Shown: piece after piece, positions 1 to 62,920 of the stretch
Layout of the letters: the number at the start of each line of letters is the position of its first letter
Position numbering within the stretch: the stretch's first letter is position 1
Assembly (NCBI GenBank): GCA_009903795.1
Contig: WYER01000002.1
Location: 1-62,920, forward strand
Length of the DNA: 62,920 nucleotides
Reading direction: 5' to 3'
Origin: Nitrososphaerota archaeon
Lineage (GTDB): Archaea; Thermoproteota; Nitrososphaeria; Conexivisphaerales; UBA164
Position numbers and translations under genes: made by a program
The notes under the pieces: model-generated
The model's database searches: none
Seen by the model: the letters and a program-made list of their open reading frames with translations, nothing else
What the model was told of the DNA's origin: nothing

Positions 1-960
1 GAAACTAAGAAGAGGAAGCTAATGCTCGTGATAAGACAAGACAGGTACGTTGTGGACGAGCAGAACCATAAGTTAATCCTCAAGGACTTTGAGCTCGAAA
101 TTGATTTCGTAGGCAGGTTAAGGTGGTACGGCAAACAGGGTAGGCTTGAGATATACTACGACGAAGCAAGGAAAGCATGGTACGCTTCAATCCCTGTTGA
201 TGTAGGAGTTGAAATAACTAAAAATGGAAATAAAAGCAAACATATCGTTCACGCTCAAAGGAAAAGCATTCAGGTTGAATCGCCTAAAGGAAACAAAATG
301 GCTTCAATTGACTTAGGCATTAACGTTTTGGCAAGCGTAATCGTAGAAGACGGAACTTGGTTGCTGTACAAAGGCGTTAGAGCTAAGGAAGATTATTTCT
401 ACTTTGAAAAGAAGATAGCAGAAGTACAATCATTAGCAGACAAAAAGAAAAATTTGGGCGAATACAAAGCATATGAAGAGCTATTAAGAGAGAAGAGGAG
501 GTTGCACGGGAAATTAAAGAGAAGATTTCGTCACTTATACAGGAACTTAGCTTCGCACTTAATAAAAGAGTTGCACGGGCTAGGTGTTTCAACTATCTAC
601 TTAGGCTACCCTTTTGAGATAGCTCAGGAGAAGGGCAATAAATTTACAGTAAACGTTTGGTCTTATCGCAAACTCATGGATACAATAGAACTAAAGGCTC
701 AAGAGTATGGGATAAAAGTGTTTGAGGTTGTTGAGTATAATACTTCAAAGTACTGTGCATATCATGATAATGTAGAAGTCGAAAGAAACCCGAGAGGAGT
801 AGTTAGTTGCCCTAAAGGACACAGACTTCATTCAGACCTTAACGGCGCATTGAACATTTTAAAGAAAGCAGTGAACGTAATTGTTTCGACAGTAAAGAAG
901 CCTATATCTTTCATAGTAGATCACAACATAGTAGCACCCGTAAAGGGGTGTAACCCTTGA
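1..960 (+). CDS. tnpB: TnpB (RuvC-like RNA-guided nuclease), 5' end outside window
   Basis: The frame is open from base 1, so the ATG at 22 is probably internal; about 319 residues are visible against some 400 for the family. The three RuvC acidic positions are all present: D in SIDLGIN, E in GYPFEIA and D in HSDLNGALNI. Between the last two is a zinc-finger-like stretch, with C and H in SKYCAYH and C and H in SCPKGH. This is the Cys/His form seen in crenarchaeal TnpB rather than four Cys. Known TnpB proteins cut DNA guided by an RNA made from the right end of their own element, and the right end here is intact. Nothing visible breaks the gene, so it may be active. Confidence 0.92.
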   Translation, partial: ETKKRKLMLVIRQDRYVVDEQNHKLILKDFELEIDFVGRLRWYGKQGRLEIYYDEARKAWYASIPVDVGVEITKNGNKSKHIVHAQRKSIQVESPKGNKMASIDLGINVLASVIVEDGTWLLYKGVRAKEDYFYFEKKIAEVQSLADKKKNLGEYKAYEELLREKRRLHGKLKRRFRHLYRNLASHLIKELHGLGVSTIYLGYPFEIAQEKGNKFTVNVWSYRKLMDTIELKAQEYGIKVFEVVEYNTSKYCAYHDNVEVERNPRGVVSCPKGHRLHSDLNGALNILKKAVNVIVSTVKKPISFIVDHNIVAPVKGCNP

Positions 961-964
961 GACC

Positions 965-1363
965 TCAGGGAACCCTCGCCTCTTCAAGGGCGGGGAGGAG
1001 GTCAGTAAATTCGGGGGAATATCTCCAAACCTCTATTACCATCTGATCGGATGCAAGCGCTATGTACCATGAGCTTACATTCTTTGGATAAAGAAGATCT
1101 TCTATGACTGCAGGGTCAACGGAAAGAAAGACAGCATACTTAGAAGGCGTAAGAAGAACATTCTGAGCAGCAGCAACGGAACCCATAGAAACAACGCTGC
1201 CACTAACGTTCATTTCCTTTAAGGTTTCTGTAAGAACAGGCGCATAAAGGGAGGCTGAAATCACATATACTCCTTGAGAAGTTTTGCTTGCACCAATGTT
1301 ATAAGAAATCAAAGATGCTATTATAATTACGGCTAGAAAAGCAAGAGCTTCAAAGCTTTTCAT
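965..1363 (-). pseudogene. Tungstate/molybdate-binding protein, cut by IS insertion
   Basis: The first 118 or so residues resemble WtpA/ModA-type substrate-binding proteins of ABC importers. There is an N-terminal hydrophobic segment (residues 5-22), then a segment with GSVAAAQNVL, a VDPAVIEDLLYP stretch and SSWYIALASDQMVIEV, the pattern in which WtpA binds oxyanion. The match stops at SPEF, near base 1010. The last residues, TDLLPALEEARVP, are read from the inserted element. A full protein would have about 330 residues, so the rest presumably lies beyond the left edge. No ABC permease or ATPase for this protein is in the window. Family assignment is by motif pattern only. Confidence 0.72.
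974..1006 (+). repeat. IS605-like right end hairpin (possible omega-RNA 3' part)
   Basis: CCTCGCC at 974-980 can pair with GGCGGGG at 989-995 around an eight-base loop, followed by aggaggtcagt. The same sequence, slightly changed, stands alone at 24338-24368. In TnpB systems the right end forms the 3' part of the guide RNA scaffold and the adjoining host sequence acts as guide. The guide here would then start near 1007. That reading is inference from the family. Confidence 0.65.
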
Positions 1364-1444
1364 GGAAACAAGATGTTATAAACAAATTTATTTATTTTTT
1401 GCAAAAATTTTAACGATATTGTTTATTAATTCTTAATGAAGAGT

Positions 1445-2932
1445 TCAGTTATACAAGCTTAGAATAAACATAAGTATGGAGAACTCAAGCACTCCCGTTA
1501 CAATCATAGCAAAAATAGATTCAAAATATCCCATCCTAAAAAACATCATTATAAAGTAAACTATATACGGCACAGCCACGATTATCACGGAAATCAAAAA
1601 GAACGCTATTGAAAGTGTAACCGTGGGACTGCCGCCAGATTTCAGCGTTTCTTCAAATATTATGCCTGTCATCGGTATGCTAGCGGCAGGCCCAAAGAAT
1701 CCTATAAGGAAGGGCAACATGCTCAAGATGCTTCCATGTTTGATCACAATTACCGCAGTAATACTGCCTTCATAAAGGTAGTATGTTATTAAAAGCAAAA
1801 GCAGCTTTGGCAATGCTATTTTTACTTTGCTGAGCGGGAGCATTCTCAGAGCTGAAGCACCTCTCATTTCCATTGCGTAAAAAGCATAAGGAATCAATAT
1901 AGAAAGGTAGGCCATTTCTATGCCCAGGGTAAAAGAAAGCACGTTTAATGCAGATGCAGATGAAGCAACCCCGTTCATGAGGATCACAAGAAAAACTATA
2001 AGGGGTCCTGCTATAAGGGCACCAAGCAATGATCTGCTTGCTGCCTGAAAATCTGCCCTAAGAAGGGCAAGCGTTTTCGATCTTATGATCTTCCACTTAT
2101 TTGAAACTTTTTTGGTTAGAATGGGGAAAAAGGCGGAAGGGGGCCCACTTATCAGCTTCCAGCTTACATCAGGGATAAGTCTATAAACGCCGTACCCAAA
2201 TACTGCTATCCAGAAAACGCTTGCAAGGGCTCCGCTGATGGTGTTTCCAAAGGCCGCACTAACAGGAGGTACAAAATACAGCTGTTCTAAGCTCGAAAGG
2301 CTTATCCTGTACATTATCCCAGATAGAATTAGAGGAATTAGGAAAATAATCGGTAGAAGAGAAGCAACGCTTCTCGTGGCCACAGATGAAACTATTGTTT
2401 TTGACCTTTTGTAAGAAAGTTCAAGGGCTACAAGCTGCAGCAACATGCCAAGGGAGATACCCATAACAACGCTGAAAAAAACATAGAACGCCTTAAAGAT
2501 CAAGCTCATTATAAATGAAACCCCTATGGTACCGTATACTATATAATCAACGGTTTTAAAGATGGCTTTTCCAACTATCCTGTGCAAGTCTTCTGGGTCA
2601 AGGGAAGTGCTCATCAAAAAATCTCTTATGTTTGTTGAACCGTATATTGCATATGAAAGAGGGGTCATCATGCTGCTCACAGAAAGTCCGCCCATGCCAA
2701 AAACGAGCATGGAGCCAGCAAACACACCAAATGATACCTGCTTAAAACTCGTCAGAATAGCAAAAAGCCCTACGTAAAATGAAAATATCAAAGTATAAAT
2801 GATCTTTGTAAACCTTACGTTCCTGATGGATCTTCTCAGGTTTGATGGTCTGAAACCGGTCTGTCTTGCGGCTATATATCCTGCAACTAGAAGCTCGCGT
2901 GCAAGAGCTTCATCGAGACTTATCTTTTTCAT
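1445..2932 (-). CDS. ABC exporter membrane subunit, about 12 helices
   Basis: A 495-residue protein made mostly of hydrophobic segments, about 10 to 12 helices in two halves with a charged stretch in the middle (around residues 255-295). It starts inside the end of the upstream ATPase gene (ATGA overlap at 2929-2932), so the two are translated together. No motif names the substrate. The size and the pairing with a single ATPase fit the ABC-2-like exporters of archaea, in which the permease is a long two-half protein. It could also act in membrane or antibiotic-peptide export. The next gene downstream is the interrupted WtpA-like gene, which is probably a separate unit. Confidence 0.75.
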   Translation of the reverse strand: MKKISLDEALARELLVAGYIAARQTGFRPSNLRRSIRNVRFTKIIYTLIFSFYVGLFAILTSFKQVSFGVFAGSMLVFGMGGLSVSSMMTPLSYAIYGSTNIRDFLMSTSLDPEDLHRIVGKAIFKTVDYIVYGTIGVSFIMSLIFKAFYVFFSVVMGISLGMLLQLVALELSYKRSKTIVSSVATRSVASLLPIIFLIPLILSGIMYRISLSSLEQLYFVPPVSAAFGNTISGALASVFWIAVFGYGVYRLIPDVSWKLISGPPSAFFPILTKKVSNKWKIIRSKTLALLRADFQAASRSLLGALIAGPLIVFLVILMNGVASSASALNVLSFTLGIEMAYLSILIPYAFYAMEMRGASALRMLPLSKVKIALPKLLLLLITYYLYEGSITAVIVIKHGSILSMLPFLIGFFGPAASIPMTGIIFEETLKSGGSPTVTLSIAFFLISVIIVAVPYIVYFIMMFFRMGYFESIFAMIVTGVLEFSILMFILSLYN

Positions 2933-3681
2933 AACGCTTCTGTCAGCTCCTTTATCTCTTCCTCTGCATGTATGGCTTTGAGGAAAGCCTCTTCAAGGGA
3001 ACCGGCGTGAAGCTTTTCCAGTATTTCTTTTGTGGGGCCCGATGTTACCTCTGAACCTTTGTCTATTATGGTGATCCTGTCACATATTTTTTCTGCTATT
3101 TCCATTATATGTGTTGAAAACAGTACAGCGCCGCCTTCCTTTTTATGATTCTGTATTATTTCTTTAAAGATTCTGGCAGACTTGACATCAAGCGCGTTAA
3201 ACGGCTCGTCAAGTATCAGGAGCTTTGGCCTATGCACTATTGCAGCAACTATAGCAACTTTCTGCTTGTTGCCCTGCGAAAGGTTCATTATGTAATTTCC
3301 CAGATATTGTCTTAGCTCAAAGGCATCTATAAGGTGTTCGAGCCTCTGAACATCGCTTACTTTTCTGAGAGATACAACCAGTTCAAGGAACTCTTTAACA
3401 GTTAGCGATTCCAGCACGGCAGGGCTTTCCATTACAGCACCTATGCTGTTCATAAGATCTCCTTTTGGTCTGCCTTTCCCAAGAAGGTCTATTGACCCCT
3501 GATAGTCAACTATGTTCATTATAGCCCTTATTGTTGAAGTTTTGCCTGCGCCGTTCGGCCCGAGCAGCCCAAAAACCTCCCCTTCGTTTATGATAAACGA
3601 TAACCCGTTAACCGCTATCTTATCTCCGTACTTTACAACAAGCTTATCAACTTTAAGGACGTAGCTCAATTCTGTAAACAC
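2929..3681 (-). CDS. ABC transporter ATPase
   Basis: A 250-residue ATP-binding subunit. Walker A is GPNGAGKTS near residue 41, the signature is LSQGNKQKV near 137, Walker B is LLILDEPFNALD near 157, and the switch His is in STHIMEIAEK. The start is a GTG. A T-rich TATA-like stretch lies 20-35 bases upstream (about 3701-3715), consistent with a leaderless transcript. The four-base overlap with the following permease gene shows they form one exporter. The shortened C-terminus and the LSQG signature fit the exporter (CcmA/ABC-2) branch rather than an importer. Confidence 0.9.
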   Translation of the reverse strand: MFTELSYVLKVDKLVVKYGDKIAVNGLSFIINEGEVFGLLGPNGAGKTSTIRAIMNIVDYQGSIDLLGKGRPKGDLMNSIGAVMESPAVLESLTVKEFLELVVSLRKVSDVQRLEHLIDAFELRQYLGNYIMNLSQGNKQKVAIVAAIVHRPKLLILDEPFNALDVKSARIFKEIIQNHKKEGGAVLFSTHIMEIAEKICDRITIIDKGSEVTSGPTKEILEKLHAGSLEEAFLKAIHAEEEIKELTEAL

Positions 3682-3793
3682 TGCCTAAATTTAAGCAAAC
3701 CCTTCAAATAAAAATATTGCAAAAATATTTTCAGCTAGGTGACCAAAACAAGCTCGCAAACAAACTTTTTATATAATCAGCATTAAAAAAATG

Positions 3794-4444
3794 TTATTTT
3801 GATGCCTGCTGAGCTTGCTGCTGTACAGGAGGTAGAACGTAGATCTTATTTCCAAGAACCATGTTGTTAGGAATAAGAACTGTTGTTGTGTTATCCATTT
3901 TCTTTATTACTGTAAAGAGGATGCTAATGTCTTCTACAATGCCTTCCTCTCCAACAAGGTTTACATGATCTGTTATTTTGAAAGGTCTGGAGATCAGAAG
4001 AAATAGCCCCGCAACTGCTTGTCCCATAACTTGCTGCGTTGCAAAACCTATAACTATGCCAAGGAAGCCTCCCACGCTAACCCCAGCAAGGCCTCCGCCT
4101 ACGGCTCCGGCTATAGCAGTTATCAGCGCACCGACACCTATAAGCAAAAAGACGTTTCTGAAAGCTTTTGCAACGTCATGTGTATATTTTATGCGCATAA
4201 AATGATAAATCGTGTCTGCAAATGCAACTATTATAAGGTAGCCAAATACAAGCGTAAGTCCAACGTTTATGTATTCGCTGTAACTTCTGAGCTCTGGGAC
4301 GATGTTTATTTCAAACCACTGGAAAGCGGCCATGACAGCAGCGTAGATGATTATATAGACTATTAGCTTTGTAAGAGATCGCGCATAACCTTTTTCGAGT
4401 AAGTTGCTGGAATTTTGTGTTTTATTTTGAACATTTTGAGACAT
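3794..4444 (-). CDS. MscS-family mechanosensitive channel, short form
   Basis: A 216-residue membrane protein with three predicted helices. The third, Gly/Ala-rich helix (around residues 105-150, with GGGLAGVSVGGFLG) is the MscS pore helix and is followed by GFATQQVMGQAVAGLFLLISRP and the start of the beta domain (VGEEGIVEDISILFTVI, then LIPNNMVLG). These are hallmark MscS positions. The C-terminal alpha/beta domain of E. coli MscS is missing, as in many small archaeal homologues. The last residues are Gln/Ala-rich. It probably relieves osmotic pressure. It stands alone, divergent from the operon starting at 4595. Confidence 0.87.
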   Translation of the reverse strand: MSQNVQNKTQNSSNLLEKGYARSLTKLIVYIIIYAAVMAAFQWFEINIVPELRSYSEYINVGLTLVFGYLIIVAFADTIYHFMRIKYTHDVAKAFRNVFLLIGVGALITAIAGAVGGGLAGVSVGGFLGIVIGFATQQVMGQAVAGLFLLISRPFKITDHVNLVGEEGIVEDISILFTVIKKMDNTTTVLIPNNMVLGNKIYVLPPVQQQAQQASK

Positions 4445-4565
4445 TTATTACATATTTAGTAAGTATAACTTATAAATTTTTTGTAAATTACTCGATAAAT
4501 TAACAAAAATAAATATACTTTTTCACTTTTTATTAAAAGTTTTTTATTTAGAAATATCAAAATCA

Positions 4566-4573
4566 TTTTATAT
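4566..4573 (+). promoter_or_regulatory. TATA box for the 4595-8045 operon
   Basis: ttttatat lies 21 bases before the ATG at 4595, the distance at which archaeal transcription starts at or near the start codon. It decides the start: the ATG at 4595, not the in-frame TTG at 4589. Confidence 0.6.
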
Positions 4574-4594
4574 CCCTTCTGCAAGTTTTTGACT

Positions 4595-6136
4595 ATGAAA
4601 AAACTGGTCTTGACTCTGATTCTTCTGGCATCAGCTTTTTCACTAGTTCCAGTTAACGCTCAGGTGCAGGGTATTGCTGTGACAGGAACTAGCTTTGGAC
4701 CCTCCTCTTCTCCTATAGCAGTAGAACCAGGTTCTTTTAACGTTCCACTTTTTATATACGTAACCAACTTAGCTCAGTATCCGGCGCTGAACGTCAGCGT
4801 GAGAGCAGAAAGCACAAGCGTTTTCTGTATCACGAGTGAACCGCAGAATGTATCTCTTATACCACCAGGAGAAACAGTACCTTTCATAGCTTACGTTAAT
4901 GTAAGTCCGCGGGCCGTTACCAGGGTATACACGCTTCCACTGCAGATAAGCTACGTCCAGGGAGGTTATCAGAAGAACTTTACGTATTCAGCGCAGCTCC
5001 CAGTATCTACGTTTTCAAGCCTGCAGGTTTATTCATGGTACTGGGGGAACGGGGAAACTCTGGCCTATCCAGGCGCTAAAGGGCTTCCACTTACAATTGT
5101 TGTCAGAAACGCGGGAACAAATACTGCATACAACGCTACAGTAACGCTTAACCTGGGCTACCCGTTCTATTTTGCTTCTGGAAAAAGCCTGCATGAATTT
5201 GTTGGTGCTATACCGCCAGGCGCAAGCGTTCCTCTAACATTTTACGTAAACATTAATTCTTCAGCGGTTACCGGGTACTATCCGATCAACTTAACGCTTG
5301 AATGGAACAGCGGCATAGGAACAGTTCAGCAAGTATATGTACCCGTGCTCGGTTCCTCAAATGTCAGACTTCAAGGTTTCGGCACAAATCCACCACAGAT
5401 CTTTCCAGGAACTCAGGATGCTGAGCTGATAATTTACGTAGTTAATTCAGGTAACGTTACTGCAAACAACGTAGAAATAAATGTCTCAACATCAGGGCCA
5501 ATCATCTTCGCATCCCAAACTGCCACCACCATAGGATTGTTGCCACCTGGCACACCGGTTCAGCTTACTTATCTGTTCAACGTGAACAGCAACGCCTCGT
5601 CACCTTCTTATGCTAATGTCTTTATCAGCATATCATACGGCGGAAGAAATTCAGTATCTGTCATAAGATTACCTGTATCGCCTAAGGCTCAGCTAAAAGC
5701 AGTGCCTGAATCTTTGACGTTAACTCAGGGAGCTTCTGACATAAAAGTTACCTATAACATTACAAACTACGGCAACTACACTGCAAAGGACGTGCAGGCT
5801 GAGCTCATACTTCCTAACATGCTAAGCGGCAACACGTACGATTATTTGGGGGATATTCCGCCAGGATCAAGCGCAACTGCTGTGTTTTCCCTTGACGTAA
5901 GCTCAAGCGCTCCAGTCGGCGAGTTCAGGGGAACAATTGTGACATCCTGGTTGCAGGACAACGCTCCAGGAGAAACGTTCAGCCAAAGAATACCTGTGAG
6001 CTTTACTATAAAAGAATCTTTTATAAACCAGTTTTTAGCATATGTTTCGTCTCCTCCAGCCATCTATATCTTGTTAATAGCGATTCTGCTGGTTATAATT
6101 GCGATACTTGCTGTAGTTGCGGCGAGGAGAAGATGA
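4595..6136 (+). CDS. Surface-anchored CARDB-like repeat protein of an ABC exporter
   Basis: About 513 residues. It has an N-terminal signal peptide (hydrophobic core LVLTLILLASAFSLVPV), then at least four beta-rich repeats of 110-120 residues, each with a phrase such as IPPGETVP, IPPGASVP, LPPGTPVQ or IPPGSSATA, and a C-terminal membrane helix followed by AARRR. These repeats match the CARDB/NPCBM-like folds of archaeal surface proteins. Numerous N-x-S/T sites suggest heavy N-glycosylation. The following ATPase gene overlaps by four bases, and the permease comes next; this three-gene set recurs in archaea, where the surface protein is thought to assist the exporter. The substrate is unknown. 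Confidence 0.75.
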   Translation: MKKLVLTLILLASAFSLVPVNAQVQGIAVTGTSFGPSSSPIAVEPGSFNVPLFIYVTNLAQYPALNVSVRAESTSVFCITSEPQNVSLIPPGETVPFIAYVNVSPRAVTRVYTLPLQISYVQGGYQKNFTYSAQLPVSTFSSLQVYSWYWGNGETLAYPGAKGLPLTIVVRNAGTNTAYNATVTLNLGYPFYFASGKSLHEFVGAIPPGASVPLTFYVNINSSAVTGYYPINLTLEWNSGIGTVQQVYVPVLGSSNVRLQGFGTNPPQIFPGTQDAELIIYVVNSGNVTANNVEINVSTSGPIIFASQTATTIGLLPPGTPVQLTYLFNVNSNASSPSYANVFISISYGGRNSVSVIRLPVSPKAQLKAVPESLTLTQGASDIKVTYNITNYGNYTAKDVQAELILPNMLSGNTYDYLGDIPPGSSATAVFSLDVSSSAPVGEFRGTIVTSWLQDNAPGETFSQRIPVSFTIKESFINQFLAYVSSPPAIYILLIAILLVIIAILAVVAARRR

Positions 6137-6903
6137 GCTACGCTGTTGAAGCCGAAAACCTGACAAAGTATTTCGGAAACCTTATAGCTGTTGACAGCGT
6201 CTCATTTAAGGTTAAAAAGGGAGAGATATTCGGGCTTGTTGGGCCAAATGGAGCCGGCAAGAGCACACTTATAAGGATGATCTGTACAGTGTTGAGGCCA
6301 AGCGCGGGAAAAGCCTTGGTAGAAGGGTACGACATCATTAGACAGCCACAGGAAGTCAGAAAGTTAATAGGCGTGGTTCAGGAAAAGCTGATACTTTATG
6401 CGCCTCTAACACCGGTAGAAAACCTTGAATTTTTCGGAAAGCTGTACGGTCTTGATTCAAAGGTATTGAAAGAAAGGATTGCAGAGTTGCTAGAAGAAGT
6501 GAAGCTTTCTGCGGTAAAGGACAAGCCAGTTGGAACATTCTCGACTGGTATGAGGCAGAGGCTTAACATAGCCAGGGCCCTACTGCACGATCCGAAGCTT
6601 GTAATACTGGACGAACCTACAAACGGACTCGATCCGCAAAGCGTAAGATGGGTAAGGGACTATATAGTAAACCTCAAGAACAGGGGACTAACTGTAATAC
6701 TCACTTCGCATGACATGTATGAAATAGATGAGCTTGCTGACACTGTTGCTATAATGGACAAGGGAAAGATACTTGAAATAGGTAAAAAGGAAGATCTTAA
6801 GAGAAAGTACGGAGCAACAAAAATAGAGGATGTATTTCTGGAACTCACAGGTAGAGATCTAAGGGACGAAATAAGCGGAAGATTAAGGAGGAGGGGATGG
6901 TGA
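6133..6903 (+). CDS. ABC exporter ATPase
   Basis: A 256-residue ABC ATPase of the CcmA/DrrA type. Walker A is GPNGAGKST near residue 39, the signature is FSTGMRQRLNIARAL near 136, Walker B is LVILDEPTNGLDP near 155, and the H-loop His is in TSHDMYEID. The C-terminal extension (about 40 residues, ending RRRGW) is usual for exporter ATPases. It overlaps the CARDB-like gene upstream by four bases and the permease downstream by seven, so the three proteins are made together. The Gln loop (VVQEKL) is normal, and nothing looks broken. Confidence 0.93.
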   Translation: MSYAVEAENLTKYFGNLIAVDSVSFKVKKGEIFGLVGPNGAGKSTLIRMICTVLRPSAGKALVEGYDIIRQPQEVRKLIGVVQEKLILYAPLTPVENLEFFGKLYGLDSKVLKERIAELLEEVKLSAVKDKPVGTFSTGMRQRLNIARALLHDPKLVILDEPTNGLDPQSVRWVRDYIVNLKNRGLTVILTSHDMYEIDELADTVAIMDKGKILEIGKKEDLKRKYGATKIEDVFLELTGRDLRDEISGRLRRRGW

Positions 6904-8045
6904 TGAAAGGCCCTCTTTATCATCTTTACGTAATAATGAAAAAAGACCTTACGGAGTTCTACAGGGTGCGGGCAAGGCTCGTTTCCATGATACTCCTTCC
7001 AATACTGCTTATGCTGCTTTTTGGTTACATGTTTCCAAGCAATGGTACAATAACGCACATACCTATAGCAATAGTTAATCAGGATCAGTCTACGGGCGCA
7101 ATAAACGTTATAAACAGCTTCATTTACACGGCAGAGTCTAGCGGAACTTTTAACGTTATAACTTATAGTTCTCTTTCTCAGGCAGAGCAGGCTCTTCTAG
7201 AAGGAAAGGTATACGCTGTGGTGATATTCAGGCAGGGTTTCGGGCAGGAGCTAAGTACAGGCAGCGCAACCGTTCAGGTTATAGTAGATCAGATGAATCC
7301 TACACTCGATCAGATAGTTACTGCAGGGATACAGCAGATATTCTCGCAGCTTAACGTTCAGCTGAGCATTGCACATGGTTTTCCTGCATCATCTTTTGGA
7401 ACGATCTTGGTAAACTTTCAGGGACTTATACCTGGAGCTCTTAGCAGCTTTGAATTTCTTGCACCTGGTTTTATAGCTATGAGCGTGGTAATGGGAGGGC
7501 TAGCCGGGCTTGCCATGGCGTTTTCAAGAGAAAGAGAGCTGGGGACTATGGATGGCATACTGATGACGCCTGTTTCAAGGTTTTCGATAGTCATGGGCAA
7601 GGCAATGGCTCAGGCTATAAGAGGAATAATAAGCGGAATAATAATAGTGATACTCTCAATATTGCTGTTTGGAGTAAAGATATACGGGAACGTCTTTCTT
7701 ATGGCCATTATACTTTTACTTGGGATACTTGCTTTTACTGGACTTGGGATAATAGCTACAAGCTTTGTAAGCGACCAAGAGTCGGCTCAGATGATAATGC
7801 TTATGCTTGAGATGCCTATGATATTCATATCTGGTATATTCTACCCAGTGCTGCAGCTCCCCTGGTGGTTAAGAGATATTGCTTACATGTTCCCGCTCGT
7901 TTATACTGTTACAGGGTTCAGATCTGTCATGGTCATGAACGCACCTCTTTCAGCTGTCTGGAATGACGTTTTGGTACTCCTTATTTATTCTATAGTTACC
8001 TTTGCAATCGCCATACCTCTTTTCCAGAGAATGGTTACAAAGTAG
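6897..8045 (+). CDS. ABC-2 type permease
   Basis: A 382-residue membrane protein of the ABC-2 (DrrB/YhgE-like) family. One N-terminal helix (SMILLPILLMLLFGYMF) is followed by an extracellular domain of about 140 residues (VVIFRQGFGQ and following) and then five helices, with the family stretch SRERELGTMDGILMTPVSR before helix 3. Two starts are possible, the ATG at 6897 and the ATG at 6903, which overlaps the upstream TGA. A strong ribosome binding site, aaggagg, at 6885-6891 serves either. It is the third gene of the operon beginning at 4595. Confidence 0.9.
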   Translation: MVMKGPLYHLYVIMKKDLTEFYRVRARLVSMILLPILLMLLFGYMFPSNGTITHIPIAIVNQDQSTGAINVINSFIYTAESSGTFNVITYSSLSQAEQALLEGKVYAVVIFRQGFGQELSTGSATVQVIVDQMNPTLDQIVTAGIQQIFSQLNVQLSIAHGFPASSFGTILVNFQGLIPGALSSFEFLAPGFIAMSVVMGGLAGLAMAFSRERELGTMDGILMTPVSRFSIVMGKAMAQAIRGIISGIIIVILSILLFGVKIYGNVFLMAIILLLGILAFTGLGIIATSFVSDQESAQMIMLMLEMPMIFISGIFYPVLQLPWWLRDIAYMFPLVYTVTGFRSVMVMNAPLSAVWNDVLVLLIYSIVTFAIAIPLFQRMVTK

Positions 8046-8078
8046 GTTTCAAACCTTTTAAAAATTTTAACCTAATAT

Positions 8079-8095
8079 TTTTTTATTATTTTTTA
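8079..8095 (+). terminator. T-rich terminator of the ABC exporter operon
   Basis: Two T runs (seven and five Ts) lie about 35 bases after the permease stop codon, in the sense strand. This is the U-tract form of archaeal intrinsic termination. A short inverted repeat (ggtttcaaacc, 8046-8056) precedes it. Confidence 0.45.
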
Positions 8096-8184
8096 AGAAA
8101 CAATTTAAAAAAATTTTAAAGAGTTATAAATCATAAAATTCAACATGTATCCGTAAATAATAACAGTGTGATAATCGATTTATT

Positions 8185-8766
8185 ATGTTCAGAGGGCTGA
8201 ATGTTTTAGGCATTCCTGGGAGCCTTAGAAAGGGGTCATTTAACAGGCTTTTGATAAAAAACGCTTTCATGATGCTTCCAGAAGGTTCAAATGCTATAAT
8301 GTATGACATTTCAGCCATACCGCTTTTCAATCAGGATCTGGAAAAGGATCCCCCTGAATCTGTTAGAGATCTAAAGGAAAAGATACGGGCATCAGACATA
8401 GTTCTTATTTCAACACCAGAGTACAACCACAGCTATTCTAGAGTTTTAAAAAACGCAATAGACTGGATTTCGAGACCGTACACAGAAAACCCCTTTGTAT
8501 CAAAAGTTGTGGCCATTTTCTCAGCGTCAACGGGAAGCGTAGGCGGAAGTAGAGCTCAGGAGCACCTCAGGGTAGTCCTTAATGCGCTGGGAGCGCTAGT
8601 AGTACCCAGGCCAGAAGTGATTCTTGTAAACACAAATAAAAAGTTTAGCTCTGAAGGCAAGTTTATAGATCCAGTAGCCATAGAACTCATGCGACAGCTG
8701 TTAAAAGAAGCTGTTAAACTCGCGATTGCTGTAAAAGAGGCTGACAAGGTCCTTCAGAAAATCTAA
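8185..8766 (+). CDS. NAD(P)H-dependent FMN reductase
   Basis: A 193-residue flavodoxin-fold enzyme of the FMN-dependent NADPH reductase family (ArsH/SsuE/YieF group). The phosphate-binding loop is GIPGSLRKGSFNRLL at residues 10-24. The second family motif is STPEYNHSYSRVLKNAIDW at about residues 72-90, followed by a TGSVGGSRAQEHLR stretch typical of the FMN site. It would transfer electrons from NAD(P)H through FMN to quinones, azo compounds or metals; the true acceptor cannot be told. It stands alone, with an A+T-rich leader of 140 bases. Confidence 0.88.
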   Translation: MFRGLNVLGIPGSLRKGSFNRLLIKNAFMMLPEGSNAIMYDISAIPLFNQDLEKDPPESVRDLKEKIRASDIVLISTPEYNHSYSRVLKNAIDWISRPYTENPFVSKVVAIFSASTGSVGGSRAQEHLRVVLNALGALVVPRPEVILVNTNKKFSSEGKFIDPVAIELMRQLLKEAVKLAIAVKEADKVLQKI

Positions 8767-8769
8767 CAG

Positions 8770-9687
8770 CAAAAAGTACGTTTTGCCTTCTGGGTGAATT
8801 TTTTATCATCAAATATTTCTTGTACTATGTGAACTACCATGACATTGCGGTCAGGCCTTCCCTGTTCATTATCTCGTTTTCACATGAAGAATACTTCATA
8901 CTCTATCATGCTGCTTGTAGAGGCTCAACAATATGACGTCTCATCTGCGTTCTACATGCTGAGCCTATTGCTGATTTCAAACGATTTAAGTGCTGGCCTT
9001 ATCTAAGGAATCGCGAATTTCCCCGATCTAGGTCTCCAGAACCTCTTATGCCATAAAGCGCCTGCCATGAAAGAATATCATCATCCTGAAATGCAACGTA
9101 CTGATAATTGCTTACCACGTAATGTGCTGTCCTGTTTTTATGCCTTTCTTTACGTTGCTCTTAGTTCGGGAATATACCCTGTTGGTTTTTTAAATATAAG
9201 AAAACTCTTGAGCATAATGGTGCCAGAAGATTACAGCAACCCTGATCCCATAGCAGAAATAAAGGTTCATAAAGCTCTAGATGTCTCGACGCTTGTATTC
9301 ATAACAGCGGCCAGGAATTACGAGTTCTTCGAATTTAACGGCATCAAGTACTTTGTTTCACTTAGGATAAACGGCACTGGCAAACACGCAGGAAGGACGA
9401 TAAATACAGCTGTCTTTATAAACGAACCGCTTTCTATTAATGACCTTGTAGAAATTGTAAAGGTTATAACAGAAGCTAAATGCGGAGCACTGATGGATTA
9501 TGGACTCAGGATAACTGGCACTGTTACCGATGCTGTTGCTGCTGGGACATCACATCTTTCGGAAAAAGTCCGTTTTGCAGGTACAGCTACTCCTCTTGGT
9601 TCAGAAGTAGGAAGAGAAGTTTACATATCTGTGATGAGGGTTCTTGAAAAAGATTTAAAACATTTTTTGGATTTTCAAGAGCTTTGA
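8770..9687 (+). pseudogene. CbiZ-like adenosylcobinamide amidohydrolase, 5' part decayed
   Basis: From about 9210 the frame reads like the C-terminal two thirds of CbiZ, which removes the aminopropanol arm of adenosylcobinamide so that cobinamide can be salvaged. It has VPEDYSNPDPIAE, then TINTAVFINEPLSINDLVE, ITEAKCGALMDYGL, ITGTVTDAV and a GTATPLGSEVGREVY end. The open frame begins at 9067, but its first 40 or so residues look out of place, and 8770-9066 holds stop codons in every forward frame where the family's N-terminal part should be. I therefore read it as a decaying gene. A short N-terminally reduced protein starting at 9067 or 9215 is the alternative. Confidence 0.6.
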
Positions 9688-10015
9688 ACCTGCTGCCCTT
9701 CCATCAGCTTTGCCTTTTTACTTACGGAGTACAGTATAACAGAAATTAGCTCAAAAAGCGGAAGCTTGATCTTATAAGCTTAGTCCTTTTGAGAAGCCTC
9801 TATAAGTTCAGGATTAGTTATTATTTATTCGAGCTTAGCCAAAAAATGCACAGAACACATTTGCACGTTATTGAAAAAATCCCAAGCTGGAAAAATGTAC
9901 GACAGCAAAGGGTTTTCTAGAAGTTAAAGTTGAAATATGTAAATGTAGAGACACCAGTAAATGATGAGCTTTGGTAAATGATAATAAACTCGTTTATTCA
10001 TACTAAAGAGGTAAG
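9688..10015. other. Intergenic stretch with traces of a decayed gene
   Basis: No intact gene is seen in these 328 bases. On the minus strand, about 9688-9780 reads as a hydrophobic-then-basic tail (LFELISVILYSVSKKAKLM) that is cut by a stop codon just upstream. This may be the C-terminal end of a lost membrane protein gene. The last 60 bases hold the leader of the AspRS gene, with an agaggt ribosome binding site before the ATG at 10016. Confidence 0.35.
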
Positions 10016-11272
10016 ATGCTTATTGCTCAGAACGGTATAAATGAAGGTTCAGAAGCAGAAGTGTACGGTTGGGTATTAAGCATAAGGGAACAGAAAACTA
10101 TCTCTTTTATCATTGTTTATGAAAACAGAAAGCAGGTTCAGCTTGTAATAAATGACAAAAAGTTGATGAGCAGCCAGCTAAAACAGAATTCAGTTATCTG
10201 GGCCAAAGGAATAATAAAAATAACTGATAAAGCGCCAAACGGCTTCGAAATACACGTAAACTCAATGAAGGTTCTGTCAAAGCCAAAAAAGTTACCGCCT
10301 TTTAACATAATGTCGAGAGACATCCCAACGCTTGATCTAAGGCTTGACTTCAGAGCTCTTGACTTGAGAAGACCTTATAACATAGATCTTTTTACGCTAA
10401 GATCAAAAGTCCTGCATTATTTCAGAGAATACTTAATTTCTAAAGATTTTCTTGAGGTTCAAACGCCAAAGATAATAGCTACGGCTTCTGAAGGGGGAGC
10501 TGCTCTTTTTCCTCTCATGTATTATGATAAGCAGGCTTTTCTGGCCCAGTCTCCTCAGCTTTATAAAGAAGAGCTTATAATGTCATTTGAAAGAGTATTC
10601 GAGATTGGACCAATATTCAGAGCTGAGCCATCAAGAACTTTAAAACATCTTAGCGAGGCAATAAGCCTTGATATCGAAGCCGCCTTTTATAAAAACGAAG
10701 ATCTTATGGATTTTCTTGAGAATATGATCAAGTACGTTATCAATAAGTTGTATGAAAAGGATAGCGAAGCTCTGAAAAGGATAAAAGCGCCAATTCTGGA
10801 TGTTTCAAAAAAATTCCCAAGATACAGCTATTCTGAAGTTGTAAGCTGGGTAAACAAGAATCTTGAAGAAATTCATGAAGGAGATGATTTATCATCAAAG
10901 CACCTTGAAGCGTTTGGCAATCATGTTGGAGGATTTTATTTTATAAAGGACTGGCCGCTCAAGCTCAAACCGTTTTACATACAGCCTAAGGATGGAGATT
11001 ACAGCAACTCTTTTGACCTGATGTATAAAGGTTTAGAGCTAAGTAGCGGAGGCGAAAGGGTGCACGATCCTACTTTGTTAAGAAAGGGACTTAAGAGGTC
11101 AGGACTTTCTGCAAAAAGCTTTAAGTACCATTTGGAAGTTTACAACTACGGCATGCCACCTCACGGTGGTTTTGGGCTCGGAGTTGATAGATTTATGATG
11201 GTCGTTACTGGAGTAGAAAATATAAGAGAAGTTGTGCTATATCCAAGAGACGTAAAGAGGTTGATACCATGA
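10016..11272 (+). CDS. aspS: Aspartyl-tRNA synthetase (Asp/Asn, probably non-discriminating)
   Basis: A 418-residue class IIb synthetase. The OB-fold anticodon-binding domain is residues 1-95, motif 1 is near 125-145 (LDLRRPYNIDLF then FLEVQTPKI), motif 2 is FEIGPIFRAEPSRTLKHLSE near 198, and motif 3 is GFGLGVDRFMMVVTG near 387. It joins Asp to tRNA. GatC follows with a four-base overlap, then GatA and GatB. No AsnRS is seen, so it most likely also charges tRNA-Asn with Asp for GatCAB to amidate. That specificity is inferred from context. Confidence 0.93.
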   Translation: MLIAQNGINEGSEAEVYGWVLSIREQKTISFIIVYENRKQVQLVINDKKLMSSQLKQNSVIWAKGIIKITDKAPNGFEIHVNSMKVLSKPKKLPPFNIMSRDIPTLDLRLDFRALDLRRPYNIDLFTLRSKVLHYFREYLISKDFLEVQTPKIIATASEGGAALFPLMYYDKQAFLAQSPQLYKEELIMSFERVFEIGPIFRAEPSRTLKHLSEAISLDIEAAFYKNEDLMDFLENMIKYVINKLYEKDSEALKRIKAPILDVSKKFPRYSYSEVVSWVNKNLEEIHEGDDLSSKHLEAFGNHVGGFYFIKDWPLKLKPFYIQPKDGDYSNSFDLMYKGLELSSGGERVHDPTLLRKGLKRSGLSAKSFKYHLEVYNYGMPPHGGFGLGVDRFMMVVTGVENIREVVLYPRDVKRLIP

Positions 11273-11535
11273 AGTATTCAATAAACAAGCTATCAAAGTT
11301 ATCCATGTTAAAGATATCAAAAGAAGAAGAAAAAATGATAGCAAAAAAAGTCCAGGCGTTAGGGGAATTACTTGAAAAACTGGATGCAATAGAGCCACCT
11401 AAAGAAGCTTTTGTTCTAGCTCCTGAAGGCGAGCACAAAAGAGATGACGTCCCAGTTGAGTTCGATTCTGACGAAATAATAAAGGTTTTCAACGAGGTAA
11501 AGGGAAGGTACTTAAAGGGTCCAAAGACATTATGA
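11269..11535 (+). CDS. gatC: Asp/Glu-tRNA amidotransferase subunit C
   Basis: An 88-residue GatC, the small clamp that holds GatA and GatB together in the amidotransferase. The typical helical start INKLSKLSMLKISKEEEKMI and the later aspartate/lysine-rich tail with FDSDEIIKVF fit the family. Length is normal. It overlaps both neighbours by four bases (ATGA at each end), so AspRS, GatC, GatA and GatB are made from one mRNA. Short and weakly conserved proteins like this are identified mainly by position, which here is unambiguous. Confidence 0.88.
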   Translation: MKYSINKLSKLSMLKISKEEEKMIAKKVQALGELLEKLDAIEPPKEAFVLAPEGEHKRDDVPVEFDSDEIIKVFNEVKGRYLKGPKTL

Positions 11536-12923
11536 ACCTAGAAGGTTACACTTTGCAGCTTATTTTAAGGGAAATTGAGAATGGTAGCCTGAGTCCCGAA
11601 GATGTAAACGAGTTCTACTATAAAAGGTCTGTTGAGCTAAACAGCGTTCTTAACGCATACATAACGTTGCTAGAGCCAAGGTCAAGAGCAGAAGGGGATC
11701 TAAAGGGTATCGCTATCGCAATAAAGGACAACATATCTACAAAAGGGATTAGAACTACGTGCGCTTCAAAAATGCTTGAAAACTATGTACCGCCTTATGA
11801 TGCAACCGCGGTTTCCAGTTTAAAAAAACACGGCGGAAGCGTGTTGGGCAAGACAAATATGGACGAATTTGCTATGGGTAGTTCTGGAGAAAACAGCGCC
11901 TTTGGCCCAACTAGAAACCCGTTAAACAAAGAATACGTAACTGGAGGTTCTAGCAGTGGAAGTGCGGCAGCAGTAGCTGCAGATATGGCTCCAATAGCCC
12001 TCGGTTCAGATACAGGCGGCTCTGTCAGAGCTCCTGCTAGCTTTACAGGTATAGTTGGCTTTAAACCGTCATACGGCGCAATATCAAGGTATGGACTAAT
12101 AGCTTACGCTAACAGCTTAGAAGTTATAGGAATTTTAGGGAAAAGTGTGGAGGACGTAAAAATTCTGTTTAAAATGATAGCCGGAAAAGACCCGATGGAT
12201 TCTACATCTATAAACGTAGATCTTAAAGAGAAGAACATATCAAAACCTAACATCCTTGTGATAAAAAGCTTTGTCGAGCTATCTTCTGAAGAAGTTAAAA
12301 AAGAATTTTACAACTCGATCGGAAAGTTAGAAAGTGCTGGTTTTGGAATAAGTTATGTAGACAAGTTCAGTTTGACAGATTATATGCTGAGCTCTTATTA
12401 TACAATAGCTTGTGCTGAAGCAAGCACAAACCTGTCTAGGTATGACGGCATCAGGTATGGCCCCAAGGTTGAATCTGCTAGCAACTGGAGAGATTATATC
12501 AGCAAAGCAAGGTCGTTCTTTGGTCCAGAAGTCAAAGCTAGAATAATGATGGGCACGTTTATCCTCTCAGCAGGTTACTATGAGACCTATTACCTTAGGG
12601 CGCTTCAGCTAAGGAAGATGATAAAACAAGAGTTTGAAAAAATCATCAGCGGATATGACGCCGTTTATGTTCCGACAATGCCCGTTCTTCCGTGGAAAAT
12701 AGGAAAAGCAATAGAAGATCCCAAAATAGCTTATGCAGCAGATGTGCTTACTGTCTTGCCAAACCTTACGGGTTCTCCTGCAATATCGATACCTGTTGGC
12801 AAAGTAAGGGAATTCTTTGTGGGAGGCCAGTTCATTGGTTTAAGGGCTGAAGATATGAAGGTATTGAAGGTTGCTGCCATAGCAGAAAACGTTCTGCAGG
12901 TGAAGAAAAATGGAAGAAATTAA
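11532..12923 (+). CDS. gatA: Asp/Glu-tRNA amidotransferase subunit A
   Basis: A 463-residue amidase-signature protein that frees ammonia from glutamine and passes it to GatB. The catalytic triad is visible: Lys65 (IAIKDNIS), cis-Ser140 (TGGSSSGS) and nucleophile Ser164 (SDTGGSVRAPAS). The 24-residue spacing between the two serines matches known GatA. Length is slightly below the bacterial 480-490, as is usual in archaea. The first residues overlap the end of gatC, and the end overlaps gatB by 14 bases. Confidence 0.96.
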   Translation: MNLEGYTLQLILREIENGSLSPEDVNEFYYKRSVELNSVLNAYITLLEPRSRAEGDLKGIAIAIKDNISTKGIRTTCASKMLENYVPPYDATAVSSLKKHGGSVLGKTNMDEFAMGSSGENSAFGPTRNPLNKEYVTGGSSSGSAAAVAADMAPIALGSDTGGSVRAPASFTGIVGFKPSYGAISRYGLIAYANSLEVIGILGKSVEDVKILFKMIAGKDPMDSTSINVDLKEKNISKPNILVIKSFVELSSEEVKKEFYNSIGKLESAGFGISYVDKFSLTDYMLSSYYTIACAEASTNLSRYDGIRYGPKVESASNWRDYISKARSFFGPEVKARIMMGTFILSAGYYETYYLRALQLRKMIKQEFEKIISGYDAVYVPTMPVLPWKIGKAIEDPKIAYAADVLTVLPNLTGSPAISIPVGKVREFFVGGQFIGLRAEDMKVLKVAAIAENVLQVKKNGRN

Positions 12924-14301
12924 GGTCGGTTTAGAAGTTCACGTTCAGCTCGTTACTCTAAAGACAAAACTTTTTTGTTCGTGCTCTTCTGATTACAGGG
13001 GTAAACCACCAAACACAAACATATGTCCAGTATGTACCGGGCTTCCCGGCTCAATGCCGACGCTTAACAAAAAAGCTGTAGAAGAAGCGCTTAAAGTTGC
13101 GTTAATGCTCAACGCCCAGCCATATGAGACTTCATACTTTTTCAGGAAAACTTACTTTTACCCTGACTTGCCAAAAAACTTTCAGATAACCCAGTACGAT
13201 AAAGCAGGAGGTTATCCATTGGCTCACGACGGTTATTTAAAGCTAAGCAACGGAAAAACTGTCAGAATAGAAAGGATACACCTTGAGGAAGATCCAGGAA
13301 GGATATACTATGAGGGTTCCAGAGCAACTGCTAGGTATTCTCTTATAGATTATAACAGATCTGGAATCGCTCTTATAGAAATAGTTACAGCTCCCGACAT
13401 GTCATCCCCTGAGGAAGCAAGAGATTTTGTAGAAAGGTTAACCACGATACTTTCTGACGTTGGCATAAACGTAAAAGATTATGAGGGTTCCCTTAGGGTT
13501 GACGTTAACGTTTCTTATGCTGGTGGAGAAAGGGTTGAAGTAAAAAACGTGACAGGAGCAGCTTCTGTTGAAAAAGCGATCATTTATGAAATGTTTAGAC
13601 AGAAAACTATGTACGAAAAGGGCATAAAGGTGGTCAGGGAAACAAGGGCTTGGGATGAAAAAAGAAGGATAACTATAGCAAGTAGGGGAAAAGAGTTTGA
13701 AGCCGAATACAGGTACATGCCAGAACCAGATCTTCCTCCAGTAACAATAACCGAATCTTTGATTAAGAAAGTTAAGGAGGAAATAGGAGGTTCACAAGAA
13801 GATAGATACAGGGAACTTATAAACGATGGCATAAACGAAGAACTTGCAAAAAAGATAAGTTCAGATAAGAACCTTTTTAACGTGTACGAAAAAATAAAAT
13901 TTTATGAACCATCGCTTAAACAGTTGGCTGCAAACGTTCTTGCAAACGAAATATCCTACCTCATAAAGAGGTATTCAATAAAAACCCTGCCTGAAGATGT
14001 TTCAGGGCTTGCAGAGATACTTCAGAACTACAGAATAATACCAGATCATGAAAGCGTTGTGGCTTACCTTAAAAAATGGATTGATGGAGAAAAAGTAAAG
14101 ATTTCCTTTAAGACCGTTTCTGCTGAAAACATACAAAATGATATAATGCAGATAATTTCAGAGAACTATGAAAAAATCAGAAACCTTGAATATAATAAAA
14201 AGTTCGAGTTCCTCATGGGTATTCTTATAAAAAAGTTCGGGAAAGAGAATAAAAAGGTTCTTGTTGAAGAGTTGACCAAGGTCCTGAACAAAATCAAATG
14301 A
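12910..14301 (+). CDS. gatB: Asp/Glu-tRNA amidotransferase subunit B
   Basis: A 463-residue GatB, the kinase subunit that activates tRNA-bound Asp (or Glu) and adds ammonia. The opening KVGLEVHVQL motif is followed by a zinc site of Cys23, Cys25, Cys39 and Cys42 (LFCSCS and ICPVCTGLPG). The catalytic core contains HLEEDPGR, YSLIDYNRSGIALIEIVT and RVDVNVS. The helical and YqeY-like tail, which binds the tRNA elbow, runs from about residue 290 to the end. It is the last amidotransferase gene of the operon; the phosphatase gene begins four bases before its stop codon. Confidence 0.96.
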   Translation: MEEIKVGLEVHVQLVTLKTKLFCSCSSDYRGKPPNTNICPVCTGLPGSMPTLNKKAVEEALKVALMLNAQPYETSYFFRKTYFYPDLPKNFQITQYDKAGGYPLAHDGYLKLSNGKTVRIERIHLEEDPGRIYYEGSRATARYSLIDYNRSGIALIEIVTAPDMSSPEEARDFVERLTTILSDVGINVKDYEGSLRVDVNVSYAGGERVEVKNVTGAASVEKAIIYEMFRQKTMYEKGIKVVRETRAWDEKRRITIASRGKEFEAEYRYMPEPDLPPVTITESLIKKVKEEIGGSQEDRYRELINDGINEELAKKISSDKNLFNVYEKIKFYEPSLKQLAANVLANEISYLIKRYSIKTLPEDVSGLAEILQNYRIIPDHESVVAYLKKWIDGEKVKISFKTVSAENIQNDIMQIISENYEKIRNLEYNKKFEFLMGILIKKFGKENKKVLVEELTKVLNKIK

Positions 14302-15125
14302 AGGTCTCAGACATTCTGCCGCTTCCAGGGGTAAGCTTCACATACGAAGAGTTTATGATGCACATATCTAGACTGAGGAGCTTTAAGTATAACACTGTTG
14401 AAAGAGCAAAGGCTGGTAAGTATTATGTTATCGGCGATATTCACGGCGACGTTGTCACATTTCAGAAAATACTTGAAAAAATAGGAGAAATAGGAAGCGA
14501 TGAAATGCTGATAACTCTTGGAGATTATGGGGACAGGGGGATGTATCAGGTTGAAACATGGCTTGGGGTTTCCTACCTCAAACAGGTCTTAAACGATAAG
14601 TACGTTCCTTTAAGAGGCAATCATGAGCCAGACTTAAATTCAATACCTTATCCTCATGACATACGGCATCAGCTTAAAGAAAAGTTTGGAGAAGAAAAAG
14701 GAGAATCGGCATACAGAGAACTCTTTAACACTTTTCAGGTTTTGCCCCTTGTTTTTGATGGCGAATCGTTCATAGCTATGCATGGTGGCTTTCCAGTAGA
14801 AATTTTTCATCTTAATGATGTAGAAAAAGTAAGAAAATCTATGTATGAAATACTTTGGAACGACCCATTTGAAGGGCTTGGGTTTGTTGAATCTCCTCGG
14901 GGCCTTGGATTTCTTTTCGGTAAAGACATAACAGAAAGGTGGCTTTCCTTAAACGGAAAAAATTTTTTGATAAGAGGTCATGAAGCTGTTGAAGGTTATA
15001 AGTTCAATCATGACGGTCTGGTCATAACTGTTTTCTCAAGAACAGGTGCACCGTACTTTAACAGGACCGCAGCCTTTGCAATAATTGAATCGGGAAAAGT
15101 ATCTTTTGAAACAATAAAACAATAA
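14298..15125 (+). CDS. PPP-family protein phosphatase
   Basis: A 275-residue phosphoprotein phosphatase of the PP1/PP2A type. The three metal motifs are GDIHG at residues 46-50, GDYGDRG at 75-81 and RGNHE near 106-110, and a later MHGGFP plus RGHEAVEGY give the remaining His ligands. It would remove phosphate from Ser or Thr of target proteins, with two metal ions. It overlaps gatB by four bases, so it is translated with the amidotransferase genes, though no functional link is known. Targets cannot be told from sequence. Confidence 0.9.
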   Translation: MKVSDILPLPGVSFTYEEFMMHISRLRSFKYNTVERAKAGKYYVIGDIHGDVVTFQKILEKIGEIGSDEMLITLGDYGDRGMYQVETWLGVSYLKQVLNDKYVPLRGNHEPDLNSIPYPHDIRHQLKEKFGEEKGESAYRELFNTFQVLPLVFDGESFIAMHGGFPVEIFHLNDVEKVRKSMYEILWNDPFEGLGFVESPRGLGFLFGKDITERWLSLNGKNFLIRGHEAVEGYKFNHDGLVITVFSRTGAPYFNRTAAFAIIESGKVSFETIKQ

Positions 15126-15139
15126 ATAAGCAAAAGTTA

Positions 15140-15146
15140 TTTATAA
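15140..15146 (+). promoter_or_regulatory. TATA box of the proteasome beta gene
   Basis: tttataa ends 26 bases before the ATG at 15173, in the 48-base gap after the phosphatase gene. It suggests that psmB starts a new transcription unit that continues into the aCPSF1 and NreA genes. Confidence 0.55.
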
Positions 15147-15172
15147 CCTATTTTAATATCCATAGTGATTTT

Positions 15173-15814
15173 ATGTTGAATAACAATCTTCCTATAAATA
15201 AAACTGGCACAACAACCATCGGGTTTATTATAAAGGATGCTGTAATAATGGCCACGGATGCAAGGGTTACTTCAGGATATTTTGTGGCCAATACTGTAGG
15301 TAGAAAGCTGTACCAGCTTGATGATCACGTTGCGATGACAATAGCTGGAACAGTAGCTGATGCTCAAAACGTAATCGATATATTAAAGTATCACGCAAGG
15401 ATGTACAAAATAGAAAGGGGTCGTCCTATCCCTGTATCGGCCATAGCTAGGCTTGCCGCAAACATTTTCTTTTACAACAGAATGTACCCATTACAGGTTG
15501 AATCCCTTATAGGAGGATATGATAAAAATGGACCTAGTCTTTTCATGGTGGACCTTTTTGGATCTCTTTCTCAAGAGGAAATGGCCGCCACAGGAAGCGG
15601 CTCACCTATAGCGCTTGGAGTTCTTGAAGATCTTTATAATAAAGACATCAAGCTCGATGAAGGAATAAAATTGGCTGCACTTGCCATAACGTCCGCTATG
15701 AGGCGTGACATAGCTACTGGAAACGACTTTAACATAGGCATTATTGATGCAAGAGGTTACAGAGAGCTTTCCAAGGAAGAAAAAGAATCGCTTCTTAAAA
15801 ATTTAAAGATATAA
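15173..15814 (+). CDS. psmB: Proteasome beta subunit (active, self-processing)
   Basis: A 213-residue 20S proteasome beta subunit. A 12-residue propeptide ends at Gly12, and the mature chain would begin with Thr13 (TTTIG). Counting from that threonine, Asp17 (ATDARV) and Lys33 (GRKLY) are in place, so the subunit should be catalytically active. The GSGSP motif near residue 142 (ATGSGSPIALG) and the MRRDIATGN stretch are also conserved. It works with an alpha subunit, which is not in the window, and with a PAN or Cdc48 ATPase. The next gene starts two bases after its stop codon. Confidence 0.95.
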   Translation: MLNNNLPINKTGTTTIGFIIKDAVIMATDARVTSGYFVANTVGRKLYQLDDHVAMTIAGTVADAQNVIDILKYHARMYKIERGRPIPVSAIARLAANIFFYNRMYPLQVESLIGGYDKNGPSLFMVDLFGSLSQEEMAATGSGSPIALGVLEDLYNKDIKLDEGIKLAALAITSAMRRDIATGNDFNIGIIDARGYRELSKEEKESLLKNLKI

Positions 15815-15815
15815 A

Positions 15816-17738
15816 TTGGGTATAGAAGAGGGAAAGCTTTCATCGATTATATCAGAAATTTTTCAGAGGCTTCCTCCTGAATCTCAGGTAAGCAGGATAG
15901 AGTTTGAAGGGCCAAAGATAGCTCTGTACACAAAAAATTTAAAGTTCTTTATGCAAAATCCAACAGTAATACCAAGCATAGTCAGTGCTATAAAAAAGCA
16001 TGTCGTCGTAAAAGCTGACGAAAGCGAAAGAAAAGAAGAAGAGGAAGCCAGGGAGGAAATTTCAAGGCTTATACCGAAAGAAGCTGGGGTAAGCGGGATA
16101 ATATTTGACGGAATACAGGGCGAAATACTCATCGAAGTTAAAGATCCATCGCTTCTTGAAGGAGAAATAAAATCAAAGATAGACGAAGTTGCACAAGAAA
16201 TAGGCTGGAAGGTAAAGATAAGGAGGGTCATATATCATAACCCCCAGACTTACGAATTTTTGGTACATACTTTAAAGACAAACGAGGAAGAAAGGTTGTT
16301 TTTGCTCAGAGAAATAGGCAATAGGATATTCAGAGACAGAATAACATCGAAAAAAGATATAATGGTTACTTTCCTGGGAGGAGCCGACGAAGTTGGAAGG
16401 TCGTCGATCCTTGTAACAACGCCTGAGTCAAAGGTAATGCTTGACTGTGGAGTAAACTTAGGAGTTTCTTCAATTGCTGATATGTTCCCAAGGCTTGACC
16501 TGGTAAATCTATTGTTAGAAGACCTAGATGCTGTAGTGCTCTCGCACGCGCATCTAGATCACTCTGGTTTTGTACCAGTGTTGTTCAAATACGGATACGA
16601 AGGGCCAGTTTATTGCACAGAACCTACTCTTACCTTGACCACACTGCTTTTAACTGATGCGCTCAAGGTCGCTGAAGCTGAAGGAAAAAAGCTATACTAC
16701 GATATGTCTCACGTTAAAGAGTTTATAAAACATTGCATAACATTGCCATACAACTTCGTAACAGATATAGCTCCTGATGTAAAGCTAACTTTAACTAACG
16801 CAGGGCACATTTTAGGTTCTGCAACAATACACCTGCACATAGGTCAGGGCCTTTTCAACCTGGTTTATACTGGGGATTATAAGTTTGGCAAATCAAGGCT
16901 TTTCCAGCCTGCAAACTATATTTATCCAAGGGTAGAAGCCCTCATAACTGAATCCACATACGGAGGAAAAGAAGATATAATGCCTGCAAGAGAAGAAGCT
17001 GAGGAGAGGCTAATAAACTCCATAAACGAAACTGTTAATCAGGGCGGAAAAGTTCTAATACCGGTCCCTGCAGTAGGAAGAGCGCAAGAAATACTTCTTG
17101 TCCTGAATGATTATATAAGCCAAAAGAAGCTGAAAGAAGTTCCAATATATATAGAGGGAATGCTTACAGAAGCCACAAGCATACATCTCCTTTATCCAGA
17201 ATTTCTTAACAAAGAGATAAGGGATAAAATAATTTTCCAAGGAGAAAACCCATTTATAACAGAAAGGTATACGATAATAAGTCACCCTAAGGAGAGGGAG
17301 GAAGTTTTTGCAGGTGGGCCGTCTATAATAATCGCGACTTCAGGGATGCTTGAAGGAGGCCCATCAGTAGCTTATTTTTCTGAACTCAGCGAGGATCCCC
17401 GCAACAAGGTGATTTTTGTCTCATACCAAGTCTCTGGCACGATGGGGAGAAGAGTTCTTGACGGTTCAAAACAGATTAACATAATGGACTCTAACGGCAA
17501 AATAAGGGTCATAAACGTCAACCTTAAGGTTGAAAAAATAGATGGGTTCAGCGGTCACTCTGATTATAACCAGCTTTTAAATTACATATCAAAGTTCAAG
17601 AATAAGGTTCAAAAGATAATAGTGGTGCATGGTGAAGATACAAAAGCAAAAAACCTTAACGAATCCATAAACAGAATAGTATTTAGAAAAAACATATCTG
17701 AAGTCCCCAAAGTTGGAGAAACTATTAAATTATACTGA
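15816..17738 (+). CDS. aCPSF1/FttA, KH-beta-CASP ribonuclease and transcription terminator
   Basis: A 640-residue protein, the normal length for archaeal CPSF1. Two KH-type RNA-binding regions (about residues 1-70 and 75-145) precede a metallo-beta-lactamase core with SHAHLDHSG near residue 244, GHILGSA, YTGDYKFG, a beta-CASP domain (ATSGMLEGGPS) and a GFSGHSD end motif. It cuts pre-mRNA 3' ends and, in studied archaea, ends transcription (as FttA) by releasing RNA polymerase. The start is a TTG two bases past the proteasome stop codon, and NreA follows 18 bases downstream. A smaller paralogue, aCPSF2, is at 60761-62008. Confidence 0.94.
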   Translation: MGIEEGKLSSIISEIFQRLPPESQVSRIEFEGPKIALYTKNLKFFMQNPTVIPSIVSAIKKHVVVKADESERKEEEEAREEISRLIPKEAGVSGIIFDGIQGEILIEVKDPSLLEGEIKSKIDEVAQEIGWKVKIRRVIYHNPQTYEFLVHTLKTNEEERLFLLREIGNRIFRDRITSKKDIMVTFLGGADEVGRSSILVTTPESKVMLDCGVNLGVSSIADMFPRLDLVNLLLEDLDAVVLSHAHLDHSGFVPVLFKYGYEGPVYCTEPTLTLTTLLLTDALKVAEAEGKKLYYDMSHVKEFIKHCITLPYNFVTDIAPDVKLTLTNAGHILGSATIHLHIGQGLFNLVYTGDYKFGKSRLFQPANYIYPRVEALITESTYGGKEDIMPAREEAEERLINSINETVNQGGKVLIPVPAVGRAQEILLVLNDYISQKKLKEVPIYIEGMLTEATSIHLLYPEFLNKEIRDKIIFQGENPFITERYTIISHPKEREEVFAGGPSIIIATSGMLEGGPSVAYFSELSEDPRNKVIFVSYQVSGTMGRRVLDGSKQINIMDSNGKIRVINVNLKVEKIDGFSGHSDYNQLLNYISKFKNKVQKIIVVHGEDTKAKNLNESINRIVFRKNISEVPKVGETIKLY

Positions 17739-17756
17739 TGTATTTTATTAATCGAC

Positions 17757-18830
17757 TTGGATATAGTAAACGGTTTTTCACCGCCATACGTTTACCTTCC
17801 ACTCATAGGTTCAAAAAAGCTACTAATCGGTCCTAGCCTTGTAAACCCTGATGTGCTGAACGTTTACACAGATCCTAAGTACTGGATTAGGCTTACATCA
17901 AGGCAGGTGCTTTACATAAGAAGATCAGGAAAAGCGCTTTTTAAGCCAGTCGACCCTCAAATAGACATAAATGAAAGCTCCGTAACAAAGTTAAGGGAAA
18001 TAAGCCTCTACAGCGGCAACGTAGAAGTTGAGCTTGAATATATTAAAAGAAGACCAAACGCCATTTTCGATCCTTACGAAGGAGTAACTTTAAATGGCGG
18101 TGAGTTAGGACGCATAATACATTATACAGGAGGCGTTGCTGACAGAAGGATTGAAAAGGTTTATGAAGACAAAGACCTTTTAGCTAAAGACGCCGTTTTA
18201 TACTTACATAACAGCGGTTTAAGCGTTTATAAAATACAGCAGCTTCTTAGCGTAGGTGCTCTCGGCACTAAGAGAAAGCTTGTTGCAACAAGATGGTCAA
18301 TAACTGCTGTGGATTCGATAATTTCTTCAAGGCTAATAGATGAGATAAAAAACTATCCAGAGCTGAACGAGCACTATCTTGGAGAAAGCTATGTTGTGGG
18401 AAACAGGATCATTGTGATGATGTTTCCGGGAAAATTTTACTATGAAATGATGGAAAGCTGGGGACCATATTTTGGGAACAGGAACCCAAAAGTTGCTATG
18501 GATTATGAAGGGTTTTTGGGCAGAACAAATTATGCGGAAGAAGTTGAAGGTGCTTATTACGCAGCAAGGTACAGCGTTGCAAAATATCTAAAGGAAAGAA
18601 TGAGACAAGCAAAGGTAGTCGTTCTTTTAGAGGTTGACAGGAACTGGATCCCAAATCTTGGCGTATGGAGGGTTAGAGAGGGCACAGAACTAGCGCTTAA
18701 AAACCTCAAAAAATTCGAAGACGAAAACGCCATGATCGATTATGCTTTTTCTAAAACTTATACCTTAAGAAAGAGCTGGCTGAGCAGTTCTTTCTTATTA
18801 AGACAGAAATCTCTTGAAAGTTTCTTTTGA
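17757..18830 (+). CDS. nreA: NreA-type DNA repair protein with PIP box, no zinc finger
   Basis: A 357-residue member of the archaeal Nre family. Family landmarks are present: FSPPYVYLPLIG near the start, a GPSLV segment, TRWSITAVDSII near residue 182, a conserved EVEGAYYAARYSVAKYL near 260, and PNLGVWRVREG near 301. The end, QKSLESFF, is a textbook PCNA-binding peptide (Q-x-x-L-x-x-F-F). The usual N-terminal zinc-finger region with several Cys is absent, and an in-frame stop just upstream of the TTG start (17736-17738) leaves no room for it. NreA acts in DNA repair after mitomycin damage in a studied relative. Confidence 0.85.
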   Translation: MDIVNGFSPPYVYLPLIGSKKLLIGPSLVNPDVLNVYTDPKYWIRLTSRQVLYIRRSGKALFKPVDPQIDINESSVTKLREISLYSGNVEVELEYIKRRPNAIFDPYEGVTLNGGELGRIIHYTGGVADRRIEKVYEDKDLLAKDAVLYLHNSGLSVYKIQQLLSVGALGTKRKLVATRWSITAVDSIISSRLIDEIKNYPELNEHYLGESYVVGNRIIVMMFPGKFYYEMMESWGPYFGNRNPKVAMDYEGFLGRTNYAEEVEGAYYAARYSVAKYLKERMRQAKVVVLLEVDRNWIPNLGVWRVREGTELALKNLKKFEDENAMIDYAFSKTYTLRKSWLSSSFLLRQKSLESFF

Positions 18831-18844
18831 AGCTTGGCTAAACG

Positions 18845-18852
18845 CTTTTATT
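18845..18852 (+). promoter_or_regulatory. TATA box of the gatD-gatE unit
   Basis: cttttatt ends 22 bases before the gatD ATG at 18875. A second T/A-rich stretch (ttataaat, 18860-18867) lies closer to the start, so the exact start of transcription is uncertain. Confidence 0.4.
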
Positions 18853-18874
18853 AGAAGGTTATAAATCTGATTAT

Positions 18875-20128
18875 ATGGAAAAACTACAAGAATTTTCCAG
18901 AATAAAGTTCAGGATTAATGATGTTGTCTATGAAGGCATAGTCATGCCTCGAACTCTTTATGAGGATGAGGATCACTTTACCATTAAGCTAAACAACGGC
19001 TATAACATAGGAGTGGAAAAAGGCAAGATAGAAATCTTAGAAGTTGAACCTCCAAAGGTTTCTTCAGAACAGCCTTATGAAAAGAGTTTTGAATCAACTG
19101 GACCTAAAATACTTATACTTGGAACGGGAGGAACGATTTCGAGCAAAGTTGATTATAGGACAGGCGCAGTCAAGCCGGCCTTTACCGCATCTCAAATAGT
19201 TGACATGGTTCCGGAGTTGAAGAATCTTGCTTCGATTAGCGTGAAGACGATAATGAACGAGCTTAGCGAAAACATGCAGCCTTTAAACTGGACGCTGATG
19301 GCAAGGGAGGTTTACAATGCTTTTAAAGAAGGTTACGAAGGAATCGTGATAGCTCATGGTACTGACACGATGCATTATTCAGCATCAGCTCTTTCTTTTG
19401 CTATCGAAAATCCAGCAGGACCTGTAGTATTTGTTGGTTCTCAGAGGTCATCTGATCGTCCTTCTTCAGACGCAGCAACAAACCTGCTAGGGGCCGTAAT
19501 TTTTGCTGCAAAAAGTAACAGTCCTGGAGTTTATGTAGCGATGCACGCCTCAATTAATGATGACCTTATTGCAATTCATAAAGGAGTAAAAGTAAGAAAA
19601 AATCATACCAGCAGAAGGGATGCTTTTAAATCTATAAACGCAAAGCCCTTTGCTTACGTAGACGTAAAAAAATTAGAGATAAAGTTTAGCGAGAAAAAAA
19701 CTGAAGCCAAAGGACCAATGAACCTTTACGAAAAGTTTTCTGAAAGAGCAGCACTTTTAAAGTTCTATCCAGGCATCAGCGATAAACTGCTTTCTTCATT
19801 CTTTAATAAGGAATTTTTTGATGCGGTAATTGTAGAGGGCACTGGTCTTGGCCATGTATCAAGGAAAGCATTTCCATACATAAAAGATTATATAGAAAAA
19901 GGTGGGTTTGTAGGCATGACTTCCCAGTGTATCTGGGGTTCTGTAAGGCTTACAGTTTATGAAACAGGCAGGGACCTGCTCTCAATGGGCGTAGTATCGC
20001 TTGAAGACATGCTATCCGAAGTAGCTCTTGTTAAATCTATGTGGGCAATAGGAAATGGATTAGATCTGAAAGCAATCATGCCTAAAAATTTGAGAGGGGA
20101 AATCAACGAAAGGAGAGAAGTGCTATGA
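18875..20128 (+). CDS. gatD: Glu-tRNA(Gln) amidotransferase subunit D
   Basis: A 417-residue GatD, the ammonia-making half of the archaeal amidotransferase that turns Glu-tRNA(Gln) into Gln-tRNA(Gln). An N-terminal beta domain of about 75 residues is followed by an asparaginase-like core with GTGGTISS at residues 83-90 and the second catalytic loop HGTDTMHYSA. It works with GatE, whose gene overlaps it by four bases. A T/A-rich promoter precedes the ATG. The family is confined to archaea, and nothing here departs from it. Confidence 0.96.
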   Translation: MEKLQEFSRIKFRINDVVYEGIVMPRTLYEDEDHFTIKLNNGYNIGVEKGKIEILEVEPPKVSSEQPYEKSFESTGPKILILGTGGTISSKVDYRTGAVKPAFTASQIVDMVPELKNLASISVKTIMNELSENMQPLNWTLMAREVYNAFKEGYEGIVIAHGTDTMHYSASALSFAIENPAGPVVFVGSQRSSDRPSSDAATNLLGAVIFAAKSNSPGVYVAMHASINDDLIAIHKGVKVRKNHTSRRDAFKSINAKPFAYVDVKKLEIKFSEKKTEAKGPMNLYEKFSERAALLKFYPGISDKLLSSFFNKEFFDAVIVEGTGLGHVSRKAFPYIKDYIEKGGFVGMTSQCIWGSVRLTVYETGRDLLSMGVVSLEDMLSEVALVKSMWAIGNGLDLKAIMPKNLRGEINERREVL

Positions 20129-21981
20129 AAGTAGGGTTCGAGATACATATTCAGATCAACAGCAAAAGAAAGCTATTTTGCAACTGCAACCCAAAGAGCG
20201 ATGAGAGTTCACAGATAGAATTCAGAAGAAGGCTTAGGGTTTCTACGAGCGAGTTGGGAGAAATAGATCCAGCTGCAGCTTTTGAGATAAAGAAAGGTTT
20301 AGACATAATTTATGTTTCAGGTGATAAGACCAGCTGTCTAGTTGAAGCTGACGAAGAACCTCCGCACGAACCAGACCCGTATTCTGTGGAAGTTGCGATA
20401 AAAATATCGAACATGCTGAACTCGTTTATTGTTGATGAAATACATTTTATGAGAAAAATAGTGGTGGACGGCTCAAACACATCTGGATTTCAAAGAACAG
20501 CCATAATAGGTTTGAACGGAAGCTACACTTTTCGTGGAAAAAACGTTCGCATTCAGACAATATGTTTAGAAGAAGATGCTGCTAGGCTGCTTGAAAAAGG
20601 TGAAGGCTATGTAAAGTACGAATTAAAAAGACTCGGCATACCGCTTCTTGAAATAACGACTGAGCCGCTTGAGATTTCACCAGAAGAAGCTAAAGCGTTT
20701 GCAGAAAGCTTAGGAAGGACATTAAAACTGACGGGCCTTTTTGCAAGGGGTCTTGGGACAATAAGACAGGACATTAACGTATCAGTAGAAGGAGGATGTG
20801 TTGTAGAGGTTAAAGGTGTTCAAAAGCTTGAGCAGATACAAAAAGTGATTGAATTTGAAGAAAAAAGGCAGAAAATGCTTTTAGAGATTGCAGCTAAGTT
20901 AAAAGAAAGAGGCATAAGTGAAGAAAATTTTGTTAGCATAGAACCAGTAGAAGTTTCTGATGTTTTTAAAAATCATTTAAACATTCCTAGTGTAAAAAAG
21001 TTCTTCAAAGATTACGCGTTTGCCCTAAAAGCGCCTGGCCTGAAAGGTTTATTTTCATATGAAACAGTTCCAGATTCAAGGCTCGGGCTTGACCTTGCTG
21101 ACATATGCAGGTTATTTGGCTTCAAAGGTATAATTCATTCAGATGAGATTTCTAAATACGATTTTGGTCAAGATATTCTGAAAGAACTTGAAGATAAACT
21201 TGGAATAAGCAAGAACGACGGTTTTGTTATAGTCTTTGGGGATAAAGAAAAAGCGGTTTTATGTCTTCAGATGGTAAAAGAAAGACTGAAGATGGCACTA
21301 AAAGGCCCTGTAGCTGAAACTAGGTATGCAACAGAAAAGGGAACAACAAGATATCTTAGACCTAGGCCTGGAGCTTCAAGGATGTATCCCGAAACGGACA
21401 TTCCAACAATAAAGATTACTCAAGAAATGAAGGATAAGTACAGGATTGAAATCAAAAGCTGGGAGAAGGCAGTAGAAGAATTCTCTTCAAGGCACTCTAT
21501 AAACAAAGAAATGGCTGAGCAGATACTCGATTCTGAATTTGTTGATTTCTTTGAAAACGTTGTAGAAAACTACAAAAATGTGCCTACAACGCTTTTGGCT
21601 TCCCTTATTGTACAAATTTTAATTCCATACCAAAATTCAGGAAAAGTCATAGAATACGACGAGTTCTTAAATCTGCTTGCTGAATTTTCTAAAGGAAACA
21701 TATCAAAAGAAGCCGTTATGGATGTAGCGAGGTACATGTTAGAAAAAGGGGTAAACCTTGAGAGTGCGCTAAAAGAAATGAACATAAAGAAGCTTAGCGT
21801 AGAAGAGCTTAGAAAAATAATAAAGGAAAAGATTGATGAAGCTTTGCAGGAAAACGTCGAACCTTCAAAACTCTACGGTACTGTAATGGGAAGAGTAATG
21901 TCCTTGGTTAGAGGAAAGATCGAGGGAAAAATTGTTAACGAGGAAGTAAAAAAGGCCCTTGAAAATCTAAATAAAGCTTAA
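20125..21981 (+). CDS. gatE: Glu-tRNA(Gln) amidotransferase subunit E
   Basis: A 618-residue GatE. It starts KVGFEIHIQINSKRKLFCNC (the GatB-like opening), carries an AspRS-like insert in the middle (about 280-400, with DSRLGLDLADICRLFG) and ends with a helical tRNA-binding tail (ASLIVQILI, then GTVMGRVMSLVRGK). It activates tRNA-bound Glu and adds the ammonia supplied by GatD. It overlaps gatD by four bases, and its end overlaps the convergent phosphoesterase gene by four bases. Confidence 0.96.
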   Translation: MKVGFEIHIQINSKRKLFCNCNPKSDESSQIEFRRRLRVSTSELGEIDPAAAFEIKKGLDIIYVSGDKTSCLVEADEEPPHEPDPYSVEVAIKISNMLNSFIVDEIHFMRKIVVDGSNTSGFQRTAIIGLNGSYTFRGKNVRIQTICLEEDAARLLEKGEGYVKYELKRLGIPLLEITTEPLEISPEEAKAFAESLGRTLKLTGLFARGLGTIRQDINVSVEGGCVVEVKGVQKLEQIQKVIEFEEKRQKMLLEIAAKLKERGISEENFVSIEPVEVSDVFKNHLNIPSVKKFFKDYAFALKAPGLKGLFSYETVPDSRLGLDLADICRLFGFKGIIHSDEISKYDFGQDILKELEDKLGISKNDGFVIVFGDKEKAVLCLQMVKERLKMALKGPVAETRYATEKGTTRYLRPRPGASRMYPETDIPTIKITQEMKDKYRIEIKSWEKAVEEFSSRHSINKEMAEQILDSEFVDFFENVVENYKNVPTTLLASLIVQILIPYQNSGKVIEYDEFLNLLAEFSKGNISKEAVMDVARYMLEKGVNLESALKEMNIKKLSVEELRKIIKEKIDEALQENVEPSKLYGTVMGRVMSLVRGKIEGKIVNEEVKKALENLNKA

Positions 21982-22778
21982 GACCCAAGAACGCACAGCT
22001 TTCTGTTTGTGATATTAAAATCTTCAATTTTCAATTTATCTGTTAAAAAATTAACTAGGTTGCTCCTGTACAGGCTAAATCTTTCGTTCTCATAAACAGC
22101 AAAAGAAAACGGAAAATTGTCTATCTTTATGAGTAATTTCTCATAATAGGAAGAAGCAACTTTTTCTTTTTCTGAATAAAGCTCAACGTTAATTCCGTAA
22201 TGCCCGCTGATCACCACTGAACACTTTCCCAGGTTTCTTATGATTTTTTGAAGTATGAACTTTCTTTCATGGGTTGCAACAATTTTTGAGTTTTTTATTT
22301 CGACAGAATCAAAGGGAGAGCTGTAAGATATAAGCAAAATCTCTGTATCATCCAGTTTGAGCTTTTTAACGTTTTTAACAAATATACCTCTTCTTAGGTT
22401 ATTATGAAAAAATATGTCTCCATAATCTATGAACATATCGTGGTTTCCACTTATAAGCGCATAACCTATCCCGAGTTCCTCAAGCAATCTTAACGTTTTT
22501 AAGAAATAATAAAGGTGAACTTTAAAAAGTTCTTTTGAAATGTGCGTATTGCCTTTAAATATTGTATAATCTTCAAAAGATTCAACAATGTTTTCTTTTG
22601 ATAGCTGCTCAACGTCTACAAAATTTATATGCTCTCCTTTTTTTATGAGGTAAAATTGACCGGGTCCATCAAACAAAATGTCGCCTAAAAAGAAAAAATA
22701 ATCAGGCTTAAAAAGCTTTATAAGCGAATCAGAAAACTGAAAATTTCTTACGTCTGATATAAACATCAACCTCATCAT
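21978..22778 (-). CDS. Calcineurin-like metallophosphoesterase, altered first motif
   Basis: A 266-residue protein with a calcineurin-like fold. FLGDIL (residues 31-36), SGNHDMF (about 114-120), ATHERK and SGHYGINVEL supply most of the metal-binding motifs. The first motif, normally D-x-H, reads SDVRN here: the His is replaced by Arg. One metal site may therefore be changed or lost. It overlaps the end of gatE tail to tail and is divergent from the YjbQ gene. Substrate unknown; nucleotide or phospholipid hydrolysis are possibilities. Confidence 0.75.
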   Translation of the reverse strand: MMRLMFISDVRNFQFSDSLIKLFKPDYFFFLGDILFDGPGQFYLIKKGEHINFVDVEQLSKENIVESFEDYTIFKGNTHISKELFKVHLYYFLKTLRLLEELGIGYALISGNHDMFIDYGDIFFHNNLRRGIFVKNVKKLKLDDTEILLISYSSPFDSVEIKNSKIVATHERKFILQKIIRNLGKCSVVISGHYGINVELYSEKEKVASSYYEKLLIKIDNFPFSFAVYENERFSLYRSNLVNFLTDKLKIEDFNITNRKLCVLGS

Positions 22779-22812
22779 ATGTAGATAATTCTTGTTTTTA
22801 AAAAACTTTAAT

Positions 22813-22820
22813 GCATATAA
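22813..22820 (+). promoter_or_regulatory. TATA box of the YjbQ-family gene
   Basis: catataag ends 25 bases before the ATG at 22846 and supports that start over an in-frame ATG at 22792, which lies upstream of this promoter. Confidence 0.5.
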
Positions 22821-22845
22821 GCGGGTTGTTTCTTATAAAAACACC

Positions 22846-23247
22846 ATGATAAAAAATATTTATTTTGATGTAGAATCTAGAAAAAGAAGAGAGCTAATAG
22901 ATATAACTGAAAAGTTAAAAGAACTCGTGTCAAAGGAAGACGGTTCTGGGTTGATAAACGTATTTGTCCCACATACTACAGCAGGAATTTTGATAAACGA
23001 AAATGAGGAAGGGCTAAAAAACGACATTCTGAATACATTTGAAAAACTTGTCCCTGAAAACGAAAAATACGAACACAATATTATCGACAACAACGCTGAT
23101 GCACATATTTTATCTGTAATCATAAAGAACAATTCTTGCATACCTTTCTTTGATGGAAAGCTATTGCTCGGAACATGGCAGAGTATTTTCTTTGTTGAAT
23201 TAGATGGTCCAAGACACAGAAAAGTGATAGTCACATTTTTTAAATGA
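22846..23247 (+). CDS. YjbQ/UPF0047 family protein
   Basis: A 133-residue protein of the YjbQ (UPF0047) family, near the usual 130-140 residues. The conserved segments are FVPHTTAGILINENEEG, HNIIDNNADAHILSVIIKN and GKLLLGTWQSIFFVELDGPR. The His residues in the first two and the W-Q-x-I-F are the family's active-site residues. Bacterial members can make thiamine phosphate and some archaeal ones also carry that label, but the true role is not settled. I chose the ATG at 22846 because a TATA box lies 25 bases upstream and the family begins there. Confidence 0.88.
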   Translation: MIKNIYFDVESRKRRELIDITEKLKELVSKEDGSGLINVFVPHTTAGILINENEEGLKNDILNTFEKLVPENEKYEHNIIDNNADAHILSVIIKNNSCIPFFDGKLLLGTWQSIFFVELDGPRHRKVIVTFFK

Positions 23248-23261
23248 TTTTTAAAAGGGTT

Positions 23262-24230
23262 TTAAGACGAAGGTTTCAACCAATTTTCTTTTATTTTTTC
23301 GTAAATTTCTTTTGTAACTCTTTCAAATTCATCCGGTTTGACTTTTTTACCAAGGTTTGCGCCAGAAGCGTATTCATGCCCCCCTCCTCCAAATATATTC
23401 GCGAGCGGAACCAAGTTTATATTCGAATTTTTCTTTCTTCTGAAGCTAATACCCCCTTCATCTTTAACTATTATGTAGACATCGGCATCGTTATTTTCTA
23501 TTATTTTGTTTGCAGCCTGAGTACCTGAGATCAACGATGTTGCGTAGGCTATGGCAAACCTGTAACCATTTATGGTAAAAAACCTAACAGACTTTGTTGT
23601 ATACTCCAGTTCTTCTCTTTTTTTAATTCTGTAATATTCTAGCATACTGTTTAGGTCTTCAGAAATAACTTCTTTAGGCCCTTTTAAAGCAAGTTGAACA
23701 GCTAAAAAAGCCAGCCTACACCGTGGTGGATCCTTTTCTAGATAATTAAAATAATCTATAATATCGACTAAGTCCATTACATATTGATCATTTATGTTAA
23801 GCGTGTCCGATTGAAATCCAGCATCAGCTATAAGTTTAGAAAGTTCGTCTTCAAGACCATAACGCTTTTGTACAAGTATTGAAGCGGAACCTGCATCCTT
23901 TTCAACAAGTAAATCCACGTTTACGCTCTTTAATTTGTCTATTACTTCTTCTTTCGTTTCATGATGATCAGTCCATTCAACATTTCCGTTAGTTTTCTTT
24001 ATTCTTTCTGTTATAAGTTCTATCGAGTTTAAGTTGGTCGAAATATCAGTTATGAGCACTTTAACTTCTTTAATCACTGTAATATTTTCAGGATAAACTT
24101 TGTCATTGTCCTTATAATCCCTTAAATAGAGCAAATATGGTGTGTTCGAAAAAATTGATTTTCTTATTAGAAGGGCAGCTGAAGAAATTCCGTCAAGATC
24201 TGCAGAATGTGAAATTATTACATTAATCAT
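23262..24230 (-). CDS. DHH/DHHA1 phosphoesterase
   Basis: A 322-residue DHH-family phosphoesterase. The motifs are SHSADLDGISSAALL (residues 7-21), LITDIST, TDHHETKEE for the DHH signature near 91, and a C-terminal DHHA1 domain ending FGGGGHEYASGANLG, which binds nucleotide. Relatives in archaea include RecJ-like and nanoRNase-like enzymes that degrade short oligonucleotides or cyclic dinucleotides; the length fits the nanoRNase/phosphoesterase branch better than RecJ/GAN. It ends just after the YjbQ gene, tail to tail. Confidence 0.88.
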   Translation of the reverse strand: MINVIISHSADLDGISSAALLIRKSIFSNTPYLLYLRDYKDNDKVYPENITVIKEVKVLITDISTNLNSIELITERIKKTNGNVEWTDHHETKEEVIDKLKSVNVDLLVEKDAGSASILVQKRYGLEDELSKLIADAGFQSDTLNINDQYVMDLVDIIDYFNYLEKDPPRCRLAFLAVQLALKGPKEVISEDLNSMLEYYRIKKREELEYTTKSVRFFTINGYRFAIAYATSLISGTQAANKIIENNDADVYIIVKDEGGISFRRKKNSNINLVPLANIFGGGGHEYASGANLGKKVKPDEFERVTKEIYEKIKENWLKPSS

Positions 24231-24337
24231 TTTGTTTCCCTTTTTATATAATTAATTTTTAAATATTTAAAGAATTATCGAACAAATTATAAGTCAACAG
24301 CACAGAAAATTCAACTATTTTGATAAAAAATGACAAA

Positions 24338-24368
24338 CCTCACCTTTTAAGGCGGGGAGGAGGTCAGT
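24338..24368 (+). repeat. Solo IS605-like right end
   Basis: Twenty-six of 31 or so bases agree with the right end of the element at 974-1006: CCTCACC, an A/T loop, ggcggggaggaggtcagt. No tnpB is near it. It lies in the intergenic gap between the DHH gene and uppS, 14 bases from the uppS stop codon. It may be the remnant of a deleted element, a non-autonomous derivative, or a kept guide-RNA scaffold. Confidence 0.65.
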
Positions 24369-24382
24369 GTTTTAGTAAAAGC

Positions 24383-25183
24383 TCATTTTCCGAATCTTCT
24401 ATTTCTTTTTTCATAAGTTCTAATCATCCTTAAAAAATCAATCTTTCTTACGTCTGGCCAGTATATATCAATAAAAATCATTTCGCTGTAAGATGATTGA
24501 TATAGCAAAAAGTCGCTCAACCTCATTTCTCCGGAAGTCCTAATTATAAGATCTGGCTCAGGGTATGGAAGGTCTCCAGTATAAAGCTTTGACATAAAAA
24601 ACTCTTCATTAATATCTTCAGGAGAAATTTTTCCATTTTTTACCTCCACAGCTATTTCTTTTACAGCATTCAGAATTTCATACCTCCCACTGTATGCAAC
24701 AGCTACGTTTATGATCATACCATCGTTGTTTTTTGTACTGCTCTCTAGCTCTTCAAGTTTCCGTTTAAGAGCGTCAGGCAAAAGTTCTTTATTTCCAAGC
24801 GTTTTAATTCTTATTTTGCGATTTTCTATAAGCCCGCTTTCTTCAAGTTTTTTAAGCTTTTCATAGATGTTCTCAACTATAGCGTGGAGCTCCTCAGGCG
24901 ATCTCTTAAGGAGATTGTCTTTAGATAAAGCATAAAATGTTATTATTTTTATGTTATAATCCAGACACCACAGAACAAATTTTTCCGCTATATCGGCTCC
25001 ATATCTGTACCCTTCCCATGCGGGAAGGTTTCTCTCGTTTGCCCATCTTCTGTTGCCATCCATTATTACAGCTATGTGCTTTGGCAGAGGGCCTTCTTTA
25101 ACCTCTTCGTTAAGCATCTTTTCATAAAGTGATTCTATACCTAGGATTTTGATTATTTTTCTTAAAAATATGTCAATATTCAT
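24383..25183 (-). CDS. uppS: Cis-prenyltransferase (polyprenyl diphosphate synthase)
   Basis: A 266-residue UppS-type enzyme that lengthens isoprenyl diphosphates in cis to make the lipid carrier for glycan assembly. The motifs are AVIMDGNRRWANERNLP (pyrophosphate site, residues 38-54), ITFYALSKDNLLKRSPEEL, and RTSGEMRLSDFLLYQSSYSE with IYWPD near the end. The C-terminus (EKRNRRFGK) is normal, so the nearby solo right end has not damaged it. The start overlaps the stop codon of the DUF373 gene by four bases. It fits with the other isoprenoid genes at 48238-57289. Confidence 0.93.
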   Translation of the reverse strand: MNIDIFLRKIIKILGIESLYEKMLNEEVKEGPLPKHIAVIMDGNRRWANERNLPAWEGYRYGADIAEKFVLWCLDYNIKIITFYALSKDNLLKRSPEELHAIVENIYEKLKKLEESGLIENRKIRIKTLGNKELLPDALKRKLEELESSTKNNDGMIINVAVAYSGRYEILNAVKEIAVEVKNGKISPEDINEEFFMSKLYTGDLPYPEPDLIIRTSGEMRLSDFLLYQSSYSEMIFIDIYWPDVRKIDFLRMIRTYEKRNRRFGK

Positions 25184-26265
25184 TTTTGTTTAACCTTAAA
25201 GTAATCAGCAAGTATGTAATAAATCAGTATTATCATTATGGCAAGTATAGCAAGTATTACAACAACAAGGGGGATGCCAGAAATCTGAGGGTTCATAAGA
25301 ACTATACCAACGTTATATACTGGTATGTAAAACAAAATAAGAGATATCAAAAGCGTTGCTTCCCTTAAAGCAAGATATCTATTTCTTCTAAAATAAAGAA
25401 AGAAATTTACGACAAGCTGCAGAGCTATGGCTATCCAAACATAAGTTTCCATGGTTATAATGGAAGCTCCAACAATGTACCCAAATGCATATATTTCAAA
25501 ACCTTTTTGGAGTACGGCAAACTGCGGCGAAAGCAAAATCTCTTGTGCTGTCTTTATGCCGCCTAAAATAATTATTAATAAACCTGACATCGCGCTCAAA
25601 AATTTTATAAGAAAGTTTGTGCTTTTTCTCATCTGAGCCACAGCGTTGTCGAGGTTAAACCCTCTAATGATAAGAGCCAAACTTAGGATCAAAGCGAGAA
25701 GATATCCGGCGTATTCCCTTATGGGAGAAAGGTAAAGGAGGGAATATGCTAGCAAAAGTATTCCAGGGACGCCTAGAAAATACTTTGAATATCTGGTATC
25801 GTGTATTGCCATTTTTAAGTACTTGCCAAGTATTATATAGCTCTCTTCTATGTTGCGGCTGTACTTAACCACAATTCTTATGACAGACCTTATTGACCCA
25901 TAGCTCATTATTATGGGTAAAATTTCTTCATCTTCAACACCATCTGATACAAGTATTATTTCTTCAAAATTAAGCTGTTTTTTAAGGTTAGCTACTTGGC
26001 TCCTGATCCTTGTATCAGCCTTTAACCCGCCGTTTCTGTCTCCGCTAACAGCTGCTATTTCGCAATCTTCGTTTGATTTTTTTAATTCATCATAAACCTT
26101 AATAGCTCCCATCATTGCGTTTCCGTCAGCTTCTTCAGGGTCGTTTAGCAATAGCTTGTTAGCCGCTTCTAAAACGTTCTCTCTTCCGATTATGGGGGTA
26201 GATAAACCTGCCTTTATACCTATATCGTCATCCCGATCGGCGACAAGAACTAGTGTTTTTGGCAA
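25180..26265 (-). CDS. DUF373 membrane protein
   Basis: A 361-residue protein of the archaeal DUF373 family. A soluble N-terminal domain of about 150 residues (starting TLVLVADRDDDIGIKAGLSTP, with VSGDRNGG and LVSDGVEDE) is followed by six to seven membrane helices. The Asp-rich N-terminal stretches suggest metal or nucleotide binding, but no function is known for the family. It overlaps uppS by four bases; in archaea the two are often neighbours, so a link to lipid carrier metabolism is possible but unproven. Confidence 0.85.
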   Translation of the reverse strand: MPKTLVLVADRDDDIGIKAGLSTPIIGRENVLEAANKLLLNDPEEADGNAMMGAIKVYDELKKSNEDCEIAAVSGDRNGGLKADTRIRSQVANLKKQLNFEEIILVSDGVEDEEILPIIMSYGSIRSVIRIVVKYSRNIEESYIILGKYLKMAIHDTRYSKYFLGVPGILLLAYSLLYLSPIREYAGYLLALILSLALIIRGFNLDNAVAQMRKSTNFLIKFLSAMSGLLIIILGGIKTAQEILLSPQFAVLQKGFEIYAFGYIVGASIITMETYVWIAIALQLVVNFFLYFRRNRYLALREATLLISLILFYIPVYNVGIVLMNPQISGIPLVVVILAILAIMIILIYYILADYFKVKQK

Positions 26266-26376
26266 ACTATATAATTAAAATGACGGCTGTATTTTAAAGT
26301 TTATTGGTAGCTTCAAAAGCAAACGGTTTAAAATAAAAAATTTAAAAACACAAAAACAAATAATTAAACAATTAAA

Positions 26377-27477
26377 TTGAACTACATTCCACGGGTTTCA
26401 GTAATTATACCAGTTTATAAAAACCCAATGAATCTTAAAGAAATTTTAAGGGCCATTTTTAACGATAGTTATCAAGAAAAAGAAGTCATAATTATAGCAG
26501 ATGAACCGGATGATGATTTTTTTAGAACTGATTTTTTAGATAGATGCAAATTAATTATCAATAATAAAAGAATTGGAAAAGTTGAATCTTTGAACAAAGC
26601 TGTTAAAATAGCTAACGGGGATTACCTAATATTTTTGGATTCCGACGTACTTATACCAGATGACCTTATATCTAGATCTGTTCAGGTTGCTCTAAATTCT
26701 AATGCAGACATAATTGATTATGTAAAGCTTGGTTACGGCAACAAAATTATTGAGAGGATGGCGTCAATAGACTACGCAATAGCAAGCGCGTTCCTCGAAA
26801 TAGGCTCCAAGTTTTCTCGAAAGACTATCGCTCTTGATGGCGCTGCCTTTATGATAAAAAAGGATAGTCTGATTAATGTTGGTGGTTTTGATCACTTTTT
26901 TGCCGAAGATTTATATCTAGGTTTAAAGAGCTATGTTCACGGGCTAAAGTATATACTTTCTAATATAGAAGTTCGTGTTAAGCAGCCTGATAGCATCAAA
27001 AAATGGTTCGACCAAAGAATAAGATGGTCATATGGATTATCAGAATGGATTTTAAACAACTTTCTAAGACTGATTTTTTATTTTTTACGAACGCCCTGGT
27101 TTTTTATCTCTTTTATTATCTTTGTTGTTTCACCTTTAACTTCATTGGGTTTCTTTTATTTAATTTCAGCACCTTTTGTTAATAACTTTATGATGCTTTA
27201 TTTGTTTAATCCAGTTATCAAATTTACGCCTTTATTAGCAAGGTTTCCTAGGATTTATCTGGTTTATTTTACACGTTTTTTTGCTATATTTACGGGATCA
27301 TTTGTTTTAACCATGATAGCGTACTCATTTATCTTAAAACATTATAGAATTAAATATAGATTTTATGATCTGTTAGTTTATTACTTTTTTTATCAACCAT
27401 TGCTTTTTGCAACTTACATGCTTGGATTTGCAATCTATGTTCTCAAAGTTAGGGTTGAACTTAATTGGAAAGTGTAA
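26377..27477 (+). CDS. GT2 family glycosyltransferase with membrane tail
   Basis: A 366-residue glycosyltransferase of family 2 (GT-A fold). The N-terminal VSVIIPVYKNPMNLKEIL, the D-x-D in FLDSDVLIPDD (about residue 88), an acceptor-site EDLYLG near 178 and the Q-x-x-R-W motif (FDQRIRWSYG, about 212) are all present. Four or so C-terminal helices follow, so the product may be polymerised or carried across the membrane, as in cellulose- or hyaluronan-synthase-like enzymes. The start is a TTG, with tttaaaaac some 28 bases upstream. The ATPase gene that follows overlaps it by 13 bases. Confidence 0.88.
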   Translation: MNYIPRVSVIIPVYKNPMNLKEILRAIFNDSYQEKEVIIIADEPDDDFFRTDFLDRCKLIINNKRIGKVESLNKAVKIANGDYLIFLDSDVLIPDDLISRSVQVALNSNADIIDYVKLGYGNKIIERMASIDYAIASAFLEIGSKFSRKTIALDGAAFMIKKDSLINVGGFDHFFAEDLYLGLKSYVHGLKYILSNIEVRVKQPDSIKKWFDQRIRWSYGLSEWILNNFLRLIFYFLRTPWFFISFIIFVVSPLTSLGFFYLISAPFVNNFMMLYLFNPVIKFTPLLARFPRIYLVYFTRFFAIFTGSFVLTMIAYSFILKHYRIKYRFYDLLVYYFFYQPLLFATYMLGFAIYVLKVRVELNWKV

Positions 27478-28478
27478 AGAGAATAAAGTTTTCATTTAAC
27501 AAGCCAGTAGGCTATATGTACCTATACGACAGGAGCGACGAAATAAAAAAATTATCAGAATCAGAATCTGCTTTTTTATTAGGGCCGTTGGGAATAGGTA
27601 AAACTTCCCTTTTGAAATCTTATTTGGAACATAAAATGTGCAACGCTTTATGGATAAACGGAGAAAGAATAAGGAATTTTAACTCTTTTGTAAACAGTTT
27701 AAAAAGAGAGTACAGTAAACTGCTTAAAAATAGGTTGGCTAAATCAGCCGGCCAATTCTCTGAATTAAATGCCCCACTTTTAGAGATAGAAAGTTACAAA
27801 GAGGGCAAATCAGACAGGTATACCTTTTTAAATAATTTTTTAGATTATCTCGCTTTTATAAGCGATCAAAAAATCTGCCTGGTCATAGACGATTTTACTG
27901 AAATTAGAAAGATAGGACCAGCTTTTCTGGATATAAGCAGAGCTATCTATAAAGTCTTGAAAAAAAGAAAGATAAGTATACTGTTAGCTTCATCAGAACT
28001 TGGTTACGCAAGAGAAATTTTAGAAAAGAAAGATCTTCCATTTAAAAAAGTGTTTTCTGTATTAACTTTAAAGCCGTTTGGCCTTGAAGTCTCATTTGAT
28101 TTTTTATCTAAGGGGCTAGAAGATTACGGCGTCAGCTGTCCAAAAAAGTACATAGGGGATTCCTATTATGTATCTGAAGGCTTTCCTCTATGGCTTTCGC
28201 TTATCGGTTTAAGAATGTTAGAAGGAAAATGCGCCCCAGAAGGTATTTATACAGACAAAAGAGCACAACTGTTCTGGGTTGAAAGATTGACAAAACTTTC
28301 CGTCAAAGAGAAGTACATGCTAAGGCTTATAGCAAAAGGGGAAAGCTACAGACTCGCAGGACCGCATAGCAGACGCGTACTAAATTCTCTTATAAGAAGA
28401 GGTTATATAATCAAAAACAAGCAGGAAGTGATAGTAGATCCAGTTCTTCAATACCTTTTAAAGATGGAACTTATATGA
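27465..28478 (+). CDS. Archaeal STAND/ATPase-family protein
   Basis: A 337-residue ATPase. Walker A is GPLGIGKTSLLK near residue 41 and Walker B is CLVIDDFTEI near 142. The C-terminal 80 residues, with LSVKEKYMLRLIAKGESYRL and VLNSLIRRGYIIKN, look like a winged helix. This is the build of the archaeal ATPases related to MNS/STAND proteins (pfam01637). It is made with the glycosyltransferase before it (13-base overlap). What it moves or regulates is unknown. A decayed transposase follows it. Confidence 0.75.
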   Translation: MESVKRIKFSFNKPVGYMYLYDRSDEIKKLSESESAFLLGPLGIGKTSLLKSYLEHKMCNALWINGERIRNFNSFVNSLKREYSKLLKNRLAKSAGQFSELNAPLLEIESYKEGKSDRYTFLNNFLDYLAFISDQKICLVIDDFTEIRKIGPAFLDISRAIYKVLKKRKISILLASSELGYAREILEKKDLPFKKVFSVLTLKPFGLEVSFDFLSKGLEDYGVSCPKKYIGDSYYVSEGFPLWLSLIGLRMLEGKCAPEGIYTDKRAQLFWVERLTKLSVKEKYMLRLIAKGESYRLAGPHSRRVLNSLIRRGYIIKNKQEVIVDPVLQYLLKMELI

Positions 28479-28589
28479 ACGTTATGAAGTTATATATGAT
28501 TGTAAAATAAAAGAAAACTTTTGAAAACAAGCTCATAATAAGCTTAAAAGTGCTGCTAACTTAAGCTCTTTTGATCACCTAGGCTAATT

Positions 28590-29060
28590 ATAAATGAAAT
28601 TATCCTTAACATTTAGGCAATGTATCTCAAAAGCTTCTACCCTGTCTTTTATGTACTCATTCATCATTTCTATGAGGTTCTTCAGGCTCTCTCCATACAT
28701 AACATGTCTACCCCTGCCCACTTACATGCATCAACGTATCAAAGAGCTCCGATTGTGTAGATAGTCTTATTACTATATTTCTTTACAAGCTATCTTATGT
28801 AAAAGCATCAAAAGAGTTCTGGTGCCAGCTTATCTAAAATGATAGAAAAGCTTTTAGTTGAAGTTTTATGCTTTATTAGTCAAGCTTCGCTCTAATGTTT
28901 ATTTTAGTTTCATCAATAAATATGATATTCACATCGTGCTTGTCAACGTCAAAATCGAATACGAAAGAATACTTCTGAATCCATTTTTTATATTGCTTCT
29001 CTTGATTATGAGCTCAAGAACGTTGGAGGCATGCCTAAATTTTAAACTTACGATATAAAG
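28590..29060 (-). pseudogene. DDE transposase remnant (IS6-type pattern)
   Basis: On the minus strand, several pieces match archaeal IS6-type transposases when frames are joined: YKKWIQKYSFVFD, then NIIFIDETKINI (the first D of DDE), NSFDAF, then YTIGALWYVDACKW in the place of the usual D-x-G-x-W-Y segment. Stop codons and frame changes lie throughout. It is an old dead insertion between the ATPase gene and the gene at 29221. No ends were found. Confidence 0.55.
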
Positions 29061-29220
29061 CATATAAAGTATAAGTGCTATTTAGGTTCTTTTTCTGGTT
29101 TGTGCAATCATTTGCTAGAAAAATGGTTTTGTTAAATAAATTTTAAGCCTTAAGTTAACGGCACCAGCTTAAAACTATAAAACGTTTAAATAGAGACGTA
29201 CTTTTATTTAAAGCAGTAAG

Positions 29221-30105
29221 TTGTATAATATTCTGAGGTCAGAGAACATCAGAAAGGTTCTTTTAGATCTTATTTTAGGTTACCCCATAGACGTTAGAGT
29301 TTCTCTTTTAAATAAAGAACCTATATATTCTGTTAACAACAAAGTTTTAGATGAAAATACTTTAAGGCTTCTGATTGAAAACAAAATTATAGAGTATGTT
29401 GGTAACGAAAGTTTTTTAGCCTGCCCTAAAGACGCTTCGATGAATCTACATATAATTTTGATCTGTCCTGTGCACAAAGTTGCATTGCAAAAAATAGAAA
29501 TATACGAAAATAAAATTACAGGCTCCATAATCAACGCTCCAACAGGTAAAATATCTCAGAAAGGTGAAGTATCTCAGAATTTAGTTAAAAGGGGTTATTA
29601 TCTAAAATGCGAAAAAGGAGAGACCGTTATTAACCCTCAATTTGTTTATAGGTGTGATAACGGTCACGAGTTTTATCTAGAAGATGCAATCTTAGTTAAC
29701 GTTAAAAAGTATAAGGTTAACAAAGACGTTATTAAATTAGTAGAAGAGTATTTTAATAAGTTAAAGCAGGCTTCTAATTTCTTATCAAACGAAGGATATC
29801 AAATAATTGAAAACCGGAAATTTAAAGGATTAAGCGGTGTAGAGTATGAGTTTGATTTAATGGCTAAGAAAGGCGAACAGCATATAGCCTTTTATTTTAT
29901 CGAGGGGGATAAATTAGAAGAATTAATTTCTCTTCTTCCAAAACTTTATGATATATCGCAAAAACATGATATATCTTTGAAAATTTTTATAATTACGGAC
30001 AAACAGATAAACGAAGATCTGCTACACATGCTTAACACGTACAACGTACAGGTTATAAAAACAGACGATATTATGGACTTTATAACCAAAAACCTTAAAT
30101 CATGA
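29221..30105 (+). CDS. Unknown protein: zinc-ribbon-like middle, nuclease-fold-like end
   Basis: A 294-residue protein I do not recognise as a named family. Residues 60-165 hold Cys pairs and His (FLACPKD, LICPVHK, LKCEKG, RCDNGHEF) that could bind zinc. Residues 190-294 look like a PD-(D/E)xK restriction-nuclease fold: a helix, GVEYEFDLMAKKG, then a strand IAFYFIEG where the catalytic ExK should be, followed by a helix, a strand (IFIITD) and VQVIKTDDI. Since the ExK is absent, it may be a dead nuclease fold used for binding. The start is a TTG, with TATA-like stretches upstream. Two pilus-type membrane genes follow. Confidence 0.6.
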   Translation: MYNILRSENIRKVLLDLILGYPIDVRVSLLNKEPIYSVNNKVLDENTLRLLIENKIIEYVGNESFLACPKDASMNLHIILICPVHKVALQKIEIYENKITGSIINAPTGKISQKGEVSQNLVKRGYYLKCEKGETVINPQFVYRCDNGHEFYLEDAILVNVKKYKVNKDVIKLVEEYFNKLKQASNFLSNEGYQIIENRKFKGLSGVEYEFDLMAKKGEQHIAFYFIEGDKLEELISLLPKLYDISQKHDISLKIFIITDKQINEDLLHMLNTYNVQVIKTDDIMDFITKNLKS

Positions 30106-30235
30106 ATTTTAAAAATTATTAATATTTTATGAAAACTATCTATTATAAAAAAATCTGGTTAAAATCAGGTGAATTTAGCGTACCATATTATATTATACAT
30201 TTTTGTACAGTGCGGCTTTTAATGGGTGAAAAAAA

Positions 30236-31093
30236 TTGTCTAATTTTTTAGATTCATTGGCAAAGTTTGCAATTTCTAGAATAGGACCACACACATGGCT
30301 CTTTAAAATTTTTGGCGATCCTACTGAAGACATTAAAAAGGCATGGATTAACCTTACAGCTGACGAATACTCTTCCGTGATGCTTCTGATTTCTATCACT
30401 GCCTCAGCTTTAATCGCTGACATTTTGGCGCTTTTGTTTATATTTATAAGGATCCCCTGGTACATTATTCCAGCCGCTTTTGTCCTTTTTTTCTTTTTGA
30501 GCAACGCAACCTTTAGAGTTTATCCGATTCTCCTTAAATCAGAAATTTCAAGCAGTTTAAGCCTGAGGTTGCCTTATCTTGTAATCGAAATGGCTGCCCT
30601 TTCAGATACAGGGATGACCATTGAAAAAATATTTGAAAGTATGTTACTCCTTGAGCCAGATAAATATACAAGAAAGGTGCTCAGCTTTATGGTTAGAAAC
30701 ATAAAAATTTTTGGAATGGACATAACTCAGTCTTTGGATGCAACAATTAAAAGATCACCAAGCAGAGATTTTGCAGAATTTATCCTTTCGCTCAAGGGCG
30801 CGCTTATGGCGGGTTCTGAAGTAAGGCATTTTCTTACTGAATACTCTCAAAAGGTTATGATAGATAAAAAGATAAACTTAAGATATCTTATAGAAAGACT
30901 CAACATTATCACTGAGGCTTTCACAACTCTTTTTGTGGTTCTTCCTTCAGTTTTGCTGATCATGATACTGCTTTTTACAATGATCTCTTTTAAACCTTAT
31001 TATTATGCATTTTTCCTTATCATAACGTATGGGCTCATACCGTTAATGGGCATCTTCTTTATATTGTTGCTGGAGGCAATGAGGCCAAAATGA
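30236..31093 (+). CDS. TadC/FlaJ-like type IV pilus assembly membrane protein
   Basis: A 285-residue type II secretion F-domain protein. Two helices lie at residues 40-95. A cytoplasmic T2SSF segment follows (LRLPYLVIEMAALSDTGMTIEKIFESML, about 110-137, with LSLKGALMAGSEVRHFL later), and two more helices end it. Such proteins are the inner-membrane platform for archaeal pilus or secretion machines, turned by a TadA/GspE ATPase, which is not in this window. The start is a TTG, preceded by an A/T-rich stretch (30183-30200). The next gene overlaps by four bases. Confidence 0.85.
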   Translation: MSNFLDSLAKFAISRIGPHTWLFKIFGDPTEDIKKAWINLTADEYSSVMLLISITASALIADILALLFIFIRIPWYIIPAAFVLFFFLSNATFRVYPILLKSEISSSLSLRLPYLVIEMAALSDTGMTIEKIFESMLLLEPDKYTRKVLSFMVRNIKIFGMDITQSLDATIKRSPSRDFAEFILSLKGALMAGSEVRHFLTEYSQKVMIDKKINLRYLIERLNIITEAFTTLFVVLPSVLLIMILLFTMISFKPYYYAFFLIITYGLIPLMGIFFILLLEAMRPK

Positions 31094-31911
31094 ACAAAAA
31101 AGACATTCCCTTGCTGGCTGGCGTAATTGCTGGCATAATTATTCTTCTGATTATACCGTTAAAGCACATCGAAATTATGAGCTATCAGTTCGGTATGATA
31201 ATCGGGATAACCTTGGCAGTTTCTGTTCTGCCTTACGGTATAATAGTATACCTTCAGGAAAGGGAAAACTTGATTTTAGATAAAGATTTACTGGATTACC
31301 TTTCTCAAGTAGAAAGCTACGTTAAATCTGGAAAAAGTTTAATGTTCGTAGTAACTTTACCAAAAAACGAAAGGAAGAAGCCACTGAGAAAAAGGCTTGA
31401 AGCGCTTGAGCAGATGCTTAACCTTGGAATGTCGCCCGATGAAGCTTTAAACAGAATGGCCATGACTATGCCAACGTTGCTTTCAAAAGAAGCTTTTTCA
31501 ATCATACATAGGCTTGTTGTGTACGGCGGCGATGTAAGTGGAGTGCTTGAATCAGTGAGAGAGCATCTTGGAGACCTTTATGCAATTGAAAATGAAAAAA
31601 GAAGCGTTATGAGAAATTACGGTAGCATAATATATATTTCGTTCTTTATCCTTTTAATTATAATAATATTTTTTATAAGATTTTTCGTTAATAATACGAG
31701 CTATTTTTCTTCTTTTCCCATGTCTTCTCCTTTTAGCTCATTTTCAAACACTTCTGTTATTAAAAATCTGATTCTACAGTTTCTCATTATTGAAGGTTTT
31801 GTTTCAGGTTTGATAACCGGAAAATTGATATCGGGAAAGACATCATCAGGTTTGCTGCACTCAGCAATAATGGTAATTCTTACGCTTCTCGTTTACTCAA
31901 TCTTCTTATAA
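31090..31911 (+). CDS. TadC-like type IV pilus assembly membrane protein, second copy
   Basis: A 273-residue relative of the preceding gene. Two N-terminal helices (residues 8-55) come first, then a cytoplasmic segment with LDYLSQVESYVKSGKSL, LNLGMSPDEALNRMAM and RLVVYGGDVSGVLESVREHLGDLY (the T2SSF pattern), then three helices. FlaJ-type platforms normally carry both halves in one chain; here two short proteins, translated together, could pair to form it. No ATPase, prepilin or prepilin peptidase lies beside them. Confidence 0.82.
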   Translation: MNKKDIPLLAGVIAGIIILLIIPLKHIEIMSYQFGMIIGITLAVSVLPYGIIVYLQERENLILDKDLLDYLSQVESYVKSGKSLMFVVTLPKNERKKPLRKRLEALEQMLNLGMSPDEALNRMAMTMPTLLSKEAFSIIHRLVVYGGDVSGVLESVREHLGDLYAIENEKRSVMRNYGSIIYISFFILLIIIIFFIRFFVNNTSYFSSFPMSSPFSSFSNTSVIKNLILQFLIIEGFVSGLITGKLISGKTSSGLLHSAIMVILTLLVYSIFL

Positions 31912-31953
31912 AAAGTTTTAGGGAAAGATGAATTTTATAATGCTGGAAGATAG

Positions 31954-32628
31954 TCAGAGCTTGCGTGTTCTAGAATGCCATATGTAAGCTATTTCTCCCG
32001 TAAGCTTATATACATGAACGTTATTGAACTTCTCGGACATTTTTTTCTTAACAAATTCAGGGTCTAGGTCCATTATGCTGTTTGTAAGCCAATGATAAGC
32101 CTGGTTGTTGTACAACCCCCCAATAAAATTTATTATCTTAAAATAAACGTAAAAGAAGGCCAATGCGAGTCTGTTTGTAGGCTTAGCAGTATCTAGCATG
32201 ACAAGGTTTCCTTTTTCATTCAAAACCCTAGCGCATTCGTCAAAAACCTTGTCTATACCCACCTTTTTAAAGCTGCGTAAAGTGAAAGAAGATACTATCG
32301 TGTCAAAGGCACAATCCCTGAATGGCATGTTTGTTGCTGTGCCTATAACAGGGTCAGAAAATCGTTGAAGTTTCTTAATGTTTTTTAATACCATGCTCTT
32401 TGTTAAATCCAAACCAACGGGAAAAACACCTACATCCTGGCTAATGTTATTTGAAAGGTAACCTGTACCAATTCCAAGGTCAAGTATGTACCTTGATTGT
32501 TTTAGAAGGTGTTTTGTAACGCTCCTTCTCCATAACCTTACCAGCATAAAGCTGAAGAGATCGTTAAAGAAATCATACAGTTTTGCTACGTTTTCAAACA
32601 TGCTTTTTATTTCTTTTTCTGGCATCAT
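31954..32628 (-). CDS. UbiE/MenG-like SAM methyltransferase
   Basis: A 224-residue class I methyltransferase. The opening SMFENVAKLYDFFNDLFSF is typical of the UbiE/COQ5 group (which starts with FD-x-IA-x-x-YD), then come the SAM loop ILDLGIGTGYLSNNI at about 46-60, the acid GLDLTKSM and the motif-III stretch TATNMPFRDCAFDTIVSSFTLRS. It may methylate the quinone ring in respiratory quinone synthesis, or another small molecule. It follows the SAM hydrolase gene by one base on the same strand, and both use SAM. Confidence 0.83.
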   Translation of the reverse strand: MMPEKEIKSMFENVAKLYDFFNDLFSFMLVRLWRRSVTKHLLKQSRYILDLGIGTGYLSNNISQDVGVFPVGLDLTKSMVLKNIKKLQRFSDPVIGTATNMPFRDCAFDTIVSSFTLRSFKKVGIDKVFDECARVLNEKGNLVMLDTAKPTNRLALAFFYVYFKIINFIGGLYNNQAYHWLTNSIMDLDPEFVKKKMSEKFNNVHVYKLTGEIAYIWHSRTRKL

Positions 32629-32629
32629 G

Positions 32630-33400
32630 TTAAACGATCTCTATTTCGATTTCGTCCCCTGTCTTTATTTTTAAAAGGTCAGAAGCGCTTCCCTGATTAA
32701 GGACAAGTTCATAAAAGCCAGAACTTCCAAAAACCATACAAAGCCCTACGCATTCTGCAAAAGTAGCTTTTATTTGCACGTTTTTGTCTTTTATGATAAA
32801 CTTTTTACTAGTATCATTTATGTGTTCCTTTCTCAAGTTTAAAACAACGTCGCCGAATTTATCAACGTGTAGAACAGTAGCTTTTATGCTATATTTATTG
32901 ATTATGGGTTCAGGAAATACATATTTTTCTTTTATTTCTGTATACTGCCCAAGTGCTTCAATAGGCATGCCTTTAGAAAGGTAGGCCGCTGCAGGAGCAA
33001 AGACATCTCTGCCGTCAAAAGTTCCATTTCTGTTTTTTAGTATTACTTTTTCAGAAGTTATTTTTACTACGCTTTCTATACCATCTTCATACGCAGCTGG
33101 GTACAGAACGCCGTTGTCTGGTCCTACAAAAAAGTAATTTTTTGTTTTAATTACTAACGGCTGTCTGGTGGTTCCAACTCCAGGATCTACAACTACCAGA
33201 AAAATTGTTTTATAAGGGAAGTACTTATAAGAAGCCCATAGCTGGAAAGCCGCATCTATTATAGAAAAACTTTTTGCAGATGCAACAAGGTCTAGAATCA
33301 GCGCGTTTCTGTTTATTTTAAGAATAACACCTTTCATGACTCCGTTATAATGCTCTTCTACTCCAAAATCAGTAAGCAAGGCTATAACCCTTTTTATCAT
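32630..33400 (-). CDS. SAM hydroxide adenosyltransferase (DUF62)
   Basis: A 256-residue DUF62/SAM hydrolase, the family related to fluorinases and chlorinases. Landmarks: ALLTDFGVEEHYNGVMKGVI (residues 8-27), VVVDPGVGTTRQPLVI near 80 and FVGPDNGVL near 101, with DGRDVFAPAAAYLS near 129. These enzymes cleave SAM to adenosine and methionine using water. Length is normal. The next gene downstream on the same strand is a SAM-dependent methyltransferase, so they are likely co-transcribed. Confidence 0.9.
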   Translation of the reverse strand: MIKRVIALLTDFGVEEHYNGVMKGVILKINRNALILDLVASAKSFSIIDAAFQLWASYKYFPYKTIFLVVVDPGVGTTRQPLVIKTKNYFFVGPDNGVLYPAAYEDGIESVVKITSEKVILKNRNGTFDGRDVFAPAAAYLSKGMPIEALGQYTEIKEKYVFPEPIINKYSIKATVLHVDKFGDVVLNLRKEHINDTSKKFIIKDKNVQIKATFAECVGLCMVFGSSGFYELVLNQGSASDLLKIKTGDEIEIEIV

Positions 33401-33462
33401 AAAGCGACATTAAAGCCGCAGACTAATTAATATTTTTAACGATTTGTCCATCGATAGTTAAG

Positions 33463-33470
33463 TTTTTAAA
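33463..33470 (+). promoter_or_regulatory. TATA box of argF
   Basis: tttttaaa ends 22 bases before the ATG at 33493. It is the only clear box between argF and the divergent DUF62 gene. Confidence 0.5.
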
Positions 33471-33492
33471 CTGATATGCAAACTAATTTTCA

Positions 33493-34407
33493 ATGAAAGA
33501 TTTCCTTTCCATAACAGATCTTTCAAAAGAAGAAATCAAAGAAGTATGGTCTATGGCAAACAAACTCAAGTCTAACCCGTATAATGAGTTGTTAAAAGGA
33601 AAAAACATACTTTTGCTTTTTGAAAAACCATCTACAAGGACACGCGTAAGCTTTGAAGTTGGAATAAACCAGATGGGAGGTAATCCAATTTATATGGACG
33701 CCTCAACATCTCAATTATCAAGGGGCGAATCAATAGAAGATACGGGTCATACTTTAGAGAGATACGTTGATATGATAGTGGCTAGGGTGTACAGACATGA
33801 AGACTTGATCAAGCTTGCAATGAACTTCAGTAAGCCAGTAATAAACGCTCTTTCAGATTTAGAGCATCCAGCGCAAATATTGGCTGATTATTACACAATA
33901 AACGAAAAGTTCGGTAAAGTAGAAGGATTAAAATTAGCATTCATAGGGGATGGCCAGAACAACGTAGCTACATCTCTTATACTTGGAGCTGCAATTTTGG
34001 GAGTAAAGATAGTCATTGCATCGCCCCCAAAATATCAGCCAAAACAGGCAATCATAGGCCTTGCAGAGGAAATCAGGAAGGGAACTGTAGAAGTTACAGA
34101 GGACCCAATTAAGGCTGTGTCTGATGCTGATGTAGTATATACTGATGTTTTTACGAGTATGGGACAAGAAAAAGAAAAAGAAGAAAGGATTAAAGCATTT
34201 CTCCCTAAGTACCAGGTAAACGATGAACTTTTATCAAAAGCTCCAAAGCACACTTTGTTCATGCATTGTTTGCCAGCACACTATGGAGAAGAAGTAACAA
34301 AAGAAGTGATCTACGGTCCTAAATCGATAGTTTTTGATCAGGCGGAAAACAGGTTGCACGTGCAGAAAGGGCTGTTGCTTAAGATGTTTAAAATAAGCTT
34401 AAAATGA
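33493..34407 (+). CDS. argF: Ornithine carbamoyltransferase
   Basis: A 304-residue enzyme that makes citrulline from ornithine and carbamoyl phosphate in arginine synthesis. The carbamoyl-phosphate loop is STRTRVSFE (residues 47-55), with the partner HPAQILADYY near 134, and the ornithine site is FMHCLPAHYGEEV near 256 (HCLP with its catalytic Cys). The last motif, FDQAENRLHVQKGLL, is also family-typical. It stands as a single gene with its own TATA box and is followed by tRNA-Lys. An agmatinase-like gene at 46164 also concerns arginine-derived metabolism. Confidence 0.95.
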   Translation: MKDFLSITDLSKEEIKEVWSMANKLKSNPYNELLKGKNILLLFEKPSTRTRVSFEVGINQMGGNPIYMDASTSQLSRGESIEDTGHTLERYVDMIVARVYRHEDLIKLAMNFSKPVINALSDLEHPAQILADYYTINEKFGKVEGLKLAFIGDGQNNVATSLILGAAILGVKIVIASPPKYQPKQAIIGLAEEIRKGTVEVTEDPIKAVSDADVVYTDVFTSMGQEKEKEERIKAFLPKYQVNDELLSKAPKHTLFMHCLPAHYGEEVTKEVIYGPKSIVFDQAENRLHVQKGLLLKMFKISLK

Positions 34408-34432
34408 CTGAAAATGCGTAATGTAGGTAAAA

Positions 34433-34440
34433 TTTATAAA
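34433..34440 (+). promoter_or_regulatory. TATA box of tRNA-Lys
   Basis: tttataaa ends 23 bases before the tRNA's first base, the standard archaeal distance. Confidence 0.6.
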
Positions 34441-34463
34441 AAGCATTCATAATACTTTCAGAT

Positions 34464-34537
34464 GGGCCTGTAGCTCAGCCAGGCAGAGCGGCTGGCTCTT
34501 AACCAGTAGGTCGAGGGTTCGAATCCCTCCAGGCCCG
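34464..34537 (+). tRNA. tRNA-Lys (anticodon CTT)
   Basis: A 74-base cloverleaf. The acceptor stem GGGCCTG pairs with CAGGCCC, discriminator G. The D arm has AGCTCAGCCAGGCAGAGC. The anticodon loop is CTCTTAA, giving anticodon CTT, closed by GCTGG/CCAGT. The T arm is GAGGGTTCGAATCCCTC. No CCA is encoded and no intron is seen. A TATA box lies 23 bases upstream and a T tract follows. Confidence 0.96.
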
Positions 34538-34541
34538 ATAG

Positions 34542-34552
34542 TTTTTTATTTT
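34542..34552 (+). terminator. T-tract terminator after tRNA-Lys
   Basis: An eleven-base stretch of mostly T (ttttttatttt) starts five bases after the tRNA discriminator base. It fits archaeal intrinsic termination. Confidence 0.55.
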
Positions 34553-34655
34553 AATTTGCAAAATTATGTTTAAATATGTTTATTTGATAAAGTTGTTAAA
34601 GGTGCTGAAAACTTTGTATAAACGCATAAAGGATATCAGTAATTAATTGAAAAAG

Positions 34656-34664
34656 TTTATAAAA
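34656..34664 (+). promoter_or_regulatory. TATA box of the HAD phosphatase gene
   Basis: tttataaaa ends 20 bases before the ATG at 34685, which suggests a leaderless transcript. Confidence 0.5.
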
Positions 34665-34684
34665 ATAACATTAAAGAGTAGAGT

Positions 34685-35332
34685 ATGAAAATTTCAGCCG
34701 TTCTTTTTGATCTAGATGGGACAATAATAGATAGTGCACCGAACTTGATGTTTTCTTGGGCATCTGCTCTTTCTGAAGTTGGTGTAAAAGTACAACCTGA
34801 AGATTTAAAAAAATTTGTTGGATTATCGCCAAAGGTCATAATTTCAAAACTTATACCAGACCCTAGCGATGAATTAGTAGAGAAATTAAAAGAGAGAAGA
34901 AAAATTTACTTTAAAGAGAACATCCACCGTGTGAAACTTTTTGATGACGCTGTTGAACTTTTAAATTATCTGAATAATGTCAAAATAAAGGCTGCTCTGG
35001 CAACAAGTATGGGAAAGGATATGTTGATTGATATTATTCAGTACTTCAAACTGGATAGGTACCTTTGCTGCTGGGTAAGCGCAGAAGACGTAAAAAATCC
35101 AAAACCAGCGCCAGACGTGTTCTTAAAAGCGCTCGAACTTACAGAAGCAAAAAAGGATCTATCTCTAGGGGTAGGGGACAGAGAGTATGATATTATAGCG
35201 CTTGAAAAAGCCGGGATAAAGTCGGTTCTTGTTAAAAGAGATGAATTTAGTGTGTGTAACACAGTCACTCCGTACATAACGGTTAACAGATTGGATGAAC
35301 TTATTCCTTTAATAGAGCCCCAGATTGACTGA
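34685..35332 (+). CDS. HAD-family phosphatase (phosphoglycolate phosphatase-like)
   Basis: A 215-residue HAD hydrolase. Motif I is FDLDGTIIDS (residues 8-17, two catalytic Asp), motif II is ATSMGK near 102, motif III is NPKPAPD (Lys) near 139, and motif IV is GVGDREYDI near 161. A helical cap lies between motifs I and II, as in Gph and beta-phosphoglucomutase relatives. It could hydrolyse 2-phosphoglycolate or another small phosphate ester. Its end overlaps the convergent gene by 24 bases. Confidence 0.88.
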   Translation: MKISAVLFDLDGTIIDSAPNLMFSWASALSEVGVKVQPEDLKKFVGLSPKVIISKLIPDPSDELVEKLKERRKIYFKENIHRVKLFDDAVELLNYLNNVKIKAALATSMGKDMLIDIIQYFKLDRYLCCWVSAEDVKNPKPAPDVFLKALELTEAKKDLSLGVGDREYDIIALEKAGIKSVLVKRDEFSVCNTVTPYITVNRLDELIPLIEPQID

Positions 35333-36619
35333 AACTTCTTCTACTTTAGCTTTCGCGTATTCAATTAGCTTTTCAACGTTAACTATCCTGTAACTTTCCT
35401 TATCTATGATTCCTTGTTCACCCATTTCGTTCAATATCTTTTCTAAGTTCTTTTCATCAAGTTCAAATAAGCTTATGACAGACTTTTTAAAATCTTCGTT
35501 ATACCCATCTTTCAACATCATAATGGTTGCGGCAAGGGAAGCCACAGGTTCCACGTTTTCATCTTTTTGGAACTTCTTTACAAATTCTTCCCTAGTAGCA
35601 TCAAGAATGGCTTTAGTCAGGTCAGGCACTATGCAAAAAACTTCAAAATCTTTTCCCGAAATTTCGGCTCTGTTTAGGTTTGCAAGATAACTTGCCGTAA
35701 GCTCGTACAGTGTGTTATAGAGCATTTCAGAAATCGAATCGCTGTAAAGTATAAAATCTGCAAAAAGCGCAAGTTTTGGTGGAAGCTGTGAAGCAAAAAG
35801 CTTTTCGCAGGCGTTTTTCCCTTTTATAGCACACGGTATATGATATATTTTGGTTGCCGCCTCTCTGGTTAGCATGCAACAGTTTGGATAATTAGCGTAA
35901 ATGCTGCTGTACGAAACTGCGTAAGCTGCAAGATATGCAGTTGCAGGATCATGTCTGTCTAGCCACATGCCTACTATAGATTGTTTAGCAGTAAACATTT
36001 CTTCTGAAAGTTTTTGAGCTAGTTCTATACCAAGAGGGGTAAGAGAATAAACATAAAGGTATTCGTCGTTAGATGGGGATATATAGTTTAACTGTACAAG
36101 ATCTAAATCCTCAGCTATTTTTACGAACTTTTCTCTAGAAAACGTTGTATCGCTTTTAAACGAAGTTTTTTTAACCAGCATCCTTCCTACAGCGTAAAAC
36201 TTTATCAGAGTATTTTCAAACTGAGAAAGGTTACTACCAAGCGCTACTTCACTAATCTTTCTTAATGCTTCTAAGCTTACTTCCTTAGGCCTCAGGTATT
36301 CTTTGTAACTTTTTTCAAAAAGAAGCTTTTCATTGCCTATCTTTAGATAGCTTCTGATAAATTCTTCTAAATATGATATATCCACGTTTGTTATGCCATT
36401 TTCTATGTAAAACTTTGGTATTCCCCAGCTTACTTTTATTTTTTTATCTTTATAGTTTTGGCATTCTTTATCTAACACTATAAAGACTTCAGAAGTTTTA
36501 TCTTTTATAACGAGACCTTTGCAGCTTTCAGAAACGATTTCTTGAACGCTAAAATTATAATAATGTGCTAGATCATCTATGTAGCTTTTGAGCAAATTTT
36601 CCCAAATTGAGGATTGCAT
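35309..36619 (-). CDS. Unknown 436-residue archaeal protein
   Basis: I do not recognise the family. The protein is acidic and mostly helical, with no signal peptide or membrane helix. Residues 145-200 (FSREKFVKIAEDLDLVQ, then YVYSLTPLGIELAQKL) read like a winged helix of the kind that ends in a wing and TPLG, and the last 60 residues (LFELDEKNLEKILNEMGEQGIIDKE) look like a second one. Five Cys lie between residues 240 and 275 (YPNCCMLT, PCAIKGKNACEK) and may bind metal. A role in DNA binding or regulation is possible but is inference only. It converges on the HAD gene with a 24-base overlap. Confidence 0.7.
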   Translation of the reverse strand: MQSSIWENLLKSYIDDLAHYYNFSVQEIVSESCKGLVIKDKTSEVFIVLDKECQNYKDKKIKVSWGIPKFYIENGITNVDISYLEEFIRSYLKIGNEKLLFEKSYKEYLRPKEVSLEALRKISEVALGSNLSQFENTLIKFYAVGRMLVKKTSFKSDTTFSREKFVKIAEDLDLVQLNYISPSNDEYLYVYSLTPLGIELAQKLSEEMFTAKQSIVGMWLDRHDPATAYLAAYAVSYSSIYANYPNCCMLTREAATKIYHIPCAIKGKNACEKLFASQLPPKLALFADFILYSDSISEMLYNTLYELTASYLANLNRAEISGKDFEVFCIVPDLTKAILDATREEFVKKFQKDENVEPVASLAATIMMLKDGYNEDFKKSVISLFELDEKNLEKILNEMGEQGIIDKESYRIVNVEKLIEYAKAKVEEVSVNLGLY

Positions 36620-36759
36620 TGATATACTTTTAAGCTGTTAAATTATAATTCTTTCCTAAAAAACTTTATGGAATTAAATAATGGAAACTCTTCTTTTGTA
36701 AGCTAGAGATAGCTTCCCTTGTAAAAGATTTTTTTTATTTAAACCCAAAGAAGGTTTAT

Positions 36760-36876
36760 ATGAATCCAAACCTAGAGAATAATTTCCAGATCAGGGATGG
36801 AGCAGCGCTGCTGAATAAAAAACTTTCAGGGGCTAAGAATAGAGTTGAAGATTTACAAAAGCTAATGTGTCAATAA
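36760..36876 (+). CDS. Possible 38-codon small protein
   Basis: An ATG-started frame encodes MNPNLENNFQ, then IRDGAALLNKKLSGAK and a short helix ending KLMCQ. A T-rich box (tttttttattt, about 36730-36740) lies 20-30 bases upstream, as for leaderless genes here. Charge pattern and amino-acid usage look protein-like, but nothing confirms it, and the same stretch can form an RNA fold (see the next entry). Confidence 0.25.
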   Translation: MNPNLENNFQIRDGAALLNKKLSGAKNRVEDLQKLMCQ

Positions 36877-36895
36877 AGCTGGAAGCCCTGATTTG
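36787..36895 (+). ncRNA. Possible structured RNA closed by a ten-pair stem
   Basis: CAGATCAGGG (36787-36796) pairs with CCCTGATTTG (36886-36895) through ten consecutive pairs, one of them G-U. Inside is the palindrome agcagcgctgct (36803-36814 or so). The stretch lies in a 352-base gap between the unknown gene on the minus strand and the KH gene. Without related sequences this could be chance or a protein-coding effect. Confidence 0.25.
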
Positions 36896-36935
36896 AAATT
36901 TTTAGCAGTTAACAAAAACAGGAACATTTAGAAAA

Positions 36936-36944
36936 CTTTTAAAA
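36936..36944 (+). promoter_or_regulatory. TATA box of the KH - top6B - top6A unit
   Basis: cttttaaaa ends 27 bases before the ATG at 36972. The remaining genes to 40882 follow with overlaps or no gap, so this may serve all five. Confidence 0.45.
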
Positions 36945-36971
36945 TCCACTAAAATTATATTTCTTGTCGTT

Positions 36972-37526
36972 ATGGAATTTATAAAAACGATTAAAGTTAA
37001 TAAAGACAGGATTGGCGTTATTATAGGAAAAAACGGTGAAGAAAAAAAGTTTATCGAAAATACCTTTAAAGTTAAGCTTCAGATTGACAGTGAATCAAAC
37101 GAAGTAAAGATCATGGCTACAGATGTAAATTCTGACCCTTTTACAGCATCAATCTACATTGAAGCCCTAGGAAGAGGTTTTTCACCTGAAAGAGCGTCAG
37201 ACCTTCTAAAAGAAGGATACACTATGGTTGTGATAAACCTGAGGGACTACGCAAGCACAAGAAACTCATTGATAAGGATAAGATCAAGAATAATAGGAAC
37301 TAATGGGTCAGCTAGAAAGAGGTTAGAACAGCTGACTGATACGAAGATTTCTGTTTACGGGGATCACATAGCTATAATCGGAAAACCTGATGATGTAAAG
37401 ATAGCCGCGGATGCCGTCATGGATCTTATAAAGGGGGCCAGGCATGTGAGCGTCTTTAACAAGCTTCAGAGGATCAGAACGATCTTGAAGAAAGACCGCT
37501 TAAAGCTCTGGGAGAATGAAACATGA
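36972..37526 (+). CDS. KH-domain RNA-binding protein (Dim2/Pno1-like)
   Basis: A 184-residue protein with two KH domains. The first is at residues 1-70 (RIGVIIGKNGEEKKFIE, the GXXG loop being GKNG) and the second at 85-160 (SRIIGTNGSARKRLEQLT, loop GTNG). This is the build of archaeal Dim2/Pno1, which binds the 3' end of small-subunit rRNA. It overlaps top6B by four bases. A Fap7-like kinase, which acts in the same ribosome step in eukaryotes, ends this gene group at 40882. Confidence 0.85.
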   Translation: MEFIKTIKVNKDRIGVIIGKNGEEKKFIENTFKVKLQIDSESNEVKIMATDVNSDPFTASIYIEALGRGFSPERASDLLKEGYTMVVINLRDYASTRNSLIRIRSRIIGTNGSARKRLEQLTDTKISVYGDHIAIIGKPDDVKIAADAVMDLIKGARHVSVFNKLQRIRTILKKDRLKLWENET

Positions 37527-39022
37527 TTTCATTTAAAGAAATTTCCCCGAGCGAATTTTTTTATCAGCATAGGGAACTGGCTGGTTTCAGTAACCCTGCA
37601 AGGGCTCTTTACTCAGCTATTAGAGAGCTTGTAGAAAATTCGCTTGACGCCTGCGATGGCTACGGGATTCTACCAGACGTTCTTATAAGAGTAACAGAAA
37701 CAAAACCTTCTCCTTCTGACGTTAAAGAATTTGAAATCTATGTAAAAGACAACGGAATAGGGATACCTTCAGAAAAGCTTCCAAAAGCTCTGGGAAAAGT
37801 TTTCTACGGCTCAAAGTTTACGTTAAAACAGTCAAGAGGAACTTTTGGAATGGGAGGAACGATGAGCATTCTTTATGCCCAAATAACCACCAACAAGCCT
37901 TTACGGGTATGGAGCAACACAGGAAACGGGGAAACGCATTACTTTGAGCTTATGATAGACATTGAAAACAACAAACCAATTGTTTTAAAGCATAAAAAAT
38001 TCTCACAGCAAAACTGGAGAGGTACGGCTATTAAAATTAACTTGCTAGGAGACTACGTCAGGAGCTCCCAAAAAATCCAGGAATATTTTAGAAGATTGGC
38101 GCTGTTTACACCGTATGCAAACATGGTCTTTGAAGACCCAAATGGAGAAGTTTTCGCTTTTAAAAGAAGCGTTGATAAAGTCCCACCTCCCCCGCATGAG
38201 GTCCAGCCACACCCAAAAGGCGTTGACCTTGAATTATTAAGAAGAATTGTTCAGAGGTCAAGCTCGAAGACCGTTTTAAGCTTGCTTATAAACAGCTTTC
38301 AAAGGGTTGGAAGAAAAACAGCGCTTGAAATATTGAAGATAGCCAATGTGGATCCAAACAAGCGTCCCTCAGAACTTAAGATGGAAGAAATGATGAGAAT
38401 TATCAACGCAATGAAAACGTACGAAAAGTTTTTGCCGCCTGATCCTTCATGTCTTTCTCCTCTTGGTAAAGAGCTTATAGAAGAAGGTATTAAGAAGGAG
38501 CTTAACCCGCAGTTCGTTTATGCGTTATCAAGAAAACCATCGTCTTATGAAGGTTATCCTTTTATAGTAGAAGCCGCCGTTGCTTCAAATAAAACGCCTG
38601 GCATTAAAGTTTTAAGGTATGCAAACAGGATACCTCTTCTTTATGATGAAAAGAGCGACGTAGTATTTAAGTTGCTTAATGAAGAAATAGATTTGAAGCG
38701 TTATAAAATAAACGAAGATGAACCAATTATAATTCTTACTCACATATGTTCAACAAAGGTTCCTTATAAAACTGTTGGAAAAGAGTTCGTTGCTGATATA
38801 CCAGAAGTTGAAAAGGAAATGAAGCTAGCGCTTCAAAAAGTGCTCAGAGAATACTCTTTGTTCATAAGTAAGAAGGTTAAAATTGAGACGCAAAAAAAGA
38901 AAAAGAATGTATATGAGTTTTATCTACCTATGATAGCTAAATTTGCTGCTTTGCTTGGCGAAACGAAAATTCCGAGCGTTTCTGGATTGATAGATTCTGT
39001 AAAGGTGGTTGACATTGAATAG
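37523..39022 (+). CDS. top6B: DNA topoisomerase VI subunit B
   Basis: A 499-residue ATPase subunit of topoisomerase VI. The GHKL ATP site shows in ENSLDACDGYG (about residue 38-48), VKDNGIGIPS near 75 and GTFGMGGT near 111. A helix-two-turns-helix region (about 225-305) and the transducer domain (to about 470, with the switch lysine region) follow. It uses ATP to open and close the enzyme's gate while Top6A cuts DNA. It overlaps the KH gene by four bases and top6A by 14. Confidence 0.96.
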   Translation: MISFKEISPSEFFYQHRELAGFSNPARALYSAIRELVENSLDACDGYGILPDVLIRVTETKPSPSDVKEFEIYVKDNGIGIPSEKLPKALGKVFYGSKFTLKQSRGTFGMGGTMSILYAQITTNKPLRVWSNTGNGETHYFELMIDIENNKPIVLKHKKFSQQNWRGTAIKINLLGDYVRSSQKIQEYFRRLALFTPYANMVFEDPNGEVFAFKRSVDKVPPPPHEVQPHPKGVDLELLRRIVQRSSSKTVLSLLINSFQRVGRKTALEILKIANVDPNKRPSELKMEEMMRIINAMKTYEKFLPPDPSCLSPLGKELIEEGIKKELNPQFVYALSRKPSSYEGYPFIVEAAVASNKTPGIKVLRYANRIPLLYDEKSDVVFKLLNEEIDLKRYKINEDEPIIILTHICSTKVPYKTVGKEFVADIPEVEKEMKLALQKVLREYSLFISKKVKIETQKKKKNVYEFYLPMIAKFAALLGETKIPSVSGLIDSVKVVDIE

Positions 39023-40079
39023 GAAGCAGGAAGCGTTAAAAAGGTTAACAGCTATCGGGAAAAGAGTTGTAGATGATATAAAGAACAACAGGTTCCCAGC
39101 TTTAGAAATACCAAGCCGTTCTGTAGATAACATAATATATGATACTAAGCTTAGACAGTATATTCTTGGGGATGAAAAAATTGTAAGAAACGCAAAAAAC
39201 ATAAAGCATTTAAGAGCTTTCACGCAGCTCTTATGGATAGCTTATTTCAGTAAGGAGCTCCTTAAGAACAATAAAACATCAACTTTAAGAGATATTTATT
39301 ATTCTGCGCAAGCTTATCACGTAGATTTTGAAGATCAAGATGAATCTGATGAAATGATAACAGAACTCGAAAGCATAATTAAAATGCCTCGAGAAGATTT
39401 TAACATATACCCAGAGGAAAGGAGCGCTATCTTTGGGGATCTTACGATAGAATACACAGTTCCGGGTTATGAAGGAAAAACGTTGGTTTTAACAACTCAT
39501 CCAGATGGCGTTATGATAGGGCCGGCTCTCACAACGGCCAATTTTATAAAAACATCAGCTGACAAAGTCATAGTTATAGAAAAAGGAGCTCTTTTTACGA
39601 GATTTATAGAGGAAAAAGTTTACGAGAAATACAAGTCAATCCTTATAGCAACTGCGGGCCAGGCGCCAAGAAGTACCAGATACTTGATAAGAAGGTTAAA
39701 CAGAGAGCTTGGGTTGCCAGTTTATATATTTACTGATGCTGACCCTTGGGGGATGCACATTGCTATGGTAATTATATCTGGTTCTGCAAATGCAGCTCAT
39801 GTTACGGATCTGGTAACTCCAGACGCAAAGTGGGCTGGGGTTTGGGCTTCCGATATAAAATATTATAAACTGCCTAGCGACCCACTTACTGAGATAGATA
39901 TTAAGAGGCTTTATGAGCTAAAAGAAGATCCAAGGTATAACGAAGAAATATGGAAGAGGGAAATTGATGAATTTTTACGTATAAAGAAAAAATCAGAACA
40001 GGAAGCTTTCGCCAGGTACGGATTAACTTATATAGTGGACAAATATTTACCTACTAAGTTAAAGGAGATGGAAAAATGA
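39009..40079 (+). CDS. top6A: DNA topoisomerase VI subunit A
   Basis: A 356-residue Spo11-like subunit that makes the double-strand break. The catalytic Tyr lies in STLRDIYYSAQ at about residue 97, in the winged-helix (5Y-CAP) domain. The TOPRIM domain shows an early Glu (VIEKGALFTRFI) and the D-x-D of TDADPWGMHI near residue 244. The start is a TTG within the end of top6B, so the two subunits are made in step. Length is typical (350-370). Confidence 0.96.
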   Translation: MTLNRKQEALKRLTAIGKRVVDDIKNNRFPALEIPSRSVDNIIYDTKLRQYILGDEKIVRNAKNIKHLRAFTQLLWIAYFSKELLKNNKTSTLRDIYYSAQAYHVDFEDQDESDEMITELESIIKMPREDFNIYPEERSAIFGDLTIEYTVPGYEGKTLVLTTHPDGVMIGPALTTANFIKTSADKVIVIEKGALFTRFIEEKVYEKYKSILIATAGQAPRSTRYLIRRLNRELGLPVYIFTDADPWGMHIAMVIISGSANAAHVTDLVTPDAKWAGVWASDIKYYKLPSDPLTEIDIKRLYELKEDPRYNEEIWKREIDEFLRIKKKSEQEAFARYGLTYIVDKYLPTKLKEMEK

Positions 40080-40327
40080 AGCTTGAAGAAATAATCGCAA
40101 AAGTGTTGACTGTGCCCGTAATACTCACAGGGGTTTACGTATTCTTATTATCGTACCATCAGAGCAACATAATTATCAGGTGGATATACTATATAATGAG
40201 CGGAATACTTTGGGTTTTTCCAGCTATAGTTCTGATTTCTAGGATAGAAAGCTCAAAAAAAGAAACAGAAACCAAGAAATCTAAAACTGGACAAAAAGAA
40301 ATTAATAGCAAAATAAATAAAACATAA
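40076..40327 (+). CDS. Small two-helix membrane protein
   Basis: An 83-residue protein with two hydrophobic helices (about residues 10-26 and 33-55) and a Lys/Ser-rich tail. It starts four bases inside the end of top6A, and the Fap7-like gene starts directly after its stop codon, so it belongs to this operon. I do not recognise it, and its function is unknown. Confidence 0.65.
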   Translation: MKLEEIIAKVLTVPVILTGVYVFLLSYHQSNIIIRWIYYIMSGILWVFPAIVLISRIESSKKETETKKSKTGQKEINSKINKT

Positions 40328-40882
40328 TTGAGCAAAAAAGGCATAATAGTAATAGGAGGTTGTCCAGCAACTGGTAAGAGCGTAGTGGGCAAGATCCTTG
40401 CAGAAATGCTTTCTCTGGAACACATAGATTATGCCGATTATCTTTTAAAAATGAAAGCCGCAAAAATTATAAATAATGAAATAGTTATTGAAGAAGCTAA
40501 AGCAAAAAGGATTTTAAAAGAAAAAGATGAAGCAGTAATCTCTGGTGTTTATACTTTTGATTACCTTGATGTAAGTAAAGTAAAAAGCGTTTACGTGCTT
40601 AGGTGCAATCCTAAGATTTTGTTTTACAGGTATTTACAAAGGGACTATAATCTTGAGAAGATAAAAAACAACATAACCTCTGAATACCTTGATATCTGTT
40701 TAAAGATGGCTTTGAAAAAGATGGGGTATGAAAAAGTAAACCAGCTTGATGTTTCAAATGACGAGCCGCATTATACTGCACTAAGAATATACTATTCTTT
40801 AAAGAATGGCTACATGATATTTGATAGGGTTGATTGGCTCTCTCAGGTATCACGCCCTTTTGATATGCTTTTAATGAAATGA
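40328..40882 (+). CDS. Fap7/AK6-like adenylate kinase
   Basis: A 184-residue P-loop kinase. Walker A is GGCPATGKSVVG at residues 10-21; the rest follows AK6/Fap7: HIDYADYLLK, VLRCNPKILFYRYLQRDYNLEKIKNNITSEYLDI. In eukaryotes and some archaea Fap7 binds ribosomal protein uS11 and acts in maturing the small subunit, next to the Dim2/KH step. It may also convert ATP and AMP to ADP. The start is a TTG just past the stop codon of the small membrane gene, and the end overlaps the convergent mutase gene by 12 bases. Confidence 0.83.
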   Translation: MSKKGIIVIGGCPATGKSVVGKILAEMLSLEHIDYADYLLKMKAAKIINNEIVIEEAKAKRILKEKDEAVISGVYTFDYLDVSKVKSVYVLRCNPKILFYRYLQRDYNLEKIKNNITSEYLDICLKMALKKMGYEKVNQLDVSNDEPHYTALRIYYSLKNGYMIFDRVDWLSQVSRPFDMLLMK

Positions 40883-41713
40883 TCTTTCAACCTTTTTCTT
40901 AGCCTCTCTAACTAATTGTACTCCTGAAGTAGCCATTTCTTCTGCCTTTTTTAAAACCTTATCGTGAGCAAAAACCCTGATTACTGGTTCAGTTCCAGAA
41001 GCTCTTATCAACAACCATTGATGAGTTTTGTAGTAGACCTTTATGCCATCCTTATGTATCTTTTTGCCATTTACAGCTTTGTCAACTTCATCTATAACAC
41101 TGTATTTTATCTGATCTGAGCACCTTACTTCTCTTTTAACTACATAAAATCTTGGAACATTCTTTAATTTTTCAATAAAATTCTCATCTTCCAAAGCTTT
41201 TAGCGCTGAATATACAGAATCCCCATAAAGCAGTATTTCAGGCCATATATATTTTCCCGATTCTTCAAATGCAAAGACAACTTCGCCTTTTTTCTTTCTT
41301 ATGGCATCAACTATAGCCGGAGGACCCACTTTTGTCCATATTAATTTAGCGCCATAAATGCGAGCTATTTCTACGATCGAATCTGAAGAGTTTATAGGGG
41401 TAACGATCTTACCCTTTTTTGATTCAAGCTGTCTGGAAGCAAAATATGCTCCAGTAATGTCTCCAAGAATTATTCTTCCATCGCCGTCTAAAAAAATGGC
41501 CCTGTCTCCGTCGGCATCAGTAGCAACGCCAAAATCAAAATTGCATTTTTTGATTTCTTTGGCAGTTCCTTTCAGGTGTTGTAGCGTTGGACTTGGTAAC
41601 CTGTTAGGGAAGCTACCGAGCGGTAAAGAATTTATTATTTTAAAATCCAATCCTAGTTCTCCAAAAGTTTCTTTTGCATAAGCTCCCGCTACACCGTTGG
41701 CTGCATCAAACAT
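40871..41713 (-). CDS. Phosphohexomutase, C-terminal part (-1 frame)
   Basis: This reads as domains II-IV of a phosphomannomutase/phosphoglucosamine mutase. The metal loop is DADGDRA, the sugar loop is FAFEESGKYIW, and the C-terminal phosphate loop is RASGTEPVIRVFAH. It begins at an internal ATG (MFDAANGVAG), but the same frame is open further upstream through the slip site at 41731-41737. Joined to the N-terminal part in the -1 frame, it gives a chain of about 450 residues, the family's full length. It could alternatively be a separately started fragment or reflect a one-base sequencing loss. Confidence 0.85.
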   Translation of the reverse strand: MFDAANGVAGAYAKETFGELGLDFKIINSLPLGSFPNRLPSPTLQHLKGTAKEIKKCNFDFGVATDADGDRAIFLDGDGRIILGDITGAYFASRQLESKKGKIVTPINSSDSIVEIARIYGAKLIWTKVGPPAIVDAIRKKKGEVVFAFEESGKYIWPEILLYGDSVYSALKALEDENFIEKLKNVPRFYVVKREVRCSDQIKYSVIDEVDKAVNGKKIHKDGIKVYYKTHQWLLIRASGTEPVIRVFAHDKVLKKAEEMATSGVQLVREAKKKVERSFH

Positions 41714-41727
41714 GAATTTGTAATTTT

Positions 41728-41737
41728 TTACTTTTTT
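41728..41737 (-). promoter_or_regulatory. Possible -1 frameshift site A_AAA_AAG then TAA
   Basis: Read on the minus strand, the codons GTA AAA AAG TAA contain the heptamer A AAA AAG in the zero frame, directly before the stop codon. A one-base slip back gives GTA AAA AAT TAC AAA TTC ATG, which continues into the C-terminal mutase frame. It is the form of slippery site best known from dnaX. No strong downstream stem-loop was seen. Confidence 0.5.
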
Positions 41738-42213
41738 ACATCCCTCAGTACGCTTTTTACATAAATATTTATTACATCATCTACTGTTTCATTCCTTCCA
41801 AGCTTTTTCCAGTTTTTTGGAGAATCAAAAGTTTTTTCAAACATTTTTTCGACTTTTTTAGAATCATTCAAACCAAGCTCGCCTGTATCGTTCAAAAAAT
41901 ACAGCACCCCAGCTATGTATGGCGGAGTATGACTTGCGGTGACAGATACAGCGCCTTCAGCCTTTAATTCTTTTATCATTCTGGCTATTACAGGAGTAGG
42001 AGCCATACCTATATCAAGAACGTTAACTCCTTGTGAAAGCAACGCATCTATAACGGCAAGCTTTAAAGTTCTAGATTGCTGTCTGTCATCTTGGCCTACA
42101 ATAACAGTGCTATAACCCGTATATTTCTGGTAAGCTATGGTAAGCCTGTATACAGTACTAGGCGTTAAATTTTTATCTATAAACCCCCTGGCTCCAGAAG
42201 TGCCGAATAACAT
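41728..42213 (-). CDS. Phosphohexomutase, N-terminal part (phosphoserine domain)
   Basis: A 161-residue N-terminal part of a phosphohexomutase (GlmM/ManB). It starts MLFGTSGARGFI and holds the active-site loop SVTASHTPP, whose Ser carries the phosphate, at about residue 92. A normal protein would continue for another 290 residues, but here a TAA follows GTA AAA AAG directly. The missing part is present in the next gene in the -1 frame with no residues lost. It follows the PIN gene in the same direction. Alone it could not be an active mutase. Confidence 0.85.
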   Translation of the reverse strand: MLFGTSGARGFIDKNLTPSTVYRLTIAYQKYTGYSTVIVGQDDRQQSRTLKLAVIDALLSQGVNVLDIGMAPTPVIARMIKELKAEGAVSVTASHTPPYIAGVLYFLNDTGELGLNDSKKVEKMFEKTFDSPKNWKKLGRNETVDDVINIYVKSVLRDVKK

Positions 42214-42238
42214 GGCTATAAATTATGCAAAATTGCTT

Positions 42239-42601
42239 TTATCTTCTATTAGTTCCACAGCTTACTACTTTATTGTTCGAAAGCGTATAGCACGGCAAAC
42301 CAAGCTCACTTAATTTCCTCGCAAGTTCAAGGTCTAACGTAAAAACAGGATACCTAGTTTTTAAAGCAAGTTTTAAAATATCCTCGTCAGCATTTTTGTT
42401 AAGCTCTTCAAAACTTTCGATCCTTAGCAACTTGTAGTTTTTAATTATTTTCTTTTTATTGGAAAGTCTTTCAAGCTCAACTATGACAGATTTTGGCACG
42501 GTTATTTCAGGCATACCTATTTCATCTACTATACGCTCTAACACGTTACTTGGTTTTTCTAAAAGGTATATTATAAAGCTTGTATCGAATATGACCTTCA
42601 T
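42239..42601 (-). CDS. PIN-domain protein (archaeal COG1412 type)
   Basis: A 120-residue PIN domain. The acidic residues are D in VIFDTSFIIYLL, E in VIVELERL, D in NADEDILKLA and D in VFTLDLELARKL, which together would bind the metals for RNA cutting. I chose the ATG at 42601, which overlaps the aIF2 gamma stop codon by four bases (ATGA), over an upstream in-frame ATG inside that gene. In archaea this type of PIN protein often follows aIF2 gamma, and a role in rRNA or translation is more likely than a toxin. No antitoxin gene is adjacent. Confidence 0.88.
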   Translation of the reverse strand: MKVIFDTSFIIYLLEKPSNVLERIVDEIGMPEITVPKSVIVELERLSNKKKIIKNYKLLRIESFEELNKNADEDILKLALKTRYPVFTLDLELARKLSELGLPCYTLSNNKVVSCGTNRR

Positions 42602-44265
42602 ATAATAATTCCAGAACCAGCAAGGCGCCATCTGTCAGATACCATTCTGCTTAACGCTACCCTGTCACCGCGTAACGCGACAGCTGGTTTCTTCAGTTTT
42701 ATCCTCATAATATCTTTTGTAACTTCTTCCACAACTCCTAAGTTTGTCATTGTGCCTATGTTCAACCTTAAATTTTCTCCAGGTCTCAGCTTTTCATACC
42801 TTACCATTTCCTTCAAGCCTATTACGTATTCAAATAATTCATATTTTATAACGATTTCATTAACAGGGTCAGGCAAAAATCCTACCTTTGCTACGTAGTT
42901 TCCAACCATTACATCGTTTTTGGTAAATATCGGATCAAGCTTGGTACCTATTGCTATAAGTCCACCCGGCAGGACTTCATCTACAAGCCCACTTGAAGTA
43001 GATAAGCTAACCACCTCAGTAACTATTGGTTGATACGTACCCTTTACAGGTATGCCTGGTTTTATCTCTATCTTATCGCCAACCCTTAATTTTCCCTGTT
43101 TCAATGATCCGCCAAGTACTCCTCCTTTGAGGTCAGAAATTTTAGTGCCTGGTTTATTTATGTCAAAAGACCTCAAAACTTGCATGAGAGGTGGTGCGTT
43201 AGGATCTCTTGAAGGAGTAGGTATGTATTCTTCTATAGCTTGTAAAAGGGCGTCAATGTTCAGTTTTTTCTGGGCTGAAACCGGAATTATTGGTACCTGA
43301 TTATAGCCAAAGGAACTCAAAAACTCAACGATCTTGTTATAGTTATTCAAAGCCTGGTTATAAGTTACAAGGTCTACCTTGTTCTGAACAACAACGATGT
43401 TCTTGATTCCTATCATTTTAAGCGCCTGAAGGTGTTCCCTGGTCTGTGGCTGCGGTACGGGTTCATTTGCCGCTATTACTAGGAGAGAACCGTCCATGAG
43501 AGCCGCCCCGCTGAGCATTACTGACATCAAGCTTTCATGTCCTGGCGAGTCTATGAAACTTACAACCCGTCTCAGCTTGGCTTCTCCTTTTAGACAGTTG
43601 CCATCTGTGTTAAATTTTTCTGGTTCAGGAAGCTCAGGACATTCGTAAATAGCAGCATCGGCATATCCTATTTTGATCGTAATTCCCCTTTTGAGTTCTT
43701 CGCTGTGCATGCTCGTCCATTTGCCTGTAATTGCTTCAACCAGCGTTGTATTATGAGAGATTATACCGTGTGAAGAAATAAAATTATGGAAAAACGGTAC
43801 GCTTAAATCAAAAAGATAACCTTCATAATTTTTGGTTATATTTTTTACGACTTTATCTAGTATAAGCTTCTTCCCTTCATAAATTAATATCGATTCATCA
43901 GGTTTAATTGTCTGAGCTTTTTTCCAATGATCCTTTACAAGCAATTTATGTACAGGTGTTACGGATATGGATCTACCGGTTTCGGTTTCTATTGATATTA
44001 TCTTTCCTCTGTACTTCTGGAGATATACAAAACCACGGCTTTTTCTCAAATCTTTTCCGAAAAGAGAAACAGAAGACACAGGAAGCTCAAAAAGCTTTTC
44101 ATTATAAGCTTTTTTGAAATCATAACCTATGATTTCTTTTAATATTTCGCGTCCTGTGTAAAAAGTGTCTCCAATATACGCGCTTTCATCTAAAGTAAGG
44201 CACTTACCATGATCAACGTGACCTGCAGTACCTATGTTAACTTCTGGCTGTTTTGGAATTTTCAA
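42598..44265 (-). CDS. eif2g: Translation initiation factor aIF2 subunit gamma, with intein
   Basis: A 555-residue precursor of the GTPase that brings initiator tRNA to the small ribosomal subunit. The host protein of about 404 residues is complete: P-loop AGHVDHGK-TT (split by the intein after Lys21), GITIKIGYADA, DSPGHESLMS (G3), QNKVDLV (G4), PVSAQKK (G5), then domains II and III. The zinc knuckle, often four Cys, has only two here (YECPELPE and GNCL). The intein at residues 22-172 must splice out for GTP binding. The PIN gene follows with a four-base overlap. Confidence 0.95.
   Translation of the reverse strand: MKIPKQPEVNIGTAGHVDHGKCLTLDESAYIGDTFYTGREILKEIIGYDFKKAYNEKLFELPVSSVSLFGKDLRKSRGFVYLQKYRGKIISIETETGRSISVTPVHKLLVKDHWKKAQTIKPDESILIYEGKKLILDKVVKNITKNYEGYLFDLSVPFFHNFISSHGIISHNTTLVEAITGKWTSMHSEELKRGITIKIGYADAAIYECPELPEPEKFNTDGNCLKGEAKLRRVVSFIDSPGHESLMSVMLSGAALMDGSLLVIAANEPVPQPQTREHLQALKMIGIKNIVVVQNKVDLVTYNQALNNYNKIVEFLSSFGYNQVPIIPVSAQKKLNIDALLQAIEEYIPTPSRDPNAPPLMQVLRSFDINKPGTKISDLKGGVLGGSLKQGKLRVGDKIEIKPGIPVKGTYQPIVTEVVSLSTSSGLVDEVLPGGLIAIGTKLDPIFTKNDVMVGNYVAKVGFLPDPVNEIVIKYELFEYVIGLKEMVRYEKLRPGENLRLNIGTMTNLGVVEEVTKDIMRIKLKKPAVALRGDRVALSRMVSDRWRLAGSGIII
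43750..44202 (-). other. Mini-intein (151 residues) in the aIF2 gamma P-loop
   Basis: The intein begins with Cys (CLTLDESAY) after Lys21 of the P-loop and ends SHGIISHN before Thr173. Splicing blocks can be seen: block A with Cys1, block B VTPVHKLL (T-x-x-H at 82-85), block F YLFDLSVPFFHNFIS with its His at 139, and block G with His150-Asn151. The +1 residue is Thr. There is no room for a homing endonuclease, so it is a mini-intein of the class with Cys1. Removal restores GHVDHGKTTL. Confidence 0.93.
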
Positions 44266-44353
44266 TCTTCAATCATTTAAGCTATTAATGGCTATAAACT
44301 TATCTCTCGTAATTGAGAGTATCGCTTAAAAACGTACAATCAAGAGATAATCT

Positions 44354-45487
44354 GTGGAAAAATACTCAATTGTAAGCATTTCAATAATATTTAGCAGAGC
44401 CGTTTACAGCATGTACTGGGTTTATCTTTCTCCAGCTTACATCTACTACATGCAGGAATTTTCAATACCCAAATCTTTTCTGGGATACATATCGTGGTCA
44501 TTCATAGTTGGATCTGCTGTAACTCAAATGCCAGCGTCCTATTTAGCTTCCTGCAGGGGGCCCGTAAAGGTTTACCTGTTAGGCCTTTTTTTGCTTTCGT
44601 TTTCCGGCATATTCTCAGCTTTCAGTTTTAACTTTCAGATGCTTCTCATAACAAGAATTATAGCAGGGGCAGGAGCAGGGCTTTTCTTTTCCACTGCTGG
44701 GTACGTTCTCTCTTATATAAATCAGAAAAGGCTGGGTTTTTGGATGGGTGTCTACAACGCGGCCTTTGCTGTCGGAGCTATAACGGCTTATGCTTATGGT
44801 ATGTTATACACTTATACAAACTGGAAAGTTCTCGTATCTCTAATGTCATTTTTTGGAGTTATGGTTACACTAACAGATTACTTTCTGTTAAGAAGTATGA
44901 ATATAAAAATTGAAATCGATACGAAGAGACCAAAAATCACCAAAAACATAAAGCCGCTCCTAGTTGCTGTAGCTATTTCAGGTTTCTGGGGGACTTACTA
45001 TGCTGCGGAAACGCTGCTTCCTTCTTACTTTGCGATCGTAAACGGTTCAGTAAAATTTGGCAACGAAGTTACCATAATGTTACTGGTTTTCAGCTTTGTC
45101 GGAGGTTTCTTCAATTATTTTTATGACGTTTCACCATCTAAAAGGCTTTTCCTGTTTGTAACGGTTTTTCTCGGCGGTATCGGGTTCCTTATGTTTAGCT
45201 CAAAAGAACTTTTTTATTTAGGTCTGTTTTTGATAGGTTTTTTTGACGAGATGGCTTTTTCGGCTTTGTATGCTATTTCACTCCAGCTTTCAGAAGAAAA
45301 GTATTCAGCAATGGCTTTATCGGTAGTTAATTTCATAAACATGGTTCTTGGGATGTGGATTTCTATAGTATTTTCATACTCAATGGTTTATCTGGCCAAA
45401 TACCTGTGGCTGTTGATGTTTCTCATAACAGTCATTCCTTCTGTACCTCTTTTGCACAAATATTTTGAACCAAACAAGTCAAAGTAA
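44354..45487 (+). CDS. MFS transporter
   Basis: A 377-residue membrane protein with about 12 helices. After helix 2 is a short cytoplasmic loop (YLASCRGPVKVYLLG) in place of the classic MFS motif, and helix 4 has RIIAGAGAGLFFS with a G-rich stretch typical of MFS. The central loop (about residues 185-200, RSMNIKIEIDTKRPKITKN) is basic. The start is a GTG. It could export or import a small molecule; nothing here names it. The gene starts divergently from aIF2 gamma with 89 bases between, and a decayed insertion element follows. Confidence 0.85.
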   Translation: MEKYSIVSISIIFSRAVYSMYWVYLSPAYIYYMQEFSIPKSFLGYISWSFIVGSAVTQMPASYLASCRGPVKVYLLGLFLLSFSGIFSAFSFNFQMLLITRIIAGAGAGLFFSTAGYVLSYINQKRLGFWMGVYNAAFAVGAITAYAYGMLYTYTNWKVLVSLMSFFGVMVTLTDYFLLRSMNIKIEIDTKRPKITKNIKPLLVAVAISGFWGTYYAAETLLPSYFAIVNGSVKFGNEVTIMLLVFSFVGGFFNYFYDVSPSKRLFLFVTVFLGGIGFLMFSSKELFYLGLFLIGFFDEMAFSALYAISLQLSEEKYSAMALSVVNFINMVLGMWISIVFSYSMVYLAKYLWLLMFLITVIPSVPLLHKYFEPNKSK

Positions 45488-45526
45488 TTGTTAAGCTTCA
45501 TCTTTTTACAAGAGAACCCGTCCGTA

Positions 45527-46075
45527 ACAGTAGATCAAAACTTTTTATTGCAAAGTGGCTGTTTAACGTTATGGTCATAAACAGCATTTGTGATCAAATA
45601 ATAGTTACAAGTACTTATTATGCATTTATGGCTCTATCAAAAAGGCTATGAATATAAAGGCTCTAGTTAACAAAGAGAAAATAATAATTCTTTATTCAAT
45701 AACGAACTTTTTATGTTAAGGGACTGCTTCACTAATTTATGTATGCGGACAAAATGTAAGGAACAACCTAAAAGAGTAGTACCCAGAAAGAGTTCTAAAG
45801 TAAAATTAAGACTGGCAAGACATAATGTTCTATAGCCAAGTTGAATGAGTAAAAGGGACTAATCATAATCAGTTCGCAACGGCAGCTTTCGTTATTAGAG
45901 ATAAAAAGTTAACAGTTGCTGTTACGCCATTAAATAACAAAAGGATGATTTATGTTAATCAGCACAATTTAATGGTTTACTAAGCCTTGCCTAAAACTTT
46001 TTGGGTAAAAATAGCGTTAATATCTGGCATGATAACAAAACCATTATAAAAATCAACAAAAGTTTTGGTCTATTA
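45527..46075. mobile_element. Decayed insertion element, copy A
   Basis: A gene-free stretch of about 550 bases whose ends are inverted repeats: acagtagatcaaaactttt at the left (from 45527) and aaaagttttggtctatta at the right (to about 46074). Patches of translated sequence, such as FATAAFVIRDKKLTVAVTPLNNK on the plus strand (about 45868-45940), resemble DDE transposases of archaeal IS4-like groups, but stop codons break it. A related, shorter copy is at 53977-54376, so this is an old family with no working gene here. Confidence 0.6.
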
Positions 46076-46136
46076 ATAAGAGCAGGTAGTTTACAAGCTC
46101 GTATAAATTCTCTTTTTTTTGTTGATTAATTAAAAC

Positions 46137-46145
46137 ATATAAAAT
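46137..46145 (+). promoter_or_regulatory. TATA box of the SpeB-like gene
   Basis: atataaaat ends 18 bases before the ATG at 46164, just downstream of the decayed insertion element. Confidence 0.45.
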
Positions 46146-46163
46146 CGATGGTCACAAAGGATA

Positions 46164-47027
46164 ATGATGAGCTATCGCGAGCTTTTTATTTCGTCGTCTC
46201 CAAAAATTTCAACTGGTAACGAAAGTTCAAAAGTTTACATAATGGGTGTGCCTTTTGATTTTACTACATCTTACAGACCAGGCTCAAGGTTTGGGCCACT
46301 TGCTGTTAGACAGGCCTATTGGAACATAGAAATAGTGGATCGCAAGCTAAACGTAAACGCTGAAAAAATACAAATCTTTGATATTGGCGATCTATCATAT
46401 TTTGCTAACAGCGATGAGATGATAAACAGCTTATCGAAGGTTTCAAAAGAAGTATTTTCAGAAAACAAGGTTCTTGGCACAATAGGCGGTGAACACCTGA
46501 TTACATATCCGATTTTAAAAGGTCTAAAAAACGTATCTCTGGTTGTTTTTGATGCTCATCTTGACTTAAGGGACACTCTTTATGGGCTTAAAATATCACA
46601 TGCGACTTTTTTGAGAAGACTTCTAGAAGATAACAAAAGCTTAAAAGTTTATCATATAGGGTCTCACACCTTTGTAGACGAGGAATTAGATTTTGCGATG
46701 TCCCACGGTGTTGATTTATATACTTATTATGATATAACGGAAAAGAAGATAGAATCCCTTAAAAACATAATAAGAGATGATGAAGAAATTTACGTTTCTG
46801 TAGACATGGACGTGCTGGATCCATCGTGCGCTCCGGGCGTGGCAAATCCCGAGCCGGAAGGTCTTAATTATGAAATGCTTTTTAACCTTTTGAGGTCTTT
46901 AAAAGGAAAGAAAATAATAGGTTTTGATGTGGTAGAGACTAATCCTTTGCTAGATCCTTCCGGTATAACTTCTATAGCAGCCGCTAAAGTTCTTTCTTTG
47001 CTTATCATAGATTCCGCGGGTGTCTAA
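46164..47027 (+). CDS. speB: Ureohydrolase (agmatinase/arginase family)
   Basis: A 287-residue ureohydrolase. The metal-binding residues are in GGEHLITYP (His near residue 113), FDAHLDLRD (Asp, His, Asp near 131-137) and SVDMDVLDPSCAPG (two Asp near 212-214), with a GxD-V-E-T end (FDVVETNPLLDPSG). The family splits guanidino groups into urea and an amine; agmatinase is the usual archaeal activity and leads to putrescine. Two in-frame ATG codons (46164, 46167) precede it. It overlaps the next gene by eight bases. Confidence 0.9.
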   Translation: MMSYRELFISSSPKISTGNESSKVYIMGVPFDFTTSYRPGSRFGPLAVRQAYWNIEIVDRKLNVNAEKIQIFDIGDLSYFANSDEMINSLSKVSKEVFSENKVLGTIGGEHLITYPILKGLKNVSLVVFDAHLDLRDTLYGLKISHATFLRRLLEDNKSLKVYHIGSHTFVDEELDFAMSHGVDLYTYYDITEKKIESLKNIIRDDEEIYVSVDMDVLDPSCAPGVANPEPEGLNYEMLFNLLRSLKGKKIIGFDVVETNPLLDPSGITSIAAAKVLSLLIIDSAGV

Positions 47028-47607
47028 ATTGCCAGATTTTGTTAGGGATTATATAGACCCAGTAACTTTCAAAGTTGGGAAGGCTCTTGGAAGAGTTATT
47101 AAGAATCCAAACGTAATAACTATTACAGGTTTTTTTATAGGGGCGCTTACGGGGCCGCTGCTTTATTTAAAGTTTGTTTATCTTGCGGTTTTTGCGCTGA
47201 TAGTATCAGGAGTGTTTGACATGCTTGATGGAGCAGTAGCAAGAGCATTAAACAAAATTACAAAAAAAGGAGCTTTTTTAGATTCCAACCTAGACCGGCT
47301 TGTAGAGGCATCGCTTTATTTAGGCATAAGCGTTTATCAACCAGGCCTCGCAATCTATTCGTTCCTAGCCTTTGTATTTTCTATCATGGTTAGCTATTCA
47401 AGGGCAAGAGTAGAGGGTCTTACTCATGGAGTAAGGCCTAAATCGATAGAATTAGGAGAAAGAGGAATAAGGCTTTTGATAATGATAATAGCGATGCTTT
47501 TAGGTTACATTTTTTACGGGCTTTTAATAGTTATAGTATTAGCTTTTGAGACATTTATGGAAAGACTAATACTTTATTATAGGTTTCTAGCATTTCAAAA
47601 CAATTAA
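47020..47607 (+). CDS. CDP-alcohol phosphatidyltransferase (archaetidylinositol-phosphate synthase-like)
   Basis: A 195-residue membrane enzyme. The family signature DG-x2-AR-x8-G-x3-D-x3-D shows as LDGAVARALNKITKKGAF with SNLDR, near residue 69 onward. Four to six helices surround it. It joins a CDP-activated archaeal lipid to an alcohol such as inositol phosphate, making membrane lipid headgroups. The start is a GTG overlapping the ureohydrolase gene by eight bases. Confidence 0.88.
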   Translation: MSKLPDFVRDYIDPVTFKVGKALGRVIKNPNVITITGFFIGALTGPLLYLKFVYLAVFALIVSGVFDMLDGAVARALNKITKKGAFLDSNLDRLVEASLYLGISVYQPGLAIYSFLAFVFSIMVSYSRARVEGLTHGVRPKSIELGERGIRLLIMIIAMLLGYIFYGLLIVIVLAFETFMERLILYYRFLAFQNN

Positions 47608-47672
47608 AAGCGTTGCTTTTTCGTGAAAGATCCGAAATAATTAAAAGTATCCAATTTTTTTTCCTTTCTAGC

Positions 47673-48248
47673 TTGAAAATTTTAGCACTGCACGGTAAAG
47701 GCTCTGATCCAGTCAAAATAGCATGGTTAACTTCCTCGTTGAAGATTTTTGGAAATGTTGACGCTCCCTACGTTGATATAGAGGCTAGCGAGTTCCTCAA
47801 ATCTTACCTAAAGGCAGAATATGATATTGTGGCTGGACATTCAAGGGGAGGTACTTACGCATTGCTTTATTCTGCTTTTAAGGGCAAACCAGTAATAGCT
47901 ATTTCTTCCCCTTCTGACAGGTTAAAACAGTTAGAGTATTTAAAAGAGTTCCAAGCGGGTACAGTTCAAAAAAGGCTTTACGAAGATCTTCAAAAATTAC
48001 CAAAAGAGTACTTGGCTGAGACATCGCCAATTAATTATGCTGATAAGATCAAAAACGCGCTTTTAATTCATGGTAGTGAAGACGACATAGTGCCGGTACA
48101 GCAGAGCAAAGAACTATGCAAAAAGATAGTCGACTCAGGAGGGAAATGCTTGTTTTACGTTATAAAAATGAGACATTCGCCCCCAGCATCCCTCTATGAC
48201 GAAATACATAAAATTATAGAAAGCTGGGTGAGGAACAATGTCAGCTGA
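47673..48248 (+). CDS. Alpha/beta hydrolase
   Basis: A 191-residue alpha/beta hydrolase. The oxyanion stretch is ILALHGKGSDP at the start, the nucleophile Ser is in AGHSRGGTYAL near residue 63, the acid is likely in HGSEDDIVPVQQS near 141, and the catalytic His is in MRHSPPAS near 172. An in-frame TTG at 47613 would add 20 hydrophobic residues with no family match; I prefer the TTG at 47673, with an aattaaaag box 25-35 bases upstream. Substrate unknown. The next gene overlaps by 11 bases. Confidence 0.75.
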   Translation: MKILALHGKGSDPVKIAWLTSSLKIFGNVDAPYVDIEASEFLKSYLKAEYDIVAGHSRGGTYALLYSAFKGKPVIAISSPSDRLKQLEYLKEFQAGTVQKRLYEDLQKLPKEYLAETSPINYADKIKNALLIHGSEDDIVPVQQSKELCKKIVDSGGKCLFYVIKMRHSPPASLYDEIHKIIESWVRNNVS

Positions 48249-49395
48249 AAAGTACATAGACGATGCTTTAAAAGGAGAATATGGAGAAGCGGCAATGATA
48301 GCTGCTAAAATTTTAGTTGCTACAGGAAAAGCTTCAAGGTCAAAAGGGTTTATAAAAATATCCTCCGCGCATATATCAGGGATCAACTATCATAACATAG
48401 GCGACGCAGGCCTTGAACTTCTGAAAGACATTTCCAAAGTTGCCAGGTTTAGCGTTCCAACCTCTATAAATCCGTGCGGAGCTCCTGTTCTTGAAACTGA
48501 CAAAGCTTTCAGTAAAGAATTGGTTGAGAAACAGAAGGCTATCTACGATGCTTTTATTAAGATGGGCGCAAAAAATTCATGCACATGTGTGCCTTATGAA
48601 GGATTAAACGTGCCAAAAAGGGGGGAACACGTTAGCTGGGCAGAAAGCTCAGCTGTGGTCTACGGCAACTCGGTTTTAGGTATATACACCAACAAAGAAG
48701 GAGGGCTAAGCGCGCTCGCCTCAGCTATACTGGGCCTTACTCCCTACTACGGAATGCATGTGGATGAAAACAGGAAGCCTAAAAAGATAATACAGTTGCA
48801 TTTTCAGATAAACGGCAATATAAGATACGGAGCGCTGGGTTACTTTATAGGTAAATTTACAAAAGACATAGTAGGAATAATAGGGATAGCTTCAGCTAAA
48901 AAAGGGGAGCTTAAAGCGCTTTCAGCTTCAATAGGTACTTACGGTTCCCAGCCAATGTTTGTTATTGAACCACGTACTGATGAAGCAGAAATAGTGCCTT
49001 TAGAAAAAAACCAACTAGATGAAGCAGTTTCCGAGCTAAGTGATGAAGCGGAACCGCAAGCCATAATACTGGGTTGTCCTTTCTTATCTGCTGAAGAAGT
49101 GAAAATGCTTGCTGAGCTTGTCAGAGGAAAAAGGTTTGACATACCAACGTATTTGTTCATTGATAGGACTAGCTTTAACGAGCTGTCCCAGGAGGAAAAA
49201 GAAACATTGCATGCTTCAGGAGCAAAACTGTATTTTGACGTATGTCCTAGTTTATCGTATTTGCCAGAAACTTTTGGTTATACAAACGTCGTAAGCAACA
49301 GCGCAAAACACTATTTTTACACAAAGCATCAGTCAAACGTAAAAGTAAAGCTGATGGACATTGAAGAAATTGTTGACAAGCATGTAAAAAAATGA
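48238..49395 (+). CDS. Phosphomevalonate dehydratase large subunit (aconitase X)
   Basis: A 385-residue aconitase-X (formerly DUF521) protein. Family-typical stretches are GFIKISSAHISGINYHNIGDAG, SCTCVPYEGLNVP, GEHVSWAESSAVVYGNSVLG and GLTPYYGMHV. The Cys residues in SCTC and the later ILGCPFLS can hold the iron-sulphur cluster. In archaea with the modified mevalonate pathway, this protein and a small partner (DUF126) dehydrate 5-phosphomevalonate. The small partner is not in the window. The mevalonate kinase and isopentenyl phosphate kinase genes at 53061 and 54464 supply neighbouring steps. Confidence 0.9.
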   Translation: MSAEKYIDDALKGEYGEAAMIAAKILVATGKASRSKGFIKISSAHISGINYHNIGDAGLELLKDISKVARFSVPTSINPCGAPVLETDKAFSKELVEKQKAIYDAFIKMGAKNSCTCVPYEGLNVPKRGEHVSWAESSAVVYGNSVLGIYTNKEGGLSALASAILGLTPYYGMHVDENRKPKKIIQLHFQINGNIRYGALGYFIGKFTKDIVGIIGIASAKKGELKALSASIGTYGSQPMFVIEPRTDEAEIVPLEKNQLDEAVSELSDEAEPQAIILGCPFLSAEEVKMLAELVRGKRFDIPTYLFIDRTSFNELSQEEKETLHASGAKLYFDVCPSLSYLPETFGYTNVVSNSAKHYFYTKHQSNVKVKLMDIEEIVDKHVKK

Positions 49396-49435
49396 GCATA
49401 TAAACCGATATATTTGGGGCAAAAAATGACATTTT

Positions 49436-49978
49436 ATGCAGGGATGGATAAAAGTATACACTGGACCAATGTTCAGCAGAAAGACTGAAGAATTGCTGAT
49501 CGAGCTCAGAAGGTATGATCTTGCAAAAAAGAAGATAATACTGTTCAAGCATGCAATAGATAACAGGTACGGGGAAGAATATGTTACAAGTCATGACGGC
49601 AGAAAGATGAAGGCAATCAAGGTTTCAGATCCTTCAGAAATCTACAACATTGGAAAGGAATATGAGGTCATAGGAATAGACGAAGCACAGTTTTTTGATA
49701 ATGAAATTGTTGATGTTGTGAACAGGCTTGCTGATGAAGGCAAGCGCATAGTAATAGCAGGATTAGACAAGAATTTTCTAGGAAAACCTTTTGGACCTAT
49801 GCCTTTGCTTCTTGCTATTGCTGATGAAGTTATCAAGTTAACTGCTGTTTGTCCTGTTTGCGGAGAACCAGCAACTTTTACTATACGTAAAAGTAAGGAA
49901 GAGCAAGAGATCCTTATAGGAGGGTATGACCATTATGAACCCAGGTGTAGAGTTCATCATCATATATTATTAAGGTAA
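49436..49978 (+). CDS. tdk: Thymidine kinase
   Basis: A 180-residue type II thymidine kinase. It has the P-loop TGPMFSRKTEELL (residues 8-20), the DEAQFF motif near 82, the lasso region with AGLDKNFLGKPFG near 105, and a zinc site (CPVCGEP near 142 and CRVHH near 173). It phosphorylates thymidine to dTMP for DNA synthesis from salvaged nucleoside. The C-terminal His residues take the place of one usual Cys. It follows aconitase X after 40 bases. Confidence 0.92.
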   Translation: MQGWIKVYTGPMFSRKTEELLIELRRYDLAKKKIILFKHAIDNRYGEEYVTSHDGRKMKAIKVSDPSEIYNIGKEYEVIGIDEAQFFDNEIVDVVNRLADEGKRIVIAGLDKNFLGKPFGPMPLLLAIADEVIKLTAVCPVCGEPATFTIRKSKEEQEILIGGYDHYEPRCRVHHHILLR

Positions 49979-50037
49979 AATTAAAGCGTATTGTAACTGA
50001 TTCTTTCAAAATAAAAAATTTAAGTTAATTAGAAAAA

Positions 50038-50045
50038 TTTATATT
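50038..50045 (+). promoter_or_regulatory. TATA box of the rpoN - eno - rps2 unit
   Basis: tttatatt ends 22 bases before the rpoN ATG at 50068. Genes up to 53022 follow with overlaps or no gap. Confidence 0.55.
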
Positions 50046-50067
50046 TAGAGCTATTTTAACTAGTTCG

Positions 50068-50298
50068 ATGCTTTCACCAATAAGATGTTTTAGCTGTGGC
50101 GCTTTACTTGGCGATAAGTATGAAAAGTTTAATGCTCTTGTTGCTAAAGGTATGGAACCTTCAAAGGCTCTGGATAAATTAGGAATCAAAAGATACTGCT
50201 GTAGAAGAATGATTTTGAGCAATTTTGAGGCTATAAACAAGATGCTTCCTTATGCTGAGGCAGCAGCCCTTTTAAATGATAAGGGGGATGAGATTTAG
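50068..50298 (+). CDS. rpoN: RNA polymerase subunit N (Rpb10)
   Basis: A 76-residue RNA polymerase subunit that helps hold the large subunits in place. Four Cys bind zinc: Cys7 and Cys10 (RCFSCG) and the pair in KRYCCRRM at 44-45. The middle (LGDKYEKFNAL and ALDKLGIKRYC) and the length match archaeal RpoN. The enolase gene begins directly at the next base. Confidence 0.95.
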   Translation: MLSPIRCFSCGALLGDKYEKFNALVAKGMEPSKALDKLGIKRYCCRRMILSNFEAINKMLPYAEAAALLNDKGDEI

Positions 50299-51516
50299 TT
50301 GGAAATAACAGACGTTAAGATTCTTCCCAGCTTTACGAGCAGAGGGGATGAAACAGTAGAGGCAACAGTCTTTATAAAAAACTATAAAGCAACTGTAACT
50401 GCACCTGCTGGTGCTAGTACAGGCGAAACTGAAGTGATACACATGCCAAAAGGTGGATTTTCAACAGTGGAAAAGAACTTTGATAAGAAAAAGCTTTTAG
50501 GCGTTGATGCGGCAGATCTAAAGGCCGTTTATGAGGCTCTCGTTGAGATAGGGGGTTCTGATAAATTTGAAAAAATAGGCGGAGCTACAGCCTTTGCAGT
50601 ATCCGTAGCAGCTGTTGCAGCCGAATCTCTGGCTTCAGGCAAACCATTTTACTCGCTTATTGGTTTTGAACCGAGAATACCTTATCCCATTGGGAATGTG
50701 CTAGGAGGAGGTAAGCATGCAGGAGCTGGCTCTCCAGACATACAGGAATTTTTGTCAAGCCCTGTAGGAGCAAAGAACGCTTTTGAAGCTATTGCATTAA
50801 ACCTTAAAGTTCACAAGGAAGTTAAAAAAGAAATAGAAAAAAGGGATCCAATGTTTGCTGGCGGCAAAGGTGACGAAGGTGCGTGGGCTCCAAGGCTTAA
50901 GGACGAAGAGGCGCTAGAGGTAGTCCGAACGGCCATAGACAGGGTTTCAAAAGACTATGGCGTCAGGATAATAATGGGGCTAGATTTTGCCGCATCGACT
51001 CTTTACGAAAACGGTTTTTACAACTATGCGAGAAAGGGCAAAAAACTTTCTAAAGAGGATCAGTTTAAGTATGTAGAAGATATAATAAGCAAATATGATC
51101 TTAAGTATGTAGAAGATCCTTTCTTTGAAGAGGATTTTGAGTCTTTTGCTGAGCTTACAAAAAGTTCGAAAGCGCTGGTAGTAGGTGATGACATCTTTAC
51201 AACGAACTACAAGAGGTTAGAAAAAGGAGTTAAAATAGGGGCTGCAAATGCAGTAATTCTCAAAGTAAATCAAGTAGGCACGTTGTACCAGGCAAAGCTT
51301 TTCGCTGAGGTTGCTCATAAGAACAATTATGTAGTGATAACTTCTCACAGAAGCGGAGATGTATGTGAAGGTTATCTTGCGGATATAGCTGTAGGTATGA
51401 AATCATCATTAATAAAGAGTGGGGTTGTTGGAGGGGAAAGAATGTCAAAACTTATAAGGTTAGCAAGAATAAATGAAGAAAATGCAAGCATACCTCTTTG
51501 GAGGCCGAACATATAA
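50299..51516 (+). CDS. eno: Enolase
   Basis: A 405-residue enolase. The catalytic and metal residues are kept: GGGKHAGAGSPDIQEF (His and Glu, about 136-150), KGDEGAWAP (Glu near 195), metal Asp in GLDFAAS, EDPF and GDDIF, and KVNQVGT (Lys near 319), followed by SHRSGD. Some usually fixed positions differ: the N-terminal segment is TSRGDETVEAT instead of DSRGNPTVEV, and the loop after SHRSGD reads VCEGY. The start is a TTG right after the rpoN stop codon. The rps2 ATG overlaps its last base. Confidence 0.93.
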   Translation: MEITDVKILPSFTSRGDETVEATVFIKNYKATVTAPAGASTGETEVIHMPKGGFSTVEKNFDKKKLLGVDAADLKAVYEALVEIGGSDKFEKIGGATAFAVSVAAVAAESLASGKPFYSLIGFEPRIPYPIGNVLGGGKHAGAGSPDIQEFLSSPVGAKNAFEAIALNLKVHKEVKKEIEKRDPMFAGGKGDEGAWAPRLKDEEALEVVRTAIDRVSKDYGVRIIMGLDFAASTLYENGFYNYARKGKKLSKEDQFKYVEDIISKYDLKYVEDPFFEEDFESFAELTKSSKALVVGDDIFTTNYKRLEKGVKIGAANAVILKVNQVGTLYQAKLFAEVAHKNNYVVITSHRSGDVCEGYLADIAVGMKSSLIKSGVVGGERMSKLIRLARINEENASIPLWRPNI

Positions 51517-52187
51517 TGGCAGAAAAACAGCCTGAAGATAAAAGCGAAGAAGGTTCAGAAAATAGGAATATAAACGTTCAGCTTACAGAAAGTACACTGA
51601 TAGCTTCCGGCATAAGGATCGGAACAAATGTCGCAACAAAGCACATGAAACAGTTTGTAGCCAGGAGGAGAGAAGACGGTTTAAACATCCTTGATTTAAG
51701 CAAAATACTTTCAAGGATAGAAATAGCTGGAAAATTCTTGTCAAGATACGATCCCAAAAAGGTTCTTGTTTATTCTACACGTGAAGCTGCTTTTACTCCT
51801 ATAACAAAATTCGCCGAGCTAACAGGGGTAAATTACGTTTTAGGTAGATTATTGCCAGGAACTCTTACAAACCCGTACCTTCCTGCTTACAAGAACGTTG
51901 ACGTGGTTCTTATAGTAGATCCTGCAGTAGATAAACAGGCTATCGAAGAGGCAATAAGGGTTAATATACCGGTTGTTGCTATCTGCGACACAAACAACGT
52001 CTGTAACTTCGTTGACCTAATAATACCTGGAAACAACAGAGGGAGAAAATCATTGGCAATGATATTCTGGTTGCTTGCTAGGAGCTATCTGATAAATTCT
52101 GGCGCTATGCAACCTAACGAGGTCATGAAATACAGCACATCTGACTTCGAAACGAAGTTTGAAGAAAGAAGCTATGTGGAGGGTTAG
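51516..52187 (+). CDS. rps2: Ribosomal protein uS2
   Basis: A 223-residue uS2. Conserved stretches are IRIGTNVATKHMKQFV, DGLNILDLSKI, VLVYSTREAAFTPITKFAELTGV, GRLLPGTLTNP and VVAICDTNNV with PGNNRGRKSLAMIFWLLAR. An acidic tail of about 25 residues begins the protein (MAEKQPEDKSEEGSE). I chose the ATG at 51516, which overlaps the enolase TAA by one base, over an in-frame ATG at 51498 inside enolase. The MEMO gene starts before its end. The same gene order is known in Sulfolobus and relatives. Confidence 0.96.
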   Translation: MAEKQPEDKSEEGSENRNINVQLTESTLIASGIRIGTNVATKHMKQFVARRREDGLNILDLSKILSRIEIAGKFLSRYDPKKVLVYSTREAAFTPITKFAELTGVNYVLGRLLPGTLTNPYLPAYKNVDVVLIVDPAVDKQAIEEAIRVNIPVVAICDTNNVCNFVDLIIPGNNRGRKSLAMIFWLLARSYLINSGAMQPNEVMKYSTSDFETKFEERSYVEG

Positions 52188-53022
52188 AAAACCAGCAGTT
52201 GCGGGATATTTTTACCCAACCGAAAAGAATGAACTGATAAGTTTAATTGAAAAAACGTTCATATCTAAAGATTTGGGCCCTGGTTTACTTCCGCCATTAA
52301 ATGAACAGAAAAATGTTCTGGGTTATGTGGTGCCCCACGCAGGTTATGAATACTCTGGATATGTAGCAGCTCATGCCTACCTAGAAATTTCAGCATTGCC
52401 CGAAGGTTCTACCTTTATAATTCTGGGTCCAAACCATTATGGCATAGGCAGCCCTTTAGCACTTCCTCAGAGCGAAATCTGGGAGACTCCTCTTGGGCAG
52501 GTAAAGATTGACACGTCTTTGAGGAATGAAATAATGTCTGAAAAATCAATAATAGATATTGATGACGGGGCTCACTGGAGGGAACACAGCATTGAAGTCC
52601 AAATTCCATACCTACAGTACGTAAAAAAAGACTTCAAGATACTCCCGATTTCTATGACCCTTATGGAAAAAGAGTATGCGGTAGAAGTTGCAGAAGTAAT
52701 CTATAAAAAAATTAAAGAAAAGAAAAACTACTATATTTTAGCATCCTCTGACTTTACTCATTATGAGCCTGCCGAAAGCGTAAACAGAAAAGATGAAATT
52801 GTCATAAAGGCTATAATGAACAGAGACCTTGACGAGCTTTATAGGGTTCTTAGAAAGTATGACATAACAATGTGTGGTTACGGTCCTGTGGCTGTGTTAA
52901 TGCACCTGAGTAACCTTTTAGGTTATGCTAACGTAAAGTTGCTAAAACACGCTAACAGCGGGGACGCGACTGGGGATTATAGCTCTGTTGTTGGCTATGC
53001 TTCTATCGGTTTTTATAAGTAG
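52174..53022 (+). CDS. MEMO family protein
   Basis: A 282-residue MEMO (MEMO1-like) protein of unknown biochemical role. The start MWRVRKPAVAGYFYP is very conserved, as are YVVPHAGYEYSGYVAAHAY, GPNHYGIG, HWREHSIEVQIPYLQY, SSDFTHYEP and MCGYGPVAVLMH. The His/Asp/Cys residues form a metal site like those of ring-cleaving dioxygenases. I prefer the ATG at 52174 over the TTG at 52159 because the family begins there; it overlaps rps2 by 14 bases. In archaea it regularly sits beside the mevalonate genes. Confidence 0.9.
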   Translation: MWRVRKPAVAGYFYPTEKNELISLIEKTFISKDLGPGLLPPLNEQKNVLGYVVPHAGYEYSGYVAAHAYLEISALPEGSTFIILGPNHYGIGSPLALPQSEIWETPLGQVKIDTSLRNEIMSEKSIIDIDDGAHWREHSIEVQIPYLQYVKKDFKILPISMTLMEKEYAVEVAEVIYKKIKEKKNYYILASSDFTHYEPAESVNRKDEIVIKAIMNRDLDELYRVLRKYDITMCGYGPVAVLMHLSNLLGYANVKLLKHANSGDATGDYSSVVGYASIGFYK

Positions 53023-53030
53023 CAGATTGT

Positions 53031-53037
53031 TTTTAAA
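53031..53037 (+). promoter_or_regulatory. TATA box of mvk
   Basis: ttttaaa ends 23 bases before the ATG at 53061. Confidence 0.45.
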
Positions 53038-53060
53038 CATGATAACTTATTTTTAATATA

Positions 53061-53945
53061 ATGAAGTTCAGCGAAGCAATAGCTCCTGCAAAGGTCATTT
53101 TGTCTGGGGAACATTTTGTAGTGCACGGTGCAAGAGCTTTAGCCGGAGCCATAAATCTATATCTGAAAACAAGGATCGAGGAAAGCGATAAAGATATCAT
53201 ACGTTCTAACGGTAAAATCATACGTGCCGATTATGTGCTGGAAAAGGTAAAGAAGATAGCAGGGGCCAAAAATGTAAAAATTTTGGTGCGGAGCGCGGTG
53301 CCTAAGTCAGCAGGCCTTGGTTCTTCAGCTTCTTTTCATGTAGCAACCATAATTGCGGCTTTCAAACTTAAAGGTACAAATCCTTCTCGTGAAGAAATAT
53401 TCGAAGAATCGATGGAGCTTGAAAGGAAAGTTCATAAAAATCCCAGCGGCATAGACGTTTGGGCCGTTTTGAACGGTGGTGTCTTTATTTTTAAAAAAGG
53501 AGAAAAAAATTATTCAGTAAATTCAAAAGTTAAAAAAATACTGTTAATAGACTCAGGGCAAAGAAGAAACACTGGTGCGCTGGTAAGCAAGGTTGGATAT
53601 ATGAGAGAAAACGAACCAGAAAAGTTCAGCGAGCTCGTAGAAATAGCTGATTCAATATCATTATCTATGAAGAATGCTCTTGAAATGGGAGACGTTGAAA
53701 AAGTTAAAGGCCTTTTCAGGATAAACCAGTCTCTTCTTGAGCTTATAGACGTATCTACTCCAAAAATAGCTCGTCTTTTAAAAAAGTTGCAGGAATACGG
53801 AATTTCAGCAAAAATTACTGGAGCTGGCGGTGGAGGATATTTAATTGGACTACCTATAAAAAAGGTTGATGGTCTAAAAACAAAAGAAGTGAAGCTTGGA
53901 GTTCGCGGCGCTTACGATATAAACTTTACGCATTTTAATAATTAA
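53061..53945 (+). CDS. mvk: Mevalonate kinase
   Basis: A 294-residue GHMP kinase that phosphorylates mevalonate. The opening APAKVILSGEHFVVHGARAL, the ATP loop VPKSAGLGSSASFHVATI (residues 76-93), SGIDVWAVLNGGVF with its catalytic Asp (about 132), and the C-terminal TGAGGGGYLIGL are all present. It is the first committed kinase of the archaeal mevalonate pathway. It has its own TATA box. The isopentenyl phosphate kinase gene follows after a decayed insertion element, which interrupts what is an operon in related species. Confidence 0.95.
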   Translation: MKFSEAIAPAKVILSGEHFVVHGARALAGAINLYLKTRIEESDKDIIRSNGKIIRADYVLEKVKKIAGAKNVKILVRSAVPKSAGLGSSASFHVATIIAAFKLKGTNPSREEIFEESMELERKVHKNPSGIDVWAVLNGGVFIFKKGEKNYSVNSKVKKILLIDSGQRRNTGALVSKVGYMRENEPEKFSELVEIADSISLSMKNALEMGDVEKVKGLFRINQSLLELIDVSTPKIARLLKKLQEYGISAKITGAGGGGYLIGLPIKKVDGLKTKEVKLGVRGAYDINFTHFNN

Positions 53946-53976
53946 TTTACTACAAAAGCTTAAAGCATAGCCTTTT

Positions 53977-54376
53977 ACAATAGATCAAAACTTTTTTTAG
54001 AAAACGTGGTATTTGCAGTTTTATGCAATCCATAACAATTTTACGATCTAATAATGGTAAAGCGCATCATACGCTAACAAATCATTGTAAAAATCTATGA
54101 ATAATGTTTTTAAACCCCTGCTGAGAGTAAAGAACAACCTAAAGCAACATGCCTGATAATGTATTGCTATAACCAATTTAAATTAAAAACGCTAACGCAC
54201 CCAAAAAATCTTTAATCGTTAGGATTAACTGAGACGACATAATGCGATAATAAAGTCTAGGAGTTAGCACATTTGATTAAACTCCTTGGCAATTCTAAAG
54301 CTATTTTTTAATTTGCTAATAAAATTGTTAAAGTGGCATATTAATCATAAAAGCAAACAAAAATTTTGATCTAATG
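53977..54376. mobile_element. Decayed insertion element, copy B
   Basis: A gene-free stretch of about 400 bases with inverted ends: acaatagatcaaaacttttt (53977-53996) and caaaaattttgatctaatgt at the right (about 54358-54376). It resembles copy A (45527-46075) along most of its length, with patches such as agaacaacctaaa and ataatgta..gctataaccaa aligning in order, and is shorter through internal loss. No coding frame survives. It lies between mvk and the isopentenyl phosphate kinase gene. Confidence 0.6.
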
Positions 54377-54463
54377 TGAATAGTTAGGAGGTCAGAATTT
54401 AAAATAAAAACCATTTTCAGAAAAAGTTAAGTTTAAAGATGGCAAAGAAGAAGCATTAAGCAG

Positions 54464-55270
54464 ATGTCTTTGACAGTTGTAAAAATGGGCGGTTCCTCTA
54501 TTACCTTTAAAGACAAACCGTTTAGCATAAATGAAGAAGGAATAAAAAATATAGCTGAAGCTTTAAGCGAGGCGGGCATGCAATACTTTCTAATACACGG
54601 GGGAGGATCGTGGGGACACCCTGCAGCTACAATATATGGACTTTCCAGTTTTTATCATTCAGATGGCAGTAAGGGAATAAGCTTTACAAAAATTAAGATG
54701 TTGCAGCTCAGCGTTCAGGTTCAAAAAATACTGATGGATAAAGGCCTTTTCACGTTTTATTTTCCTGCACAACTGATTGATGCGCTCAATAAAGACGAAG
54801 TTTTAGAAATGATCGAAAGGTCTGTATATCCAATAACGTTCGGAGATGTTATTTATGAACATAAAAAAGGGTTCAGAGTTATAGGAGGGGACGAGATAGC
54901 GTTAAAAGTCAGCTACAAATTTCCAGTAAACAAGGTTGTTTTTATTATGGGAACTCCAGGGATAATGGATGAAAATGGTAACGTGATTAAAAAAATCAGC
55001 ATAAAAAGATCTGAAGGATCTATGTATATAGGGGATGTGCCGATAATAAAAGGTAACAGCTTTGAAAGATTTGAAAAAATACTACCAAAGATATCAGAAA
55101 ATTCTCCCGACGCAACGGGCGGTTTAGGTTTCAAGCTTTATGTTGCTTATATGTTAGCTAAGATGGGCATAAGCTCTGAGTTTATAAGCGCAGGCGATAA
55201 AGAAAATATTATTAAAGCGTTAAAGGGTTATAAGTTCGATGGTAGTGTAGTGATCACTGATGGAAGTTAA
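54464..55270 (+). CDS. ipk: Isopentenyl phosphate kinase
   Basis: A 268-residue amino-acid-kinase-family enzyme that phosphorylates isopentenyl phosphate to IPP, the last kinase step of the archaeal mevalonate pathway. The start SLTVVKMGGSSITFKDKPFS (Lys6 and Gly loop), FLIHGGGSWGHPAAT (residues 43-57, with the catalytic His), GDVIYEHKKGFRVIGGDEIA and DATGGLGFKL are present. Its end overlaps idi2 by 11 bases. A GTG or other start further upstream is not needed. Confidence 0.93.
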   Translation: MSLTVVKMGGSSITFKDKPFSINEEGIKNIAEALSEAGMQYFLIHGGGSWGHPAATIYGLSSFYHSDGSKGISFTKIKMLQLSVQVQKILMDKGLFTFYFPAQLIDALNKDEVLEMIERSVYPITFGDVIYEHKKGFRVIGGDEIALKVSYKFPVNKVVFIMGTPGIMDENGNVIKKISIKRSEGSMYIGDVPIIKGNSFERFEKILPKISENSPDATGGLGFKLYVAYMLAKMGISSEFISAGDKENIIKALKGYKFDGSVVITDGS

Positions 55271-56327
55271 GGATAGAAAGATTGAACACATAAACATAGT
55301 TAAAAAAGGCGGAGTTGAATATGAGGAAACATCAGGTTGGTTTGAATACGTGTACCTTATTCATCAGGCGCTTCCCGAAATAGATCTGCAGGATGTAGAT
55401 ACTTCTGTAAATTTTTTGGGTTTCAAGCTTAAAGCACCACTAATAATAGACAGCATGACTGGGGGAAGCGAAGAAACGAAAGAAATAAACAAAAACCTTG
55501 CAGCCCTAGCCCATGAACTTGGAATAGGAATGGGTGTAGGTTCTCAAAGAGCTGCAATAGAAGACCCATCTTTAGCAGATACGTATTCGGTTGTAAGAGA
55601 AACAGCTCCTGACATATTTGTTATAGGTAATATTGGAGCAGCGCAGCTCATTACTTATGACATTGATAAGATTAAAAGCGCAATCGACATGATAAAGGCA
55701 AACGCTTTAGCGATACATTTAAATCCTCTTCAGGAAGCAATACAACCTGAAGGGGAACCTAAATTCAAAGGGGTTTTACAAAAGCTAGCAGAAGTTTCGA
55801 AGTTAATAAACGTGCCGATAATAGTTAAAGAAGTAGGTTCTGGGATTTCAAAAGAAGTTGCAATAAAGTTGAAGCTTGCTGGCGTTTCCGCAATAAATGT
55901 TGCAGGGGCAGGAGGGACAAGTTGGGCCAAAATTGAAGGAGTAAGGGCAAAAAAGGCGAAGAAGATGGAAAACTACAGCTTGGCTGAAATATTCGGAGAA
56001 TGGGGCATACCAACAGCTGCCTCCATAATAGAAGTAAGGAGCGTTACGGATCTCCCGTTAATAGCTTCAGGAGGGATAAAAAATGGGCTTGAGCTGGCAA
56101 AAGCTATAACGCTTGGAGCCGATATAGGAGCCATGGCTGGAACTGTGCTTAAAGAATTGTTGAAGAACGGGTATGAAAAGGCCAAAGAAATGTTGTCCAA
56201 TACAGTAAACGAATACAGGCTCGCTCTTTTCCTTACGGGTTCAAAAAACACCTCAGAACTAAAGAAAAAAAGAAAGATTCTGTTAGGTCCGTTAGCAGAA
56301 TGGGCTAGACAGGTTGGATACATATGA
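55260..56327 (+). CDS. idi2: Type 2 isopentenyl-diphosphate isomerase
   Basis: A 355-residue FMN enzyme that interconverts IPP and DMAPP. It has DSMTGGSEETKEINKNLA (about 62-79), GVGSQRAAIE, GNIGAAQL, the substrate site HLNPLQEAIQPEGE near 158, VKEVGSGIS, and the FMN phosphate-binding GGTSWAKIEGVR with IASGGIKNGLELAKAI. It overlaps the ipk gene by 11 bases and the prenyl synthase gene by four, so the three are made together. Confidence 0.96.
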   Translation: MEVKDRKIEHINIVKKGGVEYEETSGWFEYVYLIHQALPEIDLQDVDTSVNFLGFKLKAPLIIDSMTGGSEETKEINKNLAALAHELGIGMGVGSQRAAIEDPSLADTYSVVRETAPDIFVIGNIGAAQLITYDIDKIKSAIDMIKANALAIHLNPLQEAIQPEGEPKFKGVLQKLAEVSKLINVPIIVKEVGSGISKEVAIKLKLAGVSAINVAGAGGTSWAKIEGVRAKKAKKMENYSLAEIFGEWGIPTAASIIEVRSVTDLPLIASGGIKNGLELAKAITLGADIGAMAGTVLKELLKNGYEKAKEMLSNTVNEYRLALFLTGSKNTSELKKKRKILLGPLAEWARQVGYI

Positions 56328-57289
56328 TAAGCCAAGATGAATTTTTAAAAAACGTTGAACTCTACTTAAAAGGATTATTATCAAAAGAATATGACGTTTA
56401 TAAGGCTTCAGCCCACCTTGTATTTGCTGGAGGAAAACGTCTAAGGCCTCTTATAGTCGCAAGAACATATGAATCGCTGGGAGGAAATGCTTTAGAGATA
56501 ATACCTGCTGCTGCATCAGTTGAACTTGTGCATAACTTCACGCTTATACACGATGATATCATGGACAACGATGACTTCAGAAGAGGTGTGCCAACAGTTC
56601 ACAGAGTATTTGGAGTACCGATTGCTATACTCGCTGGAGATCTTTTGTTCGCCATGGGTTACAAAGCTCTTGAGGATGTTAAACCTTATAAAGAAGATGA
56701 AAAAAAGTTTCATAAAGCTGTTAGCGCATTAACAAAGTACGTTATAGAACTTTGTGAAGGTCAAAACATTGATGTTGCTCCACCTACGCAGTTCAGAGAA
56801 GAAGTTTATTACGAACTTATAAAGAAGAAAACTTCGTCTCTTTTTATTCTTTCATCCCTTTACGGCATTTACGCCGCAGGGAGGTTTGACCTCGAAGAAT
56901 ACGCAAAAAAGTTCGGTGAAAATTTTGGAATAATATTCCAGTTAACCGACGACCTTCTTGGTTTGATCGGAGATCCAAACATTACAAAAAAACCAGTTGG
57001 GTCTGACCTAAGAGAAGGGAAATCAACGCTCCCGATATACTTGGCAATAAAAAAAGCAGACAATGAGCTCAGGAATAAAATTTTGAGCGTTTACGGGAAA
57101 AAAGCTGGAGAACAGGAGATAAATTACGTTGTTAAAAGGATAAAAGAACTTGGTATCGAAGAAGACATAAAGAAAATTATAAACGTATATGTTGAGGGTG
57201 CGTTGTCAGCTTTAAAGCATTTAGGCTCAGGCGAGCCCAACTCAGAATTGATAAAAATGGTGAACAGCTTGGTTGAGCGTCAACGATGA
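56324..57289 (+). CDS. Geranylgeranyl (or farnesyl) diphosphate synthase
   Basis: A 321-residue trans-prenyl synthase that builds the isoprenoid chains of archaeal membrane lipids. The two Asp-rich motifs are HDDIMDND (about 85-92) and QLTDDLLGLIGD (about 207-216); GGKRLRP near 33 and EGQNID near 145 also match. Residues just before the first motif (LVHNFTLI) include a Phe and suggest a C15-C20 product. It overlaps idi2 by four bases and gltX by 17. Confidence 0.93.
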   Translation: MISQDEFLKNVELYLKGLLSKEYDVYKASAHLVFAGGKRLRPLIVARTYESLGGNALEIIPAAASVELVHNFTLIHDDIMDNDDFRRGVPTVHRVFGVPIAILAGDLLFAMGYKALEDVKPYKEDEKKFHKAVSALTKYVIELCEGQNIDVAPPTQFREEVYYELIKKKTSSLFILSSLYGIYAAGRFDLEEYAKKFGENFGIIFQLTDDLLGLIGDPNITKKPVGSDLREGKSTLPIYLAIKKADNELRNKILSVYGKKAGEQEINYVVKRIKELGIEEDIKKIINVYVEGALSALKHLGSGEPNSELIKMVNSLVERQR

Positions 57290-58961
57290 AGACCTTAGAG
57301 CAATAATAACTAAATACGCTGCTCAAAACGCAATAAAGCACGGCGGAAAGGCAGATCAGGTAGCAGTTTTAGGAAAAATAGTCTCCGAAAGACCAGATAT
57401 AAAACCAAAATTGAAAGAAATACTGCCATTGGTAAAGGAGATCTGTGATTATGTCTCCGGATTAAGCATTGAAAAACAAAAAGAGCTTGCGGGTGAGATG
57501 GAAGAAAAAAAGAAGCAGGAGTTAAAACTCCCGCCCCTTGAGGGAGCTGAAAGCGGTAAGGTGGTGACGCGTTTCGCACCTAACCCAAACAGCGTTCTTC
57601 ATCTTGGATCTTCTAGAGCGGCAATCCTTTCTTACGAGTACGCTAAGATGTACAAAGGTAAGTTCATACTGAGGTTTGAAGATACAGATCCAAGGTTAAA
57701 AAGGTCCGATTTAAAGTTTTACAGATACATCGAAGAGGATCTTGAATGGCTCGGAATTAAATGGGATGAAGAGCATTATCAAAGTGAGAGGTTGCCAATA
57801 TACTATGATTATGTAGAGAAGGCTATTAAAATAGGAGCAGTTTATATAACTGAATGTAATAGAGAGAAGTTTAAAGAACATATAATGATGCAGAAACCCT
57901 GCCCTGACAGGGATTTGCCAGTTGAGGTTCAGCTAAAAAGATGGGAAAAAATGCTTTCGGGAGGATATAAAGAGGGTGAGGCTGTTGTAAGAGTAAAAAC
58001 AGATCTTTCACATCCAAATCCCGCAGTTAGAGATTGGCCTGCCCTCAGAATAATAGATACGGAAAAATATTCTCATCCTATTGTAGGCAACAAATACAAG
58101 GTTTGGCCACTATATAACTGGGCTTCAGCTATAGACGACCACCTTATGGGGATAACCCATATTTTCAGGGGTCAGGAGCATTTCGTTAATATGGTGAGAC
58201 AAAGGTATCTGTACGAAGCCTTTGGATGGAAGTATCCTCACGCTGTTCATTATGGCAGGCTCATGATAGAAGGCAAACCGCTGAGCAAATCTGAAATCGA
58301 GAAGGGCATAAAGATGGGCGTTTACAGTGGCTACGATGACATCAGACTAGCTACGTTGAAAGCTTTGAAAAGGAGAGGCATAGTTCCCGAGGCGATAAAA
58401 CAGCTAATATTGGCAATGGGAATAAATACAAACGATGCAGTAATAAGTTTAGAAAACCTTTATGCTATAAACAGAAAGATCATAGATCCTATAGCAAATA
58501 GATATTTTGCTGTATTCAAGCCTTACGTAGTAATAGTTCTTAAAAACATAGAAATCCCGAAGGTCATTCAGCTTTATAAGCATCCAAACAGAAAAAACGA
58601 AATAAGAACTTTAAGGCTAGAAAAAGCTGAAATAATAGTAGAAAAAAGCGATCATGAAAAGAATGTAGGTAAGGAAGTCAGGTTTATGGGTTTAGGAAAC
58701 TTCATTCTTGAAAAAGATTATGCAACGTTCACTGATAATGACTTGGCAAGGGCAAAAGATTTTCCGCATCTGCACTGGTTGCCTTCCGATACTAGAACTA
58801 AGATAAATGTGCTCAAAGATGATGGAAACGAAATAGAGGGAATTGCAGAAGATGGGTTAAAATTAGAACTGAACAACGTTGTTCAGCTGGAGAGAAAATT
58901 TTTTTGCAGAATAGAATCAGTAATCGATAACACCATAAAAGCAGTGTACACATCTAAATGA
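57273..58961 (+). CDS. gltX: Glutamyl-tRNA synthetase (archaeal type, non-discriminating)
   Basis: A 562-residue archaeal-type class I synthetase. An N-terminal helical extension of about 95 residues is followed by the catalytic domain, where FAPNPNSVLHLGSSRAA holds the HIGH-like motif (near residue 112) and KPLSKSEIEKG is the KMSKS-like motif (near 334); the C-terminal half is the beta-barrel tRNA-binding region. With GatDE present and no GlnRS seen, it should charge both tRNA-Glu and tRNA-Gln. It begins with a GTG or TTG inside the end of the prenyl synthase gene. Confidence 0.95.
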   Translation: MSVNDEDLRAIITKYAAQNAIKHGGKADQVAVLGKIVSERPDIKPKLKEILPLVKEICDYVSGLSIEKQKELAGEMEEKKKQELKLPPLEGAESGKVVTRFAPNPNSVLHLGSSRAAILSYEYAKMYKGKFILRFEDTDPRLKRSDLKFYRYIEEDLEWLGIKWDEEHYQSERLPIYYDYVEKAIKIGAVYITECNREKFKEHIMMQKPCPDRDLPVEVQLKRWEKMLSGGYKEGEAVVRVKTDLSHPNPAVRDWPALRIIDTEKYSHPIVGNKYKVWPLYNWASAIDDHLMGITHIFRGQEHFVNMVRQRYLYEAFGWKYPHAVHYGRLMIEGKPLSKSEIEKGIKMGVYSGYDDIRLATLKALKRRGIVPEAIKQLILAMGINTNDAVISLENLYAINRKIIDPIANRYFAVFKPYVVIVLKNIEIPKVIQLYKHPNRKNEIRTLRLEKAEIIVEKSDHEKNVGKEVRFMGLGNFILEKDYATFTDNDLARAKDFPHLHWLPSDTRTKINVLKDDGNEIEGIAEDGLKLELNNVVQLERKFFCRIESVIDNTIKAVYTSK

Positions 58962-59040
58962 TCCTTATTTTTGTCGGAAAAAGAAAGAGTCACTTTTCTA
59001 AACCCAATGACGCATTAAAAAGAAAGAAACAGCCGTGACG

Positions 59041-60183
59041 TTAAACATTTTTAAGGGATTGTTCAAGATCTTCTATCAGATCTTCTACATTTTCAAGTCC
59101 TACTGAAAGTCTAAGCAGATTTTCGGTTATTCCAAGTTTTTTCTTCCAATCTTCGCTTAAAGTTGATGATGCAGAAAGAACAGGGTAGGTCATTATTGAT
59201 TCGGTACCTCCCAAGCTTGGTGATGGAACTATAAGCTTCAGGTGCTTTAAAACGGAAATCGCTTCTTCTTTTCCTCCTTTAACTTTAAAGCTTACAACCC
59301 CGCCGCACCCTTTAAAATATTTTTTTGCCAGCTGATAATATGGGTCTGTCTCAAGGCAGGGGTACATGACTTCTTCAACCTTCGGATTTTCTGAAAGGTA
59401 TTTTGCAATTATAAGAGCATTTTCTTGCTGTACTTTTATCCTAGCAAATAAAGTTTTTAACCCCCTCAGAGTTAGGTAAGCGTTAAACGGGCTTAAAATT
59501 GATCCGGTCATCCTTCTGGTTTCCCAAAGTTCAAGGATATTTTCCTTTTTTCCAGCAATAATACCGCCTATAACGTCATTGTGACCAGCTATATACTTTG
59601 TAAGGCTTTCAACAACAACATCAGCACCTTTTTCGATCGGCTTAAAGAGGGCCGGACTCAAAAAGGTGTTGTCAACTATAAACGTGGCCTTGCCTTTTAT
59701 CGCATCCCTTACTGCGTCAATTTCTATTACCTTTAACGTAGGGTTAGTCATAGCTTCTATAAATACAAGCTTTGTGTCTTTTGTTACAGCTGAAGCTATT
59801 TCTTCCGCATTAGGCATTACAACTTTAGCTTTTACGCCAAATTTTGAAAGGTAACTCAAGAGCTTTATGGTGGTTCCGTATGCTTCAGCTGTAATAACAG
59901 CTTCATCTCCTAAAGAAAGAAAGTTCAAATACAAGGAACTTATGGCAGCCATCCCGCTAGAAAAAGCAAGAGAGTCCTCAGCTCTTTCAAGCTTTGAGAC
60001 AGCTTTCTCAAGATACCTTACAGTGGGATTTTCTTCTCTAGAATACTTCAGATCTACATTTCTGTCGCTCTTCTTGGCTTCTCCTCTCTGTTCAAATATT
60101 GAAGAAAGATAAATAGGAGGTATTCTTGAACCTAAATCGTCATAATATTCATGACCATGTATTGAATTAGTTTCATCATTCAA
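59041..60183 (-). CDS. Cys/Met metabolism PLP enzyme (cystathionine gamma-synthase/lyase-like)
   Basis: A 380-residue PLP enzyme of the Cys/Met metabolism family. The opening ends in a SSIFEQRGE stretch, then YSREENPTVRYLEKAVSKLE, FSSGMAAISSLYLNFL, FVDNTFLSPAL, and the PLP lysine in ESLTKYIAGHNDVIGG at about residue 193. Late motifs are SLGGTESIMTYP and RLSVGLENVEDLI. The family includes cystathionine gamma-synthase, gamma-lyase and methionine gamma-lyase; sequence alone does not choose between them. It is a single gene, divergent from nothing nearby. Confidence 0.9.
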   Translation of the reverse strand: MNDETNSIHGHEYYDDLGSRIPPIYLSSIFEQRGEAKKSDRNVDLKYSREENPTVRYLEKAVSKLERAEDSLAFSSGMAAISSLYLNFLSLGDEAVITAEAYGTTIKLLSYLSKFGVKAKVVMPNAEEIASAVTKDTKLVFIEAMTNPTLKVIEIDAVRDAIKGKATFIVDNTFLSPALFKPIEKGADVVVESLTKYIAGHNDVIGGIIAGKKENILELWETRRMTGSILSPFNAYLTLRGLKTLFARIKVQQENALIIAKYLSENPKVEEVMYPCLETDPYYQLAKKYFKGCGGVVSFKVKGGKEEAISVLKHLKLIVPSPSLGGTESIMTYPVLSASSTLSEDWKKKLGITENLLRLSVGLENVEDLIEDLEQSLKNV

Positions 60184-60240
60184 TTTTATAATTATTCTTA
60201 ACAGATATATAAAAACACTACTATTGATTCTTATTAGGAA

Positions 60241-60768
60241 TCATTTAATTAATTCATTATATGCTTTTTTAAAATCTTCTTGGCAAGATTTGCACAACAT
60301 TGGTAGCTTTGTGTCAACATCCTTTAAACTTTTGGCATAGCTCATTATACATGTCTCATTTAAGCAGTGTCCCAGTCCCCAGAAATGGCCTATAAGGTGG
60401 GCAGCTTCTTTCATTATTCTTTCTTTTGCAAGCTTTGGATCGGAAATCAACCGATCTTCGCTTAGAATTGCTACCCTCTCTTTAGGATCTACTATACCGA
60501 AAATTCTTGAACCGGTTGAATCTACAATCGGCAAACCTGTTACGATAAGAACATAATGATGATTTTTTGGAATTATATCCTTTAACTGTTTAAGGATCTG
60601 GTCCCCATCATAAGTTTTTAAATTAACGTTGAATTCTACATCCTGATGATCCTTGATGCTCATGTTATAGAGGGATGCAGCTATCTTATAGCTTTCTAAA
60701 TACTTTGTTGTGTACCCGTTTAGGAAATAGAGGTCAATTTCAAGTTTGTTAATCTTTTTTTCACTCAA
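60241..60768 (-). CDS. Archaemetzincin-like protein, catalytic Glu missing
   Basis: A 175-residue archaemetzincin (AmzA). The typical signature is HExxHxxGxxH followed by four Cys for a second zinc. Here it reads AAHLIGHFWGLGHC near residue 120, so the Glu after the first His is Leu. The zinc-binding His residues and the Cys pattern (HCLNETCIM and MLCKSCQEDF) are kept, as is the Met turn (CIMSYAKS). It likely folds and binds metal but may not cleave peptides. It overlaps the aCPSF2 gene by eight bases. Confidence 0.85.
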   Translation of the reverse strand: MSEKKINKLEIDLYFLNGYTTKYLESYKIAASLYNMSIKDHQDVEFNVNLKTYDGDQILKQLKDIIPKNHHYVLIVTGLPIVDSTGSRIFGIVDPKERVAILSEDRLISDPKLAKERIMKEAAHLIGHFWGLGHCLNETCIMSYAKSLKDVDTKLPMLCKSCQEDFKKAYNELIK

Positions 60769-62008
60769 TTACTTCACCTGTCTTTGCACATGTAGCGTTA
60801 AACCCCATACTATTTAGCTCTAGCGCCAAAGCTTCACAGCTTTCTTGTTCACCGTGAACAAGGATTATTTTTGGAGAACCTTTGAGCGACTTGAACATCT
60901 GCAAAAGCTGAGACCTGCCAGAATGGCTTGACAGATCAAACTTGCCAACCTTGGCATTAACGCTATAATGGTTTCCGTTAAAGTTCAAAACGCCTTCTTC
61001 TAACAGTGATCTGCCAGGCGTTCCCTCAACTTGATACGCTACTATAGCTATGCCGTTCTTTTGGTCCTTTGAGATTTTTTTACTGTAAAATACTGAAGCG
61101 CCTCCCATAAGCATTCCAGCTGGAGAAATTATGACAGCCGGCTCTTTTACGATTTTTCTTCTTTCTTCCCATCCATTAACATAATTTAAGCGTCCTAGAG
61201 TTTTTCTTAAAAGTTCGGGGTCTCTTAAAAATTGTGGGTTGTTCAGAAGTATCTCATTTACAGTAAGAGCCATACCATCCATATAAACGTCGTGCTTAAA
61301 GTTATAAGAATAAAATATTTCGGCCAGCTCCTGTGCCCTCCCGACAGCAAAAGCTGGAACAAGAACCGTGCCACCGTCTTCTATTATTTCGTTAGAAAAA
61401 TCTATGAGCCTTTTTTCTTCTTGTTCCCTTTCAGGATGGTCTTGCATTGCATACGTGCATTCAGACACAACATAATCTACTTCTGGAAGATCATAAGATG
61501 CAGGTTTAAGTAACCTTGTCTGTATGTGGTTTATATCTCCAGTATACAGAACCCTCTTGCTTCCCTTAATGTAAACCATAGAGCTGCCAGGAATATGTCC
61601 TGCGTTCAAAAATTCAGCTTCAATTCCGTTTATACTAAAAGGTTCTTCATACTCTATTGCTTTGCTCATCTTAACAAGCTTTTTTACTTCTTGTTGAGTG
61701 AACGGAAGCTTATCGCCTGAAATGTTTAATAAATCATAAAGTAGAAGCTCCGTGAGCTCAATAGTGACCTTTGTAGCATAATGCGGAACGCTCCCATCTA
61801 TATAAAGATAAGGCTCGTATCCTATATGATCTAGATGTGCGTGAGTAGTTATCAACGCGGTTAAGTCTTTGGGCCTTACATGTAATGGATGGACTATGTT
61901 TTTTCCTGGATTTAGCCCATAATCTAAGAGTATAGTTGTGGAATCATCTTTTACTAAAATACCGGAATTGCCTATGTTTCCTCCAGCACCTAACACTTTT
62001 ATTTGCAT
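60761..62008 (-). CDS. aCPSF2-type beta-CASP ribonuclease
   Basis: A 415-residue beta-CASP metallo-beta-lactamase nuclease without KH domains. It has ITTHAHLDHIGYEPYL near residue 55, a NAGHIPGSSMVYI stretch, YTGDINH, the beta-CASP helix region with AGMLMGGASVFYSKK, and SSHSGRSQLLQM near the end. The family includes aCPSF2, an RNA-cutting enzyme with 5' exonuclease activity in some archaea. Length (about 420) and the missing KH region set it apart from aCPSF1 at 15816. It overlaps the archaemetzincin gene by eight bases. Confidence 0.9.
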   Translation of the reverse strand: MQIKVLGAGGNIGNSGILVKDDSTTILLDYGLNPGKNIVHPLHVRPKDLTALITTHAHLDHIGYEPYLYIDGSVPHYATKVTIELTELLLYDLLNISGDKLPFTQQEVKKLVKMSKAIEYEEPFSINGIEAEFLNAGHIPGSSMVYIKGSKRVLYTGDINHIQTRLLKPASYDLPEVDYVVSECTYAMQDHPEREQEEKRLIDFSNEIIEDGGTVLVPAFAVGRAQELAEIFYSYNFKHDVYMDGMALTVNEILLNNPQFLRDPELLRKTLGRLNYVNGWEERRKIVKEPAVIISPAGMLMGGASVFYSKKISKDQKNGIAIVAYQVEGTPGRSLLEEGVLNFNGNHYSVNAKVGKFDLSSHSGRSQLLQMFKSLKGSPKIILVHGEQESCEALALELNSMGFNATCAKTGEVIE

Positions 62009-62124
62009 TTTACCTTCTGTTTTTAACTTTTTGAAAACATTAACGTGCTTATTATTTAATCTTTTCCTAAAAACTGCTGTGTTGAATAATTCTTTTTTAT
62101 CTTAACCAATAAGCTTTAATTGAT

Positions 62125-62920
62125 CATGCCATTAGCATTTCGTTCTTAGCATAGCTGGCCATTTTATCATTTGCCCAAACTTTTTGCATAGCTTCCGCTA
62201 GCAAACCAATTATACTTCTTGCCCTAAGGTCTTCTCCAAACTTTCTCTGTATAGATGAGAATATCCCTTATATAGCCCACCTAAGGCCATACTTAACCTT
62301 CTTTGCCTATGTCTTGTACCCAAGCTTCATTTACTCCCTAACCTCTTGCCTTCTCCTCCTTTCTTTATAACGATAAGTTGTAGCGTTCTTCCTTATCTTT
62401 ATAGCTGATTCTGCATCGCCAATCACATTGAATATTTAATTAGTGTCGTATGCACAATCTCCGTAGAACTTCTTCAGCTTTATCCATTTCTCTTTTAACA
62501 GCTTTATGTGCTTCACAGCTACCTTTGGCTCGTATACTTCGCCTATCTTTACATAAACAGTAATCAGCTTCTTAGTCCTCACGTCAGCAGTTATTATTAC
62601 TTTAACGTACTTTCTCCTTAAATTTCCGTAAACAAAAGTTCTATCCCAAGCGTTGCCAGACTTAAACCCAGTTCAGTCTTAGCCAGCTTCAACATCGTAA
62701 GTTGGTAGCTTTATTTCGGGCTCATGTCATGTACTCTTTGCCATATTGTTGTGTAATCATCATGGTAAGGTATCAAGCGTAACTTTTCCAGTGACCTTAC
62801 TATACCCTCAAGTCCCCTTTAACCAACACTGATGCTATAAAGCCTGAATTTTAATGAAAGATTAAGGAAATTCATAAGGCCTACCTTATCCAATTCTTCA
62901 TACCAGTTTTCAAACATATC
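62125..62920 (-). pseudogene. Decayed IS5-type transposase, continues past right edge
   Basis: On the minus strand, joined frames read like archaeal IS5-group transposases (ISC1058 type). An N-terminal region shows LEGIVRSLEKLRLIPYHDDY with TTIWQRVHDM, the middle shows VYGNLRRKYVKVIITADVR and LKKFYGDCAYDTN, and the end shows KNATTYRYKERRRRQ, YGLRWAI then GIFSSIQRKFGEDLRARS. At least five stop codons interrupt it (for example after VG, PK, DTN and RE). The gene runs off the window. Confidence 0.72.

Follow-up and report, generated by a model that had tools for sequence, protein, structure and literature searches.

An open reading frame that divides the GTP-binding loop of a translation initiation factor raises the questions of what the inserted segment is, whether a working factor can be made from such a gene, and how the insert arrived and has stayed. 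In the stretch of DNA analysed here (62,920 nucleotides, referred to as the window) the aIF2 gamma precursor gene lies at 42598..44265 on the minus strand. It has a TTG start and encodes 555 amino acids with the insert and 404 after predicted splicing. Outside the insert the product scores above the cut-offs of the aIF2 gamma profiles NF003077 (557 bits) and TIGR03680 (545 bits). Alignments to aIF2 gamma proteins of solved structure extend over both flanks of the cut, and those proteins run uninterrupted across K^T. The insert occupies 43750..44202 (minus strand; 151 amino acids from Cys1 to Asn151, precursor residues 22-172) and falls between Lys21 and Thr173, inside the P-loop GHVDHGK^TTL. 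The N-extein (44203..44265, minus strand) contributes 21 amino acids, the last of which are the P-loop residues GHVDHGK. The C-extein (42601..43749, minus strand; 383 amino acids) starts TTLVEAITG, its Thr+1 being both the predicted nucleophile and the P-loop threonine. The predicted ligated peptide of the spliced factor spans GHVDHGKTTLVEAITGK. The GC content is 32% in the intein versus 42% in the extein. Two other frames in the window were picked out by eye: a possible PIN-domain gene (42239-42631, minus strand), which shares 34 bases with the 3' end of the aIF2 gamma gene, and, at the edge of the contig (1-960, plus strand), a TnpB/OrfB-like transposase-associated frame.

The insert carries Cys1, a block B T82-P-V-H85 (43948..43959, minus strand) and, read from the sequence and the alignment, blocks F/G with H139-N-F and H150-N151 (43750..43788, minus strand), flanked by K-1 and Thr+1. 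P83 and H85 are invariant in an alignment of 13 inteins from the same site, as is Cys1, a cysteine being demanded there by the sampling pattern. The profile scores exceed their cut-offs for Pfam Intein_splicing (54.4 bits, cut-off 35.8) and for NCBIfam intein_Nterm (41.3, cut-off 24.5) and intein_Cterm (20.1, cut-off 15.6). In the Pfam scan of the window intein Intein_splicing was the sole match and no homing endonuclease domain was found, and at 151 amino acids there is no space for one. An AlphaFold model built with the 13 aligned inteins (mean pLDDT 92.2, pTM 0.85) is predicted to adopt the HINT fold, and the best solved structures returned by Foldseek are the inteins TvoVMA, CDC21-1, Pho RadA and KlbA. 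The top fold match is the TvoVMA intein of the V/A-ATPase catalytic subunit (E 1.1e-11, TM 0.90), although this has a different host protein and is only 25% identical to the window intein. The VMA inteins, including TvoVMA, and the CDC21-1 intein are also P-loop insertions. The Pho RadA intein is the best single-sequence PDB match (4e2u, E 5e-11; TM 0.87-0.89) and, with that of Tsi RadA, is a mini-intein within the Walker A motif with class 1 residues; it differs in that the host is a recombinase ATPase, identity is 23-26% and conditional splicing has been shown for RadA. Together the profile scores, the fold model and the alignments of solved aIF2 gamma proteins confirm 43750-44202 (minus strand) as a predicted class 1 mini-intein interrupting the aIF2 gamma P-loop. 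The initial annotation had proposed just such an element, without an endonuclease domain; its coordinates and length agree exactly with the translated reading frame, the junction and splicing residues are all as it described them, and its figure of 404 residues for the spliced product is correct.

Three other MAGs of the genus have the same in-frame insert, in precursors that are 92, 84 and 74% identical over their full length, and this rules out chance or misassembly as its source. One aIF2 gamma gene was found in the window genome (G000), which is 92% complete, and its insert is the only Intein_splicing match in that genome. No second or intein-free copy was found there, and the idea of two copies, one a pseudogene, was rejected on the finding of a single gene. 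A related reading holds that the intein is dead, the gene being a broken copy and the cell relying on something else. Nothing beyond the incompleteness of the genome speaks for this, and with the frame open, all splicing residues in place, purifying selection on both extein and intein and no second copy, it appears extremely improbable. In translational GTPases the Walker A lysine and threonine hold the GTP phosphates and magnesium, and since it is these residues that flank the cut, the precursor should not bind GTP. With no second aIF2 gamma found, an unspliced product would leave the cell without the factor; as the sole such gene found, the interrupted copy presumably encodes an intein that splices, and we infer that its default is efficient splicing. 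Its path is most likely that of standard class 1 splicing, in which an acyl shift at Cys1 would be followed by transesterification to Thr+1 and then by cyclisation of Asn151. This would restore GHVDHGKTTL, and GTP binding and the delivery of initiator tRNA would be possible only from that point on. Constitutive splicing of this kind would explain everything seen in this analysis.

Inteins at this codon are not confined to the window genome. The junction pattern NIGxxGHVDxGK|Cys, run over 84,980 species genomes, returned 33 records with an intein at the same aIF2 gamma codon; because the pattern detects only Cys1 inteins behind NIGxxGHVDxGK, this and the other counts are lower bounds. All 33 have an aIF2-gamma-like N-terminus, and wherever the stored DNA extends far enough, the frame continues into aIF2 gamma. 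The majority are Nitrososphaeria/Thaumarchaeota MAGs (UBA164, Conexivisphaerales, Geothermarchaeota, Candidatus Scotarchaeum), the other hosts being Nanosalinarum J07AB56 and single records from Woesearchaeota and Bathyarchaeota. Within the class the pattern found 23 of 400 genomes positive (families f1, f2, f4, f6 and f11), and a reversed control pattern gave zero matches in the same 400. Intein-free relatives, with an empty site, exist in genus g2, in families f3, f5 and f7 and elsewhere; f7 comprises the ammonia oxidisers, identified by sequence only, in which the pattern revealed no intein. This patchy spread amounts to 7 changes on the host tree. By its closest named relatives the window is placed in Conexivisphaerales, near UBA164, and its source is taken to be an uncultured archaeon resembling that order.

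The inteins at this site fall into mini forms of 146-166 amino acids, which occur in several lineages, two intermediates (206 amino acids in G013 and 257 in G035) and full-length forms of 573-641 amino acids. LAGLIDADG_3 scored above cut-off in all five full-length inteins scanned, and no above-cut-off match to it was seen in the mini and intermediate forms scanned. A modelled member of 640 amino acids (pLDDT 88.6) matches the endonuclease inteins TliVMA, PI-PkoII and PI-PfuI; the likeness to TliVMA and PI-PkoII includes an endonuclease domain that only the large aIF2 gamma relatives possess and that is missing from the window intein. The block F histidine is substituted in some full-length relatives, so equal splicing of all members is not required. 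Weak, below-cut-off helix-turn-helix matches flank the LAGLIDADG domain in full-length aIF2 gamma inteins (L069, residues 166-203 and 522-562). Elsewhere, open frames of 2282-2653 amino acids (G404:C120, G016:C11, G405:C87) have several Intein_splicing matches each, suggestive of multi-intein proteins.

Two comparisons show how the large inteins move. The intein DNA of G145 and G199 is 95.2% identical (dS 0.13) versus 77.9% for the extein (dS 1.28), the identity falling sharply and exactly at the insertion point. Between G198 and G199 it is the extein protein that is alike (93% identical) and the intein that is not (41.5%). Both patterns would be expected if an endonuclease intein homes and is replaced, and the large forms thus bear clear sequence signs of being mobile, with recent homing. 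The mini-inteins of family f1, to which the window genome belongs, present a different picture. Genera g1, g3 and g4, which have the intein, group as a clade both in the quick host tree used here (support 98) and in the intein tree (98/89), and the sister genus of this host clade, g2, has an empty site. Within g1, g3 and g4 the branching orders of intein and host are not identical, the branches concerned being weakly supported. Between G000 and G001 the DNA identity is nearly equal in intein (91.2%) and extein (90.0%), and this, with the matching clades, argues for vertical descent of the mini-intein. By a simple count (Nei-Gojobori) dN/dS for the same pair is 0.24 in the intein versus 0.07 in the extein, so the constraint on the intein is only moderate; over the longer distance from G000 to G007, amino acid identity is 35% in the intein versus 75% in the extein. 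Most likely the f1 mini-intein was already in place before g1, g3 and g4 split and has come down by inheritance under moderate purifying selection, and its absence from g2 indicates that it is dispensable at that scale. The window intein belongs to a family, here called aIF2gamma-a, whose large members have a homing endonuclease. In the window lineage that endonuclease was probably lost to give the mini form, which has been handed down vertically since then in no fewer than three genera of the host family.

A second initiation GTPase offers a possible source. Inteins have been described in eIF5B, the only initiation-factor host in a eukaryotic survey (PMC5784728). The aIF5B/IF2 inteins resemble the window intein in sitting at the homologous codon, GHVDxGK^T, of a translation-initiation GTPase; they differ in having a paralogous host and, in this order, in belonging to another intein lineage. 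That the aIF2 gamma intein came by a jump from aIF5B would fit the many Thermoproteota in which the aIF5B site is filled, and the at least six genomes (G016, G018, G035, G041, G045, G047) in which both genes have an intein at this P-loop codon. The intein tree, drawn from 28 distinct aIF2 gamma, 20 aIF5B and 4 other inteins, has weakly supported deep branches, and the AU test does not reject a common origin for the P-loop inteins of aIF2 gamma and aIF5B taken together (p 0.467). However, the same test rejects a clade that would unite the window group with its own order's aIF5B inteins (AU p 0.002), which disposes of a recent jump from those inteins and places the window intein, on this tree, outside the aIF5B lineage of its order. 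That the aIF5B of the window genome itself has no intein also counts against a jump; an ancient one may have occurred. Overall, an origin in aIF5B seems unlikely. In those six doubly interrupted genomes (at L047, L050, L051, L111, L114) the aIF2 gamma and aIF5B genes lie no more than a few kb apart. Further aIF5B inteins at GHVDHGK^T, mini and longer, were seen in Thermoproteota families f37, f46, f74 and f84 (L121-L130). In the same tree 25 of the 28 aIF2 gamma inteins, including the Nanohaloarchaea and Woesearchaeota copies, form one clade (99/97). The three Geothermarchaeota copies (g23) stand apart on a long branch and may represent a separate lineage; placing all 28 in one clade survives the AU test (p 0.136), so that a single origin is neither shown nor rejected. 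The account as a whole, that of a cis-splicing class 1 mini-intein of the aIF2gamma-a family in a single aIF2 gamma gene, its endonuclease lost and its descent vertical since, is held to be highly probable.

Why an intein without an endonuclease should stay is a separate matter. It may be a purely selfish relic, a neutral leftover that persists only because its precise deletion from within a P-loop codon seldom happens. This reading concerns retention and is compatible with the account above; the patchy distribution with its 7 changes, the homing relatives and the mini forms in several lineages all favour it, and we consider it somewhat likely. Sequence cannot separate it from retention for use, however, since persistence in g1, g3 and g4 fits both. 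The alternative, close to the control of translation start suggested in the initial annotation, is a conditional switch, in which the intein would be slow or dependent on a cue (temperature, redox or salt) in its native exteins and would set the amount of active aIF2 gamma, gating translation start. The Pyrococcus/Thermococcus RadA mini-inteins, which rank near the top in both structure and sequence comparisons, likewise sit in a P-loop, and their native exteins block splicing until warmed, so that gating does occur at P-loop intein sites (PMC5790916). The keeping of an endonuclease-free intein across three genera under purifying selection also agrees with a switch. Against this, splicing is obligatory for any intein of an essential gene present once, and conserved splicing residues therefore require no regulation to explain them; the window intein is missing from g2, it evolves fast overall, and no cue-sensing feature was identified. 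On balance a switch of this kind is unlikely. The fuller proposal, in which a domesticated mini-intein acts as a post-translational gate, with precursor accumulating and splicing only under suitable conditions to set the supply of the initiator-tRNA carrier and global translation, is very unlikely.

The initial annotation knew of no intein described in aIF2 gamma. A search limited to openly accessible papers found no mention of one and so does not contradict this, and two intein reviews consulted name no initiation factor as a host; aIF2 gamma is likely to be a novel host site. The genome search that the annotation had called for, carried out with the junction pattern, shows that the window intein is not unique, 33 records sharing its codon. 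The probable novelty lies in the host protein and in the series from mobile to fixed at one codon, the mechanism of protein splicing itself being ordinary. In canonical archaeal initiation aIF2 gamma carries the initiator tRNA, and with the intein in the P-loop of this carrier, splicing would be a precondition for an active factor. One codon of one essential gene holds homing endonuclease inteins, intermediates of 206 and 257 amino acids and mini-inteins that appear to be vertically kept, and this series therefore offers a good natural test of whether endonuclease-free inteins are kept by drift or by use.

Follow-up and report, generated by a model that had tools for sequence, protein, structure and literature searches.

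Clade-wide replacement of the catalytic Glu by Leu in an archaemetzincin of Nitrososphaerota archaea, a probable zinc-binding, non-cleaving protein

The window, that is, the whole stretch of 62,920 nucleotides of contig WYER01000002.1 from a Nitrososphaerota archaeon that was analysed here, carries an archaemetzincin-like gene at positions 60241-60768 of the minus strand, with the zinc motif HLIGHFWGLGHC. The gene was delimited as an ORF and assigned by PF07998 and by phmmer to solved structures. Its frame is open, starts with TTG and encodes 175 aa, and the protein scores 64.7 bits with PF07998 (Peptidase_M54), whose cut-off is 24.4, and is thereby placed in M54; the structures matched by phmmer (2x7m, 4axq, 3zvs and 3lmc) are all archaemetzincins. 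The motif that would be HExxH reads HLIGH in this protein. As seen in the sequence and its translation, AAHLIGHFWGLGHC (60364-60405, minus strand) comprises His124, Leu125 in the place of Glu, His128, His134 and Cys135, and a longer form of the motif, KEAAHLIGHFWGLGHC, spans 60364-60411 of the same strand. The codon at the position of the catalytic Glu, located by sequence and alignment, is CTT (60394-60396, minus strand). Translation and alignment also placed the Cys4 structural zinc site (Cys135, Cys140, Cys159 and Cys162, with Met142) at 60283-60366, minus strand. The protein therefore retains the three His, the four Cys and the Met-turn Met142, and presents the ligand and Met-turn pattern HxxxHxxGxxHC...C.M...C..C. 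These observations confirm what an earlier note on this DNA had described, namely the change of Glu to Leu, the conservation of the zinc His and of the Cys of the structural site, and an intact reading frame. The span of 60380-60460 given there covers the first part of the motif; the remainder of that span is upstream region, the motif itself being at 60364-60405.

Upstream of the archaemetzincin gene, and overlapping it by 8 bases, ORF and domain searches identified a gene for a beta-CASP ribonuclease of 415 aa (60761-62008, minus strand). Its product presents beta-CASP and RMMBL domains and no KH domains. Since a separate KH-bearing aCPSF1/FttA is encoded in the window at 15816-17738, the upstream gene is regarded as aCPSF2-like, and it has the domain composition of that group (beta-CASP and RMMBL, KH-less, beside a separate aCPSF1/FttA). 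The name aCPSF2, which we take to be the one in use for the KH-less beta-CASP group, is applied here to this gene. Other genes of the window can be mentioned as well. The aIF2-gamma gene (42598-44265, minus strand) contains an intein splicing domain, PF14890, at protein residues 83-172, preceding most of the GTPase domain, so that this translation initiation factor appears to contain an intein. An Aconitase X family protein (PF04412) is encoded at 48238-49395 (plus strand), amid other metabolic genes.

To place the Leu form (hereafter HL, as opposed to the HE form with Glu) among related genomes, the window protein was searched for in its own genome and in 40 related ones, and matches were obtained in 28 of these 41 genomes. 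Leu was found in all seven M54 proteins of three genera, g1 (G000, G001, G002 and G004), g3 (G006 and G009) and g4 (G007), and Glu in the three genomes of the sister genus g2; one further g1 genome, G003, which is 68% complete, gave no M54 match. Of the 11 genomes that make up the window's family, 10 had a single M54 match and none had two, and at the search threshold no active, Glu-containing M54 copy was found beside the HL copy in the HL genomes. In an alignment of 94 archaemetzincins, Glu occupied this position in 87/87 of the non-HL rows, and chance is excluded because of this invariance. A tree of 58 proteins, built with the Glu/Leu residue masked, separated the seven HL proteins from all others by a branch with support 100/99 and joined this group to g2 (96/88 for the pair), so that it requires one change of state from Glu to Leu; some end branches are long (1.0 for L007), and the branching order among the HL proteins is therefore less certain than their grouping. 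The partial frames L026 and L091 were left out of both the tree and the 94-row alignment. Taken together, the alignment and the tree demonstrate a clade-wide loss of Glu, with a single reconstructed origin in the common ancestor of the three genera. The question raised in the earlier note, whether an entire clade lacks the Glu, has thus been answered positively. The subfamily model for archaemetzincin peptidases, NCBIfam NF033823, gave the window protein 102.6 bits, under its cut-off of 145, and the Glu general base of HExxH that belongs to that subfamily is replaced by Leu in the seven HL copies.

A wider draw of 398 genomes from the phylum contained the HE form of the motif in 214 of them and a non-G codon at the Glu position in one, the window's own genome. 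The other six HL genomes fell outside this draw, and the non-G-codon pattern is blind to Asp, Ala, Val or Gly at the Glu position across the phylum. A scan of viral contigs for M54 gave no match. As for the lineage, archaeal AmoA was observed in 24/24 genomes of a family of the same class (f7) and in 0/20 of the window's order. The class is therefore the one to which ammonia-oxidising archaea belong, Nitrososphaeria, and the order may be Conexivisphaerales.

The arrangement with the beta-CASP gene was followed in a set of 60 loci, of which 30 come from the window and related genomes and the other 30 are the first-listed loci of the phylum. In 54 of the 60 (L001-L014, L017-L025, L029 and L062-L091), including 30/30 of the first-listed phylum loci, a beta-CASP gene lies immediately ahead of the archaemetzincin gene in the same orientation and often overlaps it. 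All seven HL loci present the pair, with overlaps of 4 to 20 bases when start codons are chosen mechanically, and the HxHxDH motif of the beta-CASP protein is intact in the seven HL genomes. When 36 loci belonging to other families of the phylum were sampled, the pair was present in just 5, one of them uncertain since its alignment stops 605 bases short of the frame, and the idea of a phylum-wide archaemetzincin/beta-CASP operon was consequently rejected. The pairing is clade-limited and is shared by HE and HL copies. Since HE copies have it too, the pairing is older than the loss of Glu, and being older than the loss and not phylum-wide, it does not explain the loss. In the genomes of genus g14 (L015, L016 and L030) there is also a second, Glu-containing archaemetzincin that does not adjoin a beta-CASP gene. 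No report of an archaemetzincin/CPSF gene pairing was found in a literature search that covered part of the available texts.

Other residues of the HL proteins have changed besides the Glu. Among the 87 HE proteins, 24 positions reach a conservation of 97% or more. HL copies retain 19 of these (in at least six of the seven), the seven zinc ligands and the Met among them, and alter five: Arg50, Gln52, Asp80, Glu125 and Phe144, of which the first two fall in a gappy region of uncertain alignment. Three further codons of the window gene, all on the minus strand, were located by alignment: Arg88 (60505-60507), Glu104 (60457-60459) and Tyr144 (60337-60339). Position 88 is Phe or Tyr in 87/87 HE copies and Arg in six HL copies and Asn in one; position 144 is Phe in 87/87 HE copies, and among HL copies five have Tyr there, one has His and one retains Phe. 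Glu is present at position 104 in the seven HL copies, and this position is never acidic in the 87 HE copies. Counting back from His117 in the phmmer alignment, the equivalents of positions 88, 104, 121 and 144 in AfAmzA are Phe80, Val96, Glu114 and Phe136. According to the structural study (PMC3427221), Phe80, in a segment at the edge of the bulge, and Phe136, which occupies the tyrosine-switch position, shift when malonate binds to the zinc, and Glu114 determines the depth of the S1' pocket. The g4 protein (G007, locus L007) is the exception: it keeps Phe144, the otherwise invariant Arg106 has become Ala, and Cys162, the fourth Cys of the structural zinc site, has become His.

These changes could be read as the signature of a different catalysis, the second option of the earlier note, in which the three-His zinc would still be catalytic, the base would be Glu104, Tyr/His144 or bulk water, and Arg88 would keep an anionic substrate in place. 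The presence of Glu104 in 7/7 HL copies against 0/87 HE copies, the Arg/Asn88 of all seven and the Tyr/His144 of six of them agree with it, as does the movement that PMC3427221 describes for the equivalent AfAmzA residues Phe80 and Phe136 on malonate binding to the zinc. In particular, the gain of Glu104 in every HL copy leaves room for a relocated base. However, the single-sequence structure prediction of the window protein (mean pLDDT 40.9) does not fix the placement of residue 104 relative to the zinc, and G007 has Leu125 and Glu104 and yet Phe144, so the set of changes is not all-or-none. We consider this alternative unlikely. An equally small chance is given to a bolder proposal, that the HL cleft has been turned into a Zn(His)3 site that includes Glu104, Arg88 and Tyr/His144, making it a sensor that binds anions or C-termini, or a non-peptidase zinc enzyme, which would take part in RNA turnover with the beta-CASP RNase of the same transcript.

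It is very improbable that Glu121, the Glu in KEAAH, serves as the base for some remaining peptidase activity. This residue is kept in the seven HL copies, but it is equally invariant in 87/87 HE copies, hence there was no recruitment, and the role described for its AfAmzA equivalent, Glu114, is to set how deep the S1' pocket is (PMC3427221). For this reason, its use as a substitute base was judged unlikely.

The loss of Glu might also have been the first step in the pseudogenisation of a decaying gene, and both the divergence of the protein (42% identity between G000 and G007) and the alteration of several family-invariant positions in HL copies could be seen in this way. Against this, the frames are open in 7/7 HL genomes and the zinc ligands are retained. 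Two of the six HL pairs had a measurable dS, the other four being saturated, and their dN/dS was 0.037 (L001/L002) and 0.057 (L005/L006), i.e., 0.04-0.06; for HE pairs it ranged from 0.027 to 0.325 (13 measurable of 15, two saturated). Furthermore, the two key residues have undergone synonymous changes: Leu is encoded by CTT in five HL genomes and by CTA in two, and Glu104 by GAA in four and by GAG in three. On the dN/dS values and the synonymous changes, gene decay was rejected as hardly credible; the gene is under strong purifying selection and not decaying. A sequencing or assembly error at the codon, finally, has practically no chance of being the explanation; nothing was found in its favour, and it was rejected, given that Leu occurs in seven genomes (also in G001, G002, G004, G006, G007 and G009) of three genera, encoded by CTT and CTA.

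The reading that we favour, and consider probable from these sequence comparisons, is that of a clade-wide peptidase-dead archaemetzincin, which would have lost its general base in the ancestor of the three genera and would have been retained as a zinc-binding protein used for binding. The earlier note had proposed a zinc-binding, non-cleaving protein as its first option, and this appears to be the best fit to the clade-wide loss of Glu, the conservation of the zinc ligands and the purifying selection. The importance of the Glu is illustrated by the active archaemetzincin AMZ-tk, where the E183Q mutant is described as having minimal activity. On the other hand, no activity was detected in assays of the crystallised, Glu-containing AfAmzA and MkAmzA either (PMC3427221), and therefore the activity of the ancestral enzyme is itself poorly known.

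A precedent for this way of working is CarG of Myxococcus xanthus. CarG is reported to have HQxxH, to contain two zincs, to lack protease activity and to play a regulatory role by binding CarD, the gene for which lies upstream and is translationally coupled. CarG (NF033824, Myxo_non_zincin) resembles the window protein in being archaemetzincin-like with the catalytic Glu replaced and the three His and four Cys kept, and in that its gene is coupled in translation behind that of a partner, as the window gene overlaps the upstream beta-CASP gene. They differ in that CarG has Gln where HL proteins have Leu, is bacterial and has CarD as its partner, and the HL form arose within the archaeal HE clade in a tree that did not include CarG. 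The window protein scored 72.1 bits with NF033824, whose equivalog cut-off is 250. It is thus not a CarG, but by analogy it fits the same way of working, in which a zinc-held fold binds and does not cut; as in CarG, the base is replaced and the zinc ligands are kept, with Leu instead of Gln. The structurally known AfAmzA (3zvs, 4axq, 4a3w) and MkAmzA (2x7m), of M54, share the sequence family, zinc ligands, Cys4 site and Met-turn; they carry the Glu, whereas the HL clade lacks it, as well as Phe144 (6/7) and the aromatic residue at 88 (7/7). Inactive ADAMs such as ADAM7 (HQLGH) and ADAM29 (HHLGH) are also metzincins that kept the zinc His and replaced the Glu (PMC11266112), although they belong to family M12 and are animal membrane proteins. 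No M54, archaemetzincin or CarG entry was found in the available part of that pseudopeptidase review, and a partial literature search on archaemetzincins and pseudoproteases returned no HL archaemetzincin.

How the protein would act can be outlined. The three-His zinc and the Cys4 zinc, to judge from their conserved ligands, would hold the fold, and the remodelled cleft (Leu125, Arg88 and Tyr/His144) may bind a ligand or another protein and leave it uncleaved. Like CarG, the protein could act through a partner encoded in the same transcript. The best candidate, and the weakest step of this proposal, would be the product of the overlapping beta-CASP RNase gene.

The HL clade can be seen as a natural experiment, in which a lineage gave up the catalytic Glu while selection maintained its zinc sites and the gene pairing. 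This suggests that part of the role of archaemetzincins does not depend on peptide cleavage, and the pairing with the beta-CASP gene offers a testable candidate partner and a possible clue to what that role may be.
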